A stretch of DNA of 64,000 nt, from contig SYLG01000042.1 in the NCBI GenBank assembly GCA_005808665.1, forward strand, positions 1-64,000. Direction: 5' to 3'. The DNA comes from Planctomycetia bacterium. GTDB taxonomy: Bacteria > Planctomycetota > Planctomycetia > Gemmatales > Gemmataceae. The translations under genes were made by a program, and so were the position numbers. Positions 1 through 64,000 of the stretch are shown piece by piece. The notes below the pieces were generated by a model, which saw only the letters and a list, made by a program, of their open reading frames with translations, did not search any database and was not told the origin of the DNA. Numbering within the stretch: position 1 is the first letter of the stretch; each line of letters begins with the position of its first letter.

Positions 1-11
1 CACCCTACCAG

Positions 12-65
12 CCTGGGGCAACGCCCCAGGTACCTATTCCCAAATTCACAAAGGGCTGAAAGCCC
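12..65. repeat. two short palindromes of a dispersed intergenic repeat
   Basis: Positions 12-30 form a hairpin with an 8 bp stem (CCTGGGGC / GCCCCAGG) and a 3-base loop. Positions 53-65 form a second one (GGGC, TGAAA, GCCC). Both lie in non-coding sequence and the element probably extends left of the window. A weaker relative of the second motif (TTGAAAGCCC) occurs at 2601-2610, ahead of another repeat copy. I infer a mobile or formerly mobile intergenic repeat rather than a terminator, because neither hairpin is followed by a T run. Confidence 0.6.
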
Positions 66-225
66 GAGCTATCCCATTCCTCAGTCTCTCGCCAATCAGG
101 ATCAAACGCCTTGAAACAGAACCTGTAAAGAGGATTTGTAGTCCCGACTTTTGCAGGCTGATTTAACTTTTTCCCGGGAAAAACACGGTTTTCATGGTCC
201 CAACTGCGTAATTTGGATTAAACCA
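53..225 (+). repeat. dispersed degenerate repeat, copy A
   Basis: This stretch aligns by eye with 2600-2745. Shared blocks in the same order are TTGAA, then GATT-GTAGTCC-GA, TGC-GG-TGATT-AA, GGGAAA, CATGGT and AACTGCGTAA. Spacing is almost identical, so the two are diverged copies of one element of roughly 150 bp or more. It has no open reading frame of its own. The tail (TTTTCATGGTCCCAACTGCGTAA, 190-212) recurs in shortened form near 1534 and 54387. Confidence 0.7.
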
Positions 226-717
226 AACCATTGTAGTTCCATTTCTTATCAAGGATTGTCAAATACTCAGCTGCAATGTCATTTGAGTTTTAGGAATTTA
301 GGCACGAAATAATTCGATGGCTTGGAATCGGATCTGTTTTTGAAATTTCAGGGTAAAGGGTAGTTCCCTATCCGGGAAAACGGCAAAGAATGGCATTAGG
401 AACCATTTCATTACACCCCTAAAAGCGTACGCCCCATGAAAATGTCAAAAACTTTTTGGGATTTATCAAAAAAAGGAACAAGATTGGGAATCCATGTGGT
501 TTAGGGGATATTGGCAAGCAGAAATGCAAAAAGTAACATTGCGCCATTTAGTAAGCAGTAAAAATATGGGCGCACCAAATCGGCAAGAATTTTCGCCTAG
601 GTGTGAGGAAAAAGTAACATTGCGCCTTATCTGTGGCCTTTTTAAAAAAGTTTGGAAAAATACAAGAATGGTTATATGGCTAAACAAGGTCCACCAAAAC
701 TTAGTTAAGGAACAAAA
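226..717. other. gene-free stretch upstream of the RDD gene
   Basis: No convincing coding sequence is visible. Two overlapping opposite-strand open frames near 466-751 have no recognisable protein features. The stretch contains an 18-base perfect direct repeat, listed separately. The promoter of the RDD gene should lie in its right half, but I cannot place it. Confidence 0.5.
528..626 (+). repeat. 18-base direct repeat, two copies 81 bp apart
   Basis: The sequence AAAAAGTAACATTGCGCC occurs exactly at 528-545 and again at 609-626. Flanking bases differ after one or two positions. The copies lie about 90-190 bp upstream of the RDD gene start. They could be binding sites for a regulator, iteron-like units or a relic of duplication. 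Nothing in the sequence decides between these. Confidence 0.75.
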
Positions 718-1386
718 ATGGCAACACCATGGTATTACCAAAACTCCTTAGGGGAGGAGTTTGGTCCGGTAACTCCCTCAAACCTGAAAAACCTGGCTTT
801 ACAGGGAATTATCATGGAGGACACCATGGTAAAATCTGGAAATAGTCGGTGGGTAAAAGCAAATTCCATAACGGGATTGGTCTTTTCCCCCCCTCAATTG
901 GAATACGAGGAAGAGGAGGAAGATTTCAAATCGAGGAAAAAGAAAAGGAGGAACAAAAAGGTCGTTTATGGCACATTTTGGGATCGTTTATTAGCTGGCT
1001 TGATAGATGGGATAATTGTAACTCCTGTTGTACTTATTGTTTATATTTTAGTATTATACATTTTACCTTTGACGGATGAATTAAGTCTTTTTTTTGTTAA
1101 ATTAATTATAATTATAATGGATGTCAGTCCATTTTTTATTATTTTTCTTTATACAACATTGCAACAATCATCTACGACACAGGCTACTATTGGTCAAAAA
1201 ATGATGGGATTAAAGGTTACAGATTTGGATGATGGAAAAATATCATTTGCCATATCATCTGGAAGATTTTTTGCCAGAATTCTTTCTGGTTTAATATTCT
1301 TTATTGGGTACTTGATTCAACCATTCACCGAAAAGAAACAAGCTCTCCATGATATAATGGCAGGGACATTGGTTGTTAAAGGATAA
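718..1386 (+). CDS. GYF_2 and RDD domain membrane protein
   Basis: The 222-residue product starts with a GYF_2-type module (residues 1-60; WYYQ near the start, then F-G-P-V, and W45 in a 'sRWVkA' context), which in other proteins binds proline-rich peptides. A highly charged linker (about 63-85, Glu-rich then Lys/Arg-rich) follows. The RDD membrane domain (about 86-222) has the signature Arg and Asp in FWDRLLAGLIDG and three hydrophobic helices. RDD proteins sit in the inner membrane; some have been linked to ion transport, but no activity can be assigned here. The ATG is preceded by AAGGA five bases upstream. The RDD half is noticeably A+T-rich compared with the rest of the window, which may indicate relaxed or foreign composition. 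The gene stands alone, convergent with vapBC. Confidence 0.85.
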   Translation: MATPWYYQNSLGEEFGPVTPSNLKNLALQGIIMEDTMVKSGNSRWVKANSITGLVFSPPQLEYEEEEEDFKSRKKKRRNKKVVYGTFWDRLLAGLIDGIIVTPVVLIVYILVLYILPLTDELSLFFVKLIIIIMDVSPFFIIFLYTTLQQSSTTQATIGQKMMGLKVTDLDDGKISFAISSGRFFARILSGLIFFIGYLIQPFTEKKQALHDIMAGTLVVKG

Positions 1387-1530
1387 CCACCTCCGGCGGC
1401 AATCATTCCGGCCCATTGGGAACCGTTCTGAGGAGAGGATTGGGCAAATAGTCAAGCCATTGGGTTAACCCTTCTGGCTGGTCGAGGACAAACAATCCTG
1501 GTCTACCATCCTCATGCCCAATGGGCATCA

Positions 1531-1580
1531 AAGTTTTCATAATCCCAACCGGGTAACTTGGCTTGGTGCGGTTTGGACCT
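1531..1580 (+). repeat. partial copy of the dispersed repeat (copy C)
   Basis: AAAGTTTTCATAATCCCAAC followed by a GGGTAACTTGG block matches the 3' part of copy A (190-214) in order and spacing. The vapC reading frame, once its frameshift is repaired, ends inside this segment. The repeat may therefore have supplied the extra C-terminal residues of the toxin. Only this short part is recognisable. Confidence 0.45.
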
Positions 1581-1987
1581 GATAGAGGTTGCTCATGATT
1601 TCTTCCCAAAGGCGACTGATGCCATAGGCATTCAGAGCAGCATCCAGGCACTACAGGGATGGATTCCACCAATGATTGAGCCACAAGGAGGCGATCAAAC
1701 GGGTCTTTGTGGTGAAAAGGCAATCCGATCAATCGAGCCGTGTGTTTGGGCAAAATTGGCAACACCTTAAATCCATAATGGTTCAGACCCATGTCGATGA
1801 AGTCCTCATAAGGCCGGTTCACTTGCCATTTGCAAAGGCTCACTTTGATAGCAATCTCCCAAAAAGACGCCGGGCTGATCAGCACTTCGTTGGCCGGATT
1901 TCGCACCGTAGTCAGGGCCACCTGGCTGAGTTGAGAATCCCCCTCGATGAACCAGTAAAGGGCGTGTGTTTCAAGAAGTATCCTCAC
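1537..1987 (-). pseudogene. vapC: PIN-domain toxin VapC, frameshifted
   Basis: The frame opens with GTG six bases after the antitoxin stop and reads as a PIN-domain ribonuclease: LLETHALYWF near the start, then SPASFWEIAIK, then DPFDRLLVAQSLVESIPVV. Family members have LLDTHAL; here the first acidic residue is Glu instead of Asp. After IPVV (near 1650) the expected end (L-D-A-A-L-N-A-Y-G-I-S-R-L-W) is present but in another frame. Restoring two missing bases after the second Val would give PVVSLDAALNAYGISRLW, which fits the family. The repaired frame stops at 1537-1539. As it stands, translation runs on to 1403 with an unrelated tail. The fold's last acidic region is therefore lost and the toxin is probably inactive, unless the shift is a sequencing error. 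Confidence 0.8.
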
Positions 1988-1992
1988 GGAAT

Positions 1993-2217
1993 TTATTCGG
2001 CAAAGTCCTTCAGGTGGTCGTCATCATCGGAAAGGATAGTAATCATCCCTTTGCCAAGTCCCGGAACTCGAGGCCTGCAAGGTGGCGGCGTTTCGCTTAC
2101 CAACTTCGCAACGGGTTGGTGATTGCGTGTCAGAATCACTTCATCCCCTGGAGTCATTCTGTCTATCAGTTCTGGCAGCGTTACCTGGATGTCTTCCATC
2201 GCTATTGTCGTTTGCAT
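1993..2217 (-). CDS. vapB: Phd/YefM-family antitoxin of the vapBC module
   Basis: The 74-residue protein has the typical start (IAMEDIQVTLPELIDRM), the short beta hairpin (GDEVILTRNHQPVAKLV) and a C-terminal toxin-binding tail rich in Asp ending LKDFAE. Such antitoxins bind their own promoter through the N-terminal domain and block the PIN toxin with the tail. A strong ribosome binding site (AAAGGAGG) lies six bases before the ATG. The gene is intact although the toxin frame downstream is broken, a state in which the pair cannot cause addiction. Confidence 0.85.
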   Translation of the reverse strand: MQTTIAMEDIQVTLPELIDRMTPGDEVILTRNHQPVAKLVSETPPPCRPRVPGLGKGMITILSDDDDHLKDFAE

Positions 2218-3013
2218 CGTTCTCCTCCTTTGGGCTGGGCATTTGGATCAAAAAGGTAAAATGACCTTCGTACTACCCGGGTATTCTTCATTATCCAAGG
2301 TGAAGCCAAAAAGCTGGAGAAAAAACGGGGTTAGCCAAGCATTGATTTTCTCTTGTGGAACTTTTCAATCTGTTAACCCAATTTATGCCCTTGAAGTGAT
2401 TTTTTACGATTTATTGCCTAATTTTGGAACCTGGATTGTGGTTTTTCCAATGAATTTCGAGTATGCCGATTTCAATACAGGATATAATCCCGACAAAGTT
2501 ACCTGATATTTGTGGCTACTTGTTCGATTTTAACAAAGCAGATTGCAACCGTTTGCATGATCCCCGAAAGACCTCAAACCCTCTGCGTCGGTTGGAACGG
2601 TTGAAAGCCCTTGGGGAACAGTAGGCCTGTGCTTGAACAAGACCACAAAACAGAGATTGGTAGTCCGGATTATTGCTGGTTGATTGAAAGTTACATTGGG
2701 AAACCTGAGCTTCCATGGTTCAAACTGCGTAACTTAGGCTATGGCAATCACCCCCCCTCAAATAATTGGGCGGTAACTGTTCCTGGAGGTTCCTTGGTTA
2801 GGGTGAATTGATCGCTTGGTGTTTCCATGAATTGGTTCCTTCGGGTCAAAAAAATACACGGAAACTCCTGATCCAGAACCATTTTTCATGGCGACCTTTT
2901 GGAACCATTTTCCTGCTTCCACCCGATTTTTTTCCTAAAATGGGTTTTAGGGTGGGGTTGGCTTTTCATATCTTTTTGCCAATCCATCCGGTCCACGCAT
3001 TGGAAACTGGAGT
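2218..3013. other. intergenic region between vapBC and the gcv operon
   Basis: About 800 bp without a gene. It contains the divergent promoters of vapB and gcvT, which I could not locate, and repeat copy B. I looked for the conserved cores of a glycine riboswitch upstream of gcvT and saw none. The short open frames here have no protein-like composition. Confidence 0.5.
2600..2745 (+). repeat. dispersed degenerate repeat, copy B
   Basis: This is the best match to copy A. Shared blocks are TTGAA at 2634, GATTGGTAGTCC at 2656-2667, TGCTGGTTGATT, GGGAAA and CCATGGTTCAAACTGCGTAA ending near 2731. Differences are scattered single bases with a few small gaps, as expected for old diverged copies rather than a recent duplication. 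Confidence 0.7.
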
Positions 3014-4093
3014 ATGGCTTTCAAGACTCCTTTGTTTGAACTCCACCAAGCTCTAAGTGGGCGGATGGTGGATTTTGCCGGTTGGCAAATGCCTATCCAG
3101 TATCAAAGCATCGTCGAAGAACACTTGGCGGTTCGTACCCGTGTTGGGGCGTTTGACATTTCCCACATGGGCCGGATACGCCTTTATGGACCGGAGGCCC
3201 AAGCCCACTTGGCCCGCTTGGTAACCTGTCCTGTCGCCTCCATGACTGCCGGCCAGGTGAAATATGGCCTGGTTTTGAACGAACAGGGGGGCACCCAGGA
3301 CGATGTTTTGGTCTACCACTTGGGGGATCATTGGGCTCTGGTGGTGAATGCCTCCAACCGAATAAAAATCTGGTCCCTGTTGCTTTCCTCCCTTCCCGAA
3401 ACCGGGGTCCGGCTCGTCGATGAAACCCTCGAAACAGCCATGGTAGCCATTCAAGGTCCCCAAGCGATTGCCCTTTGCTCCGCAATAGCCAACCTCGATT
3501 TTTCAACCATGGCCAACTACTCCGCCCAAACCATGACCTATTTGGGAAGTGAAATCCTGGTCAGCCGAACGGGCTATACCGGAGAAGATGGCATGGAATG
3601 GTCCGTTCCTTTCCACCTGGCCAATGCCTTGGCAAAGGACTTGAAGGCCCACGAAATTCCATGGTGTGGGTTGGGTTGTCGGGACACGCTTCGATTGGAA
3701 GCGGGGATGCCTCTTTACGGCCACGAATTGGACGAAGGGATTGACCCCATCCAGGCCGGGTTGGGGTTTGCCATTCGAAAGCCTGCGGAAGGTTTTTTCG
3801 GAGTCGAGGGTTTGGCCCATCGGATGATGAACCAAACCAGGCGGGTCCGGCGGGGGCTTCTCCTTGTTGGCAAACGAATTGCCAGACAAGGGGACAAGGT
3901 CTATCAAGGGGGCTTGGAAATTGGGGTTGTTACCAGCGGGACTTTTGGTCCCTCGGTGGGCGCCTCGCTGGCCATGGCCATGATCGATCCATCCTATGTG
4001 CAAAGTATGGAACCAATGGAAATAGATGTCCGGGGTAAAAGGGAAAAGGCGACGGTTACGCCCCTTCCCTTTTACAAGAGAATCAAGGGTTAG
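3014..4093 (+). CDS. gcvT: aminomethyltransferase, glycine cleavage T protein
   Basis: GcvT transfers the methylene group from the aminomethylated lipoyl arm of GcvH to tetrahydrofolate, releasing ammonia. The 359-residue length is typical. Recognisable folate-binding-family segments are LFELHQALSGRMVDFAGWQMP at the N-terminus, FDISHMGRI, QDDVLVYHLGD, GYTGEDGMEWSVP, LRLEAGMPLYGHELDEGI and a C-terminal barrel domain ending TPLPFYKR. It is the first gene of a five-gene plus-strand operon (T, H, PA, PB, lipoate ligase) with gaps of 32-56 bases or overlaps. Confidence 0.95.
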   Translation: MAFKTPLFELHQALSGRMVDFAGWQMPIQYQSIVEEHLAVRTRVGAFDISHMGRIRLYGPEAQAHLARLVTCPVASMTAGQVKYGLVLNEQGGTQDDVLVYHLGDHWALVVNASNRIKIWSLLLSSLPETGVRLVDETLETAMVAIQGPQAIALCSAIANLDFSTMANYSAQTMTYLGSEILVSRTGYTGEDGMEWSVPFHLANALAKDLKAHEIPWCGLGCRDTLRLEAGMPLYGHELDEGIDPIQAGLGFAIRKPAEGFFGVEGLAHRMMNQTRRVRRGLLLVGKRIARQGDKVYQGGLEIGVVTSGTFGPSVGASLAMAMIDPSYVQSMEPMEIDVRGKREKATVTPLPFYKRIKG

Positions 4094-4125
4094 GACAATC
4101 GTTTTTTACCAGGGAGAATTGTTCC

Positions 4126-4506
4126 ATGTCCAAGCGAAAATATGCGCCCACCCATGAGTGGGTCGAAGGCAAGGATGGCATTTTGGTGGTGGGATTGTCC
4201 CAATTCGCAGTAGACCAACTAACCGATGTAATCTACATCGACCTTCCCAAGGTGGGGGTGTCGGTGAGCGCCGGGCAAGCGGTGGCTGAAATTGAGTCGG
4301 TCAAAGCGGTAAGCGATATATATGCCCCCGTCGAGGGTGAAATTACCGAGGTGAATTCTGTTTTGGCTACGGATGCTTCGATTGTTTCCCGCGACCCGTT
4401 TGGGGAGGGCTGGCTATTCAAGGTCAAGCCAAGCTCGGATGACCCGACCTCTCATCTCCTTACCGAGGTGGATTACCAAGCTCAGATAGCAGGGCAAGCA
4501 CATTGA
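4126..4506 (+). CDS. gcvH: glycine cleavage system H protein
   Basis: This 126-residue lipoyl carrier shuttles the aminomethyl group between the P, T and L proteins. The N-terminal THEWVEG motif and the lipoylation hairpin EIESVKAVSDIYAP are visible, with the modified lysine at position 60. GGGAGA lies upstream of the ATG. It follows gcvT by 32 bases. The last gene of the same operon encodes a lipoate-ligase-like protein that could attach the cofactor. Confidence 0.96.
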   Translation: MSKRKYAPTHEWVEGKDGILVVGLSQFAVDQLTDVIYIDLPKVGVSVSAGQAVAEIESVKAVSDIYAPVEGEITEVNSVLATDASIVSRDPFGEGWLFKVKPSSDDPTSHLLTEVDYQAQIAGQAH

Positions 4507-4562
4507 GTTTTTGGTCCAGGCATTATTTCCAATAGGCGTCCCGGTTCGGAAAGGGAAGGATT

Positions 4563-5924
4563 ATGTCTTATGTGGTCAACACCAAGGCGGAGCAAAAAGA
4601 GATGCTTGAAGCCATCGGTGTACCCCATGTGGAACAATTGTTTGACCAGGTTCCATTCTCTTTGAGGTTCCAAGGGGACTTGTCCGTTCCCGGTCCTTTT
4701 TCCGAACAGGAACTGACCAGGAAAATGAGCCGGATGGCCTCCGCCAATCAATCGACAGAGGATCTTGTCTGTTTTTTGGGGGGAGGGGCCTATGATCATT
4801 TCATTCCTGCCGCAGTGGATGCCCTTTCCATGCGCAGCGAGTTTTACACGGCGTACACCCCGTACCAGGCAGAAGCGAGCCAGGGAAGTTTGCAGGCTTT
4901 TTTCGAGTTCCAAACGCTGATTTGCCAACTTACGGGTATGGATGTGGCAAATGCCAGCCTCTATGATGGGGCAAGTGCTGCCGCCGAGGCGGTCCTCATG
5001 GCCATGTCGGTGACCGGTCGTAATGGCAAAGTCGTTTTGGCCGAAACGGTAAATCCGGCCACCCGCCAAGTGATCGCCACCCTGTTGGCCAATCTTGGCC
5101 CAAGGATCGAGGTGATACCATGCCCGGGGGGCTTTCTCAATCCGGCCGAAGCGGACCTTGCCCTCGATGATTCCACTTCGTGTCTGGTGGTGCAAAACCC
5201 CAATGTGCTAGGGGGATTGGAGGAGATGGCGGACCTATGTCAAAAAGCTCAAAAGAAGGGAGTCCTTTTGATCGTTTCCGTGGACCCGGTCAGTTTGGGC
5301 ATCCTCACAAAACCGGGCGATTATGGCGCGGATATCGTGGTTGCCGAGGGGCAAGGGCTTGGCAATCCCTTGGCTTTTGGGGGGCCTTACCTTGGGTTGT
5401 TGGCATGCCGGGAAAAGTTTGTCCGAAAGATACCAGGACGGCTGGTTGGTCAAACCCAAGACCGAAATGGCAAGCACTGCTTTGTGCTGACTTTGCAAAC
5501 CCGGGAACAACACATTCGCCGGGAAAAGGCAACGAGCAATATTTGCACCAATCAAGGGCTTTATGCCTTGCGAACGGCGATTCACTTGTCCCTGCTGGGG
5601 CCCACTGGTTTGAGGGAAACCGCTTATTCCTGCACCCAAAAAGCACACTACCTGGCCAACAAATTGTTGGAAACGGGATTGGTCCACCTTGACCCTGACC
5701 GACCCTTCTTCAAGGAGTTTACCGTAAAACTTGAAGCATCCCTCGCCAGGAGGTGGTCCACTAACGAGATCCTGGATCGAATGTCCGCCCATGGATTTCT
5801 TGCGGGTTTTCCCACCGGACGGTGGCTTGTAGGCAAGGGAGATTGCCTAACCATTGCGGTTACGGAAAAACGCACCAAGGAAGAAATGGACCGGTTTGTC
5901 GAAGTTTTCTCGCAAATCGCCTAG
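4563..5924 (+). CDS. gcvPA: glycine dehydrogenase (decarboxylating) subunit 1
   Basis: This is the N-terminal half of the split P protein (453 residues), which with GcvPB forms the PLP-dependent glycine decarboxylase. Characteristic segments are FLGGGAYDHFIPAAV, EFYTAYTPYQAEASQG, NASLYDGASAAAEA and ATSNICTNQGL near the C-terminus. It carries no PLP lysine; that is on subunit 2. GGGAAGGA precedes the ATG by three bases. Split P protein is usual in many bacteria and archaea, whereas E. coli has a single fused chain. Confidence 0.96.
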   Translation: MSYVVNTKAEQKEMLEAIGVPHVEQLFDQVPFSLRFQGDLSVPGPFSEQELTRKMSRMASANQSTEDLVCFLGGGAYDHFIPAAVDALSMRSEFYTAYTPYQAEASQGSLQAFFEFQTLICQLTGMDVANASLYDGASAAAEAVLMAMSVTGRNGKVVLAETVNPATRQVIATLLANLGPRIEVIPCPGGFLNPAEADLALDDSTSCLVVQNPNVLGGLEEMADLCQKAQKKGVLLIVSVDPVSLGILTKPGDYGADIVVAEGQGLGNPLAFGGPYLGLLACREKFVRKIPGRLVGQTQDRNGKHCFVLTLQTREQHIRREKATSNICTNQGLYALRTAIHLSLLGPTGLRETAYSCTQKAHYLANKLLETGLVHLDPDRPFFKEFTVKLEASLARRWSTNEILDRMSAHGFLAGFPTGRWLVGKGDCLTIAVTEKRTKEEMDRFVEVFSQIA

Positions 5925-5955
5925 CCAAACCCCTCCGCTCATCAGGTACCATGCG

Positions 5956-7428
5956 ATGGAAAAGAACCAATCGACCAATCTGTTGTTTGAAATTTCCCGT
6001 TCCCAAAGGCGGGCCCATCGGGTGGAGGCGGTCGATGTGCCTGAAATTCCGCTTGAGGCAATGTTCCCACCGGAGGCCTTGGCCAAAGGACCTTTGGATT
6101 TACCGGAATTGGCAGAACTGGATATTGTTCGCCATTTTACCAACCTATCCACAAAAAATATGGCGATAGACAGTAACTTTTATCCCTTGGGTTCCTGTAC
6201 GATGAAATACAATCCCAAACGGCATGAAAGGATTGTTTCATTTCCCGGGTTTGCGGCAATCCATCCGCATGCTCCGGATGGGAACAGTCAAGGCATTCTG
6301 GAATTGCTTTTTGGGATGCAGGAGATCCTTGGGGAAATTTCCGGCCTTCCTGCCGTTTCGCTTCAACCGGCAGCCGGAGCGCAGGGGGAATTGACGGCCC
6401 TCCTGGTGGCGGCTGCCTATTTCAAGCACAAAAAGGATAGGCTAACTCAGGTACTTGTTCCCGATTCTGCGCATGGAACCAATCCCGCCTCTGCCGCTTT
6501 GGCGGGATTCGAAGCGGTAACTGTCAAAAGTCGGGCAGATGGGTTGGTGGACCTTTTGGACCTGAGGTCCAAGGTCGATAACAAGACTGCTGTTTTCATG
6601 ATCACAAATCCCAACACGCTGGGGCTTTTCGATTACCAGATTGCCGAAATCACCGAAATCATTCATGGTGTAAACGGGTTGGTCTATCTTGATGGTGCCA
6701 ATATGAACGCAATCCTTGGCATCACCCGTCCTGGGGATTTTGGTGCTGACATGATGCATTTTAATGTACATAAAACCTTTACTGGTCCCCATGGTGCAGG
6801 GGGGCCGGGAAGCGGTCCCATTGCGGTGAGGGATTTTCTCGCTCCCTTTCTTCCCTCACCCATGGTGGTTCGGACTCCCACAGGATATGGGCTTTGTTCT
6901 GACCGGCCCCAATCCATCGGCAGGGTTCACGGATTTCTGGGAAATATTGGGGTTTTGGTAAGGGGGTTTGCCTACATCTGCACTTTGGGGGGAAGGGGAT
7001 TGCGCGAAGTTTCCGAACAGGCAGTTCTTAATGCGAATTATTTGCTTTCCCTGGTAAAAGAGACCTTGGAGGTACCAAAGGGCGAATTGTGTATGCATGA
7101 ATTTGTGGCCAGTGCCCGGCTTTCCCGCCGCGAAAAACGGATCAGTGCCATGGACATTTGCAAGGGTCTCCTTGATTACGGGTACCATGCCCCCACGGTG
7201 TATTTTCCCATGGTGGTTCCCGAGGCGCTGATGATGGAACCGACCGAAACGGAAAGCAAGGAAACCCTGGAAGGGTTTGCCCTGGCAATCAAAAAAATAA
7301 TGTCGGAGACGGCCGAGACCCTGCACCATGCCCCCTATACCCTTGGGATATCAAGGCCGGATGAAGTAGCCGCCGCCAAGACCCCTATTCTGCGGTGGAG
7401 GCCTCCGGTTCATGAATCAGGGGCATGA
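5956..7428 (+). CDS. gcvPB: glycine dehydrogenase (decarboxylating) subunit 2
   Basis: This is the PLP-bearing half of the split glycine decarboxylase (490 residues from the chosen ATG). SNFYPLGSCTMKYNP, LQPAAGAQGEL, DSAHGTNPASA and NVHKTFTGPHGAGGPG are all present; Lys273 in the last is the Schiff-base lysine. The frame is open from 5854, but the reading frame inside gcvPA is a shadow. The ATG at 5956, which begins MEKNQSTNLLFE, matches the family's N-terminus and lies 31 bases after the gcvPA stop. Its 3' end overlaps the next gene by 17 bases. Confidence 0.95.
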   Translation: MEKNQSTNLLFEISRSQRRAHRVEAVDVPEIPLEAMFPPEALAKGPLDLPELAELDIVRHFTNLSTKNMAIDSNFYPLGSCTMKYNPKRHERIVSFPGFAAIHPHAPDGNSQGILELLFGMQEILGEISGLPAVSLQPAAGAQGELTALLVAAAYFKHKKDRLTQVLVPDSAHGTNPASAALAGFEAVTVKSRADGLVDLLDLRSKVDNKTAVFMITNPNTLGLFDYQIAEITEIIHGVNGLVYLDGANMNAILGITRPGDFGADMMHFNVHKTFTGPHGAGGPGSGPIAVRDFLAPFLPSPMVVRTPTGYGLCSDRPQSIGRVHGFLGNIGVLVRGFAYICTLGGRGLREVSEQAVLNANYLLSLVKETLEVPKGELCMHEFVASARLSRREKRISAMDICKGLLDYGYHAPTVYFPMVVPEALMMEPTETESKETLEGFALAIKKIMSETAETLHHAPYTLGISRPDEVAAAKTPILRWRPPVHESGA

Positions 7429-8152
7429 TTTCCCAAGGAGACTTCCCGACCGGATGGATCCGGTGTCGGTTGCGATGGCCTGTGACGATGCGATGTTGTC
7501 GCTTGCCGAAAAGGGAATAGCAACATTTCGGATCTATTTATGGAGAGAACCGGCCCTTAGCCTTGGGTATTTTCAACCCGCCGCCCTGAGGCTCCCCATG
7601 GGGCATCCTTCTCCACGGTCCTGGGCCAGACGGTCCACCGGAGGTGAAGCCTTACTCCATCATCATGAATGGACCTATGCTGTTGCCTTGCCACCAAGTC
7701 ATCCCCTGGCTAGCCAAGCCGCCTCCCTTCCCTGCCGAGTCCATCAGGGAATTGCCCAAGGCCTGGTGAAGTTGGGTTATCAGGCAGCGTTGCATGAGGG
7801 GGAGGGGTTTTACCGGGAACATTCGGGACTATGTTTTCAACACCTCACATCCGGGGACCTTATCGTGGGTGGCCACAAGGTGATGGGAAGTGCCCAACGA
7901 AAGCGAAAAGGTGCCCTTTTGCAACACGGTGGCTTGCTCTTGCGGCAAAGCGAGGTTGAAAAACGCTTGCCTGGCTTGGCCGATTTGGAGCCAAACCTGC
8001 CTCTTCCGACCCAGGCGGAGTTCGCTAGTTGGCTTGGAAATCTTTTGGGTCCTTTTTCCAAACCCTCTGCCATGGACCTATCCCAATGGGAAAAGGCGTT
8101 TGCCCTTGCTCTGGAACAACACCAATCCAGCCAATGGCTGTTAAAAAGGTAA
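7412..8152 (+). CDS. lplA: lipoate-protein ligase / octanoyltransferase-like protein
   Basis: The 246-residue protein has the BPL/LplA/LipB fold: RIYLWREPALSLGYFQ, ARRSTGGEALLHHHEWTYAVAL and GGHKVMGSAQRKRKGALLQHGGLLL. Lys156 in GGHK is the expected lipoyl-adenylate-binding lysine. It overlaps gcvPB by 17 bases, so translation is probably coupled. Its likely target is GcvH of the same operon. Whether it uses free lipoate with ATP (LplA), transfers octanoyl groups (LipM) or moves lipoyl groups between carriers cannot be told from the sequence. A second ATG at 7454 is possible. Confidence 0.85.
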   Translation: MNQGHDFPRRLPDRMDPVSVAMACDDAMLSLAEKGIATFRIYLWREPALSLGYFQPAALRLPMGHPSPRSWARRSTGGEALLHHHEWTYAVALPPSHPLASQAASLPCRVHQGIAQGLVKLGYQAALHEGEGFYREHSGLCFQHLTSGDLIVGGHKVMGSAQRKRKGALLQHGGLLLRQSEVEKRLPGLADLEPNLPLPTQAEFASWLGNLLGPFSKPSAMDLSQWEKAFALALEQHQSSQWLLKR

Positions 8153-8279
8153 TGGGTCCTTCTCCCAAAAAGACAAACCGGTGATAAAGGGAATTCTTCG
8201 CTAGGCCTTGTTACCCAAGGGGGGATCGAGGTAGCCTAGCCCGACCAAGGGTATCCAGGCAAAGGCGGAGTTATTGGCG

Positions 8280-8939
8280 ATGGAATTATTGAATCAGGGA
8301 CTGTTCATGTTCCGCCAGCTTGCGAGCCGGGATGGCCTCAATGGCTTGCTGGAGAGCTTTGGCCCATGGTTTCCGGCCCTGATCTTTTTGATCATTTTTT
8401 GTGAAACGGGTTTGGTGGCCATGCCCTTTTTGCCTGGGGATTCGTTGTTATTTGCCTTGGGGGCGATTTGCGCGTTCGAGGGCACGGCCCTTAACATTGG
8501 GAAACTGGTTCCGTTGCTTATTTTTGCGGCAATACTCGGAGATGGGGTTAACTATCACCTTGGCAGATGGTTTGGACCTGCGGTTTTTCGGGCCCAAGAA
8601 TCGTGGTGGCTCAATCCAAAGCATCTGGTCAATGCCCAAGCTTTTTATGAAAAACATGGCGGGAAAACCGTCATAATGGCCCGTTTCGTTCCAATCATTC
8701 GCACCTTTGCCCCGTTTGTTGCTGGCATTGGATCGATGCACTATACCCGGTTTTTGGCGTTTAATGTCATTGGGGCGGTTGCATGGGTCAGCCTTTGTAT
8801 GGGTGGCGGATATGTACTGGGCAGCCAACTCTCGGACAAACATTTCGAGCTGATGCTCGTTGGCATTGTCTTTGTTTCGGTGTTACCTTTGGTTTACGAG
8901 TGGTGGAGCCATAGGCGGACTCCGAAAACCGCCTCCTGA
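8280..8939 (+). CDS. DedA family membrane protein
   Basis: A 219-residue integral membrane protein of the DedA (SNARE-associated/VTT) superfamily, members of which are implicated in undecaprenyl phosphate or phospholipid translocation and envelope homeostasis. Signature segments are FCETGLVAMPFLPGDSLLFALG, the glycine-rich membrane re-entrant stretch, FYEKHGGKTVIMARFVPIIRTFAPFVAGIGSM, and a C-terminal helix. The conserved Arg in ARFVPIIR is present. The frame is open from a TTG at 8274, but AAAGGCGGAG nine bases before the ATG at 8280 favours the latter. The stop is followed by a 125-base gap before the next gene. Confidence 0.92.
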   Translation: MELLNQGLFMFRQLASRDGLNGLLESFGPWFPALIFLIIFCETGLVAMPFLPGDSLLFALGAICAFEGTALNIGKLVPLLIFAAILGDGVNYHLGRWFGPAVFRAQESWWLNPKHLVNAQAFYEKHGGKTVIMARFVPIIRTFAPFVAGIGSMHYTRFLAFNVIGAVAWVSLCMGGGYVLGSQLSDKHFELMLVGIVFVSVLPLVYEWWSHRRTPKTAS

Positions 8940-9064
8940 TAGCCTGGCATACGGGGAATTGGTCCCTTTGCGAAAGAAGTGGGGTCGGAAAAGCGGAATT
9001 CCCCCCAAAAGCCCCATGTCATCCTAGAATCTCTCCATCCACAGTATTTGGGGAGGTTGACACC

Positions 9065-10555
9065 ATGCCTTGGGTTGTCCTTTTTGTAGTTGTTTTGGTT
9101 ATCCTTTTTGGTGCTTTTCTGGCAACCCTTATTCTGAGAACCTCTTGTGGCATTTTTGGTGAGGAGCAGCCCTCCTACAAACGCGCTTTTTTGATGATCA
9201 TTTTGATAACTGTTCCCGTGGTCCTTTGCTTTGAGATCATTGGGTATGGTGCGGCACGGGCCATGCACGAATCCCTGAAACTGGCTCCCGGATTCTCCTT
9301 CATTAACTGGATCCGGTTGCCTCTTGGCATTCAGTGGCAAGCTTTGGGCACTCTTCCCTTGCTCAAATGGGTTCCGGTGGTAATTTCGCTTTGCGTGGCA
9401 GGCATTATGATGGTGGCCTGGATTCAATGCACCTTCCGCAAAGGAATCATGATTGTTTTTGTGCAATGGATATTCAACGGGGTAGCCTTGGCGATTCTTG
9501 GCAATGTCGGTTATTTTGCCCTTGGGACCTTTGACCGGATGGTTGGCCTTCCTCCCGATGTGAAAGAGTACCTGACGGGTCAACATGCGGTTGCCCAGGA
9601 CCCCAAAGCAAAAACGGATCCCAAAAGCCCCCCGCCCAGGGATGGAGGGAAATTCCATAACCTGAAGGCGGCACACAAAGCAACCACCGCCCCTGTGCAT
9701 TCTGATCCCAATGCACCCAAGTCCGCCCCCAGTGATCCGGCGGCCGACCACAAGTCCAATCCCCTTTCCACTTTCCTGGCAGACCACTCCAGTGATTCCC
9801 TCCGGAGTTGGGGGCATTCGATGGTGGAATTCCTCGATAGAATGCGGCATGAGGCGGATCCCCTGATCGACACCATTCGTAACCATGCCCATCCCTTAAC
9901 CCAGCATTTTCCTTCCGGGGTTAATCATTTTCTCGATAACCAGGGCGGGTGGCTGATCCTCATTGGGTTGACGGTAACCATATGTTTCTTTTGGTTAAAA
10001 CGAACGGTTGGGCGATTCCGGAAAATTACCAGGAAAAAGAAACGGAAGGCCAGTGATACCTGGAATATGGATCTTGCCTGGCATCTGGGTGAACTGGGAG
10101 ATGTGGTTCACCCCATTGACGGGGTTCAGCTCACCGTTAAGGGGATGCCCGCTCGCCTTCGGGCTGTGGTTCTTTCTCCGGGAACCAAAGAGACACAGGA
10201 TATTACAGATCGGAGTTTGGATGGCATATTGGACTTCATCCAGGAAGGGATGTCCAAAACCTTGCTTCAAGACCAGCCCCTCATTCGTATATGGGAACCC
10301 GCCTATGGCGGATCCAAAGCCTTCGCCAACCTTTGTCAAAACCTGGTAACGATACCAGGCCCCAAAGGAAAAATAACCAAATGGGTTGTGGTTGCGGGAA
10401 CCGTCGAGTTCAACGCCACCGAGAAGGTTCATGTTGGACTTGCATTTCAAACCGAAAAAGCCACAACCCTTCGCAATCTAACGGTGGATGGCCAAACCAT
10501 CAAATGGCAGGACGCCATTGGTACAACCGAGGTCATGATTTTGCAAAGGGCTTAA
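9065..10555 (+). CDS. large membrane protein of unknown function
   Basis: The 496-residue product is not recognised. It has an N-terminal membrane region with about four hydrophobic helices (residues 2-24, 36-60, about 95-118 and 120-152). A soluble low-complexity middle (about 176-245) is rich in Pro, Ala, Lys and His. Another helix lies near 296-313, followed at once by a strongly basic patch (about 314-328). A C-terminal domain of about 165 residues resembles no family I can name; it speaks of VVLSPGTKET and an acidic-hydrophobic pattern consistent with a cytosolic alpha/beta fold. The basic patch suggests that domain is cytoplasmic. GGGAGGTTGA precedes the ATG. It follows dedA in the same direction but 125 bases away, and converges on the methyltransferase gene 12 bases downstream. 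Confidence 0.75.
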   Translation: MPWVVLFVVVLVILFGAFLATLILRTSCGIFGEEQPSYKRAFLMIILITVPVVLCFEIIGYGAARAMHESLKLAPGFSFINWIRLPLGIQWQALGTLPLLKWVPVVISLCVAGIMMVAWIQCTFRKGIMIVFVQWIFNGVALAILGNVGYFALGTFDRMVGLPPDVKEYLTGQHAVAQDPKAKTDPKSPPPRDGGKFHNLKAAHKATTAPVHSDPNAPKSAPSDPAADHKSNPLSTFLADHSSDSLRSWGHSMVEFLDRMRHEADPLIDTIRNHAHPLTQHFPSGVNHFLDNQGGWLILIGLTVTICFFWLKRTVGRFRKITRKKKRKASDTWNMDLAWHLGELGDVVHPIDGVQLTVKGMPARLRAVVLSPGTKETQDITDRSLDGILDFIQEGMSKTLLQDQPLIRIWEPAYGGSKAFANLCQNLVTIPGPKGKITKWVVVAGTVEFNATEKVHVGLAFQTEKATTLRNLTVDGQTIKWQDAIGTTEVMILQRA

Positions 10556-10567
10556 CCCCCGGTCCAT

Positions 10568-11362
10568 TCAAGCTGCCACGGCCTGCTTCATGGCAACCGG
10601 TTTTTCGACCCGGATTACAAAAGCCTGGTTGGCATAGGTTTCCCGCCACTCTACCGCCGGGAACCCGGCATCCATGAGAACACCTCGTAGCGCTTCAATT
10701 TGCAGATAATGAAAACGCCCTTTGCGAGCTTCGACCTTTAACCAGGTGCCTACCTTTTGCATTTCCCAAATGTTGGCAAGCAATCGGGCGGGTCGGCGCC
10801 AGCGCTTGAGAGGCCAGATGGATTTCCAGAAAATGGACCAAAAATTGGGTTCGGGGACATTGATTGAAAAGACCAGCCTTCCTCCCGGTCGAAGGACCCG
10901 GATGATTTCCCGGAAAACCTCTTTGAATGCCGTATCCGTGTATTCACCAGTCAGGGGATCCTGGGACTCGGCATAGGAAAGCGACAACCCGGCAATCACC
11001 CCATCAAAGGAATTGTCCTCAAACTGGGGCAAACCAAAGCTCAGGTCACCCTGTTGGAATGTGATCCGTTCGGGTTGGTCTCCAATTCCGAGTTTGTCAC
11101 GGAGTCTGGTAATGGCCTCGACATTTGCCGCCGCACAATCCATGGCAACAATCGATCCTACCCTACCTTTGCTGGCCCGGTACAAACCTCCGGTCAACTG
11201 CCCCCCCCCACAGCCAATATCAAGCCATTTTTCACCGACCTCGGGGTGGGCCCAACAAATTGTGTCTTCCAACAACTCCTGATAAGGGCGGGCCTGATGT
11301 TGGTCCCAAAAAGCCCGGGCACTTTCGTCCCTATGCCACAGATTTTCAGCTATCCTGGTCAT
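10568..11362 (-). CDS. class I SAM-dependent methyltransferase
   Basis: The 264-residue protein has the Rossmann-type methyltransferase core: motif I WLDIGCGGGQLTGGLY (about 47-62), motif II AMDCAAANVEAI, FQQGDLSFGLP, DNSFDGVIAGLSLSYAES and the post-motif RVLRPGGRLVFSINVPEPNFW. It belongs to the Methyltransf_11/25 type; the substrate is unknown. An AGGA box lies about seven bases before the ATG. It begins nine bases after the stop of the E2-like acyltransferase gene, so the two are probably co-transcribed. A shared small-molecule or lipid substrate is possible. Confidence 0.88.
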   Translation of the reverse strand: MTRIAENLWHRDESARAFWDQHQARPYQELLEDTICWAHPEVGEKWLDIGCGGGQLTGGLYRASKGRVGSIVAMDCAAANVEAITRLRDKLGIGDQPERITFQQGDLSFGLPQFEDNSFDGVIAGLSLSYAESQDPLTGEYTDTAFKEVFREIIRVLRPGGRLVFSINVPEPNFWSIFWKSIWPLKRWRRPARLLANIWEMQKVGTWLKVEARKGRFHYLQIEALRGVLMDAGFPAVEWRETYANQAFVIRVEKPVAMKQAVAA

Positions 11363-11371
11363 GGTAGAATC

Positions 11372-12205
11372 CTACTTGGGTTGATTTGCCTGTTTGGGAG
11401 GAACATCCTTCCCAGCCAATGGGGTCATCCCACCAAAGTCCAACTCTGCAATTTCTTTACGAATCGTTGTTAAAAGATGTTCTTCGATTCTTGCCAGGGC
11501 CCGGGCGATTTGGGCACCATCACAAACCCGGTGATCGTAAACAATCCGCACCCGGACGGTTCCTTCCGGGCTAATGGGACCAAAATTAAGTGTTGCTGTC
11601 AGGGGCGAGATGGGATGGAGCGATTCCGCACCCAGGGCCCCGTAGGAGCTAAGGCCGAAAGTGCCAAATTTCCGTGCCCGCCATTTTCCGGACCAATCCA
11701 GGGTCAGCCACCAGAGCAATCGCCGAATCAACCGGGGGAAACGACTGATACCAAGTGCCAAACGAAAGTGGGAGAACGCTTCCACCGGGCGGGTCTTTGC
11801 TTCCAGTACTTTTTCTTCAATCTGCCACAAATCCATCTCCTCGGGACAACGGATTTTCATGAACAGAATGGCCGGGTCACCCTCCACCATGCGTTCAATG
11901 GCAAGGGAAGCCACGCTAACAGGGTGTTCAAATAAACGAGTATAGGGATAGGATAAATAGCTCGTTCTGAGTTCGGGAAACTCCACGGCGGCAAGGGCGA
12001 AGGCCCGGAGGAAAACCGTATTCCACCCAGGACGGTTGGCAAGTCCCTGGCGTTCTTTAACCAACGGACCCAGGTGCATGGTCCGCTCAACAGGTAGGGA
12101 AGGTACCCGTTTGGCAAAATGAAGCAGGTCAACAATCAGGCGCCTTGGTGCAGTTAAACGCCTTGTGATGCCTTCCGCATTTGGTTTGGTTTGGGACCAG
12201 ACCAT
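11372..12205 (-). CDS. E2-type (2-oxoacid dehydrogenase) acyltransferase domain without lipoyl domain
   Basis: The 277-residue protein resembles only the C-terminal catalytic domain of dihydrolipoamide acyltransferases and chloramphenicol acetyltransferase. The active-site motif H-R-V-C-D-G is at 225-230 in YDHRVCDGAQIA, and TATLNFGPI precedes it. The lipoyl and peripheral-subunit-binding domains of a true E2 are absent, and no E1 or E3 gene is nearby. The region between about 145 and 180 is basic with a Trp/Leu-rich stretch. The frame is open from 12274, but GGAGG six bases before the ATG at 12205 fixes that start. Homologous stand-alone domains are known in several bacteria without an assigned acceptor. 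Its neighbours are a MarR regulator upstream and a methyltransferase downstream. Confidence 0.78.
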   Translation of the reverse strand: MVWSQTKPNAEGITRRLTAPRRLIVDLLHFAKRVPSLPVERTMHLGPLVKERQGLANRPGWNTVFLRAFALAAVEFPELRTSYLSYPYTRLFEHPVSVASLAIERMVEGDPAILFMKIRCPEEMDLWQIEEKVLEAKTRPVEAFSHFRLALGISRFPRLIRRLLWWLTLDWSGKWRARKFGTFGLSSYGALGAESLHPISPLTATLNFGPISPEGTVRVRIVYDHRVCDGAQIARALARIEEHLLTTIRKEIAELDFGGMTPLAGKDVPPKQANQPK

Positions 12206-12326
12206 ATCCAACCTCCATGCCGGATTTTGACCAAATGGAATTATCCCCTTGGGAATTACCAATTGCAAGAGCATTTCAGGTCCGTAAGGTCTTTTTGGGA
12301 TATATTTTGATTACAAAAGAAACAGC

Positions 12327-12839
12327 TTATTCTTTTGGATTTTCTTCCGGGCCCCAGGCACTTTTCGGGTCTTCATGGGGTCCCCGGGCTTTTTGCAGCA
12401 ACCTCGTGAGTTCCCCGAGTTCTGTTTCATTGAGGTGACCCAACTGTTCGGTTCCGCATAAGGTTACTGGGCCCCCTAACCGGTCCAAAAGGAGCTGTCC
12501 AGCTTCCGTGAGGTTTAGCCTAACCAATCGGCGATTTTCCTTGGGCCGATTTCGGGTTATCCAGCCCCTTTCCACCAGGGGATCAATCAGCCTGGTGATG
12601 TCAGGTGCCCGGGAAACCAAACGCTTGGCTACCTCAAGGGTTGCCAATCCCAAAGAGCCACGAGCCGCCAAAAGTCGCAAGGCGTTGTATTGTTGGGCCG
12701 TTAAACCATGTTCCAAAAAAAGCTTGTCCTCCAATAGCCGTAACCGGTCATAAGTCCGCCACAGGTTCAAATAGGCTTCCTGTTGGGGGCTATCGTATTG
12801 AAGCTTTTTTCGGGCGATTTGCCCTTGCAAGTTGGTCAT
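12327..12839 (-). CDS. MarR family transcriptional regulator
   Basis: A 170-residue winged-helix regulator. The dimerisation helix (EAYLNLWRTYDRLRLLEDKL) is followed by LTAQQYNALRLL, the recognition region (LEVAKRLVSRAPDITRLIDPLVERGWITR) and the wing (NRRLVRLNLTEAGQLLLDRL). The ATG at 12839 overlaps the stop of the receiver-like gene by four bases (ATGA), so the two are translationally coupled. Upstream in-frame starts would lie inside that gene. MarR proteins usually repress adjacent genes; the E2-like acyltransferase starting 122 bases downstream is the obvious candidate target. Confidence 0.9.
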   Translation of the reverse strand: MTNLQGQIARKKLQYDSPQQEAYLNLWRTYDRLRLLEDKLFLEHGLTAQQYNALRLLAARGSLGLATLEVAKRLVSRAPDITRLIDPLVERGWITRNRPKENRRLVRLNLTEAGQLLLDRLGGPVTLCGTEQLGHLNETELGELTRLLQKARGPHEDPKSAWGPEENPKE

Positions 12840-13192
12840 GAGCAACAACCCTGTCCCAACCAACCAAACAAGTCCAGGGGCAATCGCTCGACAAATTGGC
12901 TGCGCGCAAGTACCGGGGAAAGTCCCCATTCCCGGGCCAACCGCAAACTTTGGGCATCGACATGACTGCCATATCCAACCAGACGCACCCCTTGGGGAAG
13001 CAACCTTTTCGCTACCTCCTCCAAATGCCCGGCCGCGACCTGTAAATCAACAAGCACCAACCTCACATTCGCTTCACCCAAAAGGGCCTCGGAGGTTTTC
13101 ACCTGTTTGGCAGCAAAGCCTGACTTTGCCGCAACTCCATGAATGCGGCTAAAAAAGAGGAGGTCATCGGTCCAGGCAAATACGGTAGTCAT
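12836..13192 (-). CDS. small receiver-like protein of unknown function
   Basis: The 118-residue protein alternates strands and helices like a CheY-type receiver: TTVFAWTDDLLFFSRIHGVA, then VRLVLVDLQV where the phospho-accepting Asp would lie, then VRLVGYGSHVDAQSLRLARE and SPVLARSQFVERLP. However, only one of the N-terminal acid pair is convincing and the conserved Lys of strand 5 is not obvious. It may be a non-phosphorylated receiver-like fold. Its stop overlaps the start of the MarR gene. The frame is open from 13228; the ATG at 13192 gives the natural start. Confidence 0.7.
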   Translation of the reverse strand: MTTVFAWTDDLLFFSRIHGVAAKSGFAAKQVKTSEALLGEANVRLVLVDLQVAAGHLEEVAKRLLPQGVRLVGYGSHVDAQSLRLAREWGLSPVLARSQFVERLPLDLFGWLGQGCCS

Positions 13193-13287
13193 AAAGGAAG
13201 TTTTGATCCTTGTTGGTAGGGGACCCATCTGAACCCCAAAGGTATTGTAGGGCCACCTTTGGGATCGGATCGGGAAAGGTAGACCGG

Positions 13288-13304
13288 ATCCGGCTTAGCC
13301 GGAT
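13288..13304. other. perfect palindrome over a stop codon
   Basis: ATCCGGC (13288-13294) and GCCGGAT (13298-13304) are perfect inverted repeats. They flank the three bases that form the stop codon of the small membrane protein gene (TAA on the minus strand). No T run follows on the minus strand, so it is not a standard intrinsic terminator; it could still be a pause or RNA-stability hairpin. Confidence 0.5.
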
Positions 13305-13654
13305 TTCTCCCTTTTGTTTGGAATCAATGGGCGTAAAAGAGCCATCACACAGGGAGGAATGGTTAAACAAAAGAACCAGGTTCCAGCCAAGCCCATGATC
13401 CCAAAAAAGAAACCAGCCGTACATCCAAGCCCTACTCCAGCACACAAACGGTTTTCAAAAACCGTTCCGATTAAACCCAAAATCATGCCTAAATGCAAAA
13501 CCAATGAAAGAATCACATACAGGGGAACCGCTTCCTCCACCTTGGGATGGACGATCCAGTCGAAAAAATGATGGACAAGAAATGGTCCCCAAACAAAGAC
13601 TCCGGCCATGGCCCAAAGGCGTATCAACCAGGTGAGGATCATGGGAAAAGTCAT
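13295..13654 (-). CDS. small four-helix membrane protein
   Basis: A 119-residue hydrophobic protein with about four membrane helices and no recognised family: ILTWLIRLWAMAGVFVWGPFLV, VPLYVILSLVLHLGMILGLIG, GVGLGCTAGFFFGIMGLAG and FCLTIPPCVMALLRPLIP. It ends in a basic tail. It lies 100 bases upstream of the receiver-like/MarR pair in the same direction and may belong to that transcription unit. The function is unknown. Confidence 0.65.
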   Translation of the reverse strand: MTFPMILTWLIRLWAMAGVFVWGPFLVHHFFDWIVHPKVEEAVPLYVILSLVLHLGMILGLIGTVFENRLCAGVGLGCTAGFFFGIMGLAGTWFFCLTIPPCVMALLRPLIPNKREKSG

Positions 13655-13952
13655 TGTTTCAAGCCTATCGCAGGGACAATTGGCAAACAGAACCTCCCAA
13701 AAGGAGAATGATTTTCATAAGCAAAGTCGATGTTGCCAAGGTTATTGGAATGGCTGGCCACCTTCCAGGAATAATCGACGCAGATGGGGTCATCCCTAAA
13801 GGACCCTCGTTTGGTCCGCAAGGGGAAACAGAAGGTCCCGTTCGCAAAGACAGTCAGATTGCGGACCGGGCAAAAAAGGAAAGTTCAAAAAAGTTGGGGG
13901 GATCAACTTTTTGGATAAAGTTAATCCAAATTGGAATGGTGGGTGGTTTTCC
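13655..13952. other. gene-poor gap
   Basis: About 300 bases between two minus-strand genes. A plus-strand frame starts at 13710 with AAAAGGAG just before its ATG, but it runs into the 3' end of the DUF1080 gene in antisense and its composition is not convincing. I see no RNA gene or terminator. Confidence 0.4.
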
Positions 13953-14588
13953 CTATTTGGCTCCGCCCAGCTCTTCAATGAAGATGTCCTTGAAACGGAC
14001 CACAGCCTTGCAATTGCCGTGAATCTGAAGCCCAAGGATGCCCTCGAGCGGAATCTTTTCATCCATTTCGGTGTAATCCACGGTAAGGGTGCCATTTAGC
14101 CAAAGCTGAATACGCTTGCCAGTGCAGCGGATTTTGTAATCGTTCCAATCCTCTTTTTTGACAATTTTTGGCAAATCCTCTTTTTTTGGACCAGCAAGGA
14201 CTTTGTTGCGGCGGCTTTCATCGTAGAGGGCCCCATCAAATCCATGCCCAAGGTCAGCCTGATAGCCTATCATTTCATGGTGGTTGGGGATGCGGACCGA
14301 ACGAATCTGGACCCCGCCATTGATAAACCCTTCTGTTCCGGTGAGCTTATATTTGAGACGAAGCTCAAAATCGCGATAGGTTTTTTTCGAACATAGAAAC
14401 TCATTGCGGGGAACCGTTTTTTCAAGCGATCCACCGATTATGGCTCCCTCCTCAATCCGCCAGGTTTTCTGGGTATCCCCTTCCCAACCGTTGAATGTTT
14501 TACCATCAAACAGGGAGACAGGATCTCCAGCGTAGGTAGCAACTCCAAGCGACAATACCGCAAAACTGAGTCCCAATTGGCGAAACAT
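13953..14588 (-). CDS. secreted DUF1080 (3-keto-disaccharide hydrolase-like) protein
   Basis: The 211-residue product has an N-terminal signal peptide (FRQLGLSFAVLSLGVATYAG). A concanavalin-like DUF1080 domain follows: SLFDGKTFNGWEG, TWRIEEGAIIGGSLE, DFELRLKYKL, NGGVQIRS, WNDYKIRCTGKRIQLWLNG and GILGLQIHG. Some members hydrolyse 3-keto glycosides or disaccharides; most planctomycete copies are uncharacterised and are thought to act on polysaccharides outside the cytoplasm. The ATG at 14588 has GGAG nine bases upstream. The gene follows the prolyl oligopeptidase gene immediately and is probably co-transcribed with it. Confidence 0.9.
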   Translation of the reverse strand: MFRQLGLSFAVLSLGVATYAGDPVSLFDGKTFNGWEGDTQKTWRIEEGAIIGGSLEKTVPRNEFLCSKKTYRDFELRLKYKLTGTEGFINGGVQIRSVRIPNHHEMIGYQADLGHGFDGALYDESRRNKVLAGPKKEDLPKIVKKEDWNDYKIRCTGKRIQLWLNGTLTVDYTEMDEKIPLEGILGLQIHGNCKAVVRFKDIFIEELGGAK

Positions 14589-14593
14589 TTCTT

Positions 14594-16729
14594 CTATTCT
14601 CCCATTTTGAGGACCTTCCAAAGGAAGGCATATTCATCGGCAACTTCTTCAATCAGTTTGGTGGTAGGCTTCCCCGCTCCGTGACCGGCTCGGGTTTCAA
14701 TGCGGGCCAGGATCGGAGTATCCCCATTATTGCAATATTGAAGCTGGGCGGAAAATTTGAAGCTGTGCCCGGGAACCACCCGGTCATCCGTGTCTGCGGT
14801 AATAACCATCGTCGGTGGGTATTTGGTACCCGGTTTCAGGTTGTGATAAGGGCTGTATTTAATCAGGGAAGCGAAATCCTCCGCTTTGTCCGGGCTGCCA
14901 TAATCGTCCACCCAGTACCTGCCTGCGGTGAATTTGTGAAAACGGAGCATATCCATTACCCCTACATGAGGCAAACAGGCACCAAAAAGTTCCGGCCTTT
15001 GGGCCATACAGGCTCCCACCAAAAGGCCTCCATTGCTTCCACCCCGGATGGCGAGCTTGGGCGTGGAGGTATATTTTTCAGCGATCAGATATTCCGCGGC
15101 CGAGATAAAATCATCAAACACATTTTGCTTGCGATCTTTGGTGCCCGCCTTGTGCCAAGCTTTTCCGTATTCACCACCACCACGAAGGTTGGCCACGGCA
15201 TACACCCCACCCATGTCGATCCAGGTGGCAATGGGAATACTGAAGGCGGGTGTCATGGGAATGTTGAACCCACCATACCCATAAAGCAGTGTAGGGTTGC
15301 TCCCATCGAGTTTGATCCCTTTTTTTGCGGTGATGAACATGGGGATTTTCGTGCCATCTTTGGAGGGGTAAAATATCTGCTTTGTCTCATAAAGGGTGGG
15401 ATCAAACTTCACCTTGGCTTGCCGCAAAAGCTTGCTTTCTCCGGTTTTTATATCGTAGCGGTAAATGGTTGCCGGAGTGGCATAGCCCGAGAAACTGTAG
15501 AAGGTTTCTGATTGCGAAGGTTTTCCATCAAATCCCGATCCCGTCCCGATGCCCGGAAAGACCACCTCACGGACAAACTTTCCGGTTGGATCGAAGAGTT
15601 TAACCTGGGTTTTCGCATCTTTCAGGTAGCTGGCAACCAGATGGCCACCCACCAAACCCACTCCCCGAAGAGCTTCTTTGGCTTCCGGGATAATTTCTTT
15701 CCAGTTGTCCCTGGCTGGCAAGTTCATGTCGATGGCGATGAGCCGCCCGTTGGGGGCTTTCAGGTCGGTTTTTATCAAAAGAATGTTGCCGATCGATTCA
15801 ACAAGGGTGTATTCGTTTTCAAAATTGTCAACCACCTCCACAGGGTCACTGGCAATGGGTTTGGCCAAATCCTTGACATAAAGACGGTTGCGGGCATCGG
15901 TTCCGGTCCGGGCGTTGAAAACGAGCCATTTGCCATCGTCCGTGACACTCCCATAAAAACTCCAGGTGGGATGGTCGGGGCGTTGGTAGACGATGACATC
16001 GTCGGCTTGTTTGGTACCCAGTTTGTGGAACATCAACTTCTGATTGAGGTTTAGGCTTTGGAATTGGGCACCTTTTTTCGGTTCATCAAACCGGCTGTAA
16101 AAGAACCCTTTGCCATCTTTGGTCCATGCCAAACCAGAAAACTTGACCCATTTCAGTTCGTCCGGGAGATCCTTACCCGTGGCGACTTCCTTCACCCGCC
16201 AAGTGGTCCAATCGGAACCAGCTTCGCTCACCGCATAAGCTGCCAATGTGCCATCGTCACTGAAGGAGACCGATCCCAAAGCAACGGTGCCATCCTTTGA
16301 CCAAGTGTTGGGATCCATGAGGACGGTAGCCGGGCCATCCAGGGTTTCCTGGCTGTAGAAAACCGATTGGTTTTGCAACCCATCATTCTTGAAAAAGAAA
16401 TAGCGATCCCCATGTTTGGTTGGCACGCCGATTTTTTCATAGTTCCAAAGCGCAGTGAGCTTTTTTTGAAGGACGGCCCGCTTGGGAATGGCCTTGAGGT
16501 AGGCGGCGGTTAAACCCGATTGGGCGTCCACCCAGGACCGAACATCGGGATTATCCCTTACATCGTCTTCAAGCCACCGGTAAGGGTCGGCAACGGTGGT
16601 TCCGTGGAGGTTTTCCACCAAATCGGTTCGTTTGGTTGCGGGATAAACAAGTGTGGAATCGGCCAACCCAACGGACATTCCCAAACCTTCAAGGATCACC
16701 GCTGCCATTACAGTCCTTACCTTCATCAT
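14594..16729 (-). CDS. secreted prolyl oligopeptidase (family S9A)
   Basis: A 711-residue serine peptidase with a signal peptide. The N-terminal segment DPYRWLEDD is typical of the family, a seven-bladed propeller fills the middle, and the C-terminal alpha/beta hydrolase domain carries Ser565 in GGSNGGLLVG. The Asp of DTDDRVVPGHSFK and the His of RAGHGAGKPT complete the triad. It cleaves short peptides after proline, here probably in the periplasm. GGGAGG precedes the first of two adjacent ATGs. A secreted S9A enzyme next to a DUF1080 hydrolase fits scavenging of peptides and sugars. Confidence 0.95.
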   Translation of the reverse strand: MMKVRTVMAAVILEGLGMSVGLADSTLVYPATKRTDLVENLHGTTVADPYRWLEDDVRDNPDVRSWVDAQSGLTAAYLKAIPKRAVLQKKLTALWNYEKIGVPTKHGDRYFFFKNDGLQNQSVFYSQETLDGPATVLMDPNTWSKDGTVALGSVSFSDDGTLAAYAVSEAGSDWTTWRVKEVATGKDLPDELKWVKFSGLAWTKDGKGFFYSRFDEPKKGAQFQSLNLNQKLMFHKLGTKQADDVIVYQRPDHPTWSFYGSVTDDGKWLVFNARTGTDARNRLYVKDLAKPIASDPVEVVDNFENEYTLVESIGNILLIKTDLKAPNGRLIAIDMNLPARDNWKEIIPEAKEALRGVGLVGGHLVASYLKDAKTQVKLFDPTGKFVREVVFPGIGTGSGFDGKPSQSETFYSFSGYATPATIYRYDIKTGESKLLRQAKVKFDPTLYETKQIFYPSKDGTKIPMFITAKKGIKLDGSNPTLLYGYGGFNIPMTPAFSIPIATWIDMGGVYAVANLRGGGEYGKAWHKAGTKDRKQNVFDDFISAAEYLIAEKYTSTPKLAIRGGSNGGLLVGACMAQRPELFGACLPHVGVMDMLRFHKFTAGRYWVDDYGSPDKAEDFASLIKYSPYHNLKPGTKYPPTMVITADTDDRVVPGHSFKFSAQLQYCNNGDTPILARIETRAGHGAGKPTTKLIEEVADEYAFLWKVLKMGE

Positions 16730-17496
16730 GACAACCTCCCAATGCTATCAAGGTTTTCTTAGATTGAGGGGTCGGTTGCCTCAAGGGGATTCCGCAGGAA
16801 AGGACAATGGATTGCCTTTTCCTGTTAATTTAACCTTGAAATCCTTTGGAAGAAGCCAAGGGCCCGAAAATGCTGGCTTGAGGGGATCTTTGGCTGGCCA
16901 AATTCTTAATAATGAAGATCATTTTGTAACCATTGGGAATCAGGGTATTTGGTATGCTTTGGCCCAAAGTTGGAGGCTTTCATAGTCTTGAGTGATTCAT
17001 TCCCTCCCAATTCGCTGCCTTGATGCCATGGGAAAAACCTTTCGAATTCTTAAACGACCCTGGCAGGTTTGCCCAATGGGTAAAGGAACTGATCCTTCCA
17101 TTCGAATGAATTGTGGATTATTGGAAACGGTTGCAAATCATTATCAGGGTTAAATTGCCAAAAAACCATCCAAATAGGTGGATTCAAAAGGGAAAGCGAA
17201 TACTTTCCAAGGGAAGCGGATTGTTGCATAAGGAGCAGTTCCATTCCACCACCCAGGAAACCAGGTTGGCTTCCATATGCTGCACCTTGGGAACTGAAAA
17301 AACTCCAAGGCAAGCAAAGCCAAAGGAGGTATCAAAAAAATGAACTAATTACGGATAAGAAATTGTATATTGGGAGAACAGGGATACAATCAAATCCAGG
17401 AGTCCATTGAACCCTCTTTAACCTTGGAAGGGATTGGTTGGACTAAAGGGTAGCATCGGAAATCACATTTTCATACACTGGCCCAGGGAATTAGTC
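16730..17496. other. gene-free intergenic stretch
   Basis: Between the divergent prolyl oligopeptidase and DUF1559 genes there are about 770 bases with only short, compositionally implausible open frames on both strands. I found no RNA gene, inverted repeat or copy of the dispersed repeat. It should contain both promoters. Confidence 0.5.
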
Positions 17497-18348
17497 ATGA
17501 AAACTCATAAACGCCCAGCACAATCTCTGGTTGAACTTCTTTTGTCTATTTCGATTATTTCTATTTTACTTGGTTTGACTTTATGTGGGGTCTCAAAAGT
17601 GTATTTTATGGCAATTTCCTATCAGTCAAAAAACAACCTCCGCCAAATCACTATGGCTTCCCTCCTTTTTGCCAATGACCAAAAAGGGTTATTGCGAATG
17701 CGAATAGATCCCGGAACCCATGTGTTTAGCCCCCATGTTTGGATGTTGCCCTATCTCAACCGGCCCATGCCAACCGTGACTCCCCGGGCCGATGGTTTTT
17801 CTGTGGAGGTTACCTATCATCAAGTTCCGGAATACCGTGATCCGGCCGACTTTACTTTGGGATACCTCAAAGGGAAACCGAGGGAGGCATTTGTTTCTCC
17901 CTCCCTTTGCAGTTATCCTGTCAATGGCCAATGTTACCGGGAAAAAAACAGTTTAAATACTACCTTTTTGGATGGGTTATCCCACACGATTGCCTTTGGT
18001 CAACAATACGCGGTCTGTGAAGGGGATTGGCTTGTTTATACAAACCTTCTCAATCCCTTTTCAAGGTCCGGGGAGAGGTGTGCAACATTTGCCGACGATA
18101 CCCAACATCCGCCAGACATTTTTCCGGTTACCAATAACAATGAATCCCAAGGATCAAAAGCAGGTCTGACCTTTCAGGTTCGTCCCCGTTTCAAAAATGC
18201 CAATTGTCTGATTCTTAACACCCCCCACACTTCGGGTTTATCGGTATCCATGTTTGATGGGAGCGTTCGCACCCTCCATTCAGGAATCGATCCAAGGGCC
18301 TATTGGGGAATGTTGACCCCTGCCGGGTCCGAAAATTCGGATCATTAA
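17497..18348 (+). CDS. DUF1559 pilin-like protein
   Basis: The 283-residue protein has a short basic leader ending before a type IV pilin-like helix (QSLVELLLSISIISILLGLTL). Most family members have GFTLIELLVV at this point. Here Phe after the cleavage site is replaced by Ser (A-Q-S-L-V-E), but the conserved Glu5 is kept. The C-terminal H-X9-DG element is present (H-T-S-G-L-S-V-S-M-F-D-G-S-V-R). DUF1559 proteins are abundant in planctomycetes and are thought to be secreted through a type II/IV pilin-like route. The ATG at 17497 is chosen over upstream starts because the leader then has normal length. The end overlaps the frame of the convergent minus-strand gene region. Confidence 0.85.
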   Translation: MKTHKRPAQSLVELLLSISIISILLGLTLCGVSKVYFMAISYQSKNNLRQITMASLLFANDQKGLLRMRIDPGTHVFSPHVWMLPYLNRPMPTVTPRADGFSVEVTYHQVPEYRDPADFTLGYLKGKPREAFVSPSLCSYPVNGQCYREKNSLNTTFLDGLSHTIAFGQQYAVCEGDWLVYTNLLNPFSRSGERCATFADDTQHPPDIFPVTNNNESQGSKAGLTFQVRPRFKNANCLILNTPHTSGLSVSMFDGSVRTLHSGIDPRAYWGMLTPAGSENSDH

Positions 18349-18375
18349 CCCTTGGGCCATTCGGGAACGAATCGC

Positions 18376-18786
18376 CTAAACGAGAATGCATTGCAGTAAT
18401 TCATCACGATTTCCAAATCGGCGGGTGCCAGATTCCCAGGAGGTAGGGGTTTTGTCAGGTGGGTGAGATTGGGTTGGGACAACCCCAACATAGTGAATGG
18501 TTCCCTGAATGGTGCCGGTTTTCCATGCTGCATCATCCCATTGAACCAAAACCTTGGCCGGATGGCGGAGGTTATGACAAGGTTGATCAAGGCAAACAAG
18601 CAAATCGGTGTTTTCCAATTCAAGAGCCCTGATAAACCCAGATAAAGCGATTGCTTCAATTAAAGGAATGCGGAGGCCTTCACAAAAATGTCCGGCGGAT
18701 TGAATTGCCTGAATCAGGTCGCAGGCAATCCGGTCGGATTCTGTGGAAAGAAAAGGTTCAATGGTTTTGGCGAGGAGGATTCTCAT
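18376..18786 (-). CDS. glycosyltransferase-like N-domain fragment, possibly frameshifted
   Basis: The ATG overlaps the stop of the preceding GT4 gene by four bases (ATGA). The 136-residue product starts MRILLAKTIEPFLSTESDR and continues with LELENTDLLVCLDQPCHNLRHPAKVLVQWDD. It resembles the first Rossmann domain of GT-B glycosyltransferases and the N-terminal half of its neighbour, but the donor-binding domain is missing. After VGVVPTQ the current frame ends ELLQCILV. A second frame (to 18345) continues with PPGNLAPADLEIVMNY and looks equally protein-like, so a frameshift near 18470-18500 is possible. I cannot decide which end is native. Confidence 0.55.
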   Translation of the reverse strand: MRILLAKTIEPFLSTESDRIACDLIQAIQSAGHFCEGLRIPLIEAIALSGFIRALELENTDLLVCLDQPCHNLRHPAKVLVQWDDAAWKTGTIQGTIHYVGVVPTQSHPPDKTPTSWESGTRRFGNRDELLQCILV

Positions 18787-19820
18787 TGAAGGAGCCTTTG
18801 CAGGACATGAGACCAACTAATATGGAGTTCGTCAATCCTTTTTAACGCTTCTCTCCCCATGGTTTGGGTTTCCTGTTTTTTCCGGTAAAGTTGATCCATC
18901 ATCGCCGCAAGGTCGATGGGATCGGGTGGGACAATGAATCCATTACGCCCATCCTGAACGAATTCGAGCACTCCACCGGCATCCAGGGTGGTTATGATCG
19001 GCTTTTCCGAATGGGCCGCTTCAAGGGTGGGATAACCATAGGAATCCTCATCCAAAGGAAGGTAGGCGGCGGCAAGGCAACCCGAAAGGATAATGGCTTT
19101 TTCCTCCTCGGAAATCCAGCGGTTTTCAAAGGTGATCCGTTGGGTCAATTGGTTCTTGGAAATGAGATTGTTCAGGTAGGTGGTGTAGTGTTCTTCTCCT
19201 GATTTTCCGCAAAGTCGGAGGCGAACGGGTGTTTTGGTGTGACGCATGGCCTCAATCAGAAGGTGTTGGCGTTTGTGGTTCTGGACCCGACAAACATAAA
19301 CGATTTCATCGTTTGAACTGTGACAAAAGAAGCGGGCAGGCTGATGAATCGGTGGATAAAGGATTTCGCTATCCAGGCCATTAAAAAACCTGAGTCGCTC
19401 GGCAACGATTCTGGAATTGGTGAAAAGTGCTTTGGCTTCCGAAAGGGCTGCCGTATCCAGTTCCCTGAGAGTATTTTTTAATTGTTGCATTTCAGGGGAG
19501 ACCGGGTGGTCACGGGAAGGATGATTCCAGAGATCGTAATAGTCCCTTAAATGATGGATAAACCAAACGATCTTGTGGGGATGGGGAATGGCATAGGAAA
19601 AGGGGCGAAAACAGATGATTCGATCGGCCTGGTTTGCCAGGTCGATGAGGCGGTTGTTAGCGTATTGCCCAATCAGAAGGTCGGACCGGTCGTGTTGGGG
19701 AATGTAAAGGACTTCTACCTGATGGCCCTGGTCTTCCAGCTGGATTTTGAGCCAATCGACAATATTCCTGAGGCCACCCAAAACAAAGGGAACAAACGAA
19801 CTGCAAAGTGCGATTTTCAT
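18783..19820 (-). CDS. family GT4 glycosyltransferase
   Basis: A 345-residue GT-B enzyme. The N-terminal domain starts MKIALCSSFVPFVLGGLRNIV; the C-terminal donor-binding domain has IVYVCRVQNHKRQHLLIEAM, the E-X7-E motif in DSYGYPTLEAAHSEKPI and a C-terminal helix. It probably adds a sugar to a lipid-linked or surface glycan in the cytoplasm. The ATG at 19820 follows the aminotransferase stop by five bases. The same operon makes an amino sugar (aminotransferase, acetyltransferase), so the donor may be a nucleotide-activated acetamido sugar; this is inference. Confidence 0.9.
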   Translation of the reverse strand: MKIALCSSFVPFVLGGLRNIVDWLKIQLEDQGHQVEVLYIPQHDRSDLLIGQYANNRLIDLANQADRIICFRPFSYAIPHPHKIVWFIHHLRDYYDLWNHPSRDHPVSPEMQQLKNTLRELDTAALSEAKALFTNSRIVAERLRFFNGLDSEILYPPIHQPARFFCHSSNDEIVYVCRVQNHKRQHLLIEAMRHTKTPVRLRLCGKSGEEHYTTYLNNLISKNQLTQRITFENRWISEEEKAIILSGCLAAAYLPLDEDSYGYPTLEAAHSEKPIITTLDAGGVLEFVQDGRNGFIVPPDPIDLAAMMDQLYRKKQETQTMGREALKRIDELHISWSHVLQRLLQ

Positions 19821-19825
19821 GAAAT

Positions 19826-20989
19826 TCAAGCCGCTTTTGCAATAGCAGTGGAACAATCCCCCTTCATTGGAATAGCAGGGTCATGGATGACCAAAAGGGC
19901 ATCCTGTAATGTTTTTGCAATTCTCTGAATGTCCTCTCGTGAAAGGCCCTCGTGGCTGGGCAGGTTTATGCCCCTACAGGCCCAGCTATCGGCCACAGCA
20001 TAGGTTCTTTCCTCGAAATAGGGCGGCATACAATGGAGAGGATAAAAGACTGGGCGGGTCTCAATTCCATGTTGGTCCAATTGGGACATGATCCAATCCC
20101 GCCTGGTTTCGGTAGCACCCTTGAGAAAGATATTGTACATCCAATACACATGGCCGGCCCAATGGGCCTGGCAAGGCAGTTCAATATGATCTGTCAGGCA
20201 AGCAAGGGCCTCATCATACCAATGTGCCATTTCCTTGCGGCGTAAAAGGGCCGTTTCGACCCTTTCCATTTGGCCAAGGCCAATAGCCGCCTGGATATTG
20301 GTCATGCGATAGTTGTAGCCGATGACGGGAAACCAGTAACGGCGGTTGGGATCCATCCCTTGTCCGCGGAAAAGCCTCAATTTTTGGGCCAGTTCATCAT
20401 CGTTGGTGGTAACCATTCCCCCCTCGCCGGTGGTAAGGATCTTGTTTCCAAAGAAACTGAAGGTGGCACAGGTCCCAAGGGCCCCTACCCGTTTGTTCCC
20501 CACAGTGGCACCATGTGCCTCGGCCGCATCCTCAAGCACAAACAGATTGTGTTTTTTGGCAATGGCGTTAATCGCATCCATATCCGCCGCATGACCATAG
20601 AGATGAACGGGAATGATACCTTTTGTCTTTGAGGTAATTTTTGCCTCGATGCAGGCGGGATCGATATTCATTGTTCCCGGTTCAACATCGACAAGTACCG
20701 GTGTGGCGTGGCAATATTTCACACAATTTGCCGTGGCAATGTAGGTTACCGTGGGAATGATCACCTCATCGCCTGGACCAACACCCAGGGCCACCAGGGC
20801 CAGATGCAATGCCGTCGTGCCATTGTTGCAGGCAATAGCGTGTTTTACCTGGCAAAACGCCGCAAATTGTTCCTCAAAGAGGGAGATGTATTTCCCCACA
20901 CTGGAAATCCATGTGGTTTCCATACAGTCCATTACATATTTTTTTTCGTTCTCTCCCAAAGTAGGTTGGGCTACGGGAATGCGTTTCAT
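19826..20989 (-). CDS. DegT/DnrJ/EryC1/StrS sugar aminotransferase
   Basis: A 387-residue PLP enzyme of the perosamine-synthase/PglE type, converting a nucleotide keto-sugar to an amino sugar. The fold markers are ACNNGTTALHLAL, PTVTYIATANCV, the PLP-binding LEDAAEAHGA (Asp154) and the Schiff-base Lys183 in FSFFGNKILTTGEGG, followed by the MTNIQAAIG segment. It lies between a NeuD/PglD-like acetyltransferase and a glycosyltransferase in a minus-strand operon. That is the typical arrangement for making an N-acylated amino sugar. Confidence 0.94.
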   Translation of the reverse strand: MKRIPVAQPTLGENEKKYVMDCMETTWISSVGKYISLFEEQFAAFCQVKHAIACNNGTTALHLALVALGVGPGDEVIIPTVTYIATANCVKYCHATPVLVDVEPGTMNIDPACIEAKITSKTKGIIPVHLYGHAADMDAINAIAKKHNLFVLEDAAEAHGATVGNKRVGALGTCATFSFFGNKILTTGEGGMVTTNDDELAQKLRLFRGQGMDPNRRYWFPVIGYNYRMTNIQAAIGLGQMERVETALLRRKEMAHWYDEALACLTDHIELPCQAHWAGHVYWMYNIFLKGATETRRDWIMSQLDQHGIETRPVFYPLHCMPPYFEERTYAVADSWACRGINLPSHEGLSREDIQRIAKTLQDALLVIHDPAIPMKGDCSTAIAKAA

Positions 20990-20992
20990 GGT

Positions 20993-21655
20993 TTAGCCCC
21001 TGGTTATCATGCGGATGCGGGCGGGAACCCCAACAGCCAAACCGTTTGCGGGTAAATCCCGGACGACTATAGCTCCCGCTCCGGTGTTGGTATTTTCCCC
21101 AATGGAGATTTTGGGAATGACTTTGGTACCAATTCCCAAAAAAGCATGATCGCCAACGGAAACATTTCCAGCCAGCCCACATTGTGGTCCAATGTGGGCA
21201 AAGTCTCCGATTCGGCAATCGTGATCGACCGTGGCCCCGGTGTTAATGATGGCTCCCTCTCCAATAACGGTTGAAGCATTGATTATGGTACCCGCCATAA
21301 TGGCGGTACCCGCGCCAATGGTAACTGTTGGCGAGATGATGGATTGCGGGTGAATCGCACTGGCCAGCGTGTAGCCCAATTCTTTTAACTGAACAAAAAG
21401 TTTGGCACGAACGCGGTTGGATCCAATGGCAACATGGGCTTTGGAATACCCTTTTCTCCGAAGCTGTTCGAGGGGTTCCCTTTCCCCAAAAAGGACTGGG
21501 GTTCCCAGCAGGGTACCCGTTTCCATCGGGGTATTTGCCACACAATAGGCAACCTTTTCTCCCGCAGCCTGGAAAATCTCCATGACAACTTTGGCGTGGC
21601 CCCCTGCGCCCAACAGGACGATGTCATTACTCGGAGTAGCCATTGATTCGCTCAT
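20993..21655 (-). CDS. NeuD/PglD-like sugar O/N-acyltransferase
   Basis: A 220-residue protein with an N-terminal nucleotide-sugar-binding Rossmann segment (IVLLGAGGHAKVVMEI) and a left-handed beta-helix of hexapeptide repeats (about 95-205: INASTVIGEGAIINTGATVDHDCRIGD and similar). The likely catalytic His is in VDHDCRIG. In PglD-type enzymes this arrangement acetylates the 4-amino group made by the neighbouring aminotransferase. The ATG at 21655 overlaps the FkbM gene stop by four bases (ATGA), so earlier in-frame starts are unlikely. Confidence 0.92.
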   Translation of the reverse strand: MSESMATPSNDIVLLGAGGHAKVVMEIFQAAGEKVAYCVANTPMETGTLLGTPVLFGEREPLEQLRRKGYSKAHVAIGSNRVRAKLFVQLKELGYTLASAIHPQSIISPTVTIGAGTAIMAGTIINASTVIGEGAIINTGATVDHDCRIGDFAHIGPQCGLAGNVSVGDHAFLGIGTKVIPKISIGENTNTGAGAIVVRDLPANGLAVGVPARIRMITRG

Positions 21656-22806
21656 AGAGCTCCTGCCTTTTGCCAGAAAGGGGACAAAGGGCGGGCAAAA
21701 AGGACCGTGGCTTTTTTCTCGGCACAAAGGCGTTCCTGAAGCCAATGCTTCAATTGTCCTGTTTGGGGATCGACAATACGCATGATAAGCCCATGGCTTT
21801 CAAAGGACTTACGCCAATTTTCCGGAGTAGTCCCTCCCTCTGCAAGGGATTTAGCGTCAAAATCCACAAGCCAGGCTGTTTCGCCAGTTGCCCACCGGAT
21901 TGCTCCTTTCAGGATATCGGTCTGCGAATGGGGGTAGCCAAGTCGGATCACCGTATCGCCCGGATCCCCTGGATACAGGGTATCGAGGGGAGTGAATGCT
22001 ACCGATTCGGTAGACAATACCCTGGGATGGTTGACCGTCGAATGTTGGGTCGGATCCCCGGAAAGATGAAGGAGTCCCTGCTCCTGGGTCGATCCCGGGG
22101 CAAAGGGAAAAAGGCGAATCCATTCCCCGAGGCCATGAAGGTCAAGGGTCGAGCGAAGCAACCTGGCTTCGGATTCAACGGGTTGTATAGCCCAAATGGT
22201 CCCTCGTTTTCGTAAAGCTTTCGAAGCAGCAAGAGTGTAGTAGGATTGGTGGGCACCGACATCCACAAAAGTGTCACCGGGCAGAAGAATTTTTTCCAAC
22301 AACAACCGGGTTCCACAACCAAGTTCGCCGGTGGTAAGGAGTTTGGCCAACCCCATGGTATCCTTGCGATCAAAGAAAATGGTACCCGCTTCGGATTGAA
22401 TCAACAGGCGGTCCTCACCACAATCGACATGCCTCCTTCGGAAGGCCAGTTCCCATTTCTGATGGAGTTCCTGGAGGTTTTCATTTTGGCGGTTCAAATG
22501 GGAATGGATGCAATCGAAGGCCAAGTTTTGGGACGCTTGAAACCGGGTCAATTCATCCATCATCGAGGCAGAAAAATATCGTCGTGATTTTTGTAATAGC
22601 CCACCTACGGCGGGTTTAACCAATTGTTTAAATGAGGCTCCCAAAGATCCCCAAAAACCAGGCCGGGGAGGGGAGGGACCGTTTTTATAACCTGGTGCAA
22701 TTGCTTCAAAGGCTGGTTCAATAACAGGTAACGCCGACGGTTGGCAAGCCAACGCCGCTTTAAGTAATCCGTCCAGGGTAGCTTGATTGGGAGAATCCTT
22801 CACCAT
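21652..22806 (-). CDS. FkbM family methyltransferase
   Basis: A 384-residue protein. The first about 150 residues are helical and unassigned. A FkbM-type SAM methyltransferase domain follows: TFVDVGAHQSYYTLAA (motif I), IWAIQPVESEARLLRSTL, SVAFTPLDTL and VIRLGYPHSQTDILKGA. Family members O-methylate sugars or polyketides. It is the first gene of the glycan operon that runs leftwards to 18376. Two adjacent ATGs (22809 and 22806) follow AGGGAG directly; the second gives the better spacing. Confidence 0.8.
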   Translation of the reverse strand: MVKDSPNQATLDGLLKAALACQPSALPVIEPAFEAIAPGYKNGPSPPRPGFWGSLGASFKQLVKPAVGGLLQKSRRYFSASMMDELTRFQASQNLAFDCIHSHLNRQNENLQELHQKWELAFRRRHVDCGEDRLLIQSEAGTIFFDRKDTMGLAKLLTTGELGCGTRLLLEKILLPGDTFVDVGAHQSYYTLAASKALRKRGTIWAIQPVESEARLLRSTLDLHGLGEWIRLFPFAPGSTQEQGLLHLSGDPTQHSTVNHPRVLSTESVAFTPLDTLYPGDPGDTVIRLGYPHSQTDILKGAIRWATGETAWLVDFDAKSLAEGGTTPENWRKSFESHGLIMRIVDPQTGQLKHWLQERLCAEKKATVLFARPLSPFWQKAGAL

Positions 22807-22901
22807 CATCTCCCTGTTGTAAACGGATTCCAAACGAAAAGTCAATCAATCATTTGGGCACAAATTGCGATAAACCAAAACAGAAGTGGGGGGTGATGGG
22901 G

Positions 22902-24326
22902 TTAAAAGAAAATCCATTGAACCAGGAAAAGGATCGGCAGCAAAACCACCAAACTTATGAGGAGGTATTTCAAGAAATGGGGCGTGGGAAAATGGAGTTC
23001 CCTGGCGATGGCCTCAACCATGAGGTTGGGACCATTGCCGATGTAGGTCATGGCACCAAAAAAAACCGCACCGGTGGAAATGGCAGCAAGGATTTGGGGA
23101 CGGTTTTCTGCCAATTGGGCGATTTTTTCGGGTGAACCCGCCGCGGTTGTGGCGAACGCCATGTAGGCTGGAGCATTATCGAGGAAGCTGGAGCTCAATC
23201 CCGTTAACCAATAATAGTGGGGGCTGGATAAGCCCTCCAGGGTTTCAGCGTTTTGAGAAAGCAAAACAAGGGCTGGGCCCATGGTGATAAAAATTCCCAA
23301 AAACAGAATCCCAACCTCACCAAGGGGATGCCACGAAAACGCATTGGTTTGTCGAACATTGCCCTTGGTAACGATAAGGGATCCCAAAGCACAAAGCACC
23401 ATTATCCCTGCACCCAACAAGGGATGGGGAATTTTAAGGAAAAGCCCCAAATGGGCCTGGGTCCATTCGGTTACCCGTGCGGACTGGAGGAGAACAGCCA
23501 AAAGAATTCCTGCAAGAAAAACAAAATTGCGTTTGCCAATGAGGCGCAAAGGGCCTTCCCACCCTTTGCCATTCCAATCCTTCAGCGTTTCGGTTTTGTC
23601 CCTTATCCGATGGACAGCAAGAGAAAGGGGAGGATGCTTTCGCCAAAGGTGGGTATCCAGAAAGAAAAACAGGGTTAAAACCAAGCCATTGGCTACCAGC
23701 CATTGGGGCCAAAGCCTAATGGTCCAAAGGAAATCCACACCATGGAGGAAGCCCAAAAACAGCGGAGGGTCCCCCAAGGGGAGCAGTAATCCGCCAAGGT
23801 TGCTGACAATGAAGATAAAAAAAACTGGTATATGCCACGATTTTCGTTCCCGATTGGCCTGGAGAAATGGCCGGACAAGTAAAAGGCTCGCCCCAACGGT
23901 GCTAACCAGATTGGCAAGGAGTGCCCCCAATCCAAGGATAAGTGTGTTCGTCCAGGGTCGCCCCTCTATTTTTCCAACCATGGCGATTCCGCCGGTAACG
24001 ATATAAAGGGAGCCAACCATGGCCAAAAAGACCGCGAAATCTTCAATACTTTTGACCAATAACGACACACTTGCCCCATTGGTTTGGTTGCTGCAAGCAG
24101 CCAAAAAAACAAGAACGGGCAGGGAGCAGATCCCGGTTACCAGAAACTTATGGGCCAAATCCTTCCACCAAGGGGCGGCAAGGATTGGCAAAAATGAAAT
24201 CAGGATTAAAAGCAGGGCAAAGGGGATAATCGACCACCATGGGACGAAAAAAGGTGTGTTTTGGTTTCCCCAAACCGGGCCGACAACCATGAATAGCCCA
24301 ACAATGGCGCTAAATCCAATCCTCAT
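22902..24326 (-). CDS. ion transporter superfamily protein, probable sodium:proton antiporter (NhaD/CitM type)
   Basis: The 474-residue protein has eleven or twelve hydrophobic helices and motifs of the ion transporter (ArsB/NhaD/CitM) superfamily: GALLANLVSTVGASLLLVRP, IVSNLGGLLLPLGDPPLFLG and SSFLDNAPAYMAFATTAAG. The internal repeat structure (LVSTVGAS and FLDNAPAY re-entrant loops) supports a Na+/H+ exchanger or di-tricarboxylate carrier in the inner membrane. The exact substrate is unknown. The first about 20 residues look like a signal-like helix. It is not close enough to its neighbours to call an operon. Confidence 0.85.
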   Translation of the reverse strand: MRIGFSAIVGLFMVVGPVWGNQNTPFFVPWWSIIPFALLLILISFLPILAAPWWKDLAHKFLVTGICSLPVLVFLAACSNQTNGASVSLLVKSIEDFAVFLAMVGSLYIVTGGIAMVGKIEGRPWTNTLILGLGALLANLVSTVGASLLLVRPFLQANRERKSWHIPVFFIFIVSNLGGLLLPLGDPPLFLGFLHGVDFLWTIRLWPQWLVANGLVLTLFFFLDTHLWRKHPPLSLAVHRIRDKTETLKDWNGKGWEGPLRLIGKRNFVFLAGILLAVLLQSARVTEWTQAHLGLFLKIPHPLLGAGIMVLCALGSLIVTKGNVRQTNAFSWHPLGEVGILFLGIFITMGPALVLLSQNAETLEGLSSPHYYWLTGLSSSFLDNAPAYMAFATTAAGSPEKIAQLAENRPQILAAISTGAVFFGAMTYIGNGPNLMVEAIARELHFPTPHFLKYLLISLVVLLPILFLVQWIFF

Positions 24327-24405
24327 CCCTATCCCTTGGTGGTAATTAAACAGGCCTAGGGGTGACCGTTAAAGGCAAATTATTTACAAAACCTGAACCA
24401 GTTGG

Positions 24406-25320
24406 TTATCGGACGGCCCATTTTTGCCAGCCCGTTGAAAATGTGTCTTTTTCGACCCCTGAAAACTCGAGAACCTGATCCAGGCTGCGGGTAGTATTGT
24501 TATCATCCAGTTGGTATCCTTCCACAAATTTGGGAAACTTGGAGGCGGTGGGACCAAAGGCCAAATAATAGACGGCACTAGCCTGCATGGCCGGAGCTTC
24601 AGGGCCGTTTGCATCCCCACAAAGGACTTGCCACCCATTCCATTTCTTGGAAAGCAATGCAACCTTGCGCCGCTCTTCCACCAGCGGTTTAAGCGTTTGT
24701 TTGGCAATTTTCCAGGTAGTGGCACGGCCAAAACCCAACACCAACCATTCGGGGATTTTGTTTGCTTTTTTGGCTTTGCGGCCCACCATCATCGCTGCGG
24801 CCAACTCCCCTGCCCGATGATCGCTTAACAATCCATCTTTTACGGAACCGACTGTTGTCGCCGCCCGGAGGACCCAATCCCCGGAATTGATTTCAACCAA
24901 ATCACCCTTCTCCGGAGAGCGTTTTTCGACCCTTCGAAGGTAGGTTTTGAATTGGTCCGGATTCGCCCAAAGAAAGATCCCCAGTTTTGCTTCCTGGGTA
25001 TCGGACTCGTCGAGATCAAGGGTTTGAATGGCAAGTTCACGATGTTTCTCGGCAAGGGCTATCCATTCTTGTGCCCGTTTTCCCGATGTTTTTGGGGTAA
25101 GGATGACGATGTTTTTTCCTTCTGCAATGACAGGCTCTTCATTGGGAAGGACAATCTTGAACCATGTCACCAATTCCTTCAATCGTTCATCCGATTCCTT
25201 GTTGGGTGAAGGCACCGGTTTTTTGGTACCTTGGGCAATTAAGCCGGTTGGCAATGTGCAGGAAAAACTTATTAACAGGGCCGAAAGGGCCAAGGATCCG
25301 CAAATTCCACGATTTTTCAT
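24406..25320 (-). CDS. secreted protein, peptidase-MA/DUF1570-like
   Basis: A 304-residue protein with a signal peptide carrying an internal Cys. The mature part has the pattern of planctomycete DUF1570-type proteins: a charged domain with a conserved Leu/Ile pattern, then VLGFGRATTWKIAKQ in place of the zinc-binding HE-x-x-H helix, then ASAVYYLAFGP and a final helical stretch. Since no HExxH is visible, I treat it as a non-catalytic relative. AAGGGG precedes the ATG by six bases. The role is unknown. It faces away from the DsbD-N gene. Confidence 0.6.
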   Translation of the reverse strand: MKNRGICGSLALSALLISFSCTLPTGLIAQGTKKPVPSPNKESDERLKELVTWFKIVLPNEEPVIAEGKNIVILTPKTSGKRAQEWIALAEKHRELAIQTLDLDESDTQEAKLGIFLWANPDQFKTYLRRVEKRSPEKGDLVEINSGDWVLRAATTVGSVKDGLLSDHRAGELAAAMMVGRKAKKANKIPEWLVLGFGRATTWKIAKQTLKPLVEERRKVALLSKKWNGWQVLCGDANGPEAPAMQASAVYYLAFGPTASKFPKFVEGYQLDDNNTTRSLDQVLEFSGVEKDTFSTGWQKWAVR

Positions 25321-25409
25321 AGGTCAACCCCTTGCCTTGGACCCTTGCTTCCCCTTTTAATTCTACAGAGACAAAGTCCCTTCCTCCAATCCTCTCAAGG
25401 AGTCTTCCG

Positions 25410-25874
25410 ATGTTCACCCTCCTTCGAAATTGTGCATTTTTGGGTTTGATGTTTTTGCCTTTCACCCAGGGCCTTTGGGCCGAGGAAGAAGCCAAGGTAA
25501 TCAAAGCAACCATCAAGGCAACAGAGGGGAAGGAACCTGGCAGTCAAATATTGACCCTAACCTTGAACATCGCTTCTCCCTTTCACATTTATGCCAATCC
25601 GGTAGGTTTGGAGGATTTGGAAAATGTCCAAACGACTGTAAAGGTCTCCGGCAAAACCGCCCTAAAAAGTGTGAAGGTAGAATATCCCAAAGGCAAGCTG
25701 GTCAAGGACAAACTGGTGGGGGATCACAGCATATATGATGGCAAAGTGGAAATCCCCATCAAAGTGATTCGCGCCGAGGGAGACAAGGGGCCACTTGAGG
25801 TGCTTATCAAGTTTCAGGCATGTGATGAAAAGCGATGTTTGCTCCCTTCCTCGGTCAAGGTCGAACTTAAATGA
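25410..25874 (+). CDS. secreted DsbD N-terminal domain-like protein
   Basis: The 154-residue protein has a signal peptide ending near AEEEAKV and a single immunoglobulin-like domain with the DsbD-alpha hallmark [12 protein letters not shown], which places two Cys in the position of the reactive pair of DsbD-N. In DsbD this domain passes electrons to periplasmic partners. AAGGAG seven bases before the ATG supports the start. It overlaps the next gene by four bases, and that gene encodes a thioredoxin-fold DUF255 protein. The two therefore probably work in one redox or protein-maturation step outside the cytoplasm. Confidence 0.8.
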
Positions 25875-27871
25875 TGTCGGTAATGTTTCGAAACAGGGTC
25901 ATTCTGACCTTGGCTGGCGTTAACCCTGCCCTTTTGCTTTTGGCTCTTACCCTGGCAAGTGTCGGGGCGCAGGAATCACCAAAACCTGCCTCACCCATTA
26001 AGCTTAATCGCCTGGTTAAGGAATCCAGCCCATATCTTCTTCAACATTCCAAAAACCCGGTCGATTGGTTTTCCTGGGGGGACGAGGCATTTGCCAAAGC
26101 CAAGAAGGAAAACAAACTTGTATTCCTCTCCATTGGCTACAGTGCCTGCCATTGGTGCCATGTCATGGAGAAAGAATCGTTTTCGGATGCGGGTGTTGCC
26201 AAAATCCTCAATGATCATTTTATTTGTATCAAGGTTGATCGCGAGGAACGCCCGGATATTGACCATGTTTATATGAGTGCTTTGGCTGCCCAAGGGACTC
26301 CAGGGGGGTGGCCACTTTCCATGTTCCTGACCTCTTCAGGGAAACCGGTTTTCGGAGGCACCTATTGGCCCAGGGAGGATCGGATCCTTGGAGGGAAACC
26401 GGTCAGCGGCTTCAAAACAATCTTGGCCCGGGTGGTAAAACTTTGGGCCGAAGAACGGGCAGGTTTGGAAAAGCAGGCGGAATCCTTGGCTCAGGCCACC
26501 ACCCGGGTCCTTGGGGGGACAGTTTTGGGCCGATCCATCAAAGAACCAGGCCTGGAAATGGTGGACAAGGCGTTGGCTGCCCTTGAAGAAAGTTATGATC
26601 CCGAATTTGGTGGTTTTGGCGATGCTGATAGGCAATTCAAAGGACCCAAATTTCCCTCCCCGGGGTCGCTGCTCCTCTGGATTCATGCCATTCCCCGGAA
26701 ACCGGGTTCCGATTATGCTGCAAAACTGGAGCGGACTCTGGATCAAATGGGTCGAGGTGGCATCCACGATATGGTGGGCGGTGGGTTTCACCGTTATTCC
26801 ACTGAACGAACCTGGACCGTTCCCCATTTTGAAAAAATGCTCTACGACAATGCCCTCCTGCTGGAGGTCTATGCTCGTGCTGCCAAACTCGGTCGAAGCC
26901 CTGCCCACCGTCGGACGGCAACGAATATTGTTTCTTTTCTGAAAAGGGAAATGACCGACCCGGAAGGTGGGTTTTATAGTTCGCTGGATGCAGATTCGGT
27001 GAATCGGGCCGGCCATGAAGAGGAGGGCAGTTTTTATGTTTGGACGGACGAGGAATTGAAAATTGCCCTTCCCGACAAGGATGAAAGGAGGATTCTGGTT
27101 CGCCTTTTGGGTGCCACGCCGGGAGATCCAAACTTTGAAGGGAAAGCGCACATCCTAAGGCAACCAAAGACCCCTTCCGAATGGTCAAGGGAGCTAAAAC
27201 TTCCAGAAAAAGAGGTGCATGCCGCATTGCAAGCCGTAGGGGAAAAACTCCTTTTGAAACGCGAAAAACGGAACCGTCCCTTCAGGGACACCAAGGTTTT
27301 GTCCGGGTGGAATGGGCTAGCCATAGCCGGGTTGGCGACGGCGGGAAAGCAACTGGATTTACCCACCGCAACCGCCATGGCCAAAGAGGCGGCCCATTTT
27401 GTCCTTGCCAAAATGCGGGACTCAACCGGGGGCTTGCTGCATAGTTGGGCGGCAAGTCCCGGGGAAAAACCAAAAGCCAGACACCCGGCTTTTCTTGAGG
27501 ACTATGCCTATCTTGTTTATGGTCTTTTGGCCCTCCATGAAGCAACTGGCGAAACGAGGTGGCTCGGGGAAGCACAGCAGCTTGCGGATGCAATGATTGA
27601 ACGATTTGAAGACCGCGAATGGGGTGGTTTTTTTATTGCCGCACCCAAAGAAAATAAACTGTTCGCCCAGGCAAAGGATCAGTACGATGGGGCCCTTCCA
27701 TCCGGAAACAGCATGGCGGCGATTTGCCTTGTTCGCCTTGGCAAATTCCCCAAAGGGGATAAATACTCCGCCGCTGCGAAACGAACTCTTCAGGCTTTTT
27801 CTGGAACCCTTCAATCCCGACCCAATTCCCTGCCCGCAATGAATATCGCTTTGTTCGAAGTTGAAAAATAG
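25871..27871 (+). CDS. DUF255 thioredoxin-fold / glycosidase-like protein (YyaL family)
   Basis: A 666-residue protein with a signal-like N-terminus (hydrophobic about 10-33). The thioredoxin-like domain contains [18 protein letters not shown] and CHWCHVM (Cys93 and Cys96). A long (alpha/alpha)6-barrel region of N-acylglucosamine-epimerase/glycosidase type follows, with [16 protein letters not shown]-like and [16 protein letters not shown] segments. The family (human SPATA20, bacterial YyaL) is widespread and poorly understood. The ATG overlaps the DsbD-N gene stop (ATGA), so the two are translationally coupled. The full-length barrel argues that it is functional. Confidence 0.92.
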
Positions 27872-28000
27872 GGCCCGTTTTCCAATAATCAAGGAGTTCC
27901 CGCGGCCCATTCCAATCCCCCCTTCCTGGCGAACCTCAAAATCCTAGAATAAAAAATTCCCACAAACCGCCGGCCCCAAACTCCCCGTCGAGGTTCCCCA

Positions 28001-29503
28001 GTGACCACCAAAGCTCCGGTTGAAAACGGTTCAAACTTTCGGTTTAGTCGTACCCAATGGCTCATCCTAACAGTGGCGGCCATTGGGTTTTTGTTTGATA
28101 CCTATGAACTCTTGATGACCCCTCTGGTTTTGGCTCCGGCCCTATCAGAACTGCTCAAGGTCCCAGTCAATCATCCCGATGTGACCAACTGGGTTGGAAG
28201 GGTCCTTTGGCTTACCGCCCTTTGTGGTGGGGTTTTTGGACTTTTGGGTGGCTGGCTTATTGACCGATTTGGCCGAAAAACGGTCATGATGGGCAGCATT
28301 TTCGTCTATAGTTTTTCACCTGTTTGTGCCGGATTTTCCACGGACCTTACCACGCTGATCTTTTTTCGCTGCACCACTTTTGTCGGGGTTTGTGTTGAAT
28401 TTGTAGCCGCGGTGACCTGGCTTGCGGAACTTTTTCCTGATAAAAAGATGAAAGAACTCGCCATCGGTTGGACCCAGGCCTTTGCCTCGGTCGGCGGGTT
28501 ACTCGTTACTGCCATGAGCTCCTGGATTGGATACGCCGTCAAGGAGAAATGGTTTCCCGGGTTACCCGTTGGTGATCCCGGTAATTCGGCTTGGCGCTAC
28601 ACTCTCATGACCGGTCTGATTCCAGCCATCCCAATTGCCCTGCTTTTGCCCTTTGTTCCGGAATCGACCGTCTGGCGCGAGCGGCGTTCCCTTGGAACCC
28701 TTAAACGACCAAGCTTTTTTGAAATCTTTTCGCCCACCCTGATCCGGACAACCATTGTGGGTTCGTTGCTCTCGGCCTGCGCCTATGCGGCTGCGTTTGG
28801 CACACTCCAGGTCACGGTAACCCAAGGCATTCCGGGTTTACCCACGCTCAGGGAACCATCCGGGAAAATGGCCGACCTGGGCAAACAAAACAAAAAAATG
28901 AGTGCAGACCTGGCCAATATTCCGTTGGATGGTGATCCATCCCTCCTCAACAAAAAAATCAACGAAAACCTCAAAGCCATGGGCAAAATCAATAAAGAGG
29001 AGATCCAGCCGGTTCGTGAATCTGTCCAGTTCAAACAGGAACTTGGTGGCCTTTTGGGGCGCATCCTATTGGCGATCGGCCTTACGGTGATTGTCTCAAG
29101 GCGGGTCCTCCTTTGGATGTTCCAGGTGCCAGGTTTGGTCATCATTCCCCTGGTTTGGTTTTATGCCTTCTTCAATATGCCTGAACAATTTGGCTGGGGA
29201 GTGTTCCTTGCAGGCGTCGTGATCGTTGCCCAATTCAGCTACTTTGGCGAATACCTTCCCAAGGCGTTTCCGGTTCACCTGAGAGGGACGGGTGGAGCTT
29301 TCGCTACCAATGTTGGTGGCCGAATGTTCGGCACATCCGCTGCTTTTCTTACCACTTCTGTCATCGCCCCTTTGGTTACCTCCCATGCGGCCCAAGGGGA
29401 AAAGGTTGCGGTGGCAGCGGGCATCGTTGGCCTTTCCGTGTTTGCGTTGGGATTCATCCTTAGCTTTTTCCTTCCTGAACCACCGGCAGAAGGACATTCC
29501 TAG
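28001..29503 (+). CDS. major facilitator superfamily transporter with a large internal loop
   Basis: A 500-residue MFS permease with the loop 2-3 motif GGWLIDRFGRKTVMMG. There are six helices before and six after an unusually long insert (about residues 268-347). The insert is rich in Lys, Asn, Gln and Glu (for example KMADLGKQNKKMSADLAN) and is predicted by eye to be helical. It lies between helices 7 and 8, so it would face the periplasm. Sugar or aromatic-acid carriers of this family are close relatives; the substrate is unknown. The start codon is GTG, with GAGG eight bases upstream. Confidence 0.88.
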   Translation: MTTKAPVENGSNFRFSRTQWLILTVAAIGFLFDTYELLMTPLVLAPALSELLKVPVNHPDVTNWVGRVLWLTALCGGVFGLLGGWLIDRFGRKTVMMGSIFVYSFSPVCAGFSTDLTTLIFFRCTTFVGVCVEFVAAVTWLAELFPDKKMKELAIGWTQAFASVGGLLVTAMSSWIGYAVKEKWFPGLPVGDPGNSAWRYTLMTGLIPAIPIALLLPFVPESTVWRERRSLGTLKRPSFFEIFSPTLIRTTIVGSLLSACAYAAAFGTLQVTVTQGIPGLPTLREPSGKMADLGKQNKKMSADLANIPLDGDPSLLNKKINENLKAMGKINKEEIQPVRESVQFKQELGGLLGRILLAIGLTVIVSRRVLLWMFQVPGLVIIPLVWFYAFFNMPEQFGWGVFLAGVVIVAQFSYFGEYLPKAFPVHLRGTGGAFATNVGGRMFGTSAAFLTTSVIAPLVTSHAAQGEKVAVAAGIVGLSVFALGFILSFFLPEPPAEGHS

Positions 29504-29542
29504 GGTCCTCCCGGTTTTTCTCACCATAGTAGGATTCGACCT

Positions 29543-30832
29543 ATGCGTGTTGCGGTGATCACGGCCGGGGCCGCAGGGATGATCTGTGGTTCATGCCTTA
29601 ATGACAACACCCTGGTTCGGGCACTTCGGGAATTGGGCCATGATGCAGAGCTGATCCCAACCTACACCCCTATTACAACCGACGGACCCAATGCGACTTC
29701 AAGCAGGGTTTTCATGGGTGGTATTCGCATCTATTTAGAGGAAAAATATCCTTGGTTTTGCCGTTTGCCAAATTGGATGACTTTCTGGCTGGATGCCAAT
29801 CCACTCCTGCGCCTGGCAGGAAAATTCGCCGGTTCATCGGATTATTCATCCCTTGGAAACCTTACTCTTTCCCTGCTTTCCGGGGAAAACGGCCCCCATT
29901 CCCAGGATATGGCCACCCTTTGCGATTACCTTGTCAGGGAAGCCCGCCCTGACATCCTCCACTTGAGCAATGCCCTTATTTCCGGCATTTTGCCGATGGT
30001 TGCCAAGCGGTTGCCGACTCCCATCATTGTTGAAATCCAGGGAGACGACATTTTTCTGGATGGTTTGAACCCAAAGCAAAAAGTGCTTGCCATCGAGGCC
30101 ATCCGCAATAACACAAAAAATGTGGCCCGGTTTCACACTCCCTGTGTGGACTATGCCGATTACATGGCAGAGTACCTGGGTATTGATCGGGGCCGGTTTC
30201 ATGTGGTACCCCTTGGAATTGATTTAAGCGACTACCAAAATACCTGCAAAAAACCAATCGGTGGTGCCCCAGTCCTCGGTTATTTTGCCAGGATGTGTCC
30301 TGAAAAAGGCTTGGACCTATTGATAGATGCCTGGCTGTTGGTTCGAAACAAGCCTGACCACAAACAATTGAAACTCCTGGTGGGAGGGTACCTTGGCCAA
30401 ACCAATCAGCCCTTTTGGAAAGCTCAACTAAAAAAGGTGATAGACCAAGGTCATGCAGGGGGATTGGTGCACCGTCCCTGTGCAACCAATGTCGAAAAAA
30501 GCAGGTTTTTTTCCCAATGTGACCTGTTTTCAGTGCCCGCCAGGATGAGGGAACCCAAGGGGATTTATTTACTGGAGGCTTGGGCCCATGGTCTACCCGT
30601 AATTGTGCCCCAACATGGATCCTTTCCCGAGTTAATCACACAAACCGGGGGAGGAATCCTTTTTGAAAAGGCTAATGTTAATCAATTGGCGGATGCCATT
30701 GAGTCCTTGTTAAGATGCCCGGATCATGCCCAGGCATTGGGGCAAAAGGCAAAACGCATTGTCGGGGAAAGGTTTACCTCCGAAACCATGGCTCGTTCAA
30801 CTTTGGCCAGTTACTCCGAGGTTTTGGCTTGA
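29543..30832 (+). CDS. family GT4 glycosyltransferase
   Basis: A 429-residue GT-B enzyme. The N-terminal acceptor domain begins MRVAVITAGAAGMICGSCL and has PTYTPI and DILHLSNALISGI. The C-terminal domain has LGYFARMCPEKGLDLLIDAW and the E-X7-E region EPKGIYLLEAWAHGLPVIV. The glycine-rich start and the Cys-containing nucleotide loop are typical of GT4 proteins found in planctomycetes. It lies beside the MFS transporter gene and converges with rarD, overlapping it by 22 bases. Confidence 0.92.
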   Translation: MRVAVITAGAAGMICGSCLNDNTLVRALRELGHDAELIPTYTPITTDGPNATSSRVFMGGIRIYLEEKYPWFCRLPNWMTFWLDANPLLRLAGKFAGSSDYSSLGNLTLSLLSGENGPHSQDMATLCDYLVREARPDILHLSNALISGILPMVAKRLPTPIIVEIQGDDIFLDGLNPKQKVLAIEAIRNNTKNVARFHTPCVDYADYMAEYLGIDRGRFHVVPLGIDLSDYQNTCKKPIGGAPVLGYFARMCPEKGLDLLIDAWLLVRNKPDHKQLKLLVGGYLGQTNQPFWKAQLKKVIDQGHAGGLVHRPCATNVEKSRFFSQCDLFSVPARMREPKGIYLLEAWAHGLPVIVPQHGSFPELITQTGGGILFEKANVNQLADAIESLLRCPDHAQALGQKAKRIVGERFTSETMARSTLASYSEVLA

Positions 30833-31701
30833 ACCCGGGCGTTGGTGTGCCACGCTTCGATGACAAACACAAGTAAGCCGGTCCAAATAAGTGCAAAACT
30901 GGCCACTCCCCCCATGGTGAGGGTTTCCCCCAAAAAAACAATGGCAACGATCATCTGCACGGTAGGTGAAAGGTATTGCAAAAAACCCATCAAACTCAAA
31001 GGAAGGCCTCTTGCTCCGACCCCGAAAAACAGGAGGGGTGCTGCGGTAACCGGCGCAGCAAGGAGAAGCCAAAGGTCTTGCTGAAAATTTCCACTTAAAA
31101 AGATCCCTGTTCCTTCCCAATACCAGAACAACAGAAAACCAAGGGCAACCGGACAGATGAGTGTGGTCTCCAGGGTCAATCCGGCAATCGAATCGATCCC
31201 CATTTTTTTGCGTGCAAATCCATAGAGCCCAAAACTGAGCATTAACCCCAATCCCAACCAGGGCATTTTCCCAAAAAGGACGCCTTGAACAAGAACACCT
31301 GCACCGGCAAAACCAAGGGCAACCCATTGGGCAAAGCGGAGTTTTTCATTAAAGACGACAAGGCCCAAAAGCACGCTAAACAGGGGAGTTATGTAATAAC
31401 CAAGACTTGCCTGCAAAACTTCACCCCGGGTAGTTGCAAGGATGTAAAGAAGCCAGTTGGCTGCGATTAGCAAGGTTGAAACGATGGCTGCCAGGGCTAA
31501 CCGGGGACTTTTTAGCCACCGTAAAACTTCATGCCACCGACCGGTGATCCCCGAAAGGACGGCAAGCAGGATTCCGCTCCAGGCGACCCTGTGGGCCAGA
31601 ATTTCTCCGGGGGATACCTCCTTGAGGAGGGCGAAATAAAGGGGCATGAACCCCCAAAGCAAGTACGCCAAAAGCGCACAGACAAATGGACCCCGATTCA
31701 T
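30811..31701 (-). CDS. rarD: EamA-family permease RarD
   Basis: A 296-residue drug/metabolite-type permease of the RarD subgroup, with about ten membrane helices and two EamA repeats. The start (RGPFVCALLAYLLWGFMPLYF), HRVAWSGILLAVL and the second half (GLPLSLMGFLQYLSPTVQMIVAI) match RarD proteins. The exported compound is unknown. Its 3' end overlaps the GT4 gene convergently by 22 bases. It lies 36 bases downstream of dapB in the same direction. Confidence 0.92.
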   Translation of the reverse strand: MNRGPFVCALLAYLLWGFMPLYFALLKEVSPGEILAHRVAWSGILLAVLSGITGRWHEVLRWLKSPRLALAAIVSTLLIAANWLLYILATTRGEVLQASLGYYITPLFSVLLGLVVFNEKLRFAQWVALGFAGAGVLVQGVLFGKMPWLGLGLMLSFGLYGFARKKMGIDSIAGLTLETTLICPVALGFLLFWYWEGTGIFLSGNFQQDLWLLLAAPVTAAPLLFFGVGARGLPLSLMGFLQYLSPTVQMIVAIVFLGETLTMGGVASFALIWTGLLVFVIEAWHTNARVQAKTSE

Positions 31702-31737
31702 GAACCGGTTCTCAAAAATCGGGTTGGAACCAATGGG

Positions 31738-32544
31738 TTATTCGCCGAGACCAAGGACATCTTCCATTTGATAAGAACCCGGTCGTTTTCCAGTTAAGTA
31801 TTTGGCGGCGGCAAGGGCCCCCTTTGCATAACTATCCCGATTGTGACCTTTGTGAACCAATTCAAGCGTTTCACCCAAGGTCGTGAAAATAACCGTGTGT
31901 TCGCCAACATTATCGCCACCCCGCACCGCATGGACCCCGATTTCATGATGGGGTCGTTCTCCCAAAAACCCTTCCCGGCCATGTTGTAGATGGGTTTGTC
32001 CCATCTCCTCCTGGACGATTCGTGCAAATTGCAAAGCCGTTCCCGAGGGGGAGTCTTTCTTGAACCGATGATGCCGTTCAATGACCTCTACATCGAAACC
32101 CTTGTCACGAAGCACCTTGGATGCCACCCGGGTAAGTTCAAAAAGCACATTAACGACAAGGCTCATGTTGGGGGAAAAAAGAACGGGAATATGATGGGCT
32201 GCGGCCAGAATCTCCTGTTTTTGTTCGAGGGTGTGGCCGGTTGTGGCTACCACCAGCGGAATTTTCCTATCCATGCAAGTCTTCAGAATCGACATCGTAC
32301 CTTCGGGTGTGGAAAAATCAACAAGAGTATCCACCCGAACATCAAGGGGAATGTCTGCCGTGAGGGGTACCCCCAAGGCTCCAATCCCTGCAAGTTCGCC
32401 AATGTCTTTTCCCTGGCTAGGATTTTTGGCCCAATCCACTCCCGCCACGATTTTTAGGCTATGGTCTTCGAATCCCAAAGCAACCAACCGATTGCCCATG
32501 CGGCCAGCCGCACCATTAAATGCAATCTGAATCTTCATGCTCAT
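31738..32544 (-). CDS. dapB: 4-hydroxy-tetrahydrodipicolinate reductase
   Basis: DapB reduces hydroxy-tetrahydrodipicolinate with NAD(P)H in the lysine/diaminopimelate route. The 268-residue protein has the dinucleotide loop FNGAAGRMG, the substrate-binding His pair and Lys in ERHHRFKKDSPSGTAL and the C-terminal GLGE. AAGGA lies nine bases before the ATG. A second Met two residues in (32538) is an alternative start. No other diaminopimelate gene is in the window. Confidence 0.95.
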   Translation of the reverse strand: MSMKIQIAFNGAAGRMGNRLVALGFEDHSLKIVAGVDWAKNPSQGKDIGELAGIGALGVPLTADIPLDVRVDTLVDFSTPEGTMSILKTCMDRKIPLVVATTGHTLEQKQEILAAAHHIPVLFSPNMSLVVNVLFELTRVASKVLRDKGFDVEVIERHHRFKKDSPSGTALQFARIVQEEMGQTHLQHGREGFLGERPHHEIGVHAVRGGDNVGEHTVIFTTLGETLELVHKGHNRDSYAKGALAAAKYLTGKRPGSYQMEDVLGLGE

Positions 32545-32733
32545 TGAGGTGCATCCTTAAATTGGGCCCAATGGGGGATTTTATGAAAACCGTCTCCATC
32601 GGGGATGGTGAACCTTGGTGATTTTCGGGTGAAAATCGAAGCCTTCCCATTCCAAAAAATTGGTTAAACCCAAACTTGTCCTTTCGGTAGGTTATCTGCA
32701 AGCCCTTGTTAAAAATACCTTTGGAGTTGTTCG

Positions 32734-34077
32734 ATGTCGCCACACCCTTTTGCCAGATTTGCCCAAAAATGGTTTGTCACCGGGTTCCTCCTTTTCGGCG
32801 GTTTGGTTCATGGCGAGGATTGGCCAGGGTGGATGGGACCAAGGGGTGATGGGACTTGGAATGAAACCGGGTTGACCGAAACCATTCCTTCAGAAGGCTT
32901 AAAAGTAAAGTGGCGTGTTCCTGTAGGGGTTGGTTATTCCGGGCCAGCGGTTGTGGGATCGAAAGTGTTTTTAAGTGACTTCCAAAAGGAAACAGGGGAA
33001 TCAACCAACGATTTCAATGCAAGGGCCCAACTCAAGGGGACTGAACGGCTCGTTTGCTTTGATTCCCAATCGGGGAAATTGCTTTGGCAATATGCCTATC
33101 CGGAAGAATACAAGATTTCCTACTCGGCCGGGCCAAGGGCGACCCCAACGGTACATGGTGACAAGGTTTATCATTTGGGGGCGGAAGGCCACCTTGCTTG
33201 TTTGGAAACCCAGACAGGCAAACTTGTCTGGAAAAGCAACCTCAAAAAAGAGCTGGGATCCAACACCCCACTCTGGGGATTTTGCAGCCATCCTCTCGTT
33301 CATGATGGCCATGTTTACCTGATGGCCGGGCCCGCGGAGGGGGCGCTAGTCTGTTTGGACCAAGCCACAGGCAAATTGAAATGGAAGGCCCTGCCCACCA
33401 AGGAACCAGGCTACGCGCCGGTGGTCCTCCATCGTGGCAAAATGGGGCCAGAGTTGTTGGCCTATTTTCCCGAAGGAGTAGCCTCAGTCTCTCCTATTTC
33501 CGGAAGCGTGAATTGGCAGGTAGGCTTAACCCCCCAATATGCCATGTCCATTTCCGGGCCCAGGGTTTTCGGGGATGTCATCTTTGCATCGGGTATTGGA
33601 GATACGGGGGTTGCCCTGGAAATGGTTCCCGGAGAGCCAGGCAAATCCAAGGTCAGGGAGCTTTGGCGCGAAACGAACAAAACGGGTGTTCCTACCGCAA
33701 ACTCAACCCCCCTCATTGTCAATGGAGTGATTTATGGGTGCGATTGTCAGAATGGCGCATTTCGGGCTGTGGATTTACGGACGGGCAACAGGCTTTGGGA
33801 AAGCTTCATGCCAACAACCGGGAACCGTCGAGGGGGCCATGGAACGGCTTTCATTGTCAAGGCAGGAGATCTTTTTTACCTTTTTAGCGAGACGGGCCAC
33901 CTTGTCCTTGTGAAACCAAACCCAAAGGAATATGTCGAATTGGGCAGGTTTAAAGTTTTGGAGCCCACCAACGAAAGTTTTGGCAGACCAGTCGTTTGGT
34001 CTCATCCGGCCTTTGCCCAAAAAGCCATGTTTGCCAGAAATGACAAAGAATTGGTTCGGGTTGAACTTGGAAAATAA
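32734..34077 (+). CDS. secreted PQQ-like beta-propeller protein
   Basis: A 447-residue protein with a signal peptide (RFAQKWFVTGFLLFGGLVHG). An eight-bladed PQQ-like propeller follows, with repeats such as DSQSGKLLWQY, ETQTGKLVWKS, DQATGKLKWKAL and DLRTGNRLWESF. The start of the mature part (WPGWMGPRGDGTWNETGL) is typical of secreted planctomycete proteins of this group. No cofactor-binding residues for PQQ are expected or seen. The role is probably structural or in binding. GGAG lies about seven bases before the ATG. Confidence 0.9.
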   Translation: MSPHPFARFAQKWFVTGFLLFGGLVHGEDWPGWMGPRGDGTWNETGLTETIPSEGLKVKWRVPVGVGYSGPAVVGSKVFLSDFQKETGESTNDFNARAQLKGTERLVCFDSQSGKLLWQYAYPEEYKISYSAGPRATPTVHGDKVYHLGAEGHLACLETQTGKLVWKSNLKKELGSNTPLWGFCSHPLVHDGHVYLMAGPAEGALVCLDQATGKLKWKALPTKEPGYAPVVLHRGKMGPELLAYFPEGVASVSPISGSVNWQVGLTPQYAMSISGPRVFGDVIFASGIGDTGVALEMVPGEPGKSKVRELWRETNKTGVPTANSTPLIVNGVIYGCDCQNGAFRAVDLRTGNRLWESFMPTTGNRRGGHGTAFIVKAGDLFYLFSETGHLVLVKPNPKEYVELGRFKVLEPTNESFGRPVVWSHPAFAQKAMFARNDKELVRVELGK

Positions 34078-34121
34078 TAACGACAATTATCGGGCCAAAA
34101 CAGATACCCTATGAGAATAAA

Positions 34122-34192
34122 CTGGGGAACTAGGATTCGAACCTAGACAGAATGCTCCAGAGGCATTCGTGCTACCGTTACACTATTCCCCA
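34122..34192 (-). tRNA. tRNA-Gln (anticodon CTG)
   Basis: The minus strand folds as a complete cloverleaf of 71 nucleotides. The acceptor stem is TGGGGAA / TTCCCCA, D stem GTGT/GCAC, anticodon stem AATGC/GCATT with loop CTCTGGA (anticodon CTG), and T arm CTAGG TTCGAAT CCTAG. The discriminator is G, as in bacterial tRNA-Gln. The 3' CCA is not encoded and must be added. No other tRNA lies nearby. Confidence 0.97.
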
Positions 34193-34753
34193 AAGGAAAC
34201 AATTATTTTCGTTGCTTGGAATTAATTGTCAAGCCAGGGCCCTTTTTTAGGAAAATATTTGCCCCAATAAAGCCATCGACAGGGCATCCATTTGGCCCTT
34301 TACTTGTCCGAAATAGGGAGCGCCCGGTCGCGAATTTCGAACGGATTGCTAACAATTTCGGTTTTTCGAAGGTTAGCAACCATTTGCCACCGCTACCGCC
34401 ACCGCCACCGTCGCCCTCGCTCCGCTCGAACTCCCTACGCTTGGTCAACCCGCCCAAGAGGGAGTCTTTTGGAAAACTTTGTGGGGAATGTTAATTGTCG
34501 CCGAAAAAAGGCAAGGCCTAAAGGTCGGATTTCGCTTAGGAACTTGTTAGCAATAACCGCTTGAAAGTTGGAATAGCTGGAAATACCTGGATGTGACAAC
34601 TACAATCACAATACCCTGACCGAGTAGTTTCAATAACCAAATTCTGGCTAGCCCCCTAGAATTCAGGGATTGAATACTTTTCCTGGGGTTCAATTAGCCT
34701 TTGGAAAAGATATTAATGTTTATCCGAAGGTTTCAAAAAAGGATAAATTTAAA
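34193..34753. other. gene-free stretch between tRNA-Gln and an A+T-rich methyltransferase
   Basis: About 560 bases. Its features are a GGTGGC-type low-complexity tract (listed separately) and otherwise unremarkable sequence. Open frames that cross it translate to low-complexity Gly or Pro runs. The G+C-rich tract changes abruptly to A+T-rich DNA near 34560. No attachment-site duplication of the tRNA 3' end was found by eye. Confidence 0.5.
34386..34440. repeat. imperfect CCGCCA low-complexity tract
   Basis: On the plus strand the tract begins CCACCGCTACCGCCACCGCC and is followed by CGCTCCGCTCGAACTCCCTACG. The minus strand would read as Gly-rich codons after a GAGTTCGAGCGGAGCGAGGG block. The combination of an ordered block and a variable GGTGGC run looks like a dispersed element with a microsatellite end. 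No second copy is in this window. Confidence 0.5.
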
Positions 34754-35367
34754 ATGAATGTACATTATGGGTGTGGATTTAGTAGCTGTGAAGGATGGGA
34801 AAATTTTGACGCATCTCCTACTTTGATCATTGAGAGAATCCCATTTTTTGGATTATTTGTAAAAAAAAATAATGGGCGATTTCCGAATAATGTTAAGTAC
34901 GGAAATATAGTTAAAGGGTTGCCTTTGAAAGATAACTCAATTGACCTTGTTTATTGTTCGCATATTCTTGAACATCTTTCTTTAAATGATTTGAAAATTG
35001 CCCTAAAAAATACATATAAAATGCTAAAGGGGGGGGGTGTTTCAGATTGGTACTTCCGGATTTGGAATTTGATGCAAGAGAGTATATTAATAATTTTAAT
35101 TGCGACGCTTCTATTTCTTTTTTAAGGAAGAGTCATCTTGGTGAAGAAAAAAGAGAGCAAGGAATAATTAAAGCACTAATTAATTATTTAGGGAACAGCA
35201 AACACCTCTGGATGTGGGATTATAAATCTCTTAAAAAAGAACTGGAATATTGTGGTTTTCAACAAGTTAGAAGGGCTAAATATAATGACAATAAAAACAT
35301 CAATTTTCTTAAAATAGAAGAAGAAGGAAGGTGGAATAATTGTCTTGGGATTGAGTGTTTCAAATAG
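34754..35367 (+). pseudogene. SAM methyltransferase split at a run of nine G
   Basis: The first frame (34754-35125) starts MNVHYGCGFSSCEGWENFD and contains VYCSHILEHLSLNDL, the methyltransferase motifs I and IV. It then reaches a run of nine G at 35029-35037 within MLKGGG. The rest of the domain continues in another frame to 35367 (LVLPDLEFDAREYINNF and WMWDYKSLKKELEYCGF). One extra G (ten in all) would join them as MLKGGGCFRLVLPDLE, close to the family pattern MLKPGG-FRLVLPD. The gene may be phase-variable, recently inactivated or affected by a homopolymer sequencing error. It is markedly A+T-rich, unlike most of the window, and lies beside tRNA-Gln, which suggests acquisition by transfer. 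The substrate is unknown. Confidence 0.8.
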
Positions 35368-35396
35368 ATTTTAAAAACATTAAAATGCCACCTCCC

Positions 35397-37193
35397 TTAT
35401 CTGGGGATCAAGCGGATTTGCCTTACATCCCCTACGGCGGGTCCTGGTTTGGATAGGGCTTTAAGATCGAGCCGTTTTCTCCCCGAGGTTTCGAGTGTAA
35501 TATTTCCAACCACAAAAGGCCGAAACACCTGAAACCCACCCGTTTCCACCACTTTGTGTTTGAGAGATTCATTCCCAATAGAAATCTCCAATTCCGCTCC
35601 ACCTGACCCATTACCACATCCCTGGAGGATTTCGACCTGATATTCGCCGGCTTTATCCAGAGTAAATTCCCACCAGGCCGCATCCTCCTTGACCACCCAA
35701 AAACCAAGGGTTTGTTTATGTGGCAAAGGTTCAAAGCGTAACATCGCCCCAGTGACCTCTGCCGTTTTCCCATGGAGAGTGATAATGCCGTTTTTTGAAG
35801 CTGGGTTAGGCAAGTATTTCGGATTGGGGCGCATCAACTGGACCTTGGCACTGTTTCGCCAATCGTTCAATTTTGCCGCCATGGCTTTCACCCGGATGGA
35901 TTCATCGAGTGCCAAGTTCCGGTTTTCGCTTGGGTCTTTCTCCAAATGGAAAAGTTCCCTGCGACCGGTTTCGTAAAACTCGATCAATTTCCATGGACCA
36001 TCCCGCCAAACGCCCCCGGGTCGACCACCTTGACCGGAATAATGGGGATAATGCCAAACCAGGTTTCGCAGGGGCAAATCCCCTTTGGTTCCCTGGAGGC
36101 CACCCAAAAGCGATATCCCATCTACTGCCGAGGGAACATGATTAATCCCTGCCAATTGTGCCAGGGTGGGAGTAAGATCTGGGCCCCAAACCTGTTGGCC
36201 AATTTGCTTGGGCTTACCCTGTTTGGGGGCATGAATGAGGAGGGGCACCCGAATGCCGCCTTCATATAGATAGCCTTTGCCTTCGCGAAAAGGGCCATTG
36301 AAGGTGGAAGGAGTGTTTGGCCCCTCGGTGGTGCATAGGCCACCATTATCCGAAGTAAAAACAATCACCGTCTCTTTGTCTATTCCCAATTGTTCCAAGG
36401 TTTCCCTTAATTGCCCAACTCCCTCGTCGATGGCGGCAATCATGGCAGCGTAAATCGCATTCGATTGCTTCCCGGGAGTTGGCTTGGTAGGGAACTTTGA
36501 AATCAGGTGGTCTTGGGCCTTTAGGGGTGTATGGGGTGCAAAATGGGATAAATAAAGGAAAAATGGCCGAGAATTGTCCAGCCGAATATGATCCTTTATG
36601 AGGCGTCTGGATTCTGCGTTGAGGCGATCTGTCAGGTATTCCCCGGGGGGGGCTTTTTCCAGACCCGGCATGAACATGCCGTTGGCCGATTGATAGGGGG
36701 CAAAATAGCTTCGGGGACTACCCGCTTGGTCCCCGGCAATGTTTACATCAAAACCATGATCGGTCGGTAAGGAACCCTTCCCCCCCAGGTGCCACTTACC
36801 CACATGGAATGTGGCATAACCCCGTTCTTGCAGCAGCCTGGGCAGGGAAACAATTCCCTTGGGCAATCCTTGGAGGTCCTCCGGTCGGAGGAGGGGTTGG
36901 CTGGGATTTGAAGGTTGACCCGGGATCCAATCGGTAACATGAATCCTCGCAGGATGCTGCCCGGTCAGGATTCCCGCCCGACTTGGTGAGCAAACGGGAC
37001 AAGCCGAATAGGCATTGGTAAACACGGCCGATTCTGCAGCCAGCTTGTCAAGATTGGGGGTTTTGTGAAAGGTGCTTCCCGAAAAACCCAAGTCCCTGGC
37101 ACCAAGGTCATCCGTTACGATGAGGACAATGTTGGGAGCTTTGGGCTGGGCGGCTTGATTCAAAAGTAGTGCCAACAAGAGTGCTTGGACCAT
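35397..37193 (-). CDS. secreted sulfatase (arylsulfatase family)
   Basis: A 598-residue protein with a short signal peptide. The metal-binding Asp pair is in IVTDDLGARDLG. The sulfatase signature C-S-P-S-R-A-G is at residues 68-74, where Cys68 is expected to become formylglycine. Further conserved segments are HVGKWHLGG and FTSDNGGL. It carries a C-terminal extension of about 120 residues with a beta-sandwich look (GEYQVEILQGCGNGSGG). Such enzymes remove sulfate from polysaccharides, a planctomycete hallmark. AAGGA precedes the ATG. The maturation enzyme is not in the window. Confidence 0.95.
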   Translation of the reverse strand: MVQALLLALLLNQAAQPKAPNIVLIVTDDLGARDLGFSGSTFHKTPNLDKLAAESAVFTNAYSACPVCSPSRAGILTGQHPARIHVTDWIPGQPSNPSQPLLRPEDLQGLPKGIVSLPRLLQERGYATFHVGKWHLGGKGSLPTDHGFDVNIAGDQAGSPRSYFAPYQSANGMFMPGLEKAPPGEYLTDRLNAESRRLIKDHIRLDNSRPFFLYLSHFAPHTPLKAQDHLISKFPTKPTPGKQSNAIYAAMIAAIDEGVGQLRETLEQLGIDKETVIVFTSDNGGLCTTEGPNTPSTFNGPFREGKGYLYEGGIRVPLLIHAPKQGKPKQIGQQVWGPDLTPTLAQLAGINHVPSAVDGISLLGGLQGTKGDLPLRNLVWHYPHYSGQGGRPGGVWRDGPWKLIEFYETGRRELFHLEKDPSENRNLALDESIRVKAMAAKLNDWRNSAKVQLMRPNPKYLPNPASKNGIITLHGKTAEVTGAMLRFEPLPHKQTLGFWVVKEDAAWWEFTLDKAGEYQVEILQGCGNGSGGAELEISIGNESLKHKVVETGGFQVFRPFVVGNITLETSGRKRLDLKALSKPGPAVGDVRQIRLIPR

Positions 37194-37290
37194 GGCAATA
37201 TTCCTTTATAAAAAATGGGCACCATCCCAAGGTGGAATGGCGCCCAATGGAAATCGGTTTAAGGGTCGGCCAGTAAAGGCCAAGCGTTAG

Positions 37291-38472
37291 CTACCCCTTC
37301 TTTTCCTTTTCCATTTCCGCCAAAAGTTCTTCCACTTTCTTTTCCAAAGCTTCGCCACGAAGATCCTTGGCTCGAATCACCCCTTTATGGTCGATGATGT
37401 ACATGGTGGGGTAATACCTGACACTCCAGTCTTTGAGGATGCCCTTTCGCTCGGCAAACCAATGGGTCCAAGGCATCTTTTCTTTTTCAAGAAATGAGGT
37501 CAGGGTTTCCTTTTTATCATCCCCGGAAATCGAGATCAGGGCAAATTTTTTGCCTTTGAGTTTTTCGACCATGGCTCGTTCATGAGGGATCATTGCTTTG
37601 CAAGGACCACACCAGGTCGCCCAAATGTCGAGGACAACCACTTTGCCCTTGTAGGCGGAAAGGGTGTCCATTTTGTCGCCTTCTATATTCAGGCAGGTAA
37701 CTTCCGGGGCGGCTTTGCCAATTCCAAGATAACGGGTTTCAAAAAGGGCGGCCTTTGCAGCAGCGCCAATAGTACCCCTTGGGGTTTTGACATCGGCATA
37801 TTCTTTTTCAAGATTTTCGTAAATCGCCTCGGATTTTTGGTTGATCTCGGCGACCTTTTTTTCTCCAAGACCGGGACGGTTGGCCGAGTTTTTCAGGTTT
37901 TCTGCAACGGCCAGCCAGGCCTGACCGGACACTGCTTTATCCTTGGCATTTGTGGCAATATTTTCCAGGGTTTTGGGGCCATTGGGGCTTGAAGCAATCA
38001 TGGCGAAGGCATTTACAATCTTGGGATTATCGGAATGGTTAGCCACCACCAAACCAAGAGCCTCCTTGGCAATGTCGGGGCTTTTCGGATTCGCCATACT
38101 CATGGCAAACATCAGGGAATCAAAATTTCCCGGATCCTTGATGGCCAATTTCTTACCCAAATCGAGGGCTTTTTGGGCGATTTCACTACGAGGGATATTG
38201 TTGAGTTTTTCCTGGGTTTGTGGGACCAATGCCTGTCGATCGGCGGGTTTGGCCTGGGAATACTCCTTCATGGCTTCCTGGTGAAACTTGTTGTACTCTG
38301 CCTGGATTTTGGCCAATTCCTTTTGTCCCTCGCTCAGCTCCACTTTCGGCCTGGCTCCTGGAGCGGTGATTTTTTTGGCGGGTACCGCCGGTTTCTGTTT
38401 TTGATCACCCTCTTGGGCCACCAGGGGGAGGGACAGTGCCACAACCGCCAAGCCGCTAATCCACTTGCTCAT
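37291..38472 (-). CDS. TlpA-like thioredoxin-domain protein
   Basis: A 393-residue exported protein. It has a signal peptide (WISGLAVVALSLPLVAQ), an Ala/Lys-rich helical segment of about 200 residues and a C-terminal TlpA/AhpC-type thioredoxin domain. That domain carries Cys288 and Cys291 in IWATWCGPCKAM. It probably reduces or oxidises periplasmic proteins. The helical part resembles tetratricopeptide-like packing but no repeat could be confirmed. AAAGGAG lies seven bases before the ATG at 38472. The gene follows tpiA closely and is the last of the aromatic/tpi gene series. Confidence 0.88.
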   Translation of the reverse strand: MSKWISGLAVVALSLPLVAQEGDQKQKPAVPAKKITAPGARPKVELSEGQKELAKIQAEYNKFHQEAMKEYSQAKPADRQALVPQTQEKLNNIPRSEIAQKALDLGKKLAIKDPGNFDSLMFAMSMANPKSPDIAKEALGLVVANHSDNPKIVNAFAMIASSPNGPKTLENIATNAKDKAVSGQAWLAVAENLKNSANRPGLGEKKVAEINQKSEAIYENLEKEYADVKTPRGTIGAAAKAALFETRYLGIGKAAPEVTCLNIEGDKMDTLSAYKGKVVVLDIWATWCGPCKAMIPHERAMVEKLKGKKFALISISGDDKKETLTSFLEKEKMPWTHWFAERKGILKDWSVRYYPTMYIIDHKGVIRAKDLRGEALEKKVEELLAEMEKEKKG

Positions 38473-38532
38473 CGGAAAACTCCTTTGTGAATAGAAATGG
38501 AACCAATAGATCAATTCGGATGCCAAACAGGG

Positions 38533-39285
38533 TTAAGCCCCGGCGGCCACAATCTGAAGGAAGCCTTTGCCATCAAGGGCTGCCCCACCAACCAAACCGC
38601 CATCAACATCAGGTTGGCCAAAAAGCGTTGCCGCATTATCAGCCTTCACGCTACCACCATACAGGATGACCAGGTTTTGGGAAAGGGACAAACCATATTT
38701 CTCGGCAATTAAGCCTCTCAAAAAGGCGTGTGCTTCCTGAGCCTGATCGGGAGTGGCGTTAACTCCTGTGCCAATTGCCCAAACCGGTTCATAGGCGATT
38801 ACCACCCGGGAAAGGTTTGGGGCATCAATGGATTGAAGAGAACCTAAAATTTGCGTTCTTAGGACCTCAAAGGTTTTGCCCGCTTGCCGTTCCTGAAGGG
38901 TTTCCCCCACACAAACAATGGGTTCCAAACCATTTTCCAAGGCAATCTTTGCCTTTTTGGAGACCGATTCATCGGTTTCGCCAAAAAACTGTCGGCGCTC
39001 GGAATGGCCCAAAATGACTAAACCACAGCCAATGTCCTTTAGCATGGCCGGGCTGTTTTCTCCGGTGAAGGCCCCCGCATTGGTGAGGTAGGCATTTTGA
39101 CCTCCCAGTTCCACCCTGGACCCGGCCAAGACGGCCGCAACCGCCTCGAGGTAAACAGCTGGGGGACAAACCGCCACCCTGGCCCCAACGGTTCCGGCAC
39201 CCGCCGCCACCGTTTTAGCCAGTTCTATTGCGGTGGCCCGATTCGTGTTCATCTTCCAATTGCCTGCTACAAACTTTCTACGCAT
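38533..39285 (-). CDS. tpiA: triose-phosphate isomerase
   Basis: TpiA interconverts dihydroxyacetone phosphate and glyceraldehyde 3-phosphate. The 250-residue barrel shows FVAGNWKMN (active-site Lys), GHSERRQFFGE (catalytic His), AYEPVWAIGTG (catalytic Glu) and the loop-6 to loop-8 stretch LYGGSVKADNA. The ATG at 39285 starts RRKFVAGN, matching the family, whereas the open frame begins earlier. It is placed between aroF and the TlpA-like gene on the minus strand. Confidence 0.96.
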   Translation of the reverse strand: MRRKFVAGNWKMNTNRATAIELAKTVAAGAGTVGARVAVCPPAVYLEAVAAVLAGSRVELGGQNAYLTNAGAFTGENSPAMLKDIGCGLVILGHSERRQFFGETDESVSKKAKIALENGLEPIVCVGETLQERQAGKTFEVLRTQILGSLQSIDAPNLSRVVIAYEPVWAIGTGVNATPDQAQEAHAFLRGLIAEKYGLSLSQNLVILYGGSVKADNAATLFGQPDVDGGLVGGAALDGKGFLQIVAAGA

Positions 39286-39328
39286 AACCCCGGTTTTCCT
39301 TTCAATCCTGTTCGTTTTCAAAATCGAG

Positions 39329-40363
39329 TTACCGAAACGACCTTCCCATTACGGCCGCCAATTTTTCCAATTCTTCCGTCAATTGTGCAAACTGGGAGGG
39401 CAAGAGGGCTTGAGGACCGTCGGATAAGGCTTTTTCAGGACAGGAGTGAACCTCAATATGGACCCCATCGGCCCCGGCAGCCACCGATGCCCTTGCCATG
39501 GCTGGGATGAGGTCAGGCCTGCCTGTTGCATGGCTTGGATCCACGATAATGGGAAGATGGCATTGGCCCTTTACATTGGGAACCGAGGCCAAGTCGAGCA
39601 TATTACGGGTCGATTCCTCGAAACTGCGGACGCCCCTTTCACAAAGAACAACCTGAGAGTTGCCCTCGGAAAGGATATATTCCGCAGACATGAGTAGGTC
39701 CTTTACGGATGCGGAAAGGCCCCGTTTAAGGAGGACAGGCTTACGGGTTTGACCAACCTCTTTGAGGAGGTCAAAGTTCTGCATATTCCTGGCTCCAATT
39801 TGAAGCATATCGGTATGTCGAACAATGACATCGACTTGCCTTGGGTCCATTACCTCGGTAACCACAGCCATCCCATGGGCATGGCCAATATCTTTCAGGA
39901 GCTTTAAGCCAGGTTCACCCATTCCTTGAAAGGAATAGGGGCTGGTTCGTGGCTTGAAGGCGCCCCCACGCAGAATATTGGCACCTGCCGCCCGAATAGC
40001 TTTGGCGATTTCCGCCAAAATGTCCTCGGACTCGATGGCGCAAGGCCCGGCAATTAATGCCAAATGTCCGCCACCAATTTTTACCGGAGGAGACCCGGGT
40101 GCCCCGGAAACCTCTACAACCGTGTCCGTTTTCTTCATTTGGCGGCTGGCCAATTTGAAGGGTTTTAGAATGGGAATGACCTGTTCCACACCAGGAATGG
40201 CGGCCAAGGGTTGGGTTTGAAGTCGGGTTTCGTCGCCGATAACCCCAATGATGGACCTTTGCTCCCCTTGGGATAGGTGGGGCTTGAGACCAAGCTCCTG
40301 AATGCGTTGGCAAATATGGTCGATTTGCTCCCTGGTGGAATCCGGAGCCACAACAATGATCAT
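39329..40363 (-). CDS. aroF: 3-deoxy-7-phosphoheptulonate synthase (beta-type)
   Basis: Condenses phosphoenolpyruvate and erythrose 4-phosphate, the first step of the shikimate route. The 344-residue protein has an N-terminal ferredoxin-like regulatory domain ([20 protein letters not shown], about 1-70) and the barrel: [49 protein letters not shown] and DPSHATGR. This is the AroA-type/Thermotoga-like class, with a regulatory N-domain rather than a fused chorismate mutase. It follows pheA by about 100 bases. Confidence 0.95.
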
Positions 40364-40462
40364 GTCGAATGTACCTTATTCTTTGCTTTATGCGTGGATT
40401 CCCAATGGTCTTGTTGGAATCCACCCTTTGCTTATCTTATAGCGGAAAACCCAGCCCGCCTT

Positions 40463-41623
40463 TCAGGCTTGGATACGGGCAAAAGGGTACGACCCCAGGA
40501 TATGCATCTCTTTGCAGTAGGATTCCAAGGTTTTAAGCGTTTTGGCAATTTTGGCGTCTTCCTGATGTCCCTCAAAATCCACGAAGAAAATGTATTCCTG
40601 TTTATCCCCTTTGGCCGTCCTGGCAGGAAAGGACTCAATCCAGGTCAGGTTGACCTTGGCGGAACGGAAAATTTCGAGGGCCTCTACCAAAGAACCTGGG
40701 TTGTGGGGTACACGAAAGATTACCGAAGTTTTGTCATTTCCTGTTCGCGAACATTTGTGGTTTCCTATCACTGCAAACCGGGTTTCGTTATCCGGCTGGT
40801 CCTCGATGTCTGAAAACAGAATCCGCAGGCCATAATAGACAGCGGCTTCACGACTTGCGACGGCGGCTGCCCCTGGTTCTTTTTGCGCCAACTCCGCAGC
40901 AATGGCGGTGGAGCTGACATCCTTTAAAACCGCTTGGGGGGCATTTTTGGCAAGCCAATTGCGGCATTGGGAAAGGGCCTGGGGCTTGGAATAAACCCGG
41001 CGTATTTCATGAGGTTCACAACGGGCCAACAGGTTGTGGTGTACATTCAGGCGAATTTCCGCACAAATGATCATCTGAGACATTCGCAAAAACATATCCA
41101 GAGTGTCGGTAACCCTACCGTCTGTTGAGTTTTCCACCGGCACCACGCCAAAGTCGGAATGGCCCCTGTTAACCGATTCGAAGACAGCGGCAATGGATCC
41201 TACGGGCACAAACTCAACGGCAGTCCCAAACCGTTCCACAGCCGCAATGTGACTGAAACTGTATTCAGGGCCAAGGAAAGCAACTTTATGAATCTTTTGC
41301 AGGGCCCGTGTTCCTGACATCAGCTCACGAAAAATGGCCCGGATGGTGGCTTGTCCCAAGGATCCCTCAAGTTTCTTGTGAACATCAAGGACATTGGAAA
41401 GGACCTCCTCTTCACGGGCGGGGTTGAAGATTTCCTCGCCGGCGGCGGCCTTGATTTGACCAATTTCTGCAGCAAGCTGGGCCCGTTCATTTATGGATTT
41501 GATGATTTGGTGGTCCAACTTGTCAATCTTTTCCCTTGCCGCTTTCAAGTGGGCAAGCGATTTGGCTGGAATTCCTGGGGAGGGAGATTCCGTGGATTTT
41601 TCGTTTTCTGGTTTGCGAGCCAT
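40463..41623 (-). CDS. pheA: chorismate mutase / prephenate dehydratase (P-protein)
   Basis: Bifunctional enzyme of phenylalanine synthesis. The N-terminal chorismate mutase domain (about residues 25-110 from the chosen start) has AHLKAAREKIDKLDHQIIKSINERAQLA. The prephenate dehydratase domain has VAFLGPEYSFSHIAAVERFG and GVVPVENSTDGRVTDTLDM. A C-terminal ACT domain follows (IFRVPHNPGSLVEALEIF). The open frame begins at 41704, but the ATG at 41623 is the better candidate because the residues before it lack family similarity. With aroF next to it, the two form an aromatic amino acid unit. Confidence 0.95.
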   Translation of the reverse strand: MARKPENEKSTESPSPGIPAKSLAHLKAAREKIDKLDHQIIKSINERAQLAAEIGQIKAAAGEEIFNPAREEEVLSNVLDVHKKLEGSLGQATIRAIFRELMSGTRALQKIHKVAFLGPEYSFSHIAAVERFGTAVEFVPVGSIAAVFESVNRGHSDFGVVPVENSTDGRVTDTLDMFLRMSQMIICAEIRLNVHHNLLARCEPHEIRRVYSKPQALSQCRNWLAKNAPQAVLKDVSSTAIAAELAQKEPGAAAVASREAAVYYGLRILFSDIEDQPDNETRFAVIGNHKCSRTGNDKTSVIFRVPHNPGSLVEALEIFRSAKVNLTWIESFPARTAKGDKQEYIFFVDFEGHQEDAKIAKTLKTLESYCKEMHILGSYPFARIQA

Positions 41624-42107
41624 AACAATGTTGCCCTTGGGGACCTGGCCTGCGACAGCTATTTTGGGAGGAAAAACCTTGACCTTACCTGGAGCCCGAG
41701 TCATCCCTGGATTGGGCCAAAACCCCGGGTTAGGAACAAAATTTTAGATTGAATTAGGGATGGGACCCTAAGGCGTCCACAAAAGGGAGAAGATGGAGAA
41801 TAAAATGTTGAAGTATGGAACCAAGGTAGGGCAATAAAGCAAAATTGGACCTGCCAAAGTGGCACGAAAGGATCTTCAGGGTGAAAAATCGAGCCCTTTT
41901 GGGCGATATAAAGCATTCAAAATGAAAGCATTAGGCATTTTTTTTGTTTTTTCGTGACTCGGCATGAATTCTGCTTGAAACAATCCTGTCAATCTCAATC
42001 CGGTTGTCCTGGGACCCCGATTTGAGTCCGTCTTGGGTGGAATCGCGAATTGACTCAAGGAAAATGGGACGGTTCATTGGCAATGGATTTGGGACAAGGA
42101 GCTTACA
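41624..42107. other. divergent intergenic region between pheA and dnaK
   Basis: About 480 bases with the promoters of both genes. I found no CIRCE inverted repeat (TTAGCACTC / GAGTGCTAA). A short hairpin with stem GCCC (41893-41896) and GGGC (41901-41904) around TTTT lies 200 bases before dnaK. No coding sequence stands out. Confidence 0.5.
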
Positions 42108-44069
42108 ATGGCTGAAGAAAAGATCATCGGTATCGACTTGGGGACCACCAATTCCGTGGTAGCGGTTATGGAAGGTGGCGAGGTTAAAGTGATCGCCAAC
42201 CAGGACGGAAACCGGATCACCCCCTCTGTCGTGGCATTTACGGACAAGGGCGACCGGTTGGTGGGAGACCAAGCCAAGCGTCAGTCGGTCACCAACCCTC
42301 GGCGAACGGTGTATTCCATTAAAAGGTTCATGGGGCGCCGTCGCAAAGAGGTGAGCTCCGAGGAGACTCTGGTACCCTATAAGGTCGTTGGGGGCCCGGA
42401 TGACCTCACCAAGGTGGAAATTGACGGCAAGGATTTCACTCCGGCCGAAATCTCCGCCATGATCTTGCGCAAGTTGAAGGAAGCGGCGGAAGCGTATTTG
42501 GGACATACGGTTCGGAAAGCTGTAATTACGGTTCCAGCCTATTTCAACGATGCCCAACGGCAAGCGACAATCGAAGCCGCACAAATTGCTGGTTTTGACA
42601 CAGAATGGGAAATTGAAGATCCAGGAACAGGCAAGAAAACGCGCCAACGAATGCGGATTATCAATGAACCCACCGCCGCAAGCCTTGCTTATGGCATGGA
42701 CAAGAAAACCAATGAAAAGATCGCTGTTTTTGACTTGGGGGGCGGCACTTTCGACCTTTCCATCCTTGATGTTGGGGATGGGGTGTTCAAAGTTGAATCC
42801 ACCAACGGAGACACCCACCTTGGCGGTGACGACTTTGACCAGGTAATTATCAACTATATTGCCCAGGAATTTCAAAAAGAAAACGGTATCGACCTCCGTA
42901 AGGATCAGATGGCCCTTCAGCGTCTCAAGGAAGCTGCCGAACGCGCCAAGAAGGACCTTTCGGGCCAAACCAATACAGACATCAACCTGCCCTTCATAAC
43001 GGCGGACGCATCGGGCCCCAAACATTTGACACTTAATTTGACCAGGGCCAAACTGGAACAGATTTGTGAAAGACTGATCGAACAGTGCAAGGGTCCCGTA
43101 CTCAGGGCCCTGGATGATGCCAAACTCAAACCTTCTGAAATTGATCAGGTGGTTTTGGTGGGCGGCATGACCAGGATGCCCAGGGTTCAACAGCTGGTTA
43201 AGGAAATATTTGGCAAGGAAGGGCACAGGGGAGTGAATCCCGACGAGGTGGTCGCCATCGGAGCAGCCATCCAGGGAGCCCAGCTTTTGTTAGGTTCCAA
43301 ATCTGAAGTCCTTCTCGTCGATGTGACACCGCTATCCCTTGGCTTGGAAACCATGGGGGGCCGACTGACCCGGTTGGTGGAGAGAAACACCTCGATTCCG
43401 GTGGAAAAGAAGCAAATTTTCTCCACCGCATCGGACAACCAGACGGCGGTTACCATCTCGATTTATCAGGGTGAATCCGAATTGGCCAAGAGTGGCTCAA
43501 ACCGGCTGCTTGGGGAGTTTAACCTTGAAGGCATTGGTGCTGCCCCCCGTGGCGAACCGCAAATTGAAGTAACCTTTTCGCTCGATGCCAATGGCATCCT
43601 TAAGGTAAGTGCAAAGGACATGGCAACCGGCAAAGAAGCCAAGGTGGAGATTAAAGGATCGTCTGGCCTCTCCAAGGATGATGTGGACCGGATGCGGAAA
43701 GATGCCGAGGCAAATTCCGCCGACGAGAAACGCAAAATTGAGTTGATCGACGCCAGGAATGAGGCCGATAATACGACCCATCGGGTTGAGAAACTCATCA
43801 AGGAGCAAGGCTCCAAGTTTGGTGAGGCAAGCCAGGGTGCCCTGAAGGCGGCCATCGACAAGGTCCGTGATGCCAGCAAAGGCGATAACGCCGAGGCCAT
43901 CAAACGAGCCTCGGGAGAATTGCAGGAGGCGTTTAATGCGGCCTTACAGCATTCCAATGTTTCGGGAGGTCCGGAAGCGGGCCCAAATCCTTCAGCGGAT
44001 CCTGGCCAATCCTCCAAGGGAAATGGTGGCGATGATGTCATTGATGCAGAGTTCGAAGTGAAGAAATAA
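42108..44069 (+). CDS. dnaK: chaperone DnaK (Hsp70)
   Basis: The 653-residue Hsp70 has the ATPase domain with [38 protein letters not shown] and [17 protein letters not shown]. The substrate-binding beta domain follows, then a C-terminal helical lid ending in a Gly/Pro/Ser-rich tail and [11 protein letters not shown]. It assists folding and refolding together with DnaJ and GrpE. AAGGAG lies about seven bases before the ATG. No grpE or dnaJ is adjacent, and the gene is followed by its own terminator, so it appears to be monocistronic here. Confidence 0.98.
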
Positions 44070-44091
44070 CCCAAACTTTGCGTTTGAAACG

Positions 44092-44133
44092 GGCGTTTCC
44101 CTTCCTGAATAAAAGGTGGGAAACGCCTTTTTT
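44092..44133 (+). terminator. intrinsic terminator of dnaK
   Basis: GGCGTTTCCC (44092-44101) and GGGAAACGCC (44118-44127) form a perfect 10 bp stem with a 16-base loop, followed at once by TTTTTT. It lies 22 bases after the dnaK stop codon and separates dnaK from the next gene. Confidence 0.9.
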
Positions 44134-44199
44134 ATTGCCATGAATCTCCTATCCCTTTCCTTGGTAACCATGGGGTCAAAAACATAAAAGGAGCCACAT

Positions 44200-44472
44200 T
44201 TGCGCTACTTTAAACTTCCATTGATTGTTACAGGGATTGTCATGGTTTTGGTGGTGGCGGCCGGGATTGGCGGGATTTTATATATCGATAAACATGCAAA
44301 AAGTGATGCTGAAAAAAAGGCAAGGGGCGACAAACTTGGTTATGGTATTGGAACCTTTGCAGGCATTTTGATAGCCCCGTTTTGGCTTTTTGCCGCAGCA
44401 AAAATGGGTAAGGAACGAAAAATAACCCTGGAAAATGCAAAAACCAAAGGAACAACCAATAAAAATAAATGA
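44200..44472 (+). CDS. small membrane protein of unknown function
   Basis: A 90-residue protein with two membrane helices (about 7-28 and 48-66) and a basic C-terminus rich in Lys and Asn. The start is TTG; AAAGGAG six bases upstream fixes it and no ATG is available near. No family is recognised. It follows the dnaK terminator and precedes a structured intergenic element. Confidence 0.6.
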   Translation: MRYFKLPLIVTGIVMVLVVAAGIGGILYIDKHAKSDAEKKARGDKLGYGIGTFAGILIAPFWLFAAAKMGKERKITLENAKTKGTTNKNK

Positions 44473-44476
44473 CCTG

Positions 44477-44542
44477 GTACAGGCTACAGTAAATACCTTG
44501 TCAACCAAGGGTTTGGAGTAGCTTGTACTGGCTTGGTTTTTT
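44477..44542 (+). terminator. nested hairpin with downstream T run
   Basis: GTACAGGCTAC (44477-44487) pairs with GTAGCTTGTAC (44518-44528), ten Watson-Crick pairs and one G-U. Inside the loop CCTTG (44496-44500) pairs with CAAGG (44506-44510). TTTTTT follows at 44537-44542. Its position right after the small membrane gene suggests a terminator. The long branched stem could also be a regulatory leader of the YidR-like gene, whose first codon follows within 50 bases. Confidence 0.55.
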
Positions 44543-44577
44543 GCCTAAATGGGAATCGTTCCTTGGCACTCCATTCG

Positions 44578-45924
44578 ATGTTTTTCCCGATCCTGATCCT
44601 GGGAGGTTGGCTGTTGATAAACTTGGTCGACGGGCCCTCCCTGATGGAGGCCCAAATCACCTCGGGGGCAAAGAACCACATTCTTACGAATGTCAATTGC
44701 TGGTCCGCCGATAGCCGTTATATCCTTTTTGACACCAGGTCCGATCTCGCCGGGGGAACCTTTGACGGTGGTTCCATTTGCAGGGTTTTGATTGCAACCG
44801 GGGATGTGGAAACCTTGTTTGTTTCAAAAAATGGTTCCCATTGTGGCGTGGTCACCGCCCATCCGGTCCTGGACTGGTATGTTTTTATCCATGGTCCCGA
44901 ATTTCCTGAAAAGGACCATTTCACTTATGGGCCTGCCCGGCGAAATGGGGTTCTGGTCGATTCGCATGGGGCATCCGAGGTTATGGATGCAAGAGATCTC
45001 GTTTCTCCTTTCACCCCGGGGGCACTTCGTGGTGGAAGCCATGTCCATGTTTGGCATCCCAAAGGGGACTGGATCAGTTTTACCTATGAGGACCATTATT
45101 TGGCCGAAAAGTTTAAGGATGCTGGGCTCCCCAATTCCCGAGTTGTAGGGATTTCCATGCCCTGCCAGGTCACCCCTTTGCACAAACATCCCCGCAATCT
45201 GGAAGGTAGCCACTTTAGCGTGGTGGTGACCCCCATAGTTCCCAACCCCCGTGCTGGTACCGACGATTTGGTCCGTGCTTGCGAAGAAGGGTGGATAGGC
45301 ACAGAGGGCTATGTTCGGTTGGACGGATCAAGGCAAAAACGCGCCCTGGCCTTTCAGGGAACGATCCTGCCAAGCCAGGGGCAACCCCTGGTAGAAGTGT
45401 TTGTTTGCGACCTCCCCGAGGACTTGAGCAAGCCAGGGTTTGGGCCATTGCAGGGTTCCACCGACCAACTTCCATTTCCCCCCGCAGGAGTAAAAGTTCG
45501 GCGAGTCACGCACACAGAAGGTAGAAAATATCCGGGCATCCAGGGGCCAAGGCATTGGCTCCGGTCCAGTCCTGATGGAAGCAAAATTGCTTATCTGGCA
45601 AAGGATGATAACGGCGTGGTTCAGATTTGGCTTGTTTCGCCAAATGGGGGAGATCCAAAACAACTTTCCCACAACCCAACGGATATTTCCTCCGCTTTCA
45701 CTTGGACTCCCCAGGGAGGGCACATTTTCCATTCATTAGGTGGCTCGGTTTGTTTTACCTCCATCGTCGGCGGAATCACCCAAAGGCTAACCCAACCGGA
45801 TTCAAACCGTCCCCTTCGACCCGAGGCATTTGTAGTTTCCCCGGATGGAAAAAAGGTAGCGTACACCCGCACCATTGCCGGAAAAAACCAGATTTTTTCC
45901 TTGGCCCTTCAACCAAACCAATAG
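44578..45924 (+). CDS. DUF3748 (YidR-like) beta-propeller protein
   Basis: The 448-residue product has an N-terminal membrane or signal helix (FFPILILGGWLLINLV). A TolB-like propeller follows, with NVNCWSADSRYILFDTRSDL, VVTAHPVLDWYVFIHGPE, SHVHVWHPKGDWISFTYEDHY, LRSSPDGSKIAYLAKDDNG and FVVSPDGKKVAYTR. The match to the E. coli YidR family (DUF3748) is to the overall pattern; the function is unknown. The open frame extends upstream to 44533 with a TTG, but that lies in the hairpin T run, so I choose the ATG at 44578. Confidence 0.8.
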   Translation: MFFPILILGGWLLINLVDGPSLMEAQITSGAKNHILTNVNCWSADSRYILFDTRSDLAGGTFDGGSICRVLIATGDVETLFVSKNGSHCGVVTAHPVLDWYVFIHGPEFPEKDHFTYGPARRNGVLVDSHGASEVMDARDLVSPFTPGALRGGSHVHVWHPKGDWISFTYEDHYLAEKFKDAGLPNSRVVGISMPCQVTPLHKHPRNLEGSHFSVVVTPIVPNPRAGTDDLVRACEEGWIGTEGYVRLDGSRQKRALAFQGTILPSQGQPLVEVFVCDLPEDLSKPGFGPLQGSTDQLPFPPAGVKVRRVTHTEGRKYPGIQGPRHWLRSSPDGSKIAYLAKDDNGVVQIWLVSPNGGDPKQLSHNPTDISSAFTWTPQGGHIFHSLGGSVCFTSIVGGITQRLTQPDSNRPLRPEAFVVSPDGKKVAYTRTIAGKNQIFSLALQPNQ

Positions 45925-45940
45925 AGATCGCAATAAACCA

Positions 45941-46744
45941 ATGCTTGATCAGATTACACCATTAATCATTACCTACAACGAGGAACCCAATATTGGTCGG
46001 GTCTTGGACCAGTTGACCTGGGCGAAAGAAGTGGTTGTCCTTGACAGCGGATCCACGGACAGGACGAAGGAAATTGCCCTTTCGTTTACCAATGTGCGAT
46101 GGGAAATGCGGGCGTTTGACAGCCATTCCTTCCAGTGGAACTATGGCCTCAAGCAGTGTCAAATCAAAACAGAATGGGTCTTGGCAATGGATGCCGATTT
46201 CATCTTATCAGGGGATTGGGTTCAAGAGGTTGGAAAACTTGCCCCTTTGGATGGGGTTGGTGGGTATTTATGCTCATTTGAATATGCCATTTTTGGAAAA
46301 ACCCTTAAAAAATGTCTATATCCTACCGTGATTTGCCTATTTCGGCGAGAAGGTGCAGGGTACATTCAGGATGGTCACACTCAAAGGATTACTTTGGTAG
46401 GAACGGTTTTGCCTTTGGTTGGCAAAATCATTCATGACGACCGAAAACCCCTTTCCCGGTGGCTCGTTTCCCAATCCAATTATGCCGCCCAAGAAGCCGA
46501 ACTGATACAGACCCAGCCGTGGTCAAAGCTCCGCTGGTCCAATCGGATTCGAAAATTTGTCGTTATTTCGCCCCTGTTGGCCCCGTTATTTTATTGGTTT
46601 TTTCGTCGCGGTATTTTTGATGGCCTACATGGTTTGATCTATGCCCTCCAAAGGATGGTAGCCGAGGCGATAATTTCCATAAAATTGTTGGAAGGGATGA
46701 TTTCTCAAGCAAAACAACACTCGCAACCCTTGGACAAGAATTAA
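45941..46744 (+). CDS. family GT2 glycosyltransferase
   Basis: A 267-residue GT-A enzyme with LIITYNEEPNIGRVLDQL, VVVLDSGSTDRTKEIAL and the metal-binding DxD in VLAMDADFIL. A C-terminal hydrophobic segment (FVVISPLLAPLFYWFFRRGIF) is likely membrane-associated. It resembles LPS-core and WaaE/KdtX-like glucosyltransferases. It ends only four bases before the carbamoyltransferase gene and is probably co-translated with it. Confidence 0.93.
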   Translation: MLDQITPLIITYNEEPNIGRVLDQLTWAKEVVVLDSGSTDRTKEIALSFTNVRWEMRAFDSHSFQWNYGLKQCQIKTEWVLAMDADFILSGDWVQEVGKLAPLDGVGGYLCSFEYAIFGKTLKKCLYPTVICLFRREGAGYIQDGHTQRITLVGTVLPLVGKIIHDDRKPLSRWLVSQSNYAAQEAELIQTQPWSKLRWSNRIRKFVVISPLLAPLFYWFFRRGIFDGLHGLIYALQRMVAEAIISIKLLEGMISQAKQHSQPLDKN

Positions 46745-46748
46745 AAAG

Positions 46749-48500
46749 ATGGCTCAATATATCTTGGGTATTAATGCGTTTCACGGAGACTCCAGTGCTT
46801 GTATCCTCCGCGATGGGAAGTTGATTGCTGCCGTGGAAGAAGAGCGGTTTCGCCGAATCAAACATTGGGCCGGCTTCCCTTCGGAATCGATTCGCTATTG
46901 TCTTGAGGAGGCTGGGGTTTCTCTTAACCAGGTTGACCATGCCGCCATCAATCAGGACCCTAATGCCAATTTTGCCAGGAAACTGGGTTATCTGCTCACC
47001 CATTTGCCTAGCCCTGCCTTTGTCTGGGATCGCATCAAGAACAAACGCAAGCGCCAAAGTTTCGGTATCCTCCTTAATCAAGTAGACCAGGGTAAATCCT
47101 TTCAGGGAAAACTTCACCAAATCGAACATCACTTTTGCCACCTTTCTTCTGCCTTTCATGTGAGTCCCTTTGAAGAGGCGGCCGTGGTTTCGGTGGATGG
47201 TTTCGGGGATTTCTCCAGTGCGGCATGGGGGATAGGCAAAGGCTCCCAAATTGACATACAAAATCGGGTGTTTTTCCCTCATTCACTAGGTATTTTTTAT
47301 CAGGCACTTACCCAATATTTGGGGTTCCCACATTATGGAGATGAATACAAGGTAATGGGTTTGGCGCCTTATGGACTGCCTAAATATATGGATAAAATGA
47401 GGCAAATTGTCCTCCTTAAAGCCGATGGCGGTTTCCGGTTGAATCTTCATTATTTTCGGCACCACAAGGAAAAGGTGGACTATAGCTGGGAAGGGGGATC
47501 GCCTGAGGTAGGCACGCTTTTTTCACCAAAAATGGAGGAATTATTGGGTCCTGTGCGGGAAAAAGGACAACCTCTGGAACAGTACCATAAAGACCTCGCA
47601 CGATCGGTTCAGGCCATGTACGAGGAGGCTTTTTTTCACCTGTTGAACACGCTTTATAAACGCAATCCGATCGACACCTTGGCTATAGCGGGCGGTTGCG
47701 GGATGAACTCGGTTGCCAATGGGAAGGTTACGCTCCATACTCCATTCAAAGAGATCTATGTTCAATCCGCTGCAGGGGATTCAGGCGGTGCTATTGGAGC
47801 GGCATTCGGGGTGTGGCATCAAATCGGCGGTCCTCGCGGTTTTTGCATGGATCATGCCTATTGGGGACCGCAATATTTCGATAAAGAGATTTCAAACCTG
47901 CTGGATCAGCGCAAGGAAGACATTGCTAATGCAGGTTGCCTTGTGGAGAAAGTTGGCACCGAAAACCAACTTTGCAAACGAACCGCCGAATCCATTGCCC
48001 GCGGACATGTTGTTGGTTGGTTCCAGGGAAGGATGGAGTGGGGGCCCAGGGCACTTGGCAATCGGTCCATCGTTTGTGATCCCCGCCGGGCCGACATGAA
48101 AGATATTCTCAACCTGAAAATAAAGCGTCGGGAAAGTTTCCGCCCTTTTGCCCCATCCATATTGCGAGAGGCAGTGCCTGAATGGTTTGATTTGACCGGT
48201 GATGTACCCTTTATGATGCAGGTCTATCCGATCCGAAAAGAAATGCAACATCAGATCCCGGCGGTCTGCCATGTGGACGGTTCCGGTCGGCTTCAAACGG
48301 TCCATAAGGAGACCAATTCCCGCTATTATCAACTCATCGAGGCATTCCGTGAAATCTCGGGAATCCCCATGGTGCTCAATACATCCTTCAACGAAAACGA
48401 ACCGGTGGTATGCCGACCCTTTGAGGCACTTGATTGTTTTTTAAGAACCAAAATGGACCTGTTGGTCCTCGGCGACTGGATGATAAAACGGGCTGGATAA
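46749..48500 (+). CDS. NodU/CmcH-type carbamoyltransferase
   Basis: A 583-residue O-carbamoyltransferase that uses carbamoyl phosphate and ATP. The N-terminal actin-like domain has INAFHGDSSACILRDG, AAVEEERFRRIKHWAGFP and HHFCHLSSAFHVSPF. The middle has YKVMGLAPYG and AGGCGMNSVANG. The C-terminal YrdC-like part includes WFQGRMEWGPRALGNRSI. The acceptor is probably a sugar made by the preceding GT2 pathway, for example a surface glycan; this is inference. Confidence 0.95.
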   Translation: MAQYILGINAFHGDSSACILRDGKLIAAVEEERFRRIKHWAGFPSESIRYCLEEAGVSLNQVDHAAINQDPNANFARKLGYLLTHLPSPAFVWDRIKNKRKRQSFGILLNQVDQGKSFQGKLHQIEHHFCHLSSAFHVSPFEEAAVVSVDGFGDFSSAAWGIGKGSQIDIQNRVFFPHSLGIFYQALTQYLGFPHYGDEYKVMGLAPYGLPKYMDKMRQIVLLKADGGFRLNLHYFRHHKEKVDYSWEGGSPEVGTLFSPKMEELLGPVREKGQPLEQYHKDLARSVQAMYEEAFFHLLNTLYKRNPIDTLAIAGGCGMNSVANGKVTLHTPFKEIYVQSAAGDSGGAIGAAFGVWHQIGGPRGFCMDHAYWGPQYFDKEISNLLDQRKEDIANAGCLVEKVGTENQLCKRTAESIARGHVVGWFQGRMEWGPRALGNRSIVCDPRRADMKDILNLKIKRRESFRPFAPSILREAVPEWFDLTGDVPFMMQVYPIRKEMQHQIPAVCHVDGSGRLQTVHKETNSRYYQLIEAFREISGIPMVLNTSFNENEPVVCRPFEALDCFLRTKMDLLVLGDWMIKRAG

Positions 48501-48503
48501 ACC

Positions 48504-49439
48504 TTACCGTATCGTCCCCTCAGGAACACCAATCACCTGGGTTGCTGCGAGCCCATTTCCAAAGGATTTAAAATCCTTGAATGTCCATATCACCTTTTTG
48601 TCACGGGTGATCTCGATAAGTTGTGGGTTGGTTTCCCCTGCATGGCAGTTGCCAATGATGATGTTGCCATTGGGGAGGATTTCAACCATTGTCACCCAGG
48701 CAAGTGTTATTCCGGGCAATTCCTTTTGTTCCACAACCCAGGTTATTTTTCCCTGCTGATCGACTTCATAAACACGATTGCCATTGCCAGCCCCGATGAC
48801 CGTGTTTCCATTGGCTAACCTCCAGGCCCCATAAACTTCTGTCCCATGCCCTTCGGGGCCATGACCTCCCGAACGGGGGCGTCCGGCCAAATCGAGTTTA
48901 TGCGTCCAGACGACTTTGCCATCAAGGTCATATTCCCTGACAACTCCATCCCCCTCATGGCTAACGAGGTAATTTCCCAAAGGCGTCCGTCGCACCAACC
49001 TTGTATCGCGGTGTGGATGGGGATTGTCGATGGTAAGTGGAATTTCCCTGGCAACGGTTCCATCCTTACGAACTTCCACGATGCGCCTGTTTCCCGATTC
49101 CGCAACCATGGTGTCACCGTTTGGAAGGCGTTGGGTGGCATGGATCTCAATAGGTCCCTGGTAGCCCTTTTTGTTTTTGGCAGTGTATTTCCAGACAGAC
49201 TTCCCCTCCCTGGTGCGTTCCTCCACAGTATTTCTTCCTGTGATTAAAAGCACATTTCCGGAGGGCAAAAGGGAGAGATCATGGACCTCCGCCGCCATGG
49301 GAAAAGACCAATCGATTTGGCCCTTGTTCCCTACAAGGCTGATTCGCCCCTTATCGGCTCCCAAAACCATGTAGGTTGAGGGATCGGCTGCGGCCAATTG
49401 GGCCCCTGAAACCATCATCAAAAAAGCAAATACGCGCAT
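48504..49439 (-). CDS. secreted beta-propeller protein (arylsulfotransferase-like)
   Basis: A 311-residue protein with a signal peptide (MRVFAFLMMVSGAQLAAA). A propeller of short repeats follows, such as LPSGNVLLITGRNTVEE, LPNGDTMVAESGNRRIVEV, TPLGNYLVSHEGDGVVREYD, LANGNTVIGAGNGNRVYEVD and LPNGNIIIGNC. The pattern is that of ASST/PQQ-like propellers that carry no recognised catalytic His. GGAG precedes the ATG at 49439 by six bases. The function is unknown. It converges on the carbamoyltransferase gene with a 3-base gap. Confidence 0.8.
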   Translation of the reverse strand: MRVFAFLMMVSGAQLAAADPSTYMVLGADKGRISLVGNKGQIDWSFPMAAEVHDLSLLPSGNVLLITGRNTVEERTREGKSVWKYTAKNKKGYQGPIEIHATQRLPNGDTMVAESGNRRIVEVRKDGTVAREIPLTIDNPHPHRDTRLVRRTPLGNYLVSHEGDGVVREYDLDGKVVWTHKLDLAGRPRSGGHGPEGHGTEVYGAWRLANGNTVIGAGNGNRVYEVDQQGKITWVVEQKELPGITLAWVTMVEILPNGNIIIGNCHAGETNPQLIEITRDKKVIWTFKDFKSFGNGLAATQVIGVPEGTIR

Positions 49440-49589
49440 TCCATACTCCAGAAAAGCTGTGCACATCCCCTGACCAGACACCAACCCATCCCAACCGCCC
49501 GACTCACGGGAAATTTGGTTTCTGCCTATTCTGGACAAAATGCTGGGTTTGGCCAACTTTTGATGGGAATCAAAAGAAAACCAGAACCT

Positions 49590-50060
49590 TTAAGAGGTCA
49601 ATTCTAAAGCCAAACGATTGATGTCAATTCCTTGGTCGTCCTCATTGCGCCTTGAAAGGGATTCATGAAGCCTTGACCAACTATCCGGAGATCCAAAATC
49701 AAAAGCATCCTCCTCTTCCAGGTCCCGCTGGCAATTGATGCAAAGTACCGTAAAGAGCAAGGCATTCAGGCGACCAATCGGAATTTTGCTTTCACAGCAT
49801 TCGCAAAGACCATAGGTGCCGGTTCGAATGCGTGCCAGGGCCCGTTCTACCTGGAGTAACTCGCCCATTTCGATTTGGGTAACCCGAGAGTGGATTTCGT
49901 CCCTGTCGGAGGAAAAGGCTGCCACACCAGAGTCCCCACCCTGTTGGGATTCCTCACCCCCGCCAATGATGCCGAGTTTCTCTGACAATTCCTTGGACAT
50001 CATGCGATGTTTGGCTTCCAAAGTAACATAGATTCCCTCAAGGGCCTCGTTTCGTACCAT
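49590..50060 (-). CDS. DksA/TraR-type zinc-finger regulator
   Basis: A 156-residue protein with a coiled-coil-like N-terminal region (about 15-90) and the C4 zinc finger YGLCECCESKIPIGRLNALL followed by VLCINCQRDLE. Such proteins bind RNA polymerase and modulate initiation, often with ppGpp. The C-terminal tail after the finger (about 40 residues) is longer than in typical DksA. The ATG at 50060 has GGGGAG eight bases upstream. The gene is monocistronic between two unrelated genes. Confidence 0.88.
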   Translation of the reverse strand: MVRNEALEGIYVTLEAKHRMMSKELSEKLGIIGGGEESQQGGDSGVAAFSSDRDEIHSRVTQIEMGELLQVERALARIRTGTYGLCECCESKIPIGRLNALLFTVLCINCQRDLEEEDAFDFGSPDSWSRLHESLSRRNEDDQGIDINRLALELTS

Positions 50061-50311
50061 GGTTGTTGCTCCCCGAATGCAATCCTTCCCAAGGTTCCGA
50101 ATCCCCTCGGTCCCTTTCATTGATTGCAAACTGTTCGAAAACTTAAACCATTTTGCTTTGGCAAACTTGAGTTGATTCTGTTTTTTTTTTGAAATCCGAA
50201 CAAGAATTTGGCGATTGATCCGATTGGGGAAAATAAATGTCCGTACCCAAATTAAAAGCCGAAATCCCTTTGGGGGACATCGGCTTGGCCGGAGTATTTT
50301 GCCTAAATGCT

Positions 50312-50788
50312 TTAGTATTTTAGGTGATAGGGAGACTCTGGATTGGCCTCATGCCGAATTTCATCGACCTCATCCTTACGGCCTGACCCTTTATAAAGCT
50401 GGTTGGCAAAATTGTAAACCAATCCTTGAGATGGCCCAACATTCCGGTAGGCATGGACCACTCCCGGTGGGACGATCAACAGGGCCGGGTTGGAAATCCC
50501 AAGCGTAATGATTTGCCTGGTTTGATAGCTTTTCGATTGTACCCTGTTATCCCAAAGCCAAACCTCAAAATCCGATGGACCAAGAAAGCAAAACAGGTCG
50601 GCTTGCTCCCGATGTTCATGAGGCCCCCGGGTTATTCCCGGCTCGGTCATGCTTAGGTAACCCATAACTGGGTGGAATTCTTTGGGAATGTCATCATGGC
50701 GAAAAAACTCGGCTAACCAACCCCGGGAATCCGTAAAAATGGGTGTTGATTTCAAAATAACCCCGTCAATTTCCCCAGATTTCCACAT
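50312..50788 (-). CDS. RmlC-like (dTDP-4-dehydrorhamnose 3,5-epimerase family) cupin
   Basis: A 158-residue double-stranded beta-helix protein. Segments match the RmlC family: IFTDSRGWLAEFFRHDD, GITRGPHEHREQADLF with the His pair, FEVWLWDNR, and ALLIVPPGVVHAYRN. In true RmlC the motif is VRGLHYQ; here RGPHEHREQ suggests a divergent epimerase or a nucleotide-sugar-binding relative. It stands alone, with no rml genes in the window. Confidence 0.8.
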   Translation of the reverse strand: MWKSGEIDGVILKSTPIFTDSRGWLAEFFRHDDIPKEFHPVMGYLSMTEPGITRGPHEHREQADLFCFLGPSDFEVWLWDNRVQSKSYQTRQIITLGISNPALLIVPPGVVHAYRNVGPSQGLVYNFANQLYKGSGRKDEVDEIRHEANPESPYHLKY

Positions 50789-51148
50789 CGTAAATATCCC
50801 AATTTGCCTGTATTATCAAAATGCTTTTCTTTACCAATCTATACCCGAAGGCTTCCCCAAACTCAAGGCTTTTAGGAGGGCCTTTTTTTGCATACCGTTG
50901 GTTGGCTCCTGCTCTTTTTTTGATTGGCCCGCTTGGTTTTTTGCCCTGCTCCCTTGGCCTTTCTCATGATTGTTTGCCTATGGCCTCTTTTTGTGAAACT
51001 TGTTACACTAATATCCATCCAAAGAGGGTGGATTGGTTTCCTGAGGTTTGAAATATTGGCAAACCAATTCGTTCCCTTGGGGAAATTATTAAGCCAGGTA
51101 TAAACTTTTTCCTTTATTGGGCCGTAATGTAGTAAAGCCCGGAGGGAA
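50789..51148. other. intergenic region with divergent promoters
   Basis: About 360 bases between the cupin and the thioredoxin-NHL gene. It contains no convincing gene; a 76-residue open frame on the plus strand has no recognisable feature. No RNA structure was seen. Confidence 0.5.
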
Positions 51149-52708
51149 ATGTGTCGTGGGGGACCAAGGATGTCTACTCGCTTTACTGCCTTACCATTCG
51201 TTTTGCTTTTCTCGGTCGGATTCGGCCTCAATAGTAGTGTTCCTTCTCTCAGGGCCCAAAATCCAATCCCTGCCAAGGAGCTGATTGGAGGGGTCGACTG
51301 GCTAAACACTTCCAAGCCAATCAGTCTAAGGGCCCTAAAGGGAAAAATTGTCCTTCTCGATTTTTGGACACTTTGTTGCATCAACTGCATTCACATCATG
51401 CCCGACCTTGAAAGGCTCGAAAAGAAATATTCCAAAGAATTGGTGGTCATTGGTATCCATTCTCCAAAGTTTGAAAATGAAAAGAGTTCGGAAAACATAA
51501 AGAAAGCAATCCTGAGATATGAAATCAAGCATCCGGTCGTAAATGATGCCAACAAAGCCATTTGGAACACCTATGGAGCAAACTGGTGGCCAACCATTGT
51601 CCTCATAGACCCGGATGGCAATGTGGTGGGGGCGAAAAACGGTGAGGGTAATTTCGCCCAATTTGATTCGGCCATTGCTAACCTCGTCGAAAAATTTACC
51701 GCCAACGGGAAACTGAAACTGGGTGAGCCGAATTGGGACCTCCTCAAGGAATCCAGCCCTGAAAAGCTTCGTTTCCCAGGAAAGGTCATTACCGATCCGA
51801 TTTCAAACCGGATTTTTATTTCCGATAGCACGAACCATCGCATTGTCATTACTGATAAAGCCGGGAAGACACTTGATGTGGTAGGTGGGGGCGGCTCGGG
51901 CAGTAGCGATGGCGATTATTCTTCTGCCCGGTTTAACGATCCTCAAGGGTTGGCAATCAAAGGAAATCTACTTTATGTCGCCGATCGAAAAAATCACCTT
52001 ATCCGAGTGATTGACCTCGACAAAAAAACGGTCAAAAAAATAGCCGGAACAGGAAAACAAGGGAAACTTACTGAACCAACGCGGGGTAAACCACTCGCAA
52101 TAGGATTAAATAGCCCTTGGGACCTTCTTATTCACAAAAACCAGCTTTTCATAGCCATGGCCGGGCACCACCAAATCTGGGTATTGGAATTGGATCGAGG
52201 CCAACTCCGTATTTTTGCCGGGAATGGCACCGAAAACATAAAAGATGGCCCGCCTGGCCAAGCGAATTTCGCCCAACCCAGCGCATTAGCCACCGATGGG
52301 AGTAACCTCTTTGTTGCGGACAGTGAAACCAGTTCCGTCCGGGCGGTTCCCTTAACCGGCCAAGGCAATGTAAAGACCCTTGTCGGTTCTGGATTATTTG
52401 TCTTTGGGGACATTGATGGCATGGGGCCAAAAGTCCGACTGCAACATGCCTTGGGCATTACCTGGCTTGATGGCAAATTGTTTGTTGCGGATACCTACAA
52501 CGACAAATTGAAAACGCTCGATCCCAAGACCAAAACCGCCAAGGAGTTTCTCACGGGATTTGATGAACCGGGGGGCGTATTTGCTTCGGGTGGACTCCTT
52601 TATGTCGCAGATACCAACAACCACAGGATCATGATTGTGGATCCAAAAACAAAAACGGCAGACAAATTGTCCATTACAGGGTTGGAATTACCCAAATTGA
52701 CTGATTAG
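51149..52708 (+). CDS. secreted thioredoxin-like / NHL-repeat fusion protein
   Basis: A 519-residue protein with a signal peptide. The TlpA-like thioredoxin domain (about 45-200) carries LLDFWTLCCINCIHIMPDLE (Cys77 and Cys80 as CxxC). A C-terminal six-bladed NHL propeller follows (about 210-519), with ISDSTNHRIVITD, VADRKNHLIRVIDLD, VADTYNDKLKTLDPK and VADTNNHRIMIVDPK. The architecture is that of human NHLRC2. The substrate is unknown. GGAGG four to five bases before the ATG supports this start; another ATG is at 51170. The gene lies 28 bases before the DUF1501 gene and may be its partner. Confidence 0.9.
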   Translation: MCRGGPRMSTRFTALPFVLLFSVGFGLNSSVPSLRAQNPIPAKELIGGVDWLNTSKPISLRALKGKIVLLDFWTLCCINCIHIMPDLERLEKKYSKELVVIGIHSPKFENEKSSENIKKAILRYEIKHPVVNDANKAIWNTYGANWWPTIVLIDPDGNVVGAKNGEGNFAQFDSAIANLVEKFTANGKLKLGEPNWDLLKESSPEKLRFPGKVITDPISNRIFISDSTNHRIVITDKAGKTLDVVGGGGSGSSDGDYSSARFNDPQGLAIKGNLLYVADRKNHLIRVIDLDKKTVKKIAGTGKQGKLTEPTRGKPLAIGLNSPWDLLIHKNQLFIAMAGHHQIWVLELDRGQLRIFAGNGTENIKDGPPGQANFAQPSALATDGSNLFVADSETSSVRAVPLTGQGNVKTLVGSGLFVFGDIDGMGPKVRLQHALGITWLDGKLFVADTYNDKLKTLDPKTKTAKEFLTGFDEPGGVFASGGLLYVADTNNHRIMIVDPKTKTADKLSITGLELPKLTD

Positions 52709-52736
52709 GGCTGATTTCCAGGGAGTGACCCTTATT

Positions 52737-54041
52737 ATGTTTTCCATTTACGCCAAAGGAAACAGGCAGGCGAATGGCTATTCCCGTCGTGAGATTCTCC
52801 GGGTCGGAGGGTTGGGTGCCTCCGGATTAACCATGGCGGACCTGGTGCGACTTCGCGCTAATGGCACGACCACAGGGTTTATACCACAAAAAGTTCAGGG
52901 GAAATCGGTCATAATGATTTGGCTGCGAGGTGGGGCTTCCCATATTGACAGTTACGACATGAAGCCAACCGCCCCGTCCGGGATCCGTGGCGAGTTTCAG
53001 CCCATTTCAACCAATGTTCCTGGCATTCAAATATGCGAGTACCTTCCCCTCCATGCCAAAATCATGGATAAGCTTTCTGTCGTCCGGGGGATCAAGTCTG
53101 TTGATATTGGCGACCACACCCCTCATTACATCTTCACTGGATTCCCCGACCGGGGAAAACGCCCTGTATTTGGTTCCGTGGTTAGCCATCAGCAACCCCG
53201 TACTGATGGAATGCCTCCCTATGTAAGCCTTATGTATGAGCCTCCGAAGCTTTATGACAACGAAGGCCCCACTTATCTTGGTCCTATCCACCGGCCCTTC
53301 TTTCCCAAATCGAAAGGGTTGGCCAATCTGAGCCTTTCCAAGGGAATCTCAATGGATAGGTTGGCCAATCGTAAAGAATTGTTGACAACATTCGATTCCT
53401 TGAACCGGGCGTTGGACTGGAAGGACCAATTCCTGGGGGTCGATTCCAACACCAAACGGGCATTTGAAATGATTGGTTCTACCAAAATTCGGGAGGCCTT
53501 TGATCGATCAAGGGAAACTCCCCTAACCCAAGCCAGGTATGGCAAATATTGCGAAAACTTCCTTCTTGCAAGGCGCCTCGTTGAAGCCGGGGTTTCGGTA
53601 GTTACCGTTAAAGTAGGCGATTGGGACACCCACGAACACAATTTCCGGGACATGAAAGAGCAGCTTCCCCAACTTGACCAGGGATTTCATGCCCTGATTA
53701 CAGACCTTTATGATCGGGGGCTGGATAAAGATGTCGCTGTGGTTTTGTGGGGGGAGTTTGGAAGGGCACCAAGGATTTCAAGAGTCGCAGGGCGTGACCA
53801 TTGGCCCGATGCGGGGGCGGCTGTCATCGCTGGGGGAGGATTCCAATCCGGTCAGGTGATTGGCGAAACGGATTCCCAGGGTGCCAGATCAAAGGGAATC
53901 CCTTACACCCCCTCCAACATTTTATCCACCCTTTACCAACATTTGGGAATTGATCCTGCCATCGCCCTTTTGGACCACAACAAACGACCCATGCCTATCC
54001 TGGACGATCGGGTTACGGTTCATGAACTGGAGAGATCCTGA
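52737..54041 (+). CDS. DUF1501 secreted protein with twin-arginine leader
   Basis: A 434-residue protein of the sulfatase-like DUF1501 family, which is very numerous in planctomycetes. Near the N-terminus SRREILRVGGLGASGLTMADL forms a twin-arginine-type leader. Further markers are MIWLRGGASHIDSYDMKP, VRGIKSVDIGDHTPHYIFTG, KVGDWDTHEHNF and WGEFGRAPRISRVAGRDHWP, with His, Asp and Glu positions typical of metal binding. The catalytic activity is unknown. AGGGAG lies about nine bases before the ATG at 52737; an in-frame GTG at 52725 is less likely. Confidence 0.92.
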   Translation: MFSIYAKGNRQANGYSRREILRVGGLGASGLTMADLVRLRANGTTTGFIPQKVQGKSVIMIWLRGGASHIDSYDMKPTAPSGIRGEFQPISTNVPGIQICEYLPLHAKIMDKLSVVRGIKSVDIGDHTPHYIFTGFPDRGKRPVFGSVVSHQQPRTDGMPPYVSLMYEPPKLYDNEGPTYLGPIHRPFFPKSKGLANLSLSKGISMDRLANRKELLTTFDSLNRALDWKDQFLGVDSNTKRAFEMIGSTKIREAFDRSRETPLTQARYGKYCENFLLARRLVEAGVSVVTVKVGDWDTHEHNFRDMKEQLPQLDQGFHALITDLYDRGLDKDVAVVLWGEFGRAPRISRVAGRDHWPDAGAAVIAGGGFQSGQVIGETDSQGARSKGIPYTPSNILSTLYQHLGIDPAIALLDHNKRPMPILDDRVTVHELERS

Positions 54042-54440
54042 TTCAGGTTACCCAGGCCGGATCACGAACAACCATTTTTTCCTGGTGAATAATCAAATCC
54101 ACCTTCGAAAATCGGGACTACAAAGCACTTTTTTCGGAGTCGGATTCAAGGATTGGCCTCTTGTTTCCCAATTTCTTTCATCCTTTCAAACCCAAGTGGA
54201 TTGTTTGGAACCGGGCAGAGTTCGTAAGAACACATTCCAACTCTGTTGCTAAATATACAGGTTGCCAAGAATATCAAGTACCTTGTTCGGGACTACATGC
54301 CGATTTGAACTTGACATACTCCAAATTCCCGGGAAAAAACACAATCCTTGTCCCAAAAATGACCAAAAAATCGTAAAAAATCACTACAACCGAGTAACTT
54401 GGTTTAGGACGGGATGGTTTACCAACCACCCAAGCGATTA
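54042..54440. other. gene-free stretch with repeat remnants
   Basis: About 400 bases between convergent genes. It contains copy D of the dispersed repeat (listed separately). The sequence TCGGGACTACA occurs twice in direct orientation (54112-54122 and 54288-54298) and is the reverse complement of a block in copy A (139-149). No gene or terminator was found. Confidence 0.55.
54107..54410. repeat. dispersed degenerate repeat, copy D (rearranged)
   Basis: The block TTCCCGGGAAAAAACACA near 54324-54342 matches 172-186 of copy A. CAACCGAGTAACTTGG at 54388-54403 matches the repeat tail seen at 202-216, 1547-1562 and 2723-2738. A stretch near 54109-54124 matches the reverse complement of 135-150. 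The parts are further apart than in copies A and B, so this copy is expanded or composite. Confidence 0.5.
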
Positions 54441-56324
54441 CTAATCCGCCCTGGCGCCTTTTGCGGATCGGAGGGAAGCTATGAACCGGATACCCAGGTT
54501 TAGGACCATTACAAAAGCCAACAGGACCAAAGCACCCGCAAAGGCAAGTTTTTCCTTGTCTTCGTATCCTTCCGATGAATAATAGTAGATATAATAGGTC
54601 AAAAAAGGCGTTGGTTCATTGAGGCTCTTTGGCCAAAAATCCGTATTGCCAGCCGTGAATAGCAAGGGTGCCGTTTCCCCCGCAACCCGGCTAATGGAAA
54701 GGATTACTCCGGTAACCACTGCCGGAAGGGCGGCTGGCAACAAAACCCGAAGGGCCGTTTGGGCCTGGGTCGCCCCCAAAGCATAACTGGCCTCGCGAAG
54801 GGTGCCTGGAACAAGTTTGAGTGCCTCCTCAGAACTTCGCATGACGACGGGAATCATCATCATTCCCAGGGCAAAGGCCCCCGCCCAGGCGGAATCGGTC
54901 TGCATTGGCCTGACGATTATCGTATAAGCAAAGATGCCTATGATTATAGATGGAGTTGAACCCAATATGTCACCGACAAATCGAACCAGGGGAACAAGGC
55001 GGCTGGAGCGAAATTCCGAAAGAAACAGTGCTGAGAAAATGCCAATTGGCACCCCAAATAAAGGTGCAAGACCTACCATCGTAAGGGTACCCAGAATGGC
55101 GTGTCCCAAACCCAATGGTGGTTTACTTGTAAAGAACGCCCAATCCAGGCTTTGTATACCCCTGTAAGCGACAAATCCCAAAATATTGAAAAGTGGCAGG
55201 AGCAAGAGCAAAAAACCAAACCCCATCAATACCGTCATGCACTGGTTAATCAATTGATTTTTCCAGGCAAAGCGGGCCACCGCCCGTCTTAGTAATCCAC
55301 CTAACTCGGCCCGACGGGCGGCACGAACGGCTGGTTTTTCCGGCCGTTCAAGGGTGGCCATTTTGCCTTCAAAAATTTCCGGCGCCTTGGGTTCTGCCCG
55401 CGAGGAACGCCAAATCAACAGCCTTGCAACACTATTTACCACAAGGGTAACCAATAAAAGAGCCAAACCAAGTTCGACCAAAGCAGACCGCTGCATATCG
55501 GTCATGGCCCCTGCCAGTTGATTGGCAATGACGCTGGGAATGGTAGCGGCTGCGGCATCGAGTGCAGGGAAATTAACGGGGCCCAAGGGACTGTTCCAGG
55601 TCGTGAAATGGATTTGGGGCATATTGCCAATGACCATTGCCACGGCCATGGTTTCCCCCAAAGCACGGCCCAGGGAAAGGAAACTCGCCCCCAAAATTCC
55701 AGGCCAGGCATAAGGCAACACAACCCGGCTGATCATTTGCCATCTCGTGGATCCAAGGGCGATGGCACCTTCCCTTTGGGACATGGGAACCGCTTTGCAG
55801 ACTTCGTAACTAACCGAGGTAAGAAAAGGTGCAATCATTACCGCCAAAACAATTCCTGCAGTTAACATTCCCCTACCGGTATCGTTTTCGGCTCCAACGG
55901 CTTTGAGAAGTGGTTGAAGTAAGGGAACAACAAAGAAAATTCCCCAAAATCCGTAAATGACACTGGGAATGGCCGCCAAAAGTTCAATCAGGAACATGGC
56001 AGGCCTGGCCCATCTGCGATGGGAAATTTCACTCAGGAAAGTGGCCGCGGCCACACCCAGGGGAAGAGCAATAAACATCGCAATCGCGGAGGTCATCAGC
56101 GTTCCATAAATGAATGGAACGGATCCAAATTTTTCCTGGGGGGGATTCCAGTCCGTTTGATAAAGGAAGGAAAAGCCGAATTTAGTAATGCTTGGAAGGC
56201 TGGCTTTTACCAACAGGGCGATGAGCAAGAGTAGCAGGGCAGGCCCTACCAAAGCTGCGGCATAACAGGCAAACCGGAAGCAAAAATCGCCCCATTCTTT
56301 CAGAATATTTGCCCGTTTCGGCAT
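54441..56324 (-). CDS. pstCA: phosphate ABC transporter permease, PstC fused to PstA
   Basis: One 627-residue chain holds both permeases that are normally separate. The first half (about 1-300) is PstC: FLYQTDWNPPQEKFGSVPFIYGTL, LSEISHRRWARP, the cytoplasmic EAA-loop segment EGAIALGSTRWQMISRVVLPYAWPG and GRALGETMAVAMVIGN. A basic linker (about 312-350) follows. The second half (about 360-627) is PstA: NILGFVAYRGIQSLDWAFFTSKPP, EASYALGATQAQTALRVLLPAALP and SRVAGETAPLLFTAG. Each half has about six helices. A single polypeptide would thus form the whole channel. The frame is open from a TTG at 56345; AAAGG eleven bases before the ATG at 56324 favours the latter. It follows pstS by about 22 bases. 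No pstB is in this window. Confidence 0.93.
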   Translation of the reverse strand: MPKRANILKEWGDFCFRFACYAAALVGPALLLLLIALLVKASLPSITKFGFSFLYQTDWNPPQEKFGSVPFIYGTLMTSAIAMFIALPLGVAAATFLSEISHRRWARPAMFLIELLAAIPSVIYGFWGIFFVVPLLQPLLKAVGAENDTGRGMLTAGIVLAVMIAPFLTSVSYEVCKAVPMSQREGAIALGSTRWQMISRVVLPYAWPGILGASFLSLGRALGETMAVAMVIGNMPQIHFTTWNSPLGPVNFPALDAAAATIPSVIANQLAGAMTDMQRSALVELGLALLLVTLVVNSVARLLIWRSSRAEPKAPEIFEGKMATLERPEKPAVRAARRAELGGLLRRAVARFAWKNQLINQCMTVLMGFGFLLLLLPLFNILGFVAYRGIQSLDWAFFTSKPPLGLGHAILGTLTMVGLAPLFGVPIGIFSALFLSEFRSSRLVPLVRFVGDILGSTPSIIIGIFAYTIIVRPMQTDSAWAGAFALGMMMIPVVMRSSEEALKLVPGTLREASYALGATQAQTALRVLLPAALPAVVTGVILSISRVAGETAPLLFTAGNTDFWPKSLNEPTPFLTYYIYYYSSEGYEDKEKLAFAGALVLLAFVMVLNLGIRFIASLRSAKGARAD

Positions 56325-56346
56325 GAATGGTGGAACCTTTGGCAAA

Positions 56347-57408
56347 TTATTGCCCCAATGGACTCAAAGTTGCATTTATTTTTTCTACCAGGACTTTTGG
56401 TAACAGAGGGTAGTGTTTTTGGGCGCAAAGGGCCTGGCCAGGTCCAATGGCATATTGGACAAAACCCTTTATGGCTTCTGCCTTTGATTTTTCCATTTTG
56501 GTTTGCACAACCAGCCAAACTGTCCCGCATACGGGATAAGAATCCTTGCCTGGTTGTTGCAGAAGGCTGAAAACCAGAGTATCCGGAATGGTTTTCAGGT
56601 TTGCAACGGCGGCTCCTGTGGTTTCCAGGGAGGCACCCAGAAATGCGGTTTTATCGGCATTCTGGATTTTCCCACTTTTAAGAGTCTTTTTCTCCAATGC
56701 ATAGATCAACTCGACATAACCGATGGCACCCACCTTGTCCCCGACCAGCTTTGCAACTCCGGCATTTTTGGGAGCCTGCTGGCCGACGGGCCACTTGGGC
56801 TGGGTGGATGCGCCTACTGTCTCTTTCCAGGTTGGGCTAATCAAACTGAGATAGGAGGTCCAAATGTGGCTCGTTCCACTGCCATCGGCACGGGCGCAAA
56901 CCGTAATGTTTGTATCGGGAAGGTTTGCCCCGGGATTGAGTTTGGAAATGGCAGGGTCATTCCATTTGGTGATTTTGCCGAGAAAGATATCCGCAAGAAC
57001 CTCTCCCGTAAAGTTCAAAGGGTCTGCCAATTCCGGGAGGTTGTAAATGGGGACCACCGCACCCATGGCAAGGGGAATCTGGAGGATCGCATCGATTCCA
57101 CCTGCTTTTTGAATGTGTTCCGGGGTAAGGGGCGCATCAGAACACCCAAAATCGCGTTCCCCAGCCAAAAGTTTTTGGACACCATCCCCCGATCCTGTAA
57201 CCTGGTAATCCACCTCGGTGCCTTCGTAGGCCCCTTTCCATAGCTCCATGATGGGGCCAATGAAGCTGCTGCCCCCACCCCGAATTCGGGTTGCAACCAA
57301 GGATCCCTTCGCATTTTTTTTGCCGACCTCTCCGCCACATCCGGCAAGAAAGGCACATGCCAAAATTCCCAAAAGAAAAACTCTACGAGTAGAAAGCACC
57401 CAATTCAT
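56347..57408 (-). CDS. pstS: phosphate-binding lipoprotein PstS
   Basis: The 353-residue periplasmic binding protein has a lipoprotein signal (FLAGCGG, Cys24) and the phosphate-binding pattern: RGGGSSFIGPIMELWKGAY, VTGSGDGVQKLLAGERDFGCSDAPLT, ARADGSGTSHIWTSYLS and a C-terminal IKGFVQYAIGPGQ segment. It delivers phosphate to the fused PstCA permease encoded immediately downstream. I looked for a Pho-box-type repeat before the start and saw none. Confidence 0.95.
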   Translation of the reverse strand: MNWVLSTRRVFLLGILACAFLAGCGGEVGKKNAKGSLVATRIRGGGSSFIGPIMELWKGAYEGTEVDYQVTGSGDGVQKLLAGERDFGCSDAPLTPEHIQKAGGIDAILQIPLAMGAVVPIYNLPELADPLNFTGEVLADIFLGKITKWNDPAISKLNPGANLPDTNITVCARADGSGTSHIWTSYLSLISPTWKETVGASTQPKWPVGQQAPKNAGVAKLVGDKVGAIGYVELIYALEKKTLKSGKIQNADKTAFLGASLETTGAAVANLKTIPDTLVFSLLQQPGKDSYPVCGTVWLVVQTKMEKSKAEAIKGFVQYAIGPGQALCAQKHYPLLPKVLVEKINATLSPLGQ

Positions 57409-57519
57409 TGGAACAACCTCTTGTTGGGGATTATCTTAGCTTGCGGGAGGAGCCTTTCCTTAGCGGATATGTGTACATTTCGTGAAATTTCCCAATTGCC
57501 TGGCAAACCACCTGGCACC

Positions 57520-58648
57520 CTAATCAGGATCGGCCCCAACCTTTATGGGTGCTTTCCCCGAAGCCTTCATTTTGAGGTAGGATTGAATGAACGGATCCAA
57601 ATCCCCATCAAGCACCTGCATCACCTGGGAGGTGGCATGGCCTGTGCGAACATCCTTGGCCAGGGTGTAGGGTTGCAGTACATAGTTCCGGATTTGAAAT
57701 CCCCATGAAACCTCACCCTTTTCGTCATAAACCTTTTCCGTCTCGGCTTTGCGCTTGTTTTCCTCAATTTTGTAGAGTTTGGCTTTCAGCATTTTATAAG
57801 CCATGTCATCGTTTTTATGTTGACTGCGTTCTGAACGGCTTTCCGCCGCAACCCCCGTGGGTTTATGAATGTAGCGTACTCCGGATTCGGTTTTGTTCTG
57901 GTGTTGACCTCCCGGACCACCCGAGCGGAAAGTTTGTCGTTCCAAATCATCGGGACGCATGTCGATTTCAATGGTTCCATCTATTTCGGGAGTCACATCG
58001 ACAGCTGCAAACGATGTATGCCTCCGGGCGTTGGAGTCAAATGGGCTGATTCGAACAAGCCTATGGATGCCCGATTCGCTTTGAAGGTGACCGTAGGCAT
58101 AGTCGCCCACGATACGGACGGTGGCACTTTGAATTCCTGCCTCATCATTTCGCAGTTCATCAACCATTTCCACGGTCAATCCGTGTCGCTCTCCCCAACG
58201 AGTATACATCCGAATGAGGATTCCAGCCCAATCGCAGGCCTCAGTTCCACCCGCCCCCGCTTGAACTCTCAGGTAGGCATTGCTTGCGTCCTGGGGCCCG
58301 TTGAGGATCGACCGAAGTTCAAAATCCTCGAGTGAGAGGGCAAAGCGCTCCCGTTCTCCCTGGAGTTCCATTTCAAGCGATGGGTCCTCCTCGGATAGCT
58401 CGAACAAAGCCTGCACATCCCCCAGGGCGTTTTCCAAATCCTCGAAAGGTTTCAAAATGCCGCTAATGGGTTTGAATTGGCTTATGACCTGTTGAGCCTT
58501 TTCTGAATTGCCCCAGAAGTCGGGTGCTGCCTGTTTTTCGAGAAATGCTTCCCGCTGTTTTCTTTTTCCAGAAATGTCAAAGAGAGTCCCTCAAGAAGGC
58601 CAATCTTTGGGTAAATTCCTGTACCTGTTTTTTCGTTTCCGGATTCAT
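57520..58648 (-). CDS. prfB: peptide chain release factor 2, with programmed +1 frameshift
   Basis: RF2 ends translation at UGA and UAA. Translation starts at the ATG at 58648 (MNPETKKQVQEFTQRLAFL), runs 23 codons and reaches CTT TGA C (58582-58576), the classical slippery stop. An AGGGA element lies just upstream, as in the E. coli gene. After a +1 shift the frame continues DISGKRKQREAFLEKQAAPDFW to the stop at 57520. The product of about 375 residues has the anticodon-like SPF (about 201-203) and the catalytic GGQ (about 246-248, SGGPGGQHQNK). This autoregulatory shift keeps RF2 levels matched to UGA reading. Confidence 0.96.
58576..58597 (-). promoter_or_regulatory. prfB programmed frameshift site
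   Basis: On the minus strand the order is an AGGGA Shine-Dalgarno-like element, about four bases, then CTT-TGA-C. The ribosome stalls at UGA when RF2 is scarce and slips one base forward on CUU/UUU. The sequence matches the canonical bacterial arrangement, although the internal Shine-Dalgarno element is shorter than the AGGGGG of E. coli. Confidence 0.9.
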
Positions 58649-58791
58649 CAAAATCTTCCTGCCCTAATTCCGGATCACGCCCAGGGGGTGTTCCCCTCGT
58701 GGTGTTCCATAAGAAAATCCTAGGACTTGCGCTGGGCCCGGCACAGTCCTTGTTAAGGGCCAAAAACAGGCAGTGAAAAAGGAATTCCCAA

Positions 58792-59538
58792 ATGAATCGT
58801 GGTTCAAGCCGTGGCGTGGTGATCACAGGGGGGGGAAGCGGCATTGGTTTGGCGGCCGCAAAAAAATTCCTTGAGGCCGGGGACAGAGTGGTTATTTCCG
58901 GGAGAGGTGGCCCACGGCTTAAAGCAGCGGTGGAAACCCTTTCCATGATCCAGGAATCGAAAGGAAGGATATGGGCGGTTCAGGCGGATTTGGCCACCCA
59001 AAACGGCGCCGAAGCACTCGCTAGCCAGGCTATTTCCCATTTGGGAACGATTGACATCCTTGTGAATAATGCGGGTCTCAATCTCAAAGAACGGTCGGTT
59101 GCCGAACTCTCCACCGAACGGTGGCGGGCAGTTTTGGGGGGTAATCTCGATAGTGCCTTTTTAACTACCCAGGCCTTCCTACCGTCCTTTCGTGTTCAAA
59201 AAGAGGGGTTGATAGTTTACATCAACTCCATCGCCGGAATTCGGGGGAACCCTTTGGGAGGTGCCGCCTATGTTGCGGCAAAGTTTGCCCTGCGGGGTTG
59301 GGCGGTGGCCTTGGCCGCTGAGGAAAAGGCCAATGGCTTACGGGTTACCACAATATTCCCAGGCGAGGTCAATACCCCCATCCTGGAAGCCCGACCTAAC
59401 CCTGTCTCCGAAGAACACAAAATTGCCATCCTTCAACCCGAGGATGTGGCAAGTGCCATTTACTTTGTGGGAAGTTTGCCCAAGCGTGCCCTTATTCCGG
59501 AATTGATCATTTCCCCGAGTCATTACACCTATATTTAG
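58792..59538 (+). CDS. SDR family oxidoreductase
   Basis: A 248-residue short-chain dehydrogenase/reductase. The cofactor loop is TGGGSGIGLAAA, NNAGLNLK follows, and the catalytic pair Tyr160 and Lys164 is in GGAAYVAAKFAL, with Ser at 147 nearby. The C-terminal part is short (PELIISPSHYTYI). Substrate and cofactor preference are not visible; there is no Asp in the expected NAD position that I could fix. AAGGAA lies seven bases before the ATG. Confidence 0.93.
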   Translation: MNRGSSRGVVITGGGSGIGLAAAKKFLEAGDRVVISGRGGPRLKAAVETLSMIQESKGRIWAVQADLATQNGAEALASQAISHLGTIDILVNNAGLNLKERSVAELSTERWRAVLGGNLDSAFLTTQAFLPSFRVQKEGLIVYINSIAGIRGNPLGGAAYVAAKFALRGWAVALAAEEKANGLRVTTIFPGEVNTPILEARPNPVSEEHKIAILQPEDVASAIYFVGSLPKRALIPELIISPSHYTYI

Positions 59539-59604
59539 TTTGGCCCTAGACTTATTAAGCCAGTACGGACGATCGATTTCGCCCAATATCCAAGGACAAG
59601 TTTC

Positions 59605-60006
59605 ATGTCGGTGCAAATGCAGCTTCGCCGAATCATCATTAGCGAGATTCAGGACGAACAGGTTATCATGCTCAAAGAGGTCGAAGGGGAGCGCATTTTC
59701 CCCATGATGATCGGGATTTTCGAAGCATCCAGTATCGATCGTCGCGTCAAGCATATGGTTTCGCCTCGCCCCCTTACCCACGACCTCATTGCCTCCACGA
59801 TTGAAAAACTCGGTGGGGAACTTCGCGACATTCTTATCAATGAAATCCGCGATCAAACTTATTTTGCAGTTATCCGGATTGCCCTTGATGGCGAAATTGT
59901 CGAGGTGGATTGCCGACCTTCCGATGGCATAGCCCTTGCGGTAGCCTCTGGAGTACCTATTTATGTTGCAGAAGGAGTCCTGGAAGAGGTTTGTGGGAAC
60001 GATTGA
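59605..60006 (+). CDS. bifunctional nuclease family (DUF151) protein
   Basis: A 133-residue protein of the DUF151/BFN family. The core segments are ISEIQDEQVIMLKEVEGERIFPMMIG, EASSIDRRVKHM, RPLTHDLIASTIEKLGGEL and VDCRPSDGIALAVASGVPIYV. Some members show DNase and RNase activity; others act in stress responses. AAGGA lies eight bases before the ATG. Its end overlaps the MFS gene by 46 bases in the convergent orientation. Confidence 0.93.
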   Translation: MSVQMQLRRIIISEIQDEQVIMLKEVEGERIFPMMIGIFEASSIDRRVKHMVSPRPLTHDLIASTIEKLGGELRDILINEIRDQTYFAVIRIALDGEIVEVDCRPSDGIALAVASGVPIYVAEGVLEEVCGND

Positions 60007-61181
60007 TCGGGGGCCCGATGGGGATTAAAACCCCACCAGAAAAGGGCTGCCAAGATTCCATTGATAATTGCCCCCAACAAAAAACAGAGCCTCAATTCCT
60101 CCGCCTCGTTGGCAAGATCAATTTGCCCCCGGAGGATGCCCATGCTTAAATGTCCCAAACACATCCCCATTCCCTGAATAAAGACTACAATTGCCTGTGC
60201 ACTTGTCCGCAAATCGGTGGGAATCCTGCTATTCAGCCAAATCGAACCCACAATCAAAAACATGGTAATAACCATCCCATTTAGGGGAAGTGATGCCAGG
60301 GCAGGCCAAAGGGACCTGGACAAGGACAAAATCGATAGGGCCATACACCATGCAATCAGGCCTGTCCGCATGGAACCCCTGATACCCAATCGCAGAAGGA
60401 TTCCAGGCAGGATGAAGGAAAGGGCGGCTTCGGGCAACTGGGCCAATGTCAAACTGGGGAGGAGCCAACTTCGAGGTAATCCCAATTCCGCTAACAAAAG
60501 GGGTGTTCCCTGTACGGAAAAGGGCTGGCTCACACAAATTCCAAAAACAGAAAGCCCATAAAGAAAAAAGGGCTTACTCCAAAGGCATTTGAGTGCGGCA
60601 CCCGGGGCAAACGCCCGACCTGGTGGGTGATCAGGTTTTACCCAGGGCATGGTACAAGCAAAGGCCACCATGAGGGCGGCCAGAACCATTGCCAGGCAGA
60701 AAAAGGGGAGCGTTTTTTCCTGATCCACCCAGCCCAAACTCATCAGGGGAACCAGGGACCACCCTGCAGCAATCCAGCCAATAGTGCCCCACATTCGGGT
60801 CCGGCCAAAATCTTTTTCCGGGTCTTCCAGATGGGTAAATAACATGGTGGTTGCCAACACCCATGTTGGGATAGTGAGCAACCAATAAAGTAGTGTGAAA
60901 ACAAATATCCAAATCGGGCTAGTGCTGATAATTAGGCCACCTATGGCCCCAAAAATGCCAAGCCCACTAAGGGCCATCAGGAGGCTGGGGGGAAGAATCC
61001 TGTCTGCGATTTGACCAAATAGGGGTGCTCCCAGGGAAGCGATTCCCTGGGTCGCAGCACAAAAAGAGAGTTCAAGGGGGCCAAATCCAAGGTCTTTTTG
61101 CAGGTGTGTACTATATCCCGGTACCAAGGCCCCTGAAATTGAAAAAACCAGTGCCACCAGAATGGACAACCGAATGCGCAT
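59961..61181 (-). CDS. MFS transporter, nucleoside-permease-like
   Basis: A 406-residue, twelve-helix MFS protein. The first helix (RLSILVALVFSISGALVPGYSTHLQ), GPLELSFCAATQGIASLGAPLFGQIADR, FGRTRMWGTIGWIAAGWSLVP and the second half resemble the NupG/XapB group of nucleoside:proton symporters. The substrate is inferred only. The ATG at 61181 has GGTGGAG about five bases upstream; starts at 61199 and 61214 also exist. Confidence 0.85.
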   Translation of the reverse strand: MRIRLSILVALVFSISGALVPGYSTHLQKDLGFGPLELSFCAATQGIASLGAPLFGQIADRILPPSLLMALSGLGIFGAIGGLIISTSPIWIFVFTLLYWLLTIPTWVLATTMLFTHLEDPEKDFGRTRMWGTIGWIAAGWSLVPLMSLGWVDQEKTLPFFCLAMVLAALMVAFACTMPWVKPDHPPGRAFAPGAALKCLWSKPFFLYGLSVFGICVSQPFSVQGTPLLLAELGLPRSWLLPSLTLAQLPEAALSFILPGILLRLGIRGSMRTGLIAWCMALSILSLSRSLWPALASLPLNGMVITMFLIVGSIWLNSRIPTDLRTSAQAIVVFIQGMGMCLGHLSMGILRGQIDLANEAEELRLCFLLGAIINGILAALFWWGFNPHRAPDQSFPQTSSRTPSAT

Positions 61182-61380
61182 CCATACTCCACCCCTCATT
61201 AAAATACCGCCCAAAATCCATTAACAAAATGCGCAAATAACCCATTCCTGATGACATTCTATGATTTGGATTTGGCAAACCCAATCCAGTTCTGGGTGCT
61301 TCCATTTTGGTAAAGTCCGAAATCACCTTCGGGAGTCATGCTTCCGACCTACCCTGATTCACTGACCCTTGGAAATTCCA

Positions 61381-62688
61381 TCAAGATTGGGAAGATTGCA
61401 CCGGAACATTTTTACCGTCTTCGGCATGGTTAAGAAATCGCTCGATTCCATAACCCAAAGCAGCACCTAACCCCAAGCAAAACAAAGGAATCAAGTCGAA
61501 CGAGAAAACGACCAAAACCAGAATGATGACAAAAAGGAAACTTAGCGATCCGGCTGTAAAAAGGATGAGGTCGCGGGTAGCTATCCCGGCCTTTTCCAAC
61601 CACCCTTTCACCAACTCAAGCAATCGATCGGCTCCGGAACCGGGCTCCTCCTCAATCTGTGATTCGGCAACCGCAACCGGTTTAGCCTTTTTCGAAGCCC
61701 CCTCTACCACCCCCACCACAACCAATTCCTCCATTTCAATATGTTTGTTATTTTCCTCGGCAGCAAGGATTACCCGAAGCTGCTTGCCAGTTGCCAGGAG
61801 GGAAACCGGGTTTTTATCAGGAGCTACCCGGACCAAGGAGTCGACAAATTCTGCAATCAGGTCGGGAATTTCAGGGACAAGGGATGAAACCGGAGCCGGG
61901 TTGGAATTCGGACTTTGGAGCGTGAGTAATTCGTACATTGCCAAGCCAAGTTTATGAGCTGTTTCGCTTTCCGTTGGCGGATGGGAAGCCTCATTTCCCA
62001 ATAGCTTTGGGTCTATTAGGGCGTCAATGATCCGGATGGTTTTTTGCGATGCCCCTGGCTTTCCTGTTTGGCATAGCCAGAACGATTCAAGGGATACCTT
62101 GCCAGGAAAGGCCCCTGATCCGCGAAGGGCTGAAAAGCCGGTAAAAAGCAACGAGAAAAGTTTGGCAACCTGAATGGGTTTGAGCCGAACCTTGCGGTTA
62201 ATCAGCGATTGCAGCGATTCGCCTTGGGCATATTCCCTGGCCAGGTAGGCCCTGTCCCCCTCCTGAATCAATCCAATAATTCTGGAAACCTGAGGGTTTT
62301 GAAAATCCGTTGACTTCTGGATGCTATCCGCCAAAGCCTTTGATTTGGTTGGGTCCGAGGTAATGCTTGTGTTGATTTGTTCCAAATAGGTCGGCCTGTG
62401 AAGGGTATCGTCTGCGATTAGCCAGCCTTCCAGAGGCCCAGAGGTTACCGAGTCCTTCACCCGGTAGTTACCTACGACAAGTTCATCAGTCTTCCTTTTC
62501 AGAATTTTTTCACACTGGTAAACGGAAAGGTATTGATTGACGATCATCCAGCGGGCCAGTTTTGAGGAGTCGGTTACAGCCTCCCTTCCTGCTTTTTTCC
62601 AACCAGCCTTTATTGTTTCGATATCCCCCAAACCCACGATTTGGTTTTGGGTAATGGCATCAAAAAAATCGTCAACGGTGATAGGCAT
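61381..62688 (-). CDS. degenerate Ser/Thr kinase-like (pseudokinase) membrane protein
   Basis: The 435-residue protein begins with the helical pre-kinase domain typical of planctomycete kinases (about 1-75: VDDFFDAI, LARWMIVNQYLSVYQCEKIL). A kinase-like region follows with YLAREYAQGESLQSLINRK. The HRD loop is replaced by SGAFPGKVSLESFW, and the N-lobe lysine and the DFG motif are not recognisable, so it is probably catalytically inactive. A linker and two adjacent membrane helices (about 355-405) follow, then a charged C-terminal tail. GGAG six bases before the ATG at 62688 fixes the start. It may sense or scaffold at the membrane. Confidence 0.75.
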   Translation of the reverse strand: MPITVDDFFDAITQNQIVGLGDIETIKAGWKKAGREAVTDSSKLARWMIVNQYLSVYQCEKILKRKTDELVVGNYRVKDSVTSGPLEGWLIADDTLHRPTYLEQINTSITSDPTKSKALADSIQKSTDFQNPQVSRIIGLIQEGDRAYLAREYAQGESLQSLINRKVRLKPIQVAKLFSLLFTGFSALRGSGAFPGKVSLESFWLCQTGKPGASQKTIRIIDALIDPKLLGNEASHPPTESETAHKLGLAMYELLTLQSPNSNPAPVSSLVPEIPDLIAEFVDSLVRVAPDKNPVSLLATGKQLRVILAAEENNKHIEMEELVVVGVVEGASKKAKPVAVAESQIEEEPGSGADRLLELVKGWLEKAGIATRDLILFTAGSLSFLFVIILVLVVFSFDLIPLFCLGLGAALGYGIERFLNHAEDGKNVPVQSSQS

Positions 62689-62840
62689 GGATATTCTCCA
62701 GGGACTTTCAAAGGATAGGCTATGCCAACCACGAAAAAATCCACCGGGACCTAAATGGTTTTTCAAGGTTTTTCTTGTAATTAGTGGGACGGTGTCCTAT
62801 CTCTCTCAAAGAGTTGATCCCGTTTCCCAGGACCCTTTTT

Positions 62841-63314
62841 ATGCGTCATGTACTTTCGGTTTTGGTTCAAAATCAACCAGGCGTCCTCGCCCATATCTCA
62901 GGTATGTTTGCTTCCCGGGGGTTTAATATTGACAGCCTTGCCGTCGGTGAAACGGAGGTTCCCGAGCTATCCCGAATGACCATTGTCATCCGGGGTGACG
63001 ATGCTGTCCTTGAGCAGGTCCGCAAGCAGCTTTCCAAAATCCTGACTGTGGTAAAAGTTCAGGACATCAGCTCAATGAATTATGTCGAACGCGACCTGAT
63101 GTTGATCAAAGTCCGTGCCAGTGCATCCCAGCGAGTGGAAATCGGTCAATTGGTGGCAACTTTCCGGGGTCGATTGGTGGATATTTCACCGGAAAGTATA
63201 GTCGTCGAACTGGACGGTCAAGAGGGCAAAATTGAAGCATTCATTGAGTTGATGCGAAACTATGGCATCATTGAATTGGCACGGACGGGTCGGATCGCCC
63301 TGGTACGGGGCTAG
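62841..63314 (+). CDS. ilvH: acetolactate synthase small (regulatory) subunit
   Basis: IlvH is the regulatory subunit of acetohydroxyacid synthase in valine, leucine and isoleucine synthesis. The 157-residue protein has an N-terminal ACT domain (HVLSVLVQNQPGVLAHISGMF, then RGFNIDSLAVGETE) and the C-terminal domain (RDLMLIKVRAS, RLVDISPESIVVELDG, YGIIELARTGRIALVRG). The catalytic subunit gene is not in the window. The open frame begins at 62784, but the ATG at 62841 gives the family N-terminus and has AGGA nine bases upstream. Confidence 0.96.
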   Translation: MRHVLSVLVQNQPGVLAHISGMFASRGFNIDSLAVGETEVPELSRMTIVIRGDDAVLEQVRKQLSKILTVVKVQDISSMNYVERDLMLIKVRASASQRVEIGQLVATFRGRLVDISPESIVVELDGQEGKIEAFIELMRNYGIIELARTGRIALVRG

Positions 63315-63393
63315 ACTTGCCGTTTAATCCCAAATTTAAGGCTTCCACCCTTTGGGCTGGTTGGCCAAGGTTAATTCAAAAGGAATTCCGGCA

Positions 63394-63705
63394 ATGTCCA
63401 CCCATCTGATTCAAAGTTCATCCACCATGGACCTTCGGCCCGATTTGGTAGCCATTCTGAAACACCTCAAAACGGGAGACCGGATCAAGGTTCGGCAAAA
63501 GATTCAAATCAACACCCTTCATATTTGGGAAACGGAAACAGAAGGGGTTTTTCGAAAAACCGATTACCTTGCCACCGGCTTGGCAACCGATCGGGTCCGC
63601 CAGGACGATATTGTCGTGGTTTGTCTTCATTTTGTAAAAGACAATGGCGAACTAACAAGTATTACCTTGGATGAAAACACGGAAGTGGAAATCGTCAACG
63701 GCTAG
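63394..63705 (+). CDS. small conserved-looking protein of unknown function
   Basis: A 103-residue protein with no recognised domain. It alternates beta strands and charged loops: LKTGDRIKVRQKIQINTLHIWETETEG, then DRVRQDDIVVVCLHFVKDNGELTSITLDENTEVEIV. It has a Kyprides-like beta-barrel appearance, but that is inference. AAAGGA lies nine bases before the ATG at 63394. It follows ilvH by 79 bases in the same direction; whether this reflects a functional link is unknown. Confidence 0.6.
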   Translation: MSTHLIQSSSTMDLRPDLVAILKHLKTGDRIKVRQKIQINTLHIWETETEGVFRKTDYLATGLATDRVRQDDIVVVCLHFVKDNGELTSITLDENTEVEIVNG

Positions 63706-63794
63706 TCCCCGTGGTGGGGAATGGTTTAGGAATTGCTGCTATATCTGAAACCTGCTTTTTGAAACCAAGGGTGGAACGCCTCCCTGTGCGAGCT

Positions 63795-64000
63795 TTAGTC
63801 AAGCGAAACGATTTCGCCCCCGTTCATTGTAATCGCAGACCAAAACACTTTTTCCGAAACCCCTTGGCCAACCGTTCGCACGCTTCCATCGGCGAAACCG
63901 CAAAGCAGAGCAGAATGAGGCGTTTGAGGAATGGTTGGATCGCAATCAGCGACGGATGGACGGACTTGAAAGGTCTTCCCAGGAACACTGGGCACTGTTC
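63795..64000 (-). CDS. DUF1559 protein, C-terminal end only (continues past the edge)
   Basis: The minus-strand frame is open from the right edge of the window and stops at 63795. The visible end carries the H-X9-DG signature (H-S-A-L-L-C-G-F-A-D-G-S-V-R), which in DUF1559 proteins closes the last domain. The start and the pilin-like leader lie outside the window, so length and start are unknown. Confidence 0.85.
   Translation of the reverse strand, partial: TVPSVPGKTFQVRPSVADCDPTIPQTPHSALLCGFADGSVRTVGQGVSEKVFWSAITMNGGEIVSLD

Follow-up and report, generated by a model that had tools for sequence, protein, structure and literature searches.

A fused PstC-PstA phosphate permease in the planctomycete family Gemmataceae, with its candidate PstB ATPase encoded elsewhere in the genome

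The window analysed here, a stretch of 64,000 nucleotides at the start of a contig from a planctomycete of the family Gemmataceae, carries on its minus strand a gene for a fused PstC-PstA permease of 627 aa (pstCA; 54441..56324). The frame begins with an ATG at position 56324 and ends with a stop at 54441, and its translation contains no internal stops; PstC and PstA, usually though not essentially separate polypeptides, are here a single chain. The curated NCBIfam model for PstC (TIGR02138) matched residues 16-306 with 409.7 bits against a cut-off of 196.45, and the model for PstA (TIGR00974) matched residues 361-616 with 387.8 bits against a cut-off of 193.45, so that both halves score about twice their own equivalog cut-offs. 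The PstC half (55407..56279, minus strand; 285.5 bits, over cut-off) corresponds to residues 14-316 of E. coli PstC, and the PstA half (54477..55244, minus strand; 255.3 bits, over cut-off) to residues 10-289 of E. coli PstA; hydropathy indicates about six membrane helices in each. A first-pass annotation of this DNA had read a single uninterrupted frame with a PstC-type half followed by a PstA-type half, each with its own EAA-type loop, directly after pstS; comparison with the permease families bears this out, and the strand, which had not been given, can be added.

When each half was compared with the model of the other half in an own-genome search, the cross-matches reached 133.7 and 144.9 bits, below cut-off; these weak matches indicate that the halves are distinct permeases, with PstC ahead of PstA as is usual. 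That both halves might match the same permease, the outcome which would have undone the fusion reading, is ruled out, since the cross-matches are far weaker than the scores with the halves' own models. Apart from pstCA, profile searches of its own genome found no full-length PstC or PstA that exceeds the cut-off. A permease pair on contig C153, which gave weak cross-matches, is of the sulfate type (CysT) and lies with its own ATPase in a separate cluster.

EAA-type coupling loops were read in the sequence of both halves: KAVPMSQREGAIALGSTRWQMI in the PstC half (55728..55793, minus strand), with V179, P180, G191, and W195 invariant in 43 fused proteins, and KLVPGTLREASYALGATQAQTAL in the PstA half (54750..54818, minus strand), where P506, R510, A515, L516, G517, and T523 are invariant. 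R220 and E224 of the PstC half and R546 and E550 of the PstA half are likewise invariant in the 43 fused proteins. In E. coli PstC and PstA, the arginine and glutamate of the RxxGE region are required for transport; we take the four invariant residues of pstCA to be their counterparts.

The gene for the phosphate-binding lipoprotein PstS (56347..57408, minus strand; TIGR00975, 288.9 bits, cut-off 205; lipobox LAGC, read in the sequence) lies immediately upstream of pstCA, separated from it by a gap of 22 bases. The next gene upstream, prfB (57520..58585, minus strand; TIGR00020, 412.5 bits), encodes release factor 2 and is not a part of the transporter; the order prfB-pstS-pstCA is kept in both other species of the genus. 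At 58576-58582, this prfB has a CTTTGAC site of the classic kind for programmed +1 frameshifting, in which the TGA is in frame. Downstream of pstCA follows a convergent DUF1501 gene; farther along, at 51149-52705, a thioredoxin-like domain fused to NHL repeats adjoins a DUF1501 gene. No pstB was found among the genes neighbouring pstCA, as had been noted in the first-pass annotation.

The junction of the two halves had been described as a short basic linker, a description that needs revision in part. E. coli PstC aligned on residues 11-311 of pstCA and E. coli PstA on residues 339-615; because the PstA alignment begins at residue 339, the basic stretch AELGGLLRRAVARFAWKNQL (about 339-357) represents the native N-terminal tail of PstA, and the truly extra linker comprises only about 28 residues (about 312-338; 55311..55391, minus strand). 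With about six helices per half, the C-terminus of PstC and the N-terminus of PstA would face the same side, that of the cytoplasm, and the linker is predicted to be cytoplasmic and probably flexible. An AlphaFold2 model built with the 43 fused sequences as input (mean pLDDT 85.9, pTM 0.84) is poorest in a loop of the PstC half (238-256) and in the linker at 318-326, where pLDDT falls below 50; the join appears as a short disordered stretch adjoining the basic N-terminal helix that belongs to PstA itself. Among the three species of the genus the frame is intact through the linker, without the stop or frame break that would have spoken against a fusion, and segment 306-357 aligns without gaps or indels. 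For the closest species pair, this segment shows a dS of 0.83 and a dN of 0.138, a ratio of about 0.17, compared to about 0.04-0.05 in both permease domains; this ratio and the gap-free alignment demonstrate that the linker is coding and constrained, although more loosely than the domains, and thus under purifying selection. Nevertheless, no other part of the protein is as poorly conserved or as poorly ordered as the linker, and relatives differ in its length (31 to 94 residues), as might be expected if the chain were cleaved after synthesis, or if an internal start at the linker produced separate functional PstC and PstA proteins; this is improbable, since the frame is intact family-wide, with nearly all copies free of stops or frame breaks, and no sequence feature demands cleavage.

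From the missing neighbour the first-pass annotation had concluded that the unit is incomplete. This conclusion has to be abandoned: a single ATPase over the PstB cut-off is present elsewhere in the genome (contig C56, 1676-2515; TIGR00972, 384.4 bits, cut-off 343.2), followed by phoU and a gene for a PhoB-like response regulator. The assembly is at draft stage (186 contigs), and pstB and pstCA are assigned to one organism by binning; the placement is supported because two other species of the genus have a matching pstB (93% and 86% identical). In all three species pstB is located on a different contig from the prfB-pstS-pstCA group. In relatives, intact clusters contain pstS, pstCA, a PhoR-like sensor kinase gene, and pstB, followed by phoU (loci L101, L109, L110, and L114); pstB is divergent from pstS in L104, L106, L108, and L117; and in genomes G010, G012, G052, and G087 it lies distant from pstCA on the same large contig. 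An unlinked pstB is a recurrent layout in the family. In genus g36 (G080-G086), PstB is 74-76% identical to the C56 type, and the PstC-type permeases are only weakly similar (34-38%) and encoded in shorter frames, which looks as though another permease had taken the place of the fused one or the fused one had never been gained. Since pstCA does not lie beside pstB and the genome has many other ABC ATPases, the permease could in principle work with a different ATPase or import an oxyanion other than phosphate; this is very unlikely, given that only one ATPase exceeds the PstB cut-off, that in relatives with linked genes it is this PstB that accompanies the fusion, that the partner gene encodes PstS, and that the sulfate-type permeases on C153 are clustered with an ATPase of their own. 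With its ATPase present elsewhere in the genome, the system is best understood as an ordinary phosphate importer with a gene fusion.

The same fusion was sought in related planctomycetes, and both halves were found in one frame in about 57 of 95 family genomes (43 with a single full-length match, 14 with two matches in one frame); for this count, the script required each frame to contain two domain matches in order and without overlap, part was counted by eye, and many cases were checked singly. The two-domain criterion was adopted because long frames in other planctomycetes (L100, 608 aa; L070, 654 aa) hold one permease domain each; frame length alone was for this reason rejected as a sign of fusion. 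The genomes with the fusion include the single-contig genomes G010, G052, G071, G074, and G087. The fusion is a family-wide trait and not peculiar to one organism. Some Gemmataceae genomes (G008, G027, and G033) carry a second, unfused pst set. In one relative (G037, contig C41; L138) the pstCA region is split over two overlapping frames, by assembly error or in a broken gene.

Among 294 genomes sampled across the phylum, PstC and PstA were as a rule an unfused pair, with two confirmed exceptions outside the family: G300, from another family of the same class, and G175, from another class; a single scan of genome contigs yielded unfused pairs from three other phyla. In a tree of joined PstC and PstA sequences, the family fusions and G300 formed one group with full support, and the G175 fusion fell among unfused genes from other families (SH-aLRT 98). 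A single origin of all fusions was rejected: the tree requires two changes, and the AU test argues against one clade (p = 0.017), with the reservation that the grouping had come to light on a first tree before it was put to this test. At least two separate fusion events occurred in planctomycetes, one in the Gemmataceae and one in another class. That an error of assembly or sequencing produced the long frame, by removing a stop between separate pstC and pstA genes, could be argued from the draft status of the source and the split frames in G037, and has practically no chance of being correct in view of the family-wide count and its single-contig genomes, the constrained linker that is intact in three congeneric species, and the supported clade of the family's fused proteins.

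The fused pstCA of G300 (contig C29; L118) is accompanied by pstS and nested within the Gemmataceae clade. Since G300 alone among 80 genomes of its own family has the fused gene, horizontal transfer from the Gemmataceae is likely. The PstC-PstA fusion of G175 (L119 and L148) is independent; it is probably shared by the congener G196 (L152 and L153), in which contig ends interrupt the gene.

Taken together, it is highly probable that pstCA encodes the membrane part of a PstSCAB-type phosphate importer in one chain, served by the PstB of contig C56. The complete transmembrane part of the importer would then be one polypeptide, consisting of PstC, a short cytoplasmic linker, and PstA, as the first-pass annotation had proposed in assigning both permease halves to a single protein. 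The lipoprotein PstS would bind phosphate outside the membrane and dock on the PstC-PstA pseudo-dimer; on the cytoplasmic face, each EAA loop would seat one PstB of a homodimer supplied by the unlinked pstB-phoU-phoB locus, and the channel would be switched by ATP binding and hydrolysis in the manner of the E. coli transporter. Sequence, motifs, partner genes, and predicted fold all speak for this mechanism. Family membership alone suggests that phosphate is the transported substrate. The fusion would have arisen early in the history of the family, when neighbouring pstC and pstA genes were joined in frame; its sole obvious effect would be that the two halves are made in a fixed 1:1 ratio and assemble together.

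A search of the open-access literature, which takes in few subscription journals, brought up no publication that describes planctomycetes with PstC fused to PstA. A more far-reaching reading, which we regard as rather doubtful, is that a family-wide fusion and an independent second one in another class are undescribed in print, and that the joining made it less necessary for pstB to stay in one operon with the permease gene, which let the two genes drift apart several times. The understanding of phosphate import is unchanged by the pstCA fusion; it provides a clean example of the repeated fusion of adjacent transporter subunit genes. A natural single-chain Pst permease of fixed stoichiometry would be a convenient object for structural and single-molecule studies, both of phosphate import and of Pst-PhoU-PhoR signalling.

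Among solved structures, the best fold matches were the PstC and PstA chains of E. coli PstSCAB (PDB 9k3x, 9k3y, and 9k3s; 37-38% identity, target TM-scores 0.81-0.88), which are also the nearest solved chains by sequence; both halves of pstCA align with them at near full length (174-180 bits each) and share their fold and motifs, yet PstC and PstA are two chains in E. coli and one chain here. Only FbpB of Thermus thermophilus (9j4r_A) gave a fold match covering almost the whole chain, with 598 aligned columns and a query TM-score of 0.61. Like pstCA, the ferric-ion importer FbpBC (PDB 9j4r) is a type I importer with both membrane domains on one chain, whereas its substrate differs and identity is just 18%. 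Fused membrane domains are thus already known in type I importers; in ThiP-type permeases of this importer type, the two membrane domains are also fused. Mycoplasma PstA homologues of about 650 aa are single long Pst permeases with two membrane domains and without a separate PstC; in a lineage unrelated to planctomycetes, they would represent another independent fusion.
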